NCBI GenBank assembly: GCA_946480655.1
Contig: CAMLKN010000008.1
Span: 1 to 21,553 of the forward strand
DNA: 21,553 bases
Direction: 5' to 3'
Source: an uncultured Devosia sp.
Lineage (GTDB): Bacteria > Pseudomonadota > Alphaproteobacteria > Rhizobiales > Devosiaceae
Of the stretch, positions 1 through 21,553 are shown piece by piece; position 1 is the first letter of the stretch, and each line of letters starts with the position of its first letter. The notes beneath the pieces were generated by a model that was given only the letters and a program-made list of their open reading frames with translations, did not search any database and was not told the DNA's origin. The position numbers and the translations under genes were made by a program.

Positions 1-1802
1 CCCGCCAGTATCACGGCATTCCCGACTACCAGCCCGGCGTCAAATATCACCCCGAGCAGTGGGACCCCAACGGCGCGGCCCCGTACCAACTCTCCTGGCT
101 GCCCTTCTGGCCGCAGGATCTCGGCCAGGTCTTTCACCTGCACGGGCCCGGAGACGCGCATTGGCCGGCCCTTCACAACTGGTCCCACCCTACTCTTGCT
201 CAGACCATTGCCCCTCCGGGTCAGGTCCTGCTCATCGCCAATCAGGCGATCTACCTCGAGGACAACGATATTCTCGATCTGGTGGGGGGCGAAATTCCAG
301 AACTCGACCCGCTTCTCAGCCAACGCCTGCTCGAGCTTGCAGCACGGGCCGAGGCCATCGACCTGCTGGATGCCTTGGGCATGCCGCACGGGCCTTCCGA
401 TCTGGGAGCCATCGTCACCACATCACATGAGATCCTGTCCGAACTTCCCGGCGGCAACCCCACTGTCGTGGCCTCGGGGCCGACCCTGTCCGGTGGCTTC
501 CTCAACGGTGAGGCGACCATGGAAGCGCCCCTGCTCGATGACCTGCTGCCCGAACCCTTCCTGCCGGACCCGCAAGCCGAACCCGATCAGGTCAGCTACA
601 TCATCAAGACCCAGGATGAAGTCGGCGACGTCGGACTGACATTGCAGGCTGGCGCCAACATGGCCATGAACGCCGCCGTACTGAGCAATGTTGGCCTCCT
701 GGGTGGCGTCATTGCCGTGGCCGGTGACGTGTACCGGATCGACGCCATCATCCAGTCAAATGCCCACAGTGACACGGACCATGTCGACGGGCAGGATATC
801 GAAACCGGCGACAATGGCACCCAAACCTACAACTACGCTTCGTTCTCGCATGTCCCCATGCTCTACGCCGCCCCCGTGCCTGAGGGCGAGGAAGCTGGGG
901 GCGGGCCGGAAAACTGGGCCATATGCGTCGTCGATGGCGACCTGATCTTTGCTCAGTGGGTGGTGCAGACCAACTTCGTCCACGACAACGACATTCACGT
1001 GTTGACGGAGACGGGTGCCTATTCGAACTTTGTGACCGGCGCCAACCTGGCGCACAACATGCTCGACTTCAGCGATCTGGGGAAGGTCTATGACCTGATC
1101 CTGATCGGCGGCAATCTCTACGATGCCAATATCATCAAGCAGGTCAATGTGCTGCTTGATGACGACTGCATCACTGTCGGCGGCGGTCCGGGCAGCACCG
1201 CCAATTCCAGTGGCAACCTGCTCTATAACGGTGCCAGCATCACCAATATGGGGGCGCAGAACTGGCTTGAGGGCCTGCCCCAGCACTATCTGGAGGCCCT
1301 GGAACGGCTTTCTTCCGGCAATGCCAAGATTCCGGATGGATTTGCCGATGACCCCGCCTTTGCCGGCTTTGATGGCATCTCCGTGCTGGTGGTGACCGGC
1401 AATGTCTATGACCTTCACTATATTGGCCAGACCAACGTGGTCGGCGACGCCGACCTGGTTGCCTCGGCCGAAGCGGCGGCTTTGCAGGAGGCGGTCGACA
1501 ACGGCAGCGATTGGGATATTTCCACGGGCGAGAACGCCTTGGTCAACACCGCATCGATCCTCGACACCGACAGCCTGGGGGACGTCGCCTATGTCGGCGG
1601 CGAACTCTACTCGGATGCCGTGCTGATCCAGTCGGATATCCTCGCCGGCCCTTCGGACGATGATCCCGACGCCTTGGTCTACGAGGCCATCGCCTTCCTG
1701 ACCACCGACGATTGCGGCAACGTCTTCGAGGCAGATGACGGGATCACATTGGTTCCCGCCGATAGCCAGAGCGTGGACGTCTTGAGTTCCGTTCTGACCT
1801 AG
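1..1802 (+). CDS. Repeat-containing protein, probable type I secretion substrate (5'-partial)
   Basis: The reading frame is open from the first complete codon (base 3) to the TAG at 1800-1802, about 599 codons, so the true start lies before the window; the GTG at 282 is internal. The visible protein is acidic, rich in Asn, Asp, Gly and Ala, and has few basic residues. It carries about six imperfect copies of a unit reading roughly G-[ND]-[LV]-Y-x3-I-I-Q-[TSV]-N-x4-D-x-D. I see no RTX GGxGxDxxx nonapeptides and no known enzymatic domain. The last residues (SVDVLSSVLT) resemble the small and hydrophobic C-terminal ends of type I secretion substrates. It lies 9 bases upstream of a type I ABC permease/ATPase and HlyD adaptor, so I infer that it is their cargo. 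Function and family are not recognised. A cell-surface or matrix protein is possible; nothing in the sequence proves export. Confidence 0.75.
   Translation, partial: RQYHGIPDYQPGVKYHPEQWDPNGAAPYQLSWLPFWPQDLGQVFHLHGPGDAHWPALHNWSHPTLAQTIAPPGQVLLIANQAIYLEDNDILDLVGGEIPELDPLLSQRLLELAARAEAIDLLDALGMPHGPSDLGAIVTTSHEILSELPGGNPTVVASGPTLSGGFLNGEATMEAPLLDDLLPEPFLPDPQAEPDQVSYIIKTQDEVGDVGLTLQAGANMAMNAAVLSNVGLLGGVIAVAGDVYRIDAIIQSNAHSDTDHVDGQDIETGDNGTQTYNYASFSHVPMLYAAPVPEGEEAGGGPENWAICVVDGDLIFAQWVVQTNFVHDNDIHVLTETGAYSNFVTGANLAHNMLDFSDLGKVYDLILIGGNLYDANIIKQVNVLLDDDCITVGGGPGSTANSSGNLLYNGASITNMGAQNWLEGLPQHYLEALERLSSGNAKIPDGFADDPAFAGFDGISVLVVTGNVYDLHYIGQTNVVGDADLVASAEAAALQEAVDNGSDWDISTGENALVNTASILDTDSLGDVAYVGGELYSDAVLIQSDILAGPSDDDPDALVYEAIAFLTTDDCGNVFEADDGITLVPADSQSVDVLSSVLT
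225..1664 (+). repeat. Six degenerate protein-level repeats in the putative secreted protein
   Basis: The units start near bases 225 (weakest), 717, 927, 1101, 1389 and 1590. Each contains a short beta-prone stretch followed by Gln-x-Asn and an acidic cluster, for example GNLYDANIIKQVNVLLDDD (third complete unit) and GNVYDLHYIGQTNVVGDAD (fourth). The four intervals between the five clear units are about 174-288 bases. Most units are preceded by an Asn-Ala/Asn-Gly segment (NAAVLSNVG, NYASFSHVP, NGASITNMG, NTASILDTD). The similarity is in protein, not DNA, so this is an old repeat array rather than a recent tandem duplication. Confidence 0.65.
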
Positions 1803-1811
1803 GGGCAAACC

Positions 1812-4127
1812 ATGACCGTATATCCAGACGACGAGCCGCGCAAACCGGACCTGGACGGTGTTGATCGCATCGACGGATCTGAAGGCGACGACAACACAGA
1901 GGGCTATCTCCACCAGATCGAGAAGGCGGCCGATGAGCTCTCCCAAATGGCCGGTGATGGCAGCAGCACAGGGAACGGTGCGGTGTCCGACCTGCATACG
2001 GAAGAGACCGAGGCTCAACTTTACGCGGCGGTCGAGGTGGCCATTTCCGGCGACCGACGGCAGGCTTCGACAATGGAGGATCGTAGCCGCCGCATGGAAA
2101 TTCAGGAGCCCGACAAGCCGGCAGCACGCGTCGAACGGATGGCCGGCCCACAGCCCAGCGAAGACGTCACCACGGCGCGCCCCTACACAGAGCCACCATC
2201 GCGCGGTGCGTCTGCGTCGCCATTGTCCCCCATAGTCGATGTCGATCGCGGGCCGATCCTGGCCGAGGACGAGGATGATGAAGAGACTGATGAAAGGGGG
2301 GTGCAGCTTGCGGCCAAACCCACCAGGGGCGAGGGTCGAGAACGCGGCACATCCGAGGCCCGCAACGACAACGGCGCCAACTTTCACCGGCGGGTAAAGC
2401 CGGTCAGCTTTGCCGAGGCCTACCACAATGCCTTCAGCACTGTACGCCGCAATCTGGCCTTGGTGATGTTCCTGACCGTCTTCGTGAACATCCTGGTTCT
2501 GGCCATCCCGGTATACCTGTTCCAGATGTCCGACCGTGTGCTGACCAGCCGCTCGCTGGATACTCTGGTTATGCTCACCGTCTTCGTATTCGGAGCAATC
2601 GTGGCCCAGGTTCTGCTCGATGCAACGCGGCGGCACATCCTCATGCGCACCGCCGTGGAGGCAGAGGTGCAGTTGGGTGCTCCAGTCCTCAGCGCCGCGG
2701 CACGGGCTTCGCTCAACAGCAATGGGCGGGAGTATCAGACCCTGGCCGATCTTCAGCAGATCCGCTCATTCCTCACCTCGGGCACCCTGCTGGCCTTCCT
2801 CGATTCGCCAATGGCGCCGCTCTTCGTCCTCGTGGTCTACCTTATCCATCCGCATCTGGGCTACATCGTATTGGGCTCGTCGCTGGTCCTGCTGCTGATC
2901 GCGACGATCAATCAGCGGGTGACGGCACAGCCCTTTGGCGAGGCGAACAGCTATCTCAGCCGTGCCAATGCGCATCTGGAATCGATGTCGCGCAATTCCC
3001 AGATCATCAACGCTCTGGCCATGATCCCCGAGGCCGTTCGCATCTGGGGCAAGGACACCGCCGGTTCGCTCAAGGCTCAGGTCCGGGCACAAGACCTCAA
3101 CATTGTCTTTGCAGCGCTCTCCAAGGCCACACGCCTGGTCACCCAGGTCTCGCTGCTGGGCTGGGGCGCCTATCTCGCCCTGGGCGGTCAGCTGACCGGC
3201 GGCATGGTAATCGCAGCGTCCATTATCGCCGGCCGTGCCCTTGGCCCCATCGAGGGTGCCATCGAAGGCTGGAACAGCGTCGTCCAGGCCCGCTCCGCCC
3301 TCGGCCGGGTCCGCACCCTCCTGCAGAACTCGCCGCTCAACTTTGCACGTCTCCGCCTGCCCTCCCCGCAGGGCCGCCTTGACGTAGAGCGGGTGCTATT
3401 CGTGCCGCCGCCCAACAAGAAGGTCATCCTCAACGGCATCACCTTCTCGCTGCAACCCGGCGAGTCTCTGGCAATCATCGGCAGCTCGGGGGCCGGCAAG
3501 ACCACGCTGGGCAAGATGCTGGTCGGCTCGATCCTGCCCACTTCGGGCAGCGTGCGGCTCGACCTTATGGACCTGCGCAACTGGGATCAGCGCCAGTTCG
3601 GCGAAAACGTCGGCTACCTGCCCCAGGACGTGCAACTGTTCCCCGGCACCATCAAGGCCAACATCGCCCGCATGCGTGAGGACATCTCAGACCGCGCCAT
3701 TTTCGATGCCGCCGTCCTCGCCGATGTGCACGAGCTGATCTCCACGCTGCCGCAGGGCTACGAGACCTATGTCGCTGGCGATGGCTCACCTCTTTCGGGC
3801 GGGCAGAAGCAGCGCGTGGCGCTGGCGCGGGCCTTCCTCGGCAATCCGCGCCTGGTCGTGCTCGATGAACCCAATTCCAACCTCGACAGCCAAGGCGAGG
3901 CGGCACTGGCGAGGGCTCTCAAGCATGCCAAGGAGCAGAACATCACCGTGGTCACCATCACCCAGCGCCCTGCCCTGCTCAACTGCGTCGACAAGATCAT
4001 GGTGCTCAACAATGGCGCCGTGACCCTGTTCGGGGCCCGAGACAAGGTCATGGCAACCCTCTCGCAGCGGCGCGCCGCCAATCCCGCCGGCGTCATGGAA
4101 ACCTCTATGCAGGGAGCGGCAGAATGA
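1812..4127 (+). CDS. Type I secretion system permease/ATPase (PrtD/HlyB type)
   Basis: This is an inner-membrane ABC exporter half-transporter of 771 residues. Residues 1 to about 195 form a hydrophilic, acidic, probably disordered extension, with an EDEDDEETDE cluster around 152-161. The membrane domain starts with a helix at about 214-236. The nucleotide-binding domain has Walker A GSSGAGKTT (557-565), a Q-loop (YLPQD), signature LSGGQ (661-665) and Walker B VVLDEP with Glu686. At the H-loop the usual THRP reads TQRP, with Gln718 (bases 3963-3965). PrtD-family proteins are normally about 550-600 residues, so the extension explains the extra length. There is no C39-peptidase-like catalytic motif in the extension. 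An AGGGG ribosome site 6 bases before ATG supports the start. The gene overlaps the HlyD gene by 4 bases (ATGA), and the two should work as one complex with a TolC-like protein encoded elsewhere. Confidence 0.92.
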   Translation: MTVYPDDEPRKPDLDGVDRIDGSEGDDNTEGYLHQIEKAADELSQMAGDGSSTGNGAVSDLHTEETEAQLYAAVEVAISGDRRQASTMEDRSRRMEIQEPDKPAARVERMAGPQPSEDVTTARPYTEPPSRGASASPLSPIVDVDRGPILAEDEDDEETDERGVQLAAKPTRGEGRERGTSEARNDNGANFHRRVKPVSFAEAYHNAFSTVRRNLALVMFLTVFVNILVLAIPVYLFQMSDRVLTSRSLDTLVMLTVFVFGAIVAQVLLDATRRHILMRTAVEAEVQLGAPVLSAAARASLNSNGREYQTLADLQQIRSFLTSGTLLAFLDSPMAPLFVLVVYLIHPHLGYIVLGSSLVLLLIATINQRVTAQPFGEANSYLSRANAHLESMSRNSQIINALAMIPEAVRIWGKDTAGSLKAQVRAQDLNIVFAALSKATRLVTQVSLLGWGAYLALGGQLTGGMVIAASIIAGRALGPIEGAIEGWNSVVQARSALGRVRTLLQNSPLNFARLRLPSPQGRLDVERVLFVPPPNKKVILNGITFSLQPGESLAIIGSSGAGKTTLGKMLVGSILPTSGSVRLDLMDLRNWDQRQFGENVGYLPQDVQLFPGTIKANIARMREDISDRAIFDAAVLADVHELISTLPQGYETYVAGDGSPLSGGQKQRVALARAFLGNPRLVVLDEPNSNLDSQGEAALARALKHAKEQNITVVTITQRPALLNCVDKIMVLNNGAVTLFGARDKVMATLSQRRAANPAGVMETSMQGAAE

Positions 4128-5461
4128 CCGTCGTGAACGCACACGCAGTCGATCTCGAGTGGTATCGCGACGTCCCGCGCTCGATCCGCCGCCATGCCAT
4201 CTTCGGCGTCAGCCTCGTTGCCGTCGCGTTTGGGGGCTTTGGTCTTTGGGCAGCCACGGCACCCTTGGCTGCCGCAGTCATCTCGCAGGGCACTTTCGTG
4301 GCCACCGGGCAGAACAAGATCATCCAGCACCTGGAAGGCGGCATCATCGAGGATTTGGCGGTACGCGAAGGCGAATTGGTCAAGGCCGGGCAGGTTCTCG
4401 TCACTCTCGACGACACGGCGGCACTGGCAACCGAGCGGCAACTGCTATTGCGTGAACTACGGCTGGAGGCCATCCTCGCGCGCCTCAATGACGAGGCGCT
4501 CAATGCCCGCAGCTTCACCGAGCCCGAAGGCGATCCGGAGGCGATGAGCGCCGAAGCGAGGCAGGTCTATGACAGCCAGAGGGCGCATTTCGTGTCCTGG
4601 CGCGAAAAGCTCGACAACGATCTGGCGCTTTACCAGCACAATGTCGACGCCCTCAACTTCCGCCGCGACGGCCAGCAAAGCCAGCTTCAGTCCATGGAGC
4701 GGCAGCGCGAATTGCTGCTGTTCGAGCTGCAGGCGCGCACGACCCTGCTCGAAAAAGGCCTGGTGACCCGCTCGGAGGTTATGGAACTGCAGCGCGCCGT
4801 GGCCGATGCGGACGGCGACTTGGCCCGCCTCGGCGCGGAAATCCAGGAGATCGACGCACAAATATCCAAGTATCTGGGCGAAATGGTTCAGGTGCAGGAT
4901 GCCGCACGGCAAACGGCGCTCAACGAGGTTCAGTCGGTCGAGATCGAACTCGATTCCGTGCGTGAGCAGATCCGTCACGCCCGCAATGTGCTCGACCGCA
5001 CCCAGATCCGTTCCCCCGTCGACGGCAAGGTCATTCGCATTCACTACCACACCACGGGCGGCGTGGTTGAAAGCGGCAAGCCCATCATGGAGATCCTTCC
5101 CAGCGGGGTGCCGCTCCTGATCGAGACGATGATTTCGCGCAACCAGATTGACGACGTGCGGCAGGGCGAGCCTGTGGCGATCCGCCTGATCGCGCTCAGC
5201 CAGCGCACGACGCCGGTGCTCGAAGGCCGGCTCGATTATCTCTCGGCGGACTCGATCCGGGAGGGCGCTTCCGACGGGCAGCCCGAGGTCTATCTGGCGC
5301 GGGTAACCATCCCCACCGAGGAGATCGCCAAGGTGCCCGGCTTTGTCCCCACGCCCGGCATGCCGGCCGAGGTCATGGTGCAGACCGCCGAGCGGACGTT
5401 CCTGGATTACCTGGTCAGGCCCATCAGCGACAGCATGAGCCGCGCCTTCCGGGAGAACTGA
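4124..5461 (+). CDS. Type I secretion periplasmic adaptor (HlyD/PrtE family)
   Basis: This 445-residue membrane-fusion protein bridges the inner-membrane exporter and an outer-membrane channel. A short cytosolic N-terminus is followed by one membrane helix (about residues 26-44) and the typical adaptor start TAPLAAAVISQGTF. The biotinyl/lipoyl-like half-motif QHLEGGIIEDLAVREGE follows. A long heptad-rich coiled coil comes next (about residues 100-285), then the second lipoyl half (RSPVDGKVIRIHYHTTGGVV) and a beta-barrel region. Length fits PrtE/HlyD (about 430-480). The start ATG overlaps the stop of the ATPase gene and has GGGAG 7 bases upstream, indicating translational coupling. The partner TolC-type protein is not in the window. 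Confidence 0.93.
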   Translation: MTVVNAHAVDLEWYRDVPRSIRRHAIFGVSLVAVAFGGFGLWAATAPLAAAVISQGTFVATGQNKIIQHLEGGIIEDLAVREGELVKAGQVLVTLDDTAALATERQLLLRELRLEAILARLNDEALNARSFTEPEGDPEAMSAEARQVYDSQRAHFVSWREKLDNDLALYQHNVDALNFRRDGQQSQLQSMERQRELLLFELQARTTLLEKGLVTRSEVMELQRAVADADGDLARLGAEIQEIDAQISKYLGEMVQVQDAARQTALNEVQSVEIELDSVREQIRHARNVLDRTQIRSPVDGKVIRIHYHTTGGVVESGKPIMEILPSGVPLLIETMISRNQIDDVRQGEPVAIRLIALSQRTTPVLEGRLDYLSADSIREGASDGQPEVYLARVTIPTEEIAKVPGFVPTPGMPAEVMVQTAERTFLDYLVRPISDSMSRAFREN

Positions 5462-5488
5462 CTGTCGCCGACCCGGCACGCCCGGCCG

Positions 5489-6103
5489 TCAGCCCTCATA
5501 CTTCTCCAGGAACGCCTCGATGCCGAGGGCGCGGAAGTCGGGCAGCGCCGCATGCAGCTGTTCGTGGCTCCAGTCCCACCACTTGAGCGCATCGAGGCGG
5601 CTGGCGACGTCGTCGGAAAACCGCTGCCGGATCGTGCGCGCCGGCACACCGACGGCAATGGCGAAGTCCGCGACGTCCTTGGTCACCACGGCATTGGAGC
5701 CGATGATCGCGCCATTGCCGATGGTCACGCCCGGCATGATCACCGCGCCATGCCCGATCCAGGTATCGTGGCCGATTTTGATGTCATTGCCGGCCCGCCA
5801 GTCAAAGAAGTCCCGGTCGTCCTCCTCGCCCTCGAAATACTGGGCCGACCGATAGGTGAAATGGTGGAGCGAAGCGCGCTCCATCGGGTGCATGGAGGCA
5901 TAGATGCGCACATTGGCGGCGATATTGGAGAACTTGCCGATCCTGGCATAGGCGATCTGGGTGCCGCCGACGCAATAGGAATAGTCGCCCATGCTGGACC
6001 AGGCGAGGTGGCAATGGGCGCCCACTTCCGTGTAGCGGCCCAGCGTCGACTGGGTGACCTTGGCGGTTTCGTGAATGAAGGGCGTTTCGCCGAGCTTTTT
6101 CAT
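5489..6103 (-). CDS. Phosphonate-locus hexapeptide-repeat transferase (XAT/CAT-like)
   Basis: A 204-residue left-handed beta-helix acyltransferase-type protein. Isoleucine-patch hexapeptides are clear (IGKFSNIAANVRIYA, then IKIGHDTWIGHGAVIMPGVT and IGNGAIIGSNAVVTKDV), followed by the VGVPARTIRQRF ending common to xenobiotic acetyltransferases. The HTF motif (residues near LHHFTYR) matches the chloramphenicol-acetyltransferase-like subgroup. I chose the ATG at 6103 because GAGG lies 5 bases upstream; the frame continues 94 codons further without a better site. It diverges from phnF across a spacer with PhnF-like operators, and relatives are known as a phosphonate-metabolism transferase family next to C-P lyase genes. 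I infer acetylation of an aminoalkylphosphonate or an intermediate, analogous in role to PhnO, but the substrate is not visible in sequence. Confidence 0.88.
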   Translation of the reverse strand: MKKLGETPFIHETAKVTQSTLGRYTEVGAHCHLAWSSMGDYSYCVGGTQIAYARIGKFSNIAANVRIYASMHPMERASLHHFTYRSAQYFEGEEDDRDFFDWRAGNDIKIGHDTWIGHGAVIMPGVTIGNGAIIGSNAVVTKDVADFAIAVGVPARTIRQRFSDDVASRLDALKWWDWSHEQLHAALPDFRALGIEAFLEKYEG

Positions 6104-6200
6104 GGGGACCTCAGTTGGCCGCGGGTTCTGCTGGTCTTGGGAAGGCTTCCTGCCCCGTCTCCTACCCATCCTCCGTGACACGGCGACGACAAAGCCCATC

Positions 6201-6212
6201 TCATTCGAATGA
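6201..6212. promoter_or_regulatory. Putative PhnF operator 1
   Basis: A perfect 12-base palindrome, TCATTCGAATGA, in the 199-base spacer between the divergent transferase and phnF. It is identical to the cores at 6282-6293 and 12759-12770. It lies 97 bases upstream of the transferase start, on that gene's side of the spacer. GntR/HutC regulators such as PhnF bind short palindromes. Assignment to PhnF is inference from its position beside phnF and from recurrence only at phn promoters. Confidence 0.6.
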
Positions 6213-6243
6213 CCGGACGCATGCCTGTCGCAGACCTTTGCTA

Positions 6244-6277
6244 CCGTCATTCGAGTGTCACTGGCGCCGTCTACAAG
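6244..6277 (+). promoter_or_regulatory. Putative PHO box and -10 element of the phnF-M operon
   Basis: CCGTCATTCGAGTGTCAC (6244-6261) fits the PhoB target layout CTGTCA[TC]-N4-CTGTCA[TC]. The first half matches 6 of 7 positions. The second half, GTGTCAC, differs only at its first base if a final C is allowed. Ten bases further comes TACAAG (6272-6277), a 4 of 6 match to TATAAT; PhoB-dependent promoters typically keep about 10 bases between box and -10. Transcription would start around 6283-6286, inside operator 2. The region also resembles a degenerate copy of the TCATTCGAATGA palindrome, and the PHO-box reading explains where it deviates. Confidence 0.45.
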
Positions 6278-6280
6278 CAG

Positions 6281-6294
6281 CTCATTCGAATGAG
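6281..6294. promoter_or_regulatory. Putative PhnF operator 2
   Basis: A perfect 14-base palindrome, CTCATTCGAATGAG, 8 bases before the phnF ATG and at the predicted transcription start. A repressor here would block initiation of the whole phnF-M operon and give PhnF autoregulation. The right flank GTTGACG resembles the GTTAACG next to the site before phnC, so the two sites share 18 of 19 bases from TCATTC onward. Confidence 0.6.
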
Positions 6295-6302
6295 TTGACG
6301 AT

Positions 6303-7061
6303 ATGCGAAGCCAAGGACATTCCTGGGAAGAGACCCGGGACCGGATCAGCGAAGAAATTGCATCAGGCCGGCTGGCGCCCGACACTAGGCTGCCGTCCGA
6401 ACCTGAGCTCTGCGTGCTCTATGGCGTGCGCCGCCACTCATTGCGCAAGGCGCTGGCGGCCCTGGTCGCCGAAGGCAAGCTCAGGGTCGAACACGGCCGC
6501 GGCACCTTTGTCGAGCGCGCGCCCCTGCTCAATTATGTCATCGGCACGCGCACCCGCTGGCACGAAAACCTGATGAGCCAGGGCCTCACCGCCTCCGGCG
6601 AGACGCTGGCGGAGATGACTTTGCCGGCCAGCACCCGCGTGGCGGCCGCCCTCGGGATCGACAAGGACGCGCCGGTTCATGCCCGCTCCTGGCGCGGCTT
6701 CGCCAATGACCTGCCCATCAGCATGGGCTGGGCCTATCACGACGCCACGCGCTTCCCCGATCTGTCCGAACGCCGTCGCAATACGGGCTCGATCACCGAC
6801 GTCTACCGCTCCTACGGCATCACCGACTACCGGCGGCAGCGCACTACCGTCTTCACCCGCATCGCCTCGGAGAACGAGGCCGCCATGCTCATGCTCCGCC
6901 CGGGCCAATCGGTGCTGGTGGTGCAGAAGATCGACGCCGACCTCGACGGCCGGCCCATCGGCTTTTCCGAAGCCGTCTGGGCCGGTGACCGCGTGCAATT
7001 CACCTTCGAAACCGACCAGCCGACCATCACGACCACTGAGAGATCCCACGATGTTCAATGA
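6303..7061 (+). CDS. phnF: Phosphonate operon repressor PhnF (GntR/HutC family)
   Basis: A 252-residue transcription factor with an N-terminal winged helix (about residues 8-72; RLPSEPELCVLYGVRRHSLR holds the recognition helix) and a C-terminal UTRA ligand-binding domain (about 90-240). It aligns throughout with the pattern of E. coli PhnF (about 241 residues), including the HGRGTFV wing and the R-x-R-WHENLM-x-QG segment at the linker. It is the first gene of the C-P lyase operon and overlaps phnG by 11 bases. The ATG at 6303 leaves only a short leader and a weak ribosome site (GAG 8 bases upstream). It presumably represses its own operon, the divergent transferase and phnCDE through TCATTCGAATGA sites. 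The inducing ligand is unknown. Confidence 0.93.
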   Translation: MRSQGHSWEETRDRISEEIASGRLAPDTRLPSEPELCVLYGVRRHSLRKALAALVAEGKLRVEHGRGTFVERAPLLNYVIGTRTRWHENLMSQGLTASGETLAEMTLPASTRVAAALGIDKDAPVHARSWRGFANDLPISMGWAYHDATRFPDLSERRRNTGSITDVYRSYGITDYRRQRTTVFTRIASENEAAMLMLRPGQSVLVVQKIDADLDGRPIGFSEAVWAGDRVQFTFETDQPTITTTERSHDVQ

Positions 7062-7494
7062 AACCCCACCCGGCGGGGCCGATCACGCCCAGATGCTGGG
7101 CATTCTGGCCCGAGCCCGGCCCGAACACCTCAAGCGCCATGCCGAGGCCCTGCTGGCTGACCTGGGCGAGGTCACCGTCATCGCCAACCGCACAGGCCTT
7201 GTCATGGTGCCGATGCGCGACACCGTCGGCCAGGTGGATTTCCACCTCGGCGAAGTGCTGGTCAGCGAGGCGCAGATCACCAACCCGGCCGGCCATGTCG
7301 GCTACGGCATGGTGACCGGCCGCGACCTCGAGCGCGCCATGGCCATGGCCGTCGTGGACCTCAGCGTCGATGCACGCGGCATGGACGCGGCAACCGCCCA
7401 GTTCCTTGCCGGCGAAAAATCCCACATGGCGAAGGCCGATGAGATGCGCATGCGCCAGGTCGAGGCCACGCGTGTCGAAATGGAGACATTCTGA
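7051..7494 (+). CDS. phnG: C-P lyase core subunit PhnG
   Basis: A 147-residue protein, close to E. coli PhnG (150). It is part of the PhnGHIJ core; with PhnI, PhnH and PhnL it is implicated in transferring the phosphonate onto the ribose of ATP with release of adenine. The recognisable PhnG stretch is GYGMVTGRDLERAMAMAVVD (around residues 91-110), preceded by FHLGEVLVSEAQI. The frame is open further upstream, but the ATG at 7051 gives the right length and N-terminus and has GAGAGA upstream. It overlaps the end of phnF by 11 bases and shares one base with phnH (TGATG), so translation should be coupled. Confidence 0.93.
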   Translation: MFNETPPGGADHAQMLGILARARPEHLKRHAEALLADLGEVTVIANRTGLVMVPMRDTVGQVDFHLGEVLVSEAQITNPAGHVGYGMVTGRDLERAMAMAVVDLSVDARGMDAATAQFLAGEKSHMAKADEMRMRQVEATRVEMETF

Positions 7495-8024
7495 TGCTGA
7501 CCGTCGCTCCCCCCGACGCGCTCGAACTGCGCTCCAATGCCACCTTCGAGGCACTCATGTGGTCCCTGTCCCGCCCGGGCGATGTGCGCACCCTGCCCGA
7601 GGCCGGCTTTGAGGCCATCATCGAGACGCTTGTTGATATCGAATGCTGCGCCTTTGCCGATACCCCTGCCCTTCGCGAGCGGATCGTGGCGAGTGGTGCC
7701 ACGCTGGCCGATCGGATCGCCGTGGCCGACCACGTGTTTCTGAGCACCATCGAGAGCGCCGAGATCGCCGGGATCAACTGCGGTAGCGCTCTCTATCCCG
7801 ATGATGGCGCGACGTTGATGGTGGCGGTGCCTCATACGGGGCAGCGGCTGCGCCTCACCGGTCCGGGCATTTCCGGTTCAACCGAAGTTTCGCTGGCCCT
7901 CCAGCCGGGCTTCTGGGCCATGCGCGAGCTGCTCTGCTCCTATCCAGAGGGCTTTGACTGCTTCTTCGTCGATGGCACTTCCGTCATCGGCATTCCGCGC
8001 TCGACCAAGGTGGAGGTGCTCTGA
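7494..8024 (+). CDS. phnH: C-P lyase core subunit PhnH
   Basis: A 176-residue subunit of the C-P lyase core; E. coli PhnH has about 194 residues. Family features include the N-terminal FEALMWSLSRPGDV segment, the alternating strand region ALRERIVASGATLADRI (a short PLP-transferase-like fold without the lysine) and the LTGPGISGS turn near residue 125. It has no known catalytic role of its own and is thought to complete the PhnGHI step. It shares single bases with both phnG (7494) and phnI (8024), each a TGATG junction. Confidence 0.92.
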   Translation: MLTVAPPDALELRSNATFEALMWSLSRPGDVRTLPEAGFEAIIETLVDIECCAFADTPALRERIVASGATLADRIAVADHVFLSTIESAEIAGINCGSALYPDDGATLMVAVPHTGQRLRLTGPGISGSTEVSLALQPGFWAMRELLCSYPEGFDCFFVDGTSVIGIPRSTKVEVL

Positions 8025-9118
8025 TGGCCTATGTTGCAACCCGCGGTGGCGAAAGGGCCATCGAACAGGCCGAGCGGCTGTTCCGCCAGGACCTGGGTAC
8101 GATCGACGCAGCCCGCGTCGAAACCATCCGCTTGACCATGCCCTATCTCATCGATCGGGTGATGGGCGAAGCCTCGCTCTATGACGAGGAACTGGCCGCT
8201 CTGGCCCTGGCCCAGACCGGCGGTGAACTTTCGGAGGCGGTGCTGGTGCTGAGGGCCTGGCGCACCACCCAGCCGCGCCTCGCCATTGCCCGGCCGGTGC
8301 AACAGCACGAACTCCTGACGCAGCGCCGCATTTCGGCGGCCTTCAAGGATATTCCGGGCGGACAGATTCTCGGGCCGACGCTCGACTATTCGCATCGTGT
8401 GCTGGCAACCGACGTGCTCGAAGGCAGGCCCTTTGCGCCGCCGGCCGTGGACATGGCCGAGCAGCCGGCCCCGGCACGGCAGCCGTCGCTGGCCGATTGG
8501 CAGCGCCAGCAGGGCCTGGTGGCACCGACGGCCGCGTCCACCGTCGCGCCAGAGGACATTCCGGACCTGACGCGCGAACCGCTGCTGTTCCCGGCCTCGC
8601 GGGCGCATCGTCTGCAGAGCCTGGCGCGCGCTGAAACCGGCGGCGTGCTGGCCCTCGGCTATGCCGCCCAGCGCGGTTATGGCAACGCCCATCCGACGGT
8701 CAACGAATTGCGGCTGGCCGAGGCCGAAGTGGTGGTGCGCCATCCGCGCGGGACCGAATTTTCCGCCGGTCGCGTCCGGGTCAGCCAGGCTGAAGTCACG
8801 TCCAAGGAAAAGGGCGGCTATCTCGAACTGGGCTTTGCCGCCACCTTCGGCTGGAACGAGGTCAAGGTGATTGCCGCAGCGACGCTGGATCTCAATTCGG
8901 CCGAAGCCCCGGTCGGCTCCGCCGTGCACGAGGAATTCTACCTCTACCACACCGAAAGCGTCGAGGCCTCGGGCTTCTGCATTCATTTCAAGCTGCCCCA
9001 CTACGTCACTTTCCAGTCGATCCTGGACGCCATGCGCGACGCCAAGGCCAAGAAGGCCGCCGCCGAAGCCAAGGGCGAAGTCTTTGTCGCCGAGCCCGAA
9101 GAGGAACCCGTCATATGA
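8024..9118 (+). CDS. phnI: C-P lyase subunit PhnI
   Basis: A 364-residue protein (E. coli PhnI 354). PhnI catalyses attack of phosphonate on the C1 of ATP's ribose, releasing adenine, and can act as a nucleosidase when alone. Clear family segments are YVATRGGERAIEQA at the start, DRVM, RRISAAFKDIPGGQILGPTLDYSHR (about residues 105-130), GYAAQRGYG and, near the end, FKLPHYVTFQ. The two histidines His321 and His326 match the metal-binding pair of E. coli PhnI. The segment that in E. coli reads like GYGLVFG-SERKAMAMALVD is much altered here (LELGFAATFGWNEVKVIAAA). The C-terminal tail is rich in Ala, Lys and Glu. The start shares one base with the phnH stop; the end overlaps phnJ by 4 bases. Confidence 0.93.
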   Translation: MAYVATRGGERAIEQAERLFRQDLGTIDAARVETIRLTMPYLIDRVMGEASLYDEELAALALAQTGGELSEAVLVLRAWRTTQPRLAIARPVQQHELLTQRRISAAFKDIPGGQILGPTLDYSHRVLATDVLEGRPFAPPAVDMAEQPAPARQPSLADWQRQQGLVAPTAASTVAPEDIPDLTREPLLFPASRAHRLQSLARAETGGVLALGYAAQRGYGNAHPTVNELRLAEAEVVVRHPRGTEFSAGRVRVSQAEVTSKEKGGYLELGFAATFGWNEVKVIAAATLDLNSAEAPVGSAVHEEFYLYHTESVEASGFCIHFKLPHYVTFQSILDAMRDAKAKKAAAEAKGEVFVAEPEEEPVI

Positions 9119-10029
9119 GCCTTGCAACCCTGACCAAAGACTGGGCGGCGACCAGCTATGGCTTCCTCGATGCCTCGGCCAAGCGCGAGCTGCGCCGGAA
9201 AATGCTCAAGGCCATCGCAGTGCCCGGCTGCCAGATGCCCTATGCCAGCCGCGAAGTGCCCATGGCGCGCGGCTGGGGCACCGGCGGCCTGCAGGTAACG
9301 CTGACGCTGGTAAACCCGTCGTCGGTGGTGAAGGTCATCGACCAGGGCGCCGATGACGGCGTCAACGCCGCCTCGATCCGGCGCTTCATCTCCCGCGTCT
9401 CGGGCGCCTCGGAGACCTGGGACACGCTCGATGCCACCATCGTGCAGTCACGCCATCGCGTGCCCGAAGAGATCATGCGCGAGGACCAGGTTCTGGTGCT
9501 GCAGGTGCCCAATCCCGAACCGCTGCGCGGGGTCGAGCCCAACATCTCCATCGCCCGGCAGATGCATGCCGATGCCGACTACGGCAAGCTCTGGCTCACG
9601 CTTTACGAACAGATCGTGCGCAAGGGCCGCATCATGCAGGGCGCCGCCTATCCCTCCATGGTCAATGGGCGCCACGTCATGACCCCCTCGCCCATTCCGC
9701 GCTGGGATGTCCCCAAGCTCAACATGGCGAGGCACCTGACCATTCTCTCGGCCGGGCGTGAAAAGCGCCTCTATGCCGTGCCGCCCTATACGCGGGTGGA
9801 ACCGCTGGTCTTCTCCGATCGCCCCTACCTGGTGGAAGACCATGCCGATCTCACCTGCCGCCGCTCGGGCGTCTCGGGCTTCTTCATGAACGAGTTGCCG
9901 CAGGATGGCGGCGGGTCGGTCTTCGAAGTCAGCGACAGCAACCTGGGCATCAAGGCCATCAACAGCACCGAGGGCGCGCCGACCGCCATCGGCGAAACCT
10001 GGTATCGCAACGGGGAGTTCTCGGCATGA
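9115..10029 (+). CDS. phnJ: PhnJ-family C-P lyase subunit lacking the catalytic/Fe-S cysteines
   Basis: A 304-residue homologue of the radical-SAM C-P lyase PhnJ (E. coli 281). The backbone is well kept: FLDASAKRELRR, KAIAVPGCQMP with Gly38 at the place of the E. coli glycyl radical Gly32, GWGTGG, KVIDQGADD, Q-x-RHR-x-PEE, QVPNPEPLR, PSPIPRWDVPKLNM and AGREKRLYAVPPYTRVE. In E. coli, Cys241, Cys244 and Cys266 hold the 4Fe-4S cluster and Cys272 is the thiyl residue. Here the matching segment has Cys248, Ser251, Val272 and Gly278 (CRRSG, then FEVSDSNLG). The whole protein has two cysteines (39 and 248). The C-terminus is about 17 residues longer than in E. coli after this point. ATGA overlaps join it to phnI and phnK. 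It is not a frameshift: neither other frame restores the motif. Canonical C-P bond cleavage is therefore doubtful for this protein alone. Confidence 0.9.
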   Translation: MSLATLTKDWAATSYGFLDASAKRELRRKMLKAIAVPGCQMPYASREVPMARGWGTGGLQVTLTLVNPSSVVKVIDQGADDGVNAASIRRFISRVSGASETWDTLDATIVQSRHRVPEEIMREDQVLVLQVPNPEPLRGVEPNISIARQMHADADYGKLWLTLYEQIVRKGRIMQGAAYPSMVNGRHVMTPSPIPRWDVPKLNMARHLTILSAGREKRLYAVPPYTRVEPLVFSDRPYLVEDHADLTCRRSGVSGFFMNELPQDGGGSVFEVSDSNLGIKAINSTEGAPTAIGETWYRNGEFSA

Positions 10030-10847
10030 ACCTCGATCTTGGACGCCCGGCGCTGGAGCGCGCCGCCCCGCGGCTGATGCGGGCTGAACCCCTCCTCAGG
10101 ATGCGCGACATCTCGAAACGCTTCGGCGACGTCCGCGCCCTCCGCCATGTCGATGCGACCGTCTATCCCGGCGAGGTCATGGGCATTGTGGGCGAAAGCG
10201 GCTCGGGCAAGTCGACGCTGCTGCGCATGATGAACCTTGAAGACACCCCGGATAGCGGCGACTACGCGCTGCGCCTGCCAGGCCGGGAGGACCAGAACCT
10301 GTTCGACCTCGCCCGCTATGAGCGCCGCATGCTTTGCGCCCGCCATATCGGCATCGTCTATCAGAATCCGCATCTGGGCCTCTTGATGAAGCATTCCTCG
10401 AGCGGCAATGTCGCCGAGCGCCTGCTGATTGCCGGCGAACGCAGCTTCGATGTGCTGCGGTCCAAGGCGCGCGAAGCCCTTGATGCCTCCGAGTTTCCGC
10501 TCGACCGCATGGATGCTCGCCCGATCGAGCTTTCCGGCGGCATGCAGCAGCGCGTGCAACTGGCCAAGGCTATTGCGCTCGAACCGGCCTTGCTTCTGCT
10601 CGACGAGCCGACCACCGGCCTCGACGTTTCGGTGCAGGCCCTGGTGCTCGATACTCTGAAAAGGCTCCAGCGCGACCGCAGGATCACCATGGTTCTGGTC
10701 AGCCACGACCTTGGCGTCATCCGCACCATGGCCGACCGGGTCATGGTCATGCGTCATGGCGAAGTGGTGGAACAGGGCCTGGCCGACCAGGTGTTCCAGG
10801 ACCCCCAGCACCCCTACACCCAGCAACTCGTCCACGCCAAGCTCTGA
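10026..10847 (+). CDS. phnK: C-P lyase ABC-type ATPase PhnK
   Basis: A 273-residue ATP-binding protein with no membrane partner; in E. coli, PhnK docks on the PhnGHIJ core through PhnJ and is needed for activity. It has Walker A GESGSGKST (from residue 56), signature LSGGMQQR, Walker B LLLLDEPT, D-loop GLDVSVQA and H-loop VSHDLG; the end HPYTQQLVHA is typical of PhnK and peptide-importer ATPases. It carries about 20 extra N-terminal residues compared with E. coli PhnK (252). The start overlaps the phnJ stop by 4 bases; a downstream ATG (MRAEPLL) would give a length nearer the family norm. Confidence 0.93.
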   Translation: MNLDLGRPALERAAPRLMRAEPLLRMRDISKRFGDVRALRHVDATVYPGEVMGIVGESGSGKSTLLRMMNLEDTPDSGDYALRLPGREDQNLFDLARYERRMLCARHIGIVYQNPHLGLLMKHSSSGNVAERLLIAGERSFDVLRSKAREALDASEFPLDRMDARPIELSGGMQQRVQLAKAIALEPALLLLDEPTTGLDVSVQALVLDTLKRLQRDRRITMVLVSHDLGVIRTMADRVMVMRHGEVVEQGLADQVFQDPQHPYTQQLVHAKL

Positions 10848-10857
10848 GGTCAGACCG

Positions 10858-11589
10858 ATGACGACCACGCCCCTCCTGCGCGTCGAGGGTCTCACCAAGA
10901 CCTTCCGCATGTATCATCTGGACAGCATGCTGCACGCCTTCGAAGGCGTCAGCTTCGATCTTCACGAAGGCGAGTTCCTGCTGCTGCGCGGCCATAATGG
11001 CGCCGGCAAGTCGACGCTGCTGCGCACCATCTGGCGCAGCTACCTGCCGGTCGGCGGCCATGTCTTCTATCGCTCCAGCCACGGCGAGATTGATCTCGCC
11101 AACGCCGCCGATGTCGACATTGCCCTGCTCCGCCGCGAGGAAATCGGCTTCGTCACCCAGTTCCTCAATGCCCGCCCGCGCGTTGCGGCTCAGGACATTG
11201 TCGCCGAACCGCTGCTCTTGGCCGGTCAGTCCCAGGCCAAGGCGCTGGACCAGGCCCGGCACTGGCTTGACCAGTTCGGCGTGCGACCCGAACTCTGGCG
11301 CGCCTATCCGTCGACCTTTTCGGGCGGCGAACAGCAGAAGGTGAACCTGGCCCGGGCGCTGATCCTGCCGCAGCGCCTGCTGCTGCTCGATGAGCCCACC
11401 GCGTCGCTCGACGTCGGCGCGCGCGCCGCACTGGTGCGCCGCCTGGCCGACCTCAAGAGCCAGGGCGTCGCCATCATCGGTGTGTTCCATCATCCGGGTG
11501 ACGTGGCCGACCTCATCGACCGCGAAATCAACCTCAATACCAGGGTCGTTGCCGACACTATCCGGGAGGACGAGCATGTGGCTCTCTGA
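10858..11589 (+). CDS. phnL: C-P lyase ABC-type ATPase PhnL
   Basis: A 243-residue ATP-binding protein (E. coli PhnL 226) that works with PhnGHI and, in the E. coli complex, stacks on PhnK. It shows Walker A GHNGAGKST, the PhnL-specific VTQFLNARPRVAAQDIV region, signature FSGGEQQKVNLARAL, Walker B LLLLDEPTASLD and H-loop GVFHH. The frame is open upstream into phnK, but the ATG at 10858 gives the family N-terminus (LLRVEGLTKTF) and has AGGT upstream. It begins 10 bases after phnK and overlaps phnM by 14 bases. Confidence 0.93.
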   Translation: MTTTPLLRVEGLTKTFRMYHLDSMLHAFEGVSFDLHEGEFLLLRGHNGAGKSTLLRTIWRSYLPVGGHVFYRSSHGEIDLANAADVDIALLRREEIGFVTQFLNARPRVAAQDIVAEPLLLAGQSQAKALDQARHWLDQFGVRPELWRAYPSTFSGGEQQKVNLARALILPQRLLLLDEPTASLDVGARAALVRRLADLKSQGVAIIGVFHHPGDVADLIDREINLNTRVVADTIREDEHVAL

Positions 11590-12775
11590 TTTCCGCATCG
11601 TCCTGGCGGACCGCGTCATCGAGCGCGGCGCCCTGCGCATTGAGGACGGGCTGATCGCCGAGATCAGCGAAGCGCCGGTGCCGCAGGCCGACGTCGAAGG
11701 TCACGGCCTCTTGCTGCTGGCAGGCATGATCGACATGCATGGCGACATGATCGAGCGCGAGATGGAACCGCGCCCCGGCGTACGCATGCCGATGGACATG
11801 GGTCTGCGCGATCTGGACATGAAGCTGGCCACCGCCGGAATCACCACGGCCTATGCTTCCCTGTCTTTCGCCCCCGGTTCGACCTACGGGCATATGCGAT
11901 CTTACGAATATACCAGCGAACTGATCCGCGCTGTCGTCGCGGCCCGGCCCCGGCTGCTCATCGACCACCGCGTGCATGCGCGGTTCGAGGTGACCTTCCC
12001 CGCCGCTCTCTCGGTGGTCAAGGAACTGGTGGGCGAGGGTTCGGTGGACCTCGTATCGCTATGCGACCACACGCCTGGCCAGGGCCAGTATCGTGATCTC
12101 GACTTGCAGGCGGCCAACCTCTCCAGGAACAAGGGCATCTCGCTCGACGCGGCGCACGAAAACCTGCAACAGCGCATCCGCGACCGGCGGGAGACCGCGG
12201 GCGACATGACCGCGACCCTGCGCGCCATCACACAATATTGCGCCCTGCATGGCGTGCCGGTCGCCAGCCACGACGACGACACGGTCGAGAAGGTCACGCT
12301 GATGGACCAGCTCGGCGCCAATATCAGCGAGTTCCCCGTGACCCTCGAGGCGGCGCAGGAAGCGCGTCGTCGCGGCATGCTGACGGCCATGGGCGCACCC
12401 AATGCCCTGCGTGGCCAGTCCTATTCAGGCAATCTCTCGGCCCGTGACGCTCACACTGCCGGCGTTCTGGATCTGCTGGCTGCCGACTATCACCCCTCGG
12501 CCATGCTGCCGGCAGTGCTGGTTCTGGCCAAGAGTGACCCGGAGGGGCTGGCAGGCGCATCACGCCTGACCTCCCTGAACCCGGCCAAGGCACTCGGTCT
12601 CGAAGACCGCGGCGAGATCCGCGTCGGCCTGCGCGCCGATCTGATGGTCGCATCGGAGACAGGTGTCGGCCAGGTACACGCGACCCTTTCGCGCGGCCGC
12701 TTCGTCCATGCTGATGGCCGGCTCGATCTAGCAGGTGCAGGGCAACGTCACGCACATGTCATTCGAATGAGTTAA
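11576..12775 (+). CDS. phnM: PhnM, ribose 1-phosphonate 5-triphosphate diphosphatase
   Basis: A 399-residue amidohydrolase-superfamily enzyme (E. coli PhnM 378) that removes pyrophosphate from the ribose phosphonate 5-triphosphate made by PhnGHI-L. Metal-site and active-site segments include GMIDMHGDMIE (around residue 50), ITTAYASLSF, LCDHTPGQGQY, VASHDDDTVE, MGAPNALRGQSYSGN, LLAADY and LNPAKALGLEDRGEI. These follow E. coli PhnM closely. The frame is open upstream, but the ATG at 11576 gives the family start. It overlaps the end of phnL by 14 bases. Its last codons (for Val-Ile-Arg-Met) contain the TCATTCGAATGA palindrome in front of phnC, so the coding sequence doubles as a likely operator. 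Confidence 0.94.
   Translation: MWLSDFRIVLADRVIERGALRIEDGLIAEISEAPVPQADVEGHGLLLLAGMIDMHGDMIEREMEPRPGVRMPMDMGLRDLDMKLATAGITTAYASLSFAPGSTYGHMRSYEYTSELIRAVVAARPRLLIDHRVHARFEVTFPAALSVVKELVGEGSVDLVSLCDHTPGQGQYRDLDLQAANLSRNKGISLDAAHENLQQRIRDRRETAGDMTATLRAITQYCALHGVPVASHDDDTVEKVTLMDQLGANISEFPVTLEAAQEARRRGMLTAMGAPNALRGQSYSGNLSARDAHTAGVLDLLAADYHPSAMLPAVLVLAKSDPEGLAGASRLTSLNPAKALGLEDRGEIRVGLRADLMVASETGVGQVHATLSRGRFVHADGRLDLAGAGQRHAHVIRMS
12759..12770. promoter_or_regulatory. Putative PhnF operator 3, inside the 3' end of phnM
   Basis: A perfect TCATTCGAATGA palindrome, identical to the two upstream of phnF. It ends 5 bases before the end of the phnM stop codon and 59 bases before the phnC ATG. It sits just upstream of a candidate phnC promoter, which suggests that PhnF controls the transporter genes separately from the enzyme genes. 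Confidence 0.58.
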
Positions 12776-12777
12776 CG

Positions 12778-12800
12778 CTGTCATCTGGACGGACTAGGGT
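12778..12800 (+). promoter_or_regulatory. Candidate phnC promoter with PHO half-site
   Basis: CTGTCAT (12778-12784) is an exact PHO half-site. It ends 10 bases before TAGGGT (12795-12800), a weak -10 candidate and the same geometry as before phnF. A second half-like ATGTCAT lies exactly 22 bases upstream (12756-12762), two 11-base PHO steps, but the half-site in between (ATGAGTT) is poor. An alternative reading is a sigma-70 promoter, TTAACG-N17-TAGGGT. Either way an internal promoter for phnCDE is suggested. Confidence 0.35.
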
Positions 12801-12829
12801 CGTTTCAGAGCAAAGCCACGGGGTGGACC

Positions 12830-13657
12830 ATGCTGGAACTGAAGAATGTCACCAAGCGCTTTGGCGACACCGTTGCGGTTAACAATGTGTCAACAAATTT
12901 CGCCCCCGGGCAGATGGTTGGCGTCATCGGCCGGTCCGGTGCGGGCAAGTCCACCCTGCTGCGGCTGATCAACCGGCTGGCCACAGCGGACGAGGGACTC
13001 ATCACCTCCGGCGATCTCAATATCGGAACCTTGAACGGCAATGCCCTGCGCGCCTGGCGCGCCCGCTGCGCCATGATCTTCCAGCAGTTCAACCTGGTTA
13101 ACCGCCTGGATGTACTGACGAATGTGCTTATTGGTCGGATCGGCAATGCCGGCACTCTGCCCGTGATGTTCAAGCATTTTTCGGCAACGGATCGCGCCAA
13201 TGCCGCAATGGCCCTCGACCGGCTCGACCTGCTCTCGCAGGCCCTGCAGCGCGCCGACACGCTCTCAGGCGGCCAGCAGCAACGCGTCGCCATCGCCCGG
13301 GCCCTGATGCAGAAACCCAGCATCATTCTCGCTGACGAGCCCATCGCCTCGCTCGATCCGCGCAATGCCAGGCTGGTGATGGAAGCCCTGCGCACCATCA
13401 ACCAACAGGACAAGATCACCGTCATCACCAATCTGCACACGCTGGACGCGGCCCGCGCCTATTGCGACCGCATCATCGGCATGGCGCATGGGCACATCGT
13501 CTTCGACGGCAAGCCCGAGCAGCTGACCAGCGCAATCATCCAGCAGATCTATGGTGACGACCCAGAAACAGCAGTGGACGAGAGCCTGACCTCGACCATT
13601 GCTGCCACCGGCACGGCAATCCAGGCCGGAAGACGACAGATGGAGACGGCGCACTAG
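12830..13657 (+). CDS. phnC: Phosphonate ABC transporter ATP-binding protein PhnC
   Basis: A 275-residue ATPase energising phosphonate uptake through PhnE. It has Walker [10 protein letters not shown] (around residue 35), the PhnC-type [22 protein letters not shown] segment, signature [15 protein letters not shown], Walker [14 protein letters not shown] and an H-loop histidine in TNLHT. The tail beyond residue 250 is longer than usual and low in conservation signals. GGGGTGG lies a few bases before the ATG. It is separated from phnM by 54 bases holding a likely promoter, and phnD follows after 31 bases. Confidence 0.94.
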
Positions 13658-13688
13658 ACGCCGCTCGAAACCCCAACGGAGCACATCC

Positions 13689-14609
13689 ATGCTTACCCTG
13701 ACGCGCCGTGGCCTCGTGGCCGCGCTGGTTTCGCTCGCCCTGATTTCCCCGGCCCTCAGCCAGGACTGGCGCGAACAATATCCGGAACTGACTATCGGCA
13801 TTTCCTCGGGCGAGAACGAGACCGATGCCATTGCCCGCAATCAGCCCTATGCGGACTATCTCAGCCGCGAACTGGGTGTCCCGGTGAAGATGATCCGCGG
13901 CACGGACTATGCGGCCGTGATCGAAGCCATGCGCGCCGGCCACGTCCAGATCGCCTCGGTCGGTCCGGCCGCCTATGCCCTGGCCCGCAAGATCATGGGT
14001 GAGGACATCGCTCCGGTGGCGGTAACCTTGGATAATGAAGGCAATCTCGGCTACCACTCCGTGATCGCCGTGCGCGCCGACAGTCCTTACCAGAGCCTCG
14101 AGGACATCAAGGGCAAGTCCTTCGCCTTTGCCGACCCGAACTCCACGTCGGGCTACGCTGTGCCCTCCTACTACCTCGCAACCGAACTCGGTACCACGGC
14201 CGACGAATACTTCAGCGAAGTCGCCTTCTCCGGAGGACATGAGCAGAGCGTCATGGCGCTCGTCAACGGCACGTTCGAGGCCGTTGCCACCCACTGGCGC
14301 AACGAGACCGCCGGCAATATCCAGAACATGGAGAAGAAGGGCCTGATCCCGGCCGGATCGACCCGCATCATCTGGACCTCGCCCGTCATCCCGAACACGC
14401 CGGTGATGATCAACACCACCTTGCCGCAGGAGCTCCAGGACGAGTTCAAGGCCGCCCTGATGGCTTTCCCGGAAAAGGATCCTGAGGGCTTCGCGACCTA
14501 CAGCAATGGCACGTCGAGCGGCTATGTCGAGGCCAAGCACGAAGACTATCTCGACGTGGTCGCCATCACCGAATTCAACGCCGAACAGCGTCGCAAGAAC
14601 GGCAACTGA
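13689..14609 (+). CDS. phnD: Phosphonate-binding periplasmic protein PhnD
   Basis: A 306-residue solute-binding protein for the PhnCDE importer. A Sec signal (MLTLTRRGLVAALVSLALIS, cleavage near PALS-Q) precedes the mature domain. The DPNSTSGYAVPSYYL segment is the Ser-Thr-Ser-Gly motif with which PhnD proteins bind the phosphonate group. The frame is open about 30 codons upstream, but the ATG at 13689 is preferred because it begins the signal peptide and has GGAG 7 bases upstream. A strong hairpin follows the stop, which would help raise PhnD levels above those of the permeases. Confidence 0.94.
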   Translation: MLTLTRRGLVAALVSLALISPALSQDWREQYPELTIGISSGENETDAIARNQPYADYLSRELGVPVKMIRGTDYAAVIEAMRAGHVQIASVGPAAYALARKIMGEDIAPVAVTLDNEGNLGYHSVIAVRADSPYQSLEDIKGKSFAFADPNSTSGYAVPSYYLATELGTTADEYFSEVAFSGGHEQSVMALVNGTFEAVATHWRNETAGNIQNMEKKGLIPAGSTRIIWTSPVIPNTPVMINTTLPQELQDEFKAALMAFPEKDPEGFATYSNGTSSGYVEAKHEDYLDVVAITEFNAEQRRKNGN

Positions 14610-14620
14610 TGTCCCTGACT

Positions 14621-14652
14621 GGCCGGTGCGCGCTGGCGCGCCGGCCTCTTTT
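14621..14652 (+). terminator. Hairpin with T-rich tail between phnD and phnE1
   Basis: Bases 14621-14631 pair with 14636-14646 to form an 11-base stem (10 Watson-Crick pairs and one G-T) around a GCTG loop, followed by TCTTTT. This is the form of an intrinsic terminator or attenuator. It lies entirely between the phnD stop and the preferred phnE1 start, so it could end part of the transcription or protect the phnD message from 3' decay. Confidence 0.6.
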
Positions 14653-14665
14653 CCGTGAGGCGCAC

Positions 14666-15577
14666 GTGTCCACTCTTTCCCACAGCAATGGCCGACCGAG
14701 CTCGACGACGCGCCAAGAGCGTCTCACCTCATTCGAGAACCGCTACCGACAGCAGCAGTTCACCCGCCGGAACTGGACCCTGCTCTATGGTGCACTCTTC
14801 GCCACGGCCCTTGCCGGTTCGGTGGCGGTCAGCGACTTCAGCTTTCCCGGCCTCTTCGAGGGCCTACCCATGGCCTGGAACTACATTGCGGGCACGCTGC
14901 CAAAGCTGACCCTTGAGAACCTGTGGGGCGACCTCGCCGAATGGTATTGGGGCCTCAGGTTCTGGACGCGGCTGCTCGTCGAAACCATTCTCATGGGCTT
15001 TGTCGGCACGGTCCTCGGCGGCATCCTGGCCCTTGCCCTCTGTTTCCCCGCCTCGCGCAACCTCGTGGACCGCAGCGGCATCTATTTCGCGGCACGCCGG
15101 ACGCTCGAATTCTGCCGCACGGTGCCTGAACTGGTGTTTGCGCTGATCTTCGTCTTTGCCTTCGGCCTCGGGCCCTTTGCCGGCGTGCTGGCAATCGCCG
15201 TGCATACGGCCGGCTCCTTGGGCAAGCTCTTTGCCGAGGTGAACGAGAATGTCGATCCGCGCCCCATCGAAGGCGTGCGGGCGGCCGGTGGCAACTGGCT
15301 GATGATCATGCGCCTCGGCGTCGTGCCGCAGGCCCTGCCCAATTATGCCAGCTACCTCCTGCTGCGCTTCGAGATCAACGTGCGCGGCGCTTCGGCCCTC
15401 GGCCTGGTCGGCGCCGGGGGCATTGGCGAAGACCTCTACGTGGCCATTCGCCAGTTCGAGTACACCGACATTTCAGCCATCATGCTGCTGCTGATCCTCA
15501 CCACTTCGGTGATCGACATCACCTGCGAGACCATCCGCCATCGCCTCATCGGCCATAACCTGACGCAGAGCGCCTGA
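14666..15577 (+). CDS. phnE: Phosphonate ABC transporter permease PhnE (first copy)
   Basis: A 303-residue inner-membrane permease. Several hydrophobic helices are visible, among them LLYGALFATALAGSVAV, LLVETILMGFVGTVLGGILA and VFALIFVFAFGLGPFAGVLA. The cytoplasmic loop VDPRPIEGVRAAGGNWLMIM carries the EAA-like contact with PhnC, and VGAGGIGEDLYVAI near the C-terminus is typical of PhnE. I prefer the GTG at 14666 because GTGAGG lies 5 bases upstream. An ATG at 14609 overlapping the phnD stop would add 19 residues but would be encoded through the hairpin. phnE2 follows after 3 bases, and the two probably form a heterodimer. Confidence 0.91.
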   Translation: MSTLSHSNGRPSSTTRQERLTSFENRYRQQQFTRRNWTLLYGALFATALAGSVAVSDFSFPGLFEGLPMAWNYIAGTLPKLTLENLWGDLAEWYWGLRFWTRLLVETILMGFVGTVLGGILALALCFPASRNLVDRSGIYFAARRTLEFCRTVPELVFALIFVFAFGLGPFAGVLAIAVHTAGSLGKLFAEVNENVDPRPIEGVRAAGGNWLMIMRLGVVPQALPNYASYLLLRFEINVRGASALGLVGAGGIGEDLYVAIRQFEYTDISAIMLLLILTTSVIDITCETIRHRLIGHNLTQSA

Positions 15578-15580
15578 CTC

Positions 15581-16411
15581 ATGACCGCCATTCCACATGC
15601 CGATACCGCGCGCCTGAAGCGTTCGCATCCTGAAATCTTTGCCCGCCCGCTGCCGGAACGGCTGCGCGACTGGAGCCTCTGGCTTGGGTTCATCGTGCTA
15701 TTCGGGTTTGGTCTCTGGTGGATCGACGCCTCGCCGATGCGGATCATCAATGGGCTCAACAAGCTCGGACTGCTTGTGACGTTGATGATCCCGCCGTGGC
15801 CAGGCGATGGACTGTGGGACTACACACTGGCCATGGCGGAGACCATTGCCATGGCCTTTCTGGGCACGCTGATCGCTTTCGTAGTCGCGCTGCCGCTGGG
15901 TTTTCTCGGCGCCAAGAACATCGTGCCCAACTGGTTGTTCCACTTCGGCATTCGTCGCTTCTTCGATGCTTTCCGTGGCATTGACGGGCTGGTCTGGGCA
16001 TTGATCTTCGTTTCCGCCGTGGGTCTGGGTCCCTTCGCGGGCGTTCTTGCCATCGCCGTGGGCGACGTCATGGTCTTTGGCAAACTCTTCGCAGAAGCAA
16101 TTGAAAATGTTGACAGAAAACCAGTCGAAGGCGTACGCGCTTCAGGCGGGGCGGACATGCATGTAGTGCGCCTCGGCGTGCTGCCGCAGGTCTTTCCCGT
16201 GATGATGAGCCACGTGCTCTACTTCTTCGAATCCAACGTGCGCTCGGCAACCATACTGGGCATCGTCGGGGCTGGTGGCATCGGGCTGCAACTGTCCGAC
16301 CGCATCCGCATCAACAACTGGCAGGAAGCCGCGTTCATCATTCTCATGATCCTCGTGACTGTCGCCGTGATCGACGCCATTTCGCGCCGGATCCGTGCGA
16401 GACTGATCTGA
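15581..16411 (+). CDS. phnE: Phosphonate ABC transporter permease PhnE (second copy)
   Basis: A 276-residue permease paralogous to the preceding gene. Shared features are the ALIFVSAVGLGPFAGVLAIAV helix, the loop NVDRKPVEGVRASGG, RLGVLPQVFPVMMSHVLYFFE, and VGAGGIGLQLSDRI near the end. The N-terminal HPEIFARPLPERL matches the PhnE2 subgroup found next to PhnE1 in many alphaproteobacteria. It ends at a TGA at 16409-16411 and is the last recognisable phn gene; phnN and phnP do not follow. I see no convincing terminator in the 49 bases after it. Confidence 0.92.
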   Translation: MTAIPHADTARLKRSHPEIFARPLPERLRDWSLWLGFIVLFGFGLWWIDASPMRIINGLNKLGLLVTLMIPPWPGDGLWDYTLAMAETIAMAFLGTLIAFVVALPLGFLGAKNIVPNWLFHFGIRRFFDAFRGIDGLVWALIFVSAVGLGPFAGVLAIAVGDVMVFGKLFAEAIENVDRKPVEGVRASGGADMHVVRLGVLPQVFPVMMSHVLYFFESNVRSATILGIVGAGGIGLQLSDRIRINNWQEAAFIILMILVTVAVIDAISRRIRARLI

Positions 16412-16463
16412 TAGACAACCCGAAAAGCTCCACTCTTGGCTGGTTTGTCGTCGGACGTTATTG

Positions 16464-17186
16464 ATGTTCGGGCATCCGGCGAGCGATTTGAGTGGAGAGA
16501 CAATCTCGGCAATGGTCCAAAAGCACACACGCCGCTCGTCGTCCCATCCCTGGATCGACACAGTCTGGCAAACTGTATCTCTCGAGGACGGCATCTACAG
16601 GGCCACGCCGGACGGCTCCTGGGATCTGATACTGAGCTTTGGCCCGGATGGACAGCCTAGCCTGTGGCTTACGGGGCAATCGACCGAACCGGTAGACGTC
16701 CCGTATCGGGGTGGGTCGCACGCAGTTGTCATCTCCTTCGCCGCCCATGTATTTCTCGTTCACGAGAAGCGGGTGCTGACGGGGGCGACGGTGAGGTTCC
16801 TGCCGGTACAAGGGGACCACTTCACTCTTGATGGCATCGAGTTACCCCTGCCCACATTTCTTGAGGCCGAGCAGCTTGTCGACAAGATGATCAGCGCCGG
16901 CCTGCTGCAATCCAACGACTTGGTCGCACGAGCTTTCAGCGAGAATCCAAAGGCTGCCTCAAGGCGGACGGTGCAACAACACTTCAAGAAAACGACCGGG
17001 ATCACGCAGAAGGATTTCGAGCTCATCCGCCGGGCTCAGGAAGCTGTGCGGCAGCTGAAGGCGGGAGCCAGTGCTGCGGCGGTCGCCGTCGAGCTCGGCT
17101 ACACCGACCAGCCGCACATGATCAAATCCATCAAGAAGATCATGGGTCATCTCCCATCGAACCTCGACCCGGTGCACAAGATCTGA
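16464..17186 (+). CDS. AraC-type helix-turn-helix regulator
   Basis: About 240 residues. The C-terminal part (about residue 145 onward) is an AraC/XylS DNA-binding region with two helix-turn-helices: SRRTVQQHFKKTTGITQKDF and, in the second, AAAVAVELGYTDQPHMIKSIKKIMG, which keeps the A-x-ELGY-DQ-H-F-like pattern of the family. The N-terminal part (DTVWQTVSLEDGIYRATPDGSWDLILSF) resembles the small sensing domain found in such regulators; its ligand is unknown. The start is uncertain: ATG at 16464 has a weak GGA upstream, while ATG at 16512 would remove 16 residues and has GGAGAG about 12 bases upstream. It lies 52 bases after phnE2 on the same strand. No target is evident, and a link to phosphonate is not supported by sequence. 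Confidence 0.8.
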   Translation: MFGHPASDLSGETISAMVQKHTRRSSSHPWIDTVWQTVSLEDGIYRATPDGSWDLILSFGPDGQPSLWLTGQSTEPVDVPYRGGSHAVVISFAAHVFLVHEKRVLTGATVRFLPVQGDHFTLDGIELPLPTFLEAEQLVDKMISAGLLQSNDLVARAFSENPKAASRRTVQQHFKKTTGITQKDFELIRRAQEAVRQLKAGASAAAVAVELGYTDQPHMIKSIKKIMGHLPSNLDPVHKI

Positions 17187-17215
17187 GCCATATCTCCTGG
17201 GTGGGGCCTCCCTTC

Positions 17216-18289
17216 CTATGGGCCCCTGCTGACCGGCGTTCCCCAGAAATGCGAAAGGCGCGCCAACTGCGCCTCCACCAGTTCGGGGGCGACTGCGTCC
17301 GGATCGCCGACAAATTGCAGATGGGCCTGCCCCGATTTTGCACCCATTGTCTTCTGCCAGGCGCCGACGAGACGACCATTGAGCAGGACGCTTGGCCGAA
17401 AGAAGGTGATTGCTTCGTCAGGCGCGCCGGGGACGCGATCATAGGCAGCGCGGTCCTTGTAGCCGACCAAGAGTTCGTCGAAGGGCGACAGGAGGTGCAG
17501 CAGACCATTTGGAGCGGGCACATCCGCTGGTATCGAGCTTACCGACCACAAGGCGGTATCGTCGAAAACAATCTCCCGAAGTCGTTCGCCCGCCAGCTGC
17601 ATAGCCTCGCGCGCCATCGTGAGGCTGAGGCCTGACCACCAGGCAAAATCCCGGTCACTTGCGGGTCCGTGGCTCTGGAAGTAGCGCAGGGCCAGTGCCT
17701 CCAGCGAGGCCTGATGGTCCAGGGACAGGCTGTCAACATCGGCAAGCCAATCATCGAGCAGCACAAAGGTGGGCTGCTTGCCCCGATGCGGCCCAAAACA
17801 AATCAGACCCGCCTGTGCCCAGTAGCCGAGAATGTGCAGGCCGGCGCCCTTTTCGGTGGCAATGCCTTGGCCTTCGAAGCGGGCATAGATTTCTGGCCTT
17901 GTCAGCGGACCGTCGCGCAAGGTCGCTTCAAGCACTTTGCGCCCCGCCTCGAGGATCGGCAGGTCAAGGCCCATGCTGCGCAGGACCGACCATGAGCGCT
18001 CATTCTGGCGCGCGCCGGTCAAGGCCAGCATCCACCGGATATCGGTTGCCGGGACGAAATGGATGGTCCCGCGAAGGGGCCAGGTCCGAACGATCTGCCG
18101 ATCGGCGATGGCCTGATGGATGTTCCCGGCAGTCAGGCCGTCGGACCTTTGCCCGATAGCCCAGAGCGCACCGCCGAAATCCTGCGCCTGGATGGCTCCG
18201 AACCATTGGACCACGTCGAGCACTGAGGCGAAGGGCGCTCCAGCGAGACGCTGGGTGTGGCAACGGATCAGGGCAAGGTCCTTGGTCAT
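17216..18289 (-). CDS. Winged-helix protein of the HTH_42 family (possible AlkZ-type DNA glycosylase)
   Basis: A 357-residue protein of the HTH_42 (winged helix DNA-binding) family. It has the early GAIQAQD motif with Gln34 and Gln36 (bases around 18182-18190), RTWPLRGTIHFVPATDIRWML near residue 68, and a C-terminal segment LLSPFDELLVGYKDR plus SVLLNGRLVGAWQK, all typical. In characterised members (AlkZ, and YcaQ/AlkX), a Q-x-Q or Q-x-D motif in this position is catalytic for removing alkylated or crosslinked bases. The Q-A-Q pattern fits the AlkZ form, so DNA repair is plausible, but many members are uncharacterised. It lies 29 bases downstream of the epoxide hydrolase on the same strand, so they are probably co-transcribed. 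The start ATG at 18289 lacks a strong ribosome site. Confidence 0.8.
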   Translation of the reverse strand: MTKDLALIRCHTQRLAGAPFASVLDVVQWFGAIQAQDFGGALWAIGQRSDGLTAGNIHQAIADRQIVRTWPLRGTIHFVPATDIRWMLALTGARQNERSWSVLRSMGLDLPILEAGRKVLEATLRDGPLTRPEIYARFEGQGIATEKGAGLHILGYWAQAGLICFGPHRGKQPTFVLLDDWLADVDSLSLDHQASLEALALRYFQSHGPASDRDFAWWSGLSLTMAREAMQLAGERLREIVFDDTALWSVSSIPADVPAPNGLLHLLSPFDELLVGYKDRAAYDRVPGAPDEAITFFRPSVLLNGRLVGAWQKTMGAKSGQAHLQFVGDPDAVAPELVEAQLARLSHFWGTPVSRGP

Positions 18290-18318
18290 GGCAGCAGCTT
18301 TCAGCGATGCGAGCAGTG

Positions 18319-19566
18319 TTAGGCGCGCAGAGCGCCGAAAAACAGGCGTAGATCGGCGACCAATCGGTCGGGATGTTCCATTGCCGGGAAGTGACCACCT
18401 TCGGCATATTCAGTCCAGTGTGACAGCGCCTGCATCGGGTCTATCAGTGGCCGTGTAAGGTCGTCAGCGTTGAAGGCAATGACACCCTTGGGCGTCGCGG
18501 TCTGCGCGCCCCAGCCCATGGCCCGCATGCTTTCCCAGATCACGTTGGCCGACCCGGCGCCACCGCCGCCAAACCAATAGCTCGAAGCAATCGCCAGGAA
18601 CTGGTCGAGATCGACCGCGTCCTCGATCAGAGCGTTGTCGGGATCGGTCCACGCGGCGAATTTCTCGGCGATCCAGGCCAGCTGTCCGATCGGAGAATCA
18701 TTGAGGGCATAACCGAGGGTCTTGGGTCGTGACGACTGAATGGCGAGGTAGCCATTCCTGTCGGCCATGCCAGCGAAACGCGCGCCCAGGACGGCCTTCT
18801 GTGCCTCAGACAGGTCCGTTCGGGCAAGGGTCGCGTCCTTCATGAAGGACGCAACGGCCACCGCGGTGTCGCTATCGGTGCCGGTATGCACACCAATGGC
18901 GCGACCGGCCGAGAGAGCATCGAGTTCTCCCGCCATGCCGGCACCCATGTCGGTTCCGTGAATGGCAAAACGCTCATAGCCCAGCGCCGACACCAGGGCC
19001 AGGACGCCTCCAGCCACCCTGCCCATATTCCATCCCGCTGTGGTCGGGGCCGGTGACAGGCCAAATCCCGGAATTGTCGGCGCAATGATGTGGAAGGCAT
19101 CGCTTGCCTTGCCGCCATACGCGACAGGGTTCACGAGGGGCTCAAAGATCTTGAGGTATTCCAGGCTGGAGCTGGGCCAGCCGTGAAGCAGGACCAACGG
19201 CATTGCACCGGTCTCCGATGAGCGGATGTGGAAAGCATGGATGTCCTGCCCCTCATGGGTAAACAACACCTGTTCGAAGCGATTGATCCGCTCCTCGTGT
19301 CCTGCCCAATCGAATTGGGCCCAACGATCCGCGAGCTGACGGAGATAACCGCCGGGAACTCCACGCTCCCAGCTTTCCGGCTCCACCTCGATCGGCCAGC
19401 GAGCCTCTGCGAGGCGATCACGAAGACCAGCGATTTCCTGGTGGGAAGTTGTCAGTCGGTACGGCTTAAGGTTGGACATGGGATTCTCCTGCGAAAGTGT
19501 CGGTAGACCCAAGAGGCTACCCAGCACGGACGTGGCGGCGATGGCGTTGAAATGACGTCGCTTCAT
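18319..19566 (-). CDS. Epoxide hydrolase family protein (alpha/beta hydrolase) with Tat-like signal
   Basis: 415 residues from the upstream start. After a signal-like N-terminus comes the epoxide hydrolase N-terminal domain (from PYRLTTSHQEIAGL to about residue 130). The alpha/beta core follows, with the HGWPSS oxyanion motif, nucleophile Asp206 in HGTDMGAG, the family stretch GYLAIQSSRPKTLGYALNDSPIGQ and the catalytic His392 in GGHFPAMEHP. Such enzymes open epoxides to diols through an alkyl-enzyme ester. The sequence MKRRHFNAIAATSVLG is a twin-arginine-type start (RRxF). A second ATG at 19479 begins MSNLKPYRL, the usual cytosolic start of this family. Both ATGs have good ribosome sites: AAGGAG 7 bases before the first and AGGAG 6 bases before the second. 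Substrate is unknown. Confidence 0.88.
   Translation of the reverse strand: MKRRHFNAIAATSVLGSLLGLPTLSQENPMSNLKPYRLTTSHQEIAGLRDRLAEARWPIEVEPESWERGVPGGYLRQLADRWAQFDWAGHEERINRFEQVLFTHEGQDIHAFHIRSSETGAMPLVLLHGWPSSSLEYLKIFEPLVNPVAYGGKASDAFHIIAPTIPGFGLSPAPTTAGWNMGRVAGGVLALVSALGYERFAIHGTDMGAGMAGELDALSAGRAIGVHTGTDSDTAVAVASFMKDATLARTDLSEAQKAVLGARFAGMADRNGYLAIQSSRPKTLGYALNDSPIGQLAWIAEKFAAWTDPDNALIEDAVDLDQFLAIASSYWFGGGGAGSANVIWESMRAMGWGAQTATPKGVIAFNADDLTRPLIDPMQALSHWTEYAEGGHFPAMEHPDRLVADLRLFFGALRA
19486..19490 (-). promoter_or_regulatory. Internal ribosome binding site for a short epoxide hydrolase form
   Basis: AGGAG on the minus strand, 6 bases before the ATG at 19479. It is as strong as the site preceding the upstream start (AAGGAG, 19574-19579). 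It would yield a 386-residue protein without the twin-arginine N-terminus. Confidence 0.45.
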
Positions 19567-19731
19567 CTGGTCGCTCCTTGGTGGATCGTCCCTTGAAGAC
19601 TAGGAAATGCGCCTCTGCGCGGCTTGTAAAAATGCGCAGGATTCAGCGGCCCAGCAAAAGTGGGGCGCCTCATTCGGGGGCCGCGCTCCCACACCTCTTC
19701 GTCGAGAAGTCCTGTGTCGGGACCGGTGCGA
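19567..19731 (-). other. Spacer upstream of the epoxide hydrolase
   Basis: 165 bases between the LysR stop and the epoxide hydrolase start, both genes on the minus strand. The ribosome site lies at 19574-19579. On the minus strand TTTACA around 19624-19629 is a possible -35, but no good -10 follows. An 8-base direct repeat AAATGCGC occurs at 19605-19612 and 19630-19637 (25 bases apart) and could be a regulator site. No convincing gene or hairpin terminator was seen. Confidence 0.3.
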
Positions 19732-20718
19732 CTAGCCGGCCCCGGCGGTTTCTGGAATTTCACCGACCGCCCCCAGGGGACCGTGCTCCTTTGCGCTGTC
19801 GCTCATGAGTTCAACGATCTGGTCGCGCACCCACATCAGGGCCCGGTCCGTGCTGGTATACTGATGCCACTGGATGGCCTCGACTAGCGGCGGGATTGAG
19901 AACTCGGTTTCGACAATACGCAGCGGCAGCATTTTGGCGTAGGCCTGCGCCAGTCGGCGATGCGCCAGCGCAATTCTCTGCGTGCCCGGCAGCAGGAAAG
20001 GCATGGTCGTGAACGAGCCCGCGACGATGTCGATATTCCTCAGCCCTTCGCCGAATTCCCGGTTAAACCAGGCTTCATAGGACGGGGTGGCGCCCGGCCC
20101 GAAACCTACGGTGACGTGGTGCATCTGCAGGAAATCCGCCGTGCTGACGCGGGACCCGACGCTCGCGTTGTCACTGCTGACGAGACCGCAAACCGTTTCA
20201 GTAAAGAGCTGCAGCCGGGGATGCTCTTCGGACATGAAGTTCTGCGGCATGACCAGAAGTTCGATCTCGCCCTTTTCCAGCAGGGCCGCGGGCGACTCCG
20301 TGCCGCGCTGAAACTGGCTGGGCTGCATGATCGTGAGTTTGAGCCTGGGCGCCTTCTGCTGGATGGCCCGCAATGCGTCAGCCAGGCCAGCAATCATTAC
20401 ATAGTCGGAGGCAAAGATCCGGACCGCGCGCTCGCTCGAGACCGGGTCAAACTCCGGCACGGTGAGGACCGTAGCGTCGATCCGCAGCAGCAAGTCACGC
20501 ACTCTCGCGCCCAGTTCCGCCCCGCGCGCCGTTGGGACCATTTCCCGCCCGACCTGCACCAGAAGGTCGTCCTGAAAGTGCTCCCGCAACCGCGCCAGAA
20601 CTGCGCTCACGGTCGATTGATTGCGGTAGAGCCGCTCGGCTGCCCGGGTCACAGAGCGCTCCGTCAGCAGATAATCGAGCGCCACCAGCAGGTTGAGATC
20701 GAAACCCTTGAACCGCAT
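19732..20718 (-). CDS. LysR family transcriptional regulator (NodD-like subgroup)
   Basis: A 328-residue LysR-type regulator. The N-terminal helix-turn-helix is clear: FDLNLLVALDYLLTERSVTRAAERL, then NQSTVSAVLARLREHF, followed by FVR-like DDLLVQVGREMVPT. The wording of this domain resembles the NodD/NahR-like branch. The effector domain (about residues 90-305) is typical in length, including LLPGTQRIALAHRRLAQ. I chose ATG 20718 because GAGG lies 5 bases upstream and the protein then starts MRFKGFDLNLL; a TTG 7 codons upstream is less likely. It is divergent from a TRAP transporter binding-protein gene across 120 bases, so regulation of that gene is the obvious guess. The effector is unknown. 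Confidence 0.92.
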   Translation of the reverse strand: MRFKGFDLNLLVALDYLLTERSVTRAAERLYRNQSTVSAVLARLREHFQDDLLVQVGREMVPTARGAELGARVRDLLLRIDATVLTVPEFDPVSSERAVRIFASDYVMIAGLADALRAIQQKAPRLKLTIMQPSQFQRGTESPAALLEKGEIELLVMPQNFMSEEHPRLQLFTETVCGLVSSDNASVGSRVSTADFLQMHHVTVGFGPGATPSYEAWFNREFGEGLRNIDIVAGSFTTMPFLLPGTQRIALAHRRLAQAYAKMLPLRIVETEFSIPPLVEAIQWHQYTSTDRALMWVRDQIVELMSDSAKEHGPLGAVGEIPETAGAG

Positions 20719-20838
20719 TCTTGCCTCTGATTTTTCCAATTCAAGATATCTGATCTTTCGATTTTATCAATGGATGCTGATCGGCTACCCCAAGGTTGAG
20801 CACGGCGCAGACCGAGCCGAAAACTCTTGGAGGAGATC
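20719..20838. promoter_or_regulatory. Divergent promoter region between lysR and the TRAP gene
   Basis: 120 bases, with an AT-rich stretch (about 20730-20770) unusual for this window. It includes the palindrome AGATATCT (20744-20751) and several T-N11-A arrangements of the LysR-box type, none compelling enough to name. The TRAP gene has GGAGGAG just upstream of its ATG. Confidence 0.4.
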
Positions 20839-21553
20839 ATGATCAAAACACTGAGCGCGCTGCTGGTCGGCGTGTCCCTGCTGGTTCTGCCGACCCAGGC
20901 AGAAGAGACCCTGACCTTTGCGACCGCCAGCCCGCCCCAGGGGCCGATTTCCACCGTCATCTTCGACGGCTGGGCCCAGCGGATCAATGCCGATGGCGAA
21001 GGCATCGTCCAGATCGACGTCCAGCACGGCTTCACCGTAGCCAGCCCTGCCAATTTCTACGACCGCGTCAAGGACGGCGTCGTGCCGATTTCCTGGGGCA
21101 TCATGACCACCGTCGGTGGGCGCTTTCCGCTGACCTCGGTGGTCGAACTGCCCAATATGCCGGCCAGCGGCGAGGCCGCGTCCGTAGCCTTCTGGCGCCT
21201 CTATGCCGAAGGTCATCTCGACGCAGAATACCACGATATCGTGCCGCTGTTTCTCACCGCCTTCCCACAGTCGGGCATCCACCTGAGCAAGCCCTTGGCA
21301 TCGCTGGACGACCTGGGCGGCGCGCGGGTCATTGCGGGCTCCCAGACCAATTCGGGCGTCGTGCAGGCGCTGGGCGGCGTGCCGCAATCCATCAACCCTG
21401 CCGATGCCTATGAAGCCATCCAGCGCGGCACTGCCGATGGTCGGCTGGTGCCATGGTCGGCCTTTCCGCCCTTCCGCATGGAAGAGATCACCAGCTATCA
21501 CATCGAGGCCCCGGTGGGCACGGCGGTGGGCATGGTCTTTATCAACCGTGGCG
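20839..21553 (+). CDS. TRAP transporter solute-binding protein, DctP family (3'-partial)
   Basis: 238 codons are present and the frame is open at the window end. A Sec signal peptide (MIKTLSALLVGVSLLVLPTQA, cleavage near TQA-EE) leads into a DctP-type fold with TLTFATASPPQGP at the start, a VKDGVVPISWGIMTT segment, FPLTSVVELPNMPAS, and SLDDLGGARVIAGSQTNSGVVQALGGVPQSINPADAYEAIQRGTADG. The last is the family's LxDLxGxKxR...G..P......E.Y.AL..G..DG region. TRAP binding proteins deliver carboxylates or similar acids to a DctQM permease, which would be beyond the window. The ATG is preceded by GGAGGAG. The diverging LysR gene probably controls it. Substrate cannot be deduced. Confidence 0.88.
   Translation, partial: MIKTLSALLVGVSLLVLPTQAEETLTFATASPPQGPISTVIFDGWAQRINADGEGIVQIDVQHGFTVASPANFYDRVKDGVVPISWGIMTTVGGRFPLTSVVELPNMPASGEAASVAFWRLYAEGHLDAEYHDIVPLFLTAFPQSGIHLSKPLASLDDLGGARVIAGSQTNSGVVQALGGVPQSINPADAYEAIQRGTADGRLVPWSAFPPFRMEEITSYHIEAPVGTAVGMVFINRG

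What the first reader, a model, noticed from the sequence alone, without database searches (positions are those of the whole stretch)
9841..10029. PhnJ without its iron-sulfur and thiyl cysteines
The gene is in the correct operon position and PhnJ-like throughout, including the radical glycine (Gly38). Yet the residues aligned with E. coli Cys244, Cys266 and Cys272 are Ser251, Val272 and Gly278; only the Cys241 equivalent (Cys248) remains. A three-cysteine radical-SAM cluster cannot form in the usual way. The complete, tightly overlapping operon around it argues against simple decay. Possibilities are a PhnJ variant with other chemistry or another cofactor, a structural PhnJ that needs a second catalytic PhnJ elsewhere in the genome, or a complex that stops at the ribose-phosphonate stage. 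The alignment uses the E. coli sequence from memory, and I cannot check whether such variants have already been catalogued.
Basis: partly seen in the sequence, partly recalled or inferred. Interest (0 to 1): 0.92.

Follow-up and report, generated by a model that had tools for sequence, protein, structure and literature searches.

The report
Phosphonate lyase missing its iron-sulfur cysteines
A complete bacterial machine for breaking down phosphonates carries a key subunit that has lost the cysteines thought to hold its reactive iron-sulfur cluster, and hundreds of relatives show the same loss, so this looks like a stable alternative form of the machine and not a broken gene.

Summary
The window's phnJ (9115-10029, probably Devosia) keeps Cys248 (E. 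coli Cys241) but has Ser251, Val272 and Gly278 where E. coli has Cys244, Cys266 and Cys272. It is not a read error or decay. None of those three cysteines is present in 332 of 332 listed homologues; 41 also lack the fourth, and 29 contain no cysteine at all. The 39 Cys-less PhnJ in the tree form one group, and PhnG, H, I, K, L and M each split likewise. The clade keeps the PhnI-PhnJ metal/ribose-phosphate site of the E. coli complex. In 32 of 32 genomes of a targeted set it is the only intact PhnJ, so no canonical partner is needed. The gene is under purifying selection.

Best reading: a derived C-P-lyase-type complex that still ribosylates phosphonates but has given up the [4Fe-4S]/thiyl step. 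I think it most likely cleaves at the PhnI-PhnJ metal site by a cluster-independent route. The main rival: it only activates substrates, and enzymes such as PhnX, which co-occurs with it in Chloroflexota, cut the bond. Substrate and chemistry are untested. Ten searches of an open-access library listed no description.

The parts
9115..10029 (+). phnJ, 304 aa, Cys-less PhnJ
   Evidence: PF06007 377.7 bits; AlphaFold model mean pLDDT 86.6 matches six E. coli PhnJ chains with TM 0.84-0.85 (query) and 0.91-0.93 (target), 47-48% identity
9856..9858 (+). Cys248 codon (E. coli Cys241), the only one of the four cysteines left; not Cys in 41 of 332 relatives
9865..9867 (+). Ser251 codon in place of Cys244; Ser or Thr in 329 of 332 relatives
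9928..9930 (+). Val272 codon in place of Cys266
9946..9948 (+). Gly278 codon in place of the proposed thiyl Cys272
9226..9228 (+). Gly38 codon (E. coli Gly32, proposed radical glycine), kept in 332 of 332 relatives although the thiyl cysteine is gone
9451..9456 (+). Arg113-His114 codons (E. coli Arg107-His108), contacts to PRcP in the E. coli structure
8024..9118 (+). phnI, 364 aa; keeps the metal-site histidines (E. coli His219/328/333 = His223/321/326)
   Evidence: PF05861 355.8 bits
8978..8980 (+). PhnI Cys319 codon, clade-specific cysteine two residues before the metal-site His321 (36 of 38 in the clade, 0 of 69 canonical)
7042..7494 (+). phnG
   Evidence: PF06754 79.5 bits
7494..8024 (+). 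phnH
   Evidence: PF05845 100.1 bits
10026..10847 (+). phnK, ABC ATPase; below the PhnK equivalog cut-off (224.4 of 302.85 bits)
10858..11589 (+). phnL, ABC ATPase; below the PhnL equivalog cut-off (224.8 of 256.3 bits)
11576..12775 (+). phnM, triphosphate diphosphatase; above the equivalog cut-offs
   Evidence: NF011988 513.4 of 369 bits, TIGR02318 413.7 of 390.55 bits
12830..13657 (+). phnC
   Evidence: TIGR02315 325 bits, above cut-off
13689..14609 (+). phnD
   Evidence: TIGR03431 289.1 bits, above cut-off
14609..15577 (+). phnE1 (start uncertain)
   Evidence: TIGR01097 259.6 bits, above cut-off
15581..16411 (+). phnE2
   Evidence: TIGR01097 284.1 bits, above cut-off
6303..7061 (+). phnF-like GntR/UTRA regulator
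   Evidence: PF00392 and PF07702
5489..6103 (-). divergent hexapeptide acyltransferase of phosphonate loci
   Evidence: TIGR03308 309.4 of 201.65 bits
6201..6293 (+). three copies of the palindrome TCATTCGAATGA (6201 exact, 6247 two mismatches, 6282 exact), possible operator in front of phnF

Best explanation
The window encodes one member of a large clade of C-P-lyase-type complexes (here PhnGHIJKLM with PhnCDE import and a PhnF-type regulator) whose PhnJ has lost the [4Fe-4S]/thiyl cysteine site. Shown: the loss, its conservation, the parallel divergence of all seven subunits, the retained (predicted) fold, the retained PhnI-PhnJ metal/PRcP site residues, and occurrence without a canonical PhnJ. 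Inferred: PhnI with PhnG, H and L still transfers a phosphonate onto ribose from ATP, PhnM trims the triphosphate, and PhnKL open the core. Committed guess: at the composite PhnI-PhnJ metal site the P-substituent bond is then broken without a PhnJ-bound iron-sulfur cluster, for example by attack of the ribose 2'-OH on phosphorus assisted by the metal and PhnJ His114, giving PRcP. That would favour substrates whose carbon (or other) group leaves easily, and would make the step less sensitive to oxygen.
For: Cysteines: 39 of 39 clade loci have none of Cys244/266/272 and 71 of 71 canonical loci have all four, with no intermediates; 332 of 332 listed homologues likewise lack the three; 29 of 332 have no cysteine anywhere and 323 of 332 at most two, too few for a PhnJ-held [4Fe-4S]. 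Active site: PhnJ Arg107, His108 and Gln124 are present in 39 of 39 clade and 71 of 71 canonical rows, loop residues Gly47, Gly49 and Thr50 too (Trp48 is Phe in 5 canonical rows); PhnI His328 and His333 in 38 of 38 and 69 of 69, His219 in 38 of 38 and 68 of 69, the last a gap. Their role in binding PRcP and zinc is from PMC9947105. Cys-less PhnJ on one side of one branch, 100/98 support; the same for I, K, L and M (97-100) and, less firmly, H and G (94). Purifying selection: dN/dS 0.05-0.17 over 15 pairs. Sole intact PhnJ in 32 of 32 genomes tested (all 32 typed Cys-less; G512 has an extra fragment). Bond breaking rather than mere ribosylation: in L018, L113 and L117, which lie in one subclade, phnM is followed at once by DUF1045 and phnN, genes of the PRcP-to-PRPP part, and 19 of 32 Cys-less-only genomes have neither PhnX nor PhnA above the curated cut-off (PhnZ and PalA not searched). 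Physiology, indirect: Synechococcus sp. WC101 has a Cys-less PhnJ (P0124); Synechococcus 'Bprime' has an operon phnCDEGHIJKLM in the gene order of the Thermus Cys-less operon, and Synechococcus JA-2-3B'a and OS-B' are reported to use phosphonates (passages in PMC5955973, and PMC9600594). That these names mean one strain, and that WC101 is its close relative, is recalled or assumed; the taxonomy does not tell.
Against: No activity data exist for any member that I could read. Unactivated C-P bonds are not expected to break without a radical or strong activation. Most clade loci lack the PRcP-processing genes nearby: PhnN 5 of 39, DUF1045 4 of 39, PhnP 0 of 39, against 20, 17 and 8 of 50 canonical loci; but the 7 canonical Chloroflexota loci lack them too. 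None of the six non-alphaproteobacterial genomes of the first 30 has PhnN above cut-off. PhnX tracks the clade (12 of 29 genomes against 0 of 32 comparison genomes), which fits a pathway where another enzyme cuts the bond. The PhnJ of Synechococcus OS-B' itself was not seen.
Confidence: 0.4

Rival explanations
1. Activation only. The Cys-less complex and PhnM convert an imported phosphonate (perhaps an ester or N-methylated 2-aminoethylphosphonate derivative) to a ribosylated or otherwise processed form, PhnJ is a structural and substrate-binding subunit, and C-P cleavage is done by other enzymes such as a PbfC/D-type oxidase plus PhnX.
For: PhnX and a TIGR03364 FAD oxidase follow the clade operon in L024 and, at least by similarity to the L024 genes, in L025, L173 and L175, PhnX alone in L168; both also lie by the cluster, on the other strand, in Rhizobium L020. 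PhnX above cut-off in 12 of 29 Cys-less-only genomes that are not Alphaproteobacteria against 0 of 32 comparison genomes (7 Chloroflexota with a canonical PhnJ, 25 Chloroflexota or relatives of G024 with no PhnJ match, taken from the head of the lists; Fisher p 3e-5, kinship not corrected). PbfB-D act on N-methyl-AEP to give phosphonoacetaldehyde for PhnX, PbfB with strong evidence and PbfC/D proven (PMC10590968 passages).
Against: 19 of 32 Cys-less-only genomes have neither PhnX nor PhnA above cut-off, among them G528, whose phnJ lies on a 4.67 Mb contig. Against canonical-PhnJ Chloroflexota alone the PhnX contrast is weak (12 of 29 against 0 of 7, p 0.07). Ribosylation before PhnX has no purpose known to me.
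Confidence: 0.34
2. Non-phosphonate substrate. The complex acts on a P-O, P-N or P-S compound (for example a sugar or glycerol phosphoester), where release of the group needs no radical.
For: Some clade loci have sugar-type (3 of 39) or oligopeptide-type (4 of 39) solute-binding proteins, or PfkB kinases (4), xylose-isomerase-like barrels (4) or an APH kinase (1) nearby; of these the canonical loci have one oligopeptide type in 50 and none of the others.
Against: 26 of 39 clade loci carry a PhnD-type and 26 a PhnE-type gene, and the window has a full PhnCDEE set above curated cut-offs. Ordinary phosphatases would do such chemistry more cheaply.
Confidence: 0.14
3. Cluster held in another way: a [4Fe-4S] or other iron centre is bound through PhnI Cys319 or other subunits, and the radical chemistry goes on.
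For: PhnI gains a cysteine two residues before the metal-site histidine in 36 of 38 clade members (0 of 69 canonical). Gly32 is kept throughout.
Against: At the thresholds (at least 90% in the clade, at most 12% in canonical rows) this is the only gained cysteine in the seven subunits. The proposed thiyl residue is also gone, and the former cluster region has Glu271 and Lys280 in 39 of 39 (Glu in 0 and Lys in 5 of 71 canonical).
Confidence: 0.08
4. Pseudogene, sequencing error, or structural PhnJ that borrows a canonical PhnJ from elsewhere in the genome.
For: 20 of the first 30 genomes also hold a canonical PhnJ, and one more (G010) has a second PhnJ in two fragments that I did not type.
Against: dN/dS well below 1; same loss in 332 of 332 listed homologues; 32 of 32 genomes have no intact canonical copy; partner subunits diverge separately from canonical ones.
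Confidence: 0.04

Closest known systems
E. [quoted passage not shown]
   Same: Same subunits in the same order, same PhnJ fold, same PhnI-PhnJ metal-site and PRcP-contact residues.
   Different: No Cys244, Cys266 or Cys272 in PhnJ; clade-specific changes in the partner subunits, for example PhnI Val326 to Cys; fewer PhnN, PhnP or DUF1045 genes nearby.
Canonical PhnJ paralogues in the same alphaproteobacterial genomes (L081-L100)
   Same: PF06007 PhnJ in the same genomes, beside PhnI and PhnK in most.
   Different: All four cysteines present in 20 of 20; on the other side of a 100/98-supported branch (L084 and L086 were left out of that tree).
Mobile phnGHIJKL clusters on Proteus and Martelella plasmids (L120, L121)
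   Same: Another divergent C-P-lyase-type operon.
   Different: The reverse change: all four cysteines kept, but PhnJ His108 is Gln; no phnM annotated by the cluster; iron-type ABC importer.

Membership tests
PhnJ family (PF06007) | Match to the Pfam PhnJ model above its gathering score | tested here: met
   377.7 bits, cut-off 25
PhnJ family (PF06007) | PhnJ fold | tested here: met
   AlphaFold model against six E. coli PhnJ chains, TM 0.84-0.85/0.91-0.93, rmsd 1.9-2.6
Radical-SAM-type C-P lyase (catalytic PhnJ) | Cys241/244/266 ligands of the [4Fe-4S] cluster | tested here: not met
   C, S, V in the window; the three together in 0 of 39 clade loci and 0 of 332 homologues
Radical-SAM-type C-P lyase (catalytic PhnJ) | Thiyl residue Cys272 | tested here: not met
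   Gly278 in the window; Cys in 0 of 39 and 0 of 332
Radical-SAM-type C-P lyase (catalytic PhnJ) | Radical glycine Gly32 | tested here: met
   Gly38 present; kept in 332 of 332, so its conservation does not depend on the thiyl cysteine
Radical-SAM-type C-P lyase (catalytic PhnJ) | SAM-dependent C-P bond cleavage to PRcP and R-H | not testable with these tools
   needs biochemistry
C-P lyase complex PhnGHIJKLM | All seven core genes in one operon | tested here: met
   phnG-H-I-J-K-L-M at 7042-12775 in one direction
C-P lyase complex PhnGHIJKLM | PhnI metal-site histidines and PhnJ Arg107/His108/Gln124 PRcP contacts | tested here: met
   present in 38 of 38 PhnI and 39 of 39 PhnJ of the clade
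C-P lyase complex PhnGHIJKLM | Growth on phosphonates dependent on the operon | not testable with these tools
   no data on the window strain; indirect reports on Synechococcus only

The most novel reading that the evidence does not exclude
An iron-sulfur-free, oxygen-tolerant C-P lyase: the Cys-less complexes cleave real C-P bonds, possibly methylphosphonate to methane, at the PhnI-PhnJ metal site. That would mean the accepted radical chemistry of PhnJ is either not universal or not located where it is drawn.
Probability: 0.26. Interest if true: 0.95.

Novelty: new variant of a known kind. Interest (0 to 1): 0.78.

Why it matters
Where and how C-P lyase breaks its bond is unsettled: PMC7916636 notes about 30 A between Gly32 and Cys272 (passage), and PMC9947105 places the PRcP-binding metal site 31 A from Gly32 in the open state. 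This clade is a natural experiment that separates the two sites, since evolution kept one and removed the other. Testing one Cys-less operon in a phn-deleted laboratory E. coli would show whether the metal site alone suffices. It also matters for annotation: phnJ genes are counted in environmental surveys of phosphonate use (passages), and these sequences are named C-P lyase in databases.

Tried and rejected
Sequencing error, decay and need of a second PhnJ: rejected. Cluster held by PhnJ with other cysteines: rejected, 323 of 332 relatives have at most two cysteines in the protein and 29 have none. Absence of PhnN/PhnP/DUF1045 as proof that no PRcP is made: dropped, because canonical Chloroflexota clusters lack them too, and all 24 alphaproteobacterial genomes of the first 30 have a DUF1045 match at 2e-57 or better. 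PhnP: the curated model gave no match over cut-off in 30 genomes (G030 came close, 265.3 of 272.25 bits), so it does not discriminate. Pho box in the window: 7 matches against 4.7 expected, a number reached in 18 of 100 shuffles; one match (6244-6261) lies in front of phnF but overlaps the palindrome there; not evidence. Viral contigs: 9 pattern matches, none a relative of PhnJ.

Rows left out: L101-L110 (re-fetches of the Cys-less copies); L084 and L086 (canonical) from the PhnJ tree, for no recorded reason, so 108 of 110 rows; canonical rows cut to at most 30 per gene; 27 loci chosen by hand for, 48 K and L rows used after a length filter. L043 is cut at a contig start and lacks its N-terminus. 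The Deinococcus, Meiothermus and Synechococcus proteins were typed but are not in the tree. Flanks differ in length and the E-value limits per gene were set by hand, so neighbour absences are only 'not found nearby'. The comparison genomes were taken from the head of the lists, not at random.

Full report
What is there. The window carries a complete C-P-lyase-type operon: a GntR/UTRA regulator (6303-7061), phnG-H-I-J-K-L-M (7042-12775, mostly overlapping or abutting), phnC-D-E-E (12830-16411) and a divergent hexapeptide acyltransferase (5489-6103). PhnM, PhnC, PhnD and both PhnE pass curated NCBIfam cut-offs; PhnK and PhnL fall below theirs (224.4 of 302.85 and 224.8 of 256.3 bits). The closest named proteins and contigs are from Devosia, so the source is probably Devosia (inference).

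The observation. PhnJ is 304 aa and matches PF06007 with 377.7 bits. Aligned with E. coli PhnJ, the residues at 241/244/266/272 are Cys, Ser, Val, Gly.

How general it is. In one search, 110 of 110 loci were typed: 71 have all four cysteines and 39 have none of the last three, with nothing in between. In one search, all 332 proteins from three homologue searches (each lists only its best 120 of thousands of hits, all three queries Cys-less, so this is a census of the clade and not of PhnJ at large) lack Cys244, Cys266 and Cys272. Position 241 is Cys in 291, Asp in 34 and Ser in 7; position 244 is Ser or Thr in 329. 29 of 332 have no cysteine at all and 152 have one; nine have three or more. 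In a sample of 151 Chloroflexota genomes 11 have PhnJ, four Cys-less and seven canonical, none with both.

One derived clade. IQ-TREE on 108 PhnJ puts the 39 Cys-less rows on one side of one branch (100/98, all 200 bootstrap trees). FastTree trees of PhnI, K, L and M (97-100) and of H and G (94, below that tool's star) split the same way (canonical rows subsampled). When PhnK and PhnL are used to root each other, the Cys-less members form one group in each (100/99) and sit inside the canonical diversity (92/83 and 92/77). So the cysteines were probably lost once from an Fe-S-bearing ancestor; the rooting support is moderate. Tree members come from Alphaproteobacteria, Chloroflexota and Thermus. 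Cys-less proteins named Meiothermus, Deinococcus and Synechococcus sp. WC101 turned up and were typed but not put in the tree. The 'Bacteroidetes' MAG L025 nests among Anaerolineae and is probably misbinned; L029 has no phylum in its title.

Selection and fold. Among six close phnJ genes (15 pairs) dN/dS is 0.05-0.17 overall; for residues 235-284 it is 0.11-0.28 in the 14 pairs that could be computed. The AlphaFold model (mean pLDDT 86.6) keeps the E. coli fold, with the blocks covering residues 241-300 at 90 or more.

What is kept. In the E. coli structures a metal site at the PhnI-PhnJ interface binds PRcP through PhnI His328 and His333 and PhnJ Arg107, His108, Gln124 and loop 47-50, with PhnI His219 joining in the open state (PMC9947105, sections 9 and 10 read). 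Arg107, His108 and Gln124 are present in 39 of 39 clade and 71 of 71 canonical rows; Gly47, Gly49 and Thr50 too; Trp48 is Phe in 5 canonical rows; PhnI His328 and His333 are present in all 38 and 69 rows, His219 in 38 of 38 and 68 of 69 (one gap). Gly32, Arg107, His108 and Gln124 are present in 332 of 332. His108 is not universal in the wider family: two mobile clusters with all four cysteines have Gln there. Gly32 is conserved even where the thiyl cysteine is gone. Clade-specific changes include PhnI Val326 to Cys, two residues before His328 (36 of 38; 0 of 69 canonical), PhnI Glu252 to Gln (35 of 38; 0 of 69), and Glu271 and Lys280 in PhnJ where the cysteine site was (39 of 39; Glu in 0 and Lys in 5 of 71 canonical).

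Does it need another PhnJ? 20 of the first 30 genomes (all Alphaproteobacteria) also hold a canonical PhnJ; one (G010) has a second PhnJ in two pieces, not typed; nine have only the Cys-less one. In a targeted set of 32 genomes, these nine among them, the Cys-less PhnJ is the only intact one in 32 of 32; G512 has an extra fragment (cysteines typed). Several are MAGs and may be incomplete, but G528 carries it on a 4.67 Mb contig.

Context. Among 39 clade and 50 canonical loci: PhnN 5 and 20, DUF1045 4 and 17, PhnP 0 and 8, PfkB 4 and 0, sugar-isomerase-like barrel 4 and 0, PhnX 3 and 0, TIGR03364 oxidase 3 and 0, hexapeptide acyltransferase 13 and 20, PhnM 35 and 44. Fisher p is 0.005, 0.011, 0.008, 0.03, 0.03 and 0.08 for the first six and 0.66 for the acyltransferase (kinship and number of tests not corrected). 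Canonical Chloroflexota loci also lack PhnN, PhnP and DUF1045. Genome-wide, PhnN is above cut-off in 23 of the first 30 genomes and in none of the six that are not Alphaproteobacteria. In L018, L113 and L117, members of one subclade, the Cys-less operon runs phnM-DUF1045-phnN with touching genes, which suggests that its product enters the PRcP-to-PRPP route. That DUF1045 acts as the cyclic phosphodiesterase is recalled and inferred. PhnX is above cut-off in 13 of 32 Cys-less-only genomes (12 of the 29 that are not Alphaproteobacteria) and in 0 of 32 comparison genomes, seven of these with a canonical PhnJ. PhnA is above cut-off in 0 of 32. So PhnX is linked to the clade, but 19 of 32 do without both; PhnZ and PalA were not searched.

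Mechanism. The pathway as printed is PhnI/GHL ribosylation, PhnM, PhnJ radical cleavage, PhnP, PhnN (PMC10574752 passages). Removing the cluster and thiyl residue leaves ribosylation, PhnM and the metal site. I commit, at about 0.4, to cluster-independent cleavage at that site; activation without cleavage by PhnJ is the main rival at about a third. An indirect physiological hint: the PhnJ of Synechococcus sp. WC101 (P0124) is Cys-less and 83% identical to the Thermus pVV8 protein; Synechococcus 'Bprime' has phnC-D-E-G-H-I-J-K-L-M with a predicted Pho-type site (PMC1906773 passage), the gene order of pVV8; Synechococcus JA-2-3Ba(2-13) is listed among cyanobacteria that grow on phosphonates as sole phosphorus source and release methane (PMC5955973 passage); and OS-A, which lacks the operon that OS-B' has, cannot grow in the dark from phosphonates (PMC9600594 passage). 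That Bprime, OS-B' and JA-2-3B'a(2-13) are one strain is recalled; that WC101 comes from a hot spring and is its close relative is my assumption, which no paper in the library and no taxonomy entry settled. The primary paper (Gomez-Garcia 2011) is not held. PMC1906773 also says that the phn genes of Bprime are split into two operons, so a second PhnJ there is not excluded. On rechecking this link I lowered the best explanation from 0.42 to 0.40 and the novel case from 0.28 to 0.26, and raised two rivals by 0.01 each.

Novelty. Ten searches of the open-access library listed no paper that, from title and abstract start, describes Cys-less PhnJ; of the many listed papers I read passages of only some. 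Those that discuss the four cysteines treat them as conserved or functional (PMC11978286; PMC12413358; PMC7916636; PMC9947105). Most subscription papers are not in that library, so an earlier description cannot be excluded. It is a new variant of a known kind.

Noticed in passing
L120 8998-9810 (Proteus mirabilis plasmid pPM35-1) and L121 8995-9840 (Martelella plasmid): A third, mobile phnGHIJKL type with all four PhnJ cysteines but Gln in place of the PRcP-contacting His108, no phnM annotated by the cluster, and an iron-type ABC importer in front; PhnJ of similar distance on Klebsiella and Morganella plasmids, not fetched.
   Followed up: partly
window 6201-6293: The palindrome TCATTCGAATGA occurs three times (two exact) in front of phnF and, with up to two mismatches, in front of phnF in 17 of 20 alphaproteobacterial clade loci checked including the window; a possible PhnF operator.
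   Followed up: partly
NZ_CP069355.1 (Microvirga sp. VF16 plasmid; L117): One plasmid has nine places matching PhnJ; L117 alone holds phnK, phnL, DUF1045 and phnN of a second cluster near the Cys-less one.
   Followed up: no
G020 contig 79 (genome behind L020, Rhizobium miluonense): Six PhnJ matches in one genome, three long ones within about 42 kb of one contig.
   Followed up: no
L021 and L022 (Alphaproteobacteria), L172 and L178 (Chloroflexota): Clade clusters with phnGHIJKL but no phnM found nearby; L021 and L178 have a xylose-isomerase-like barrel gene by the cluster.
   Followed up: no
P0020: A MAG PhnJ of 356 aa with a long internal duplication, probably an assembly artefact.
   Followed up: no
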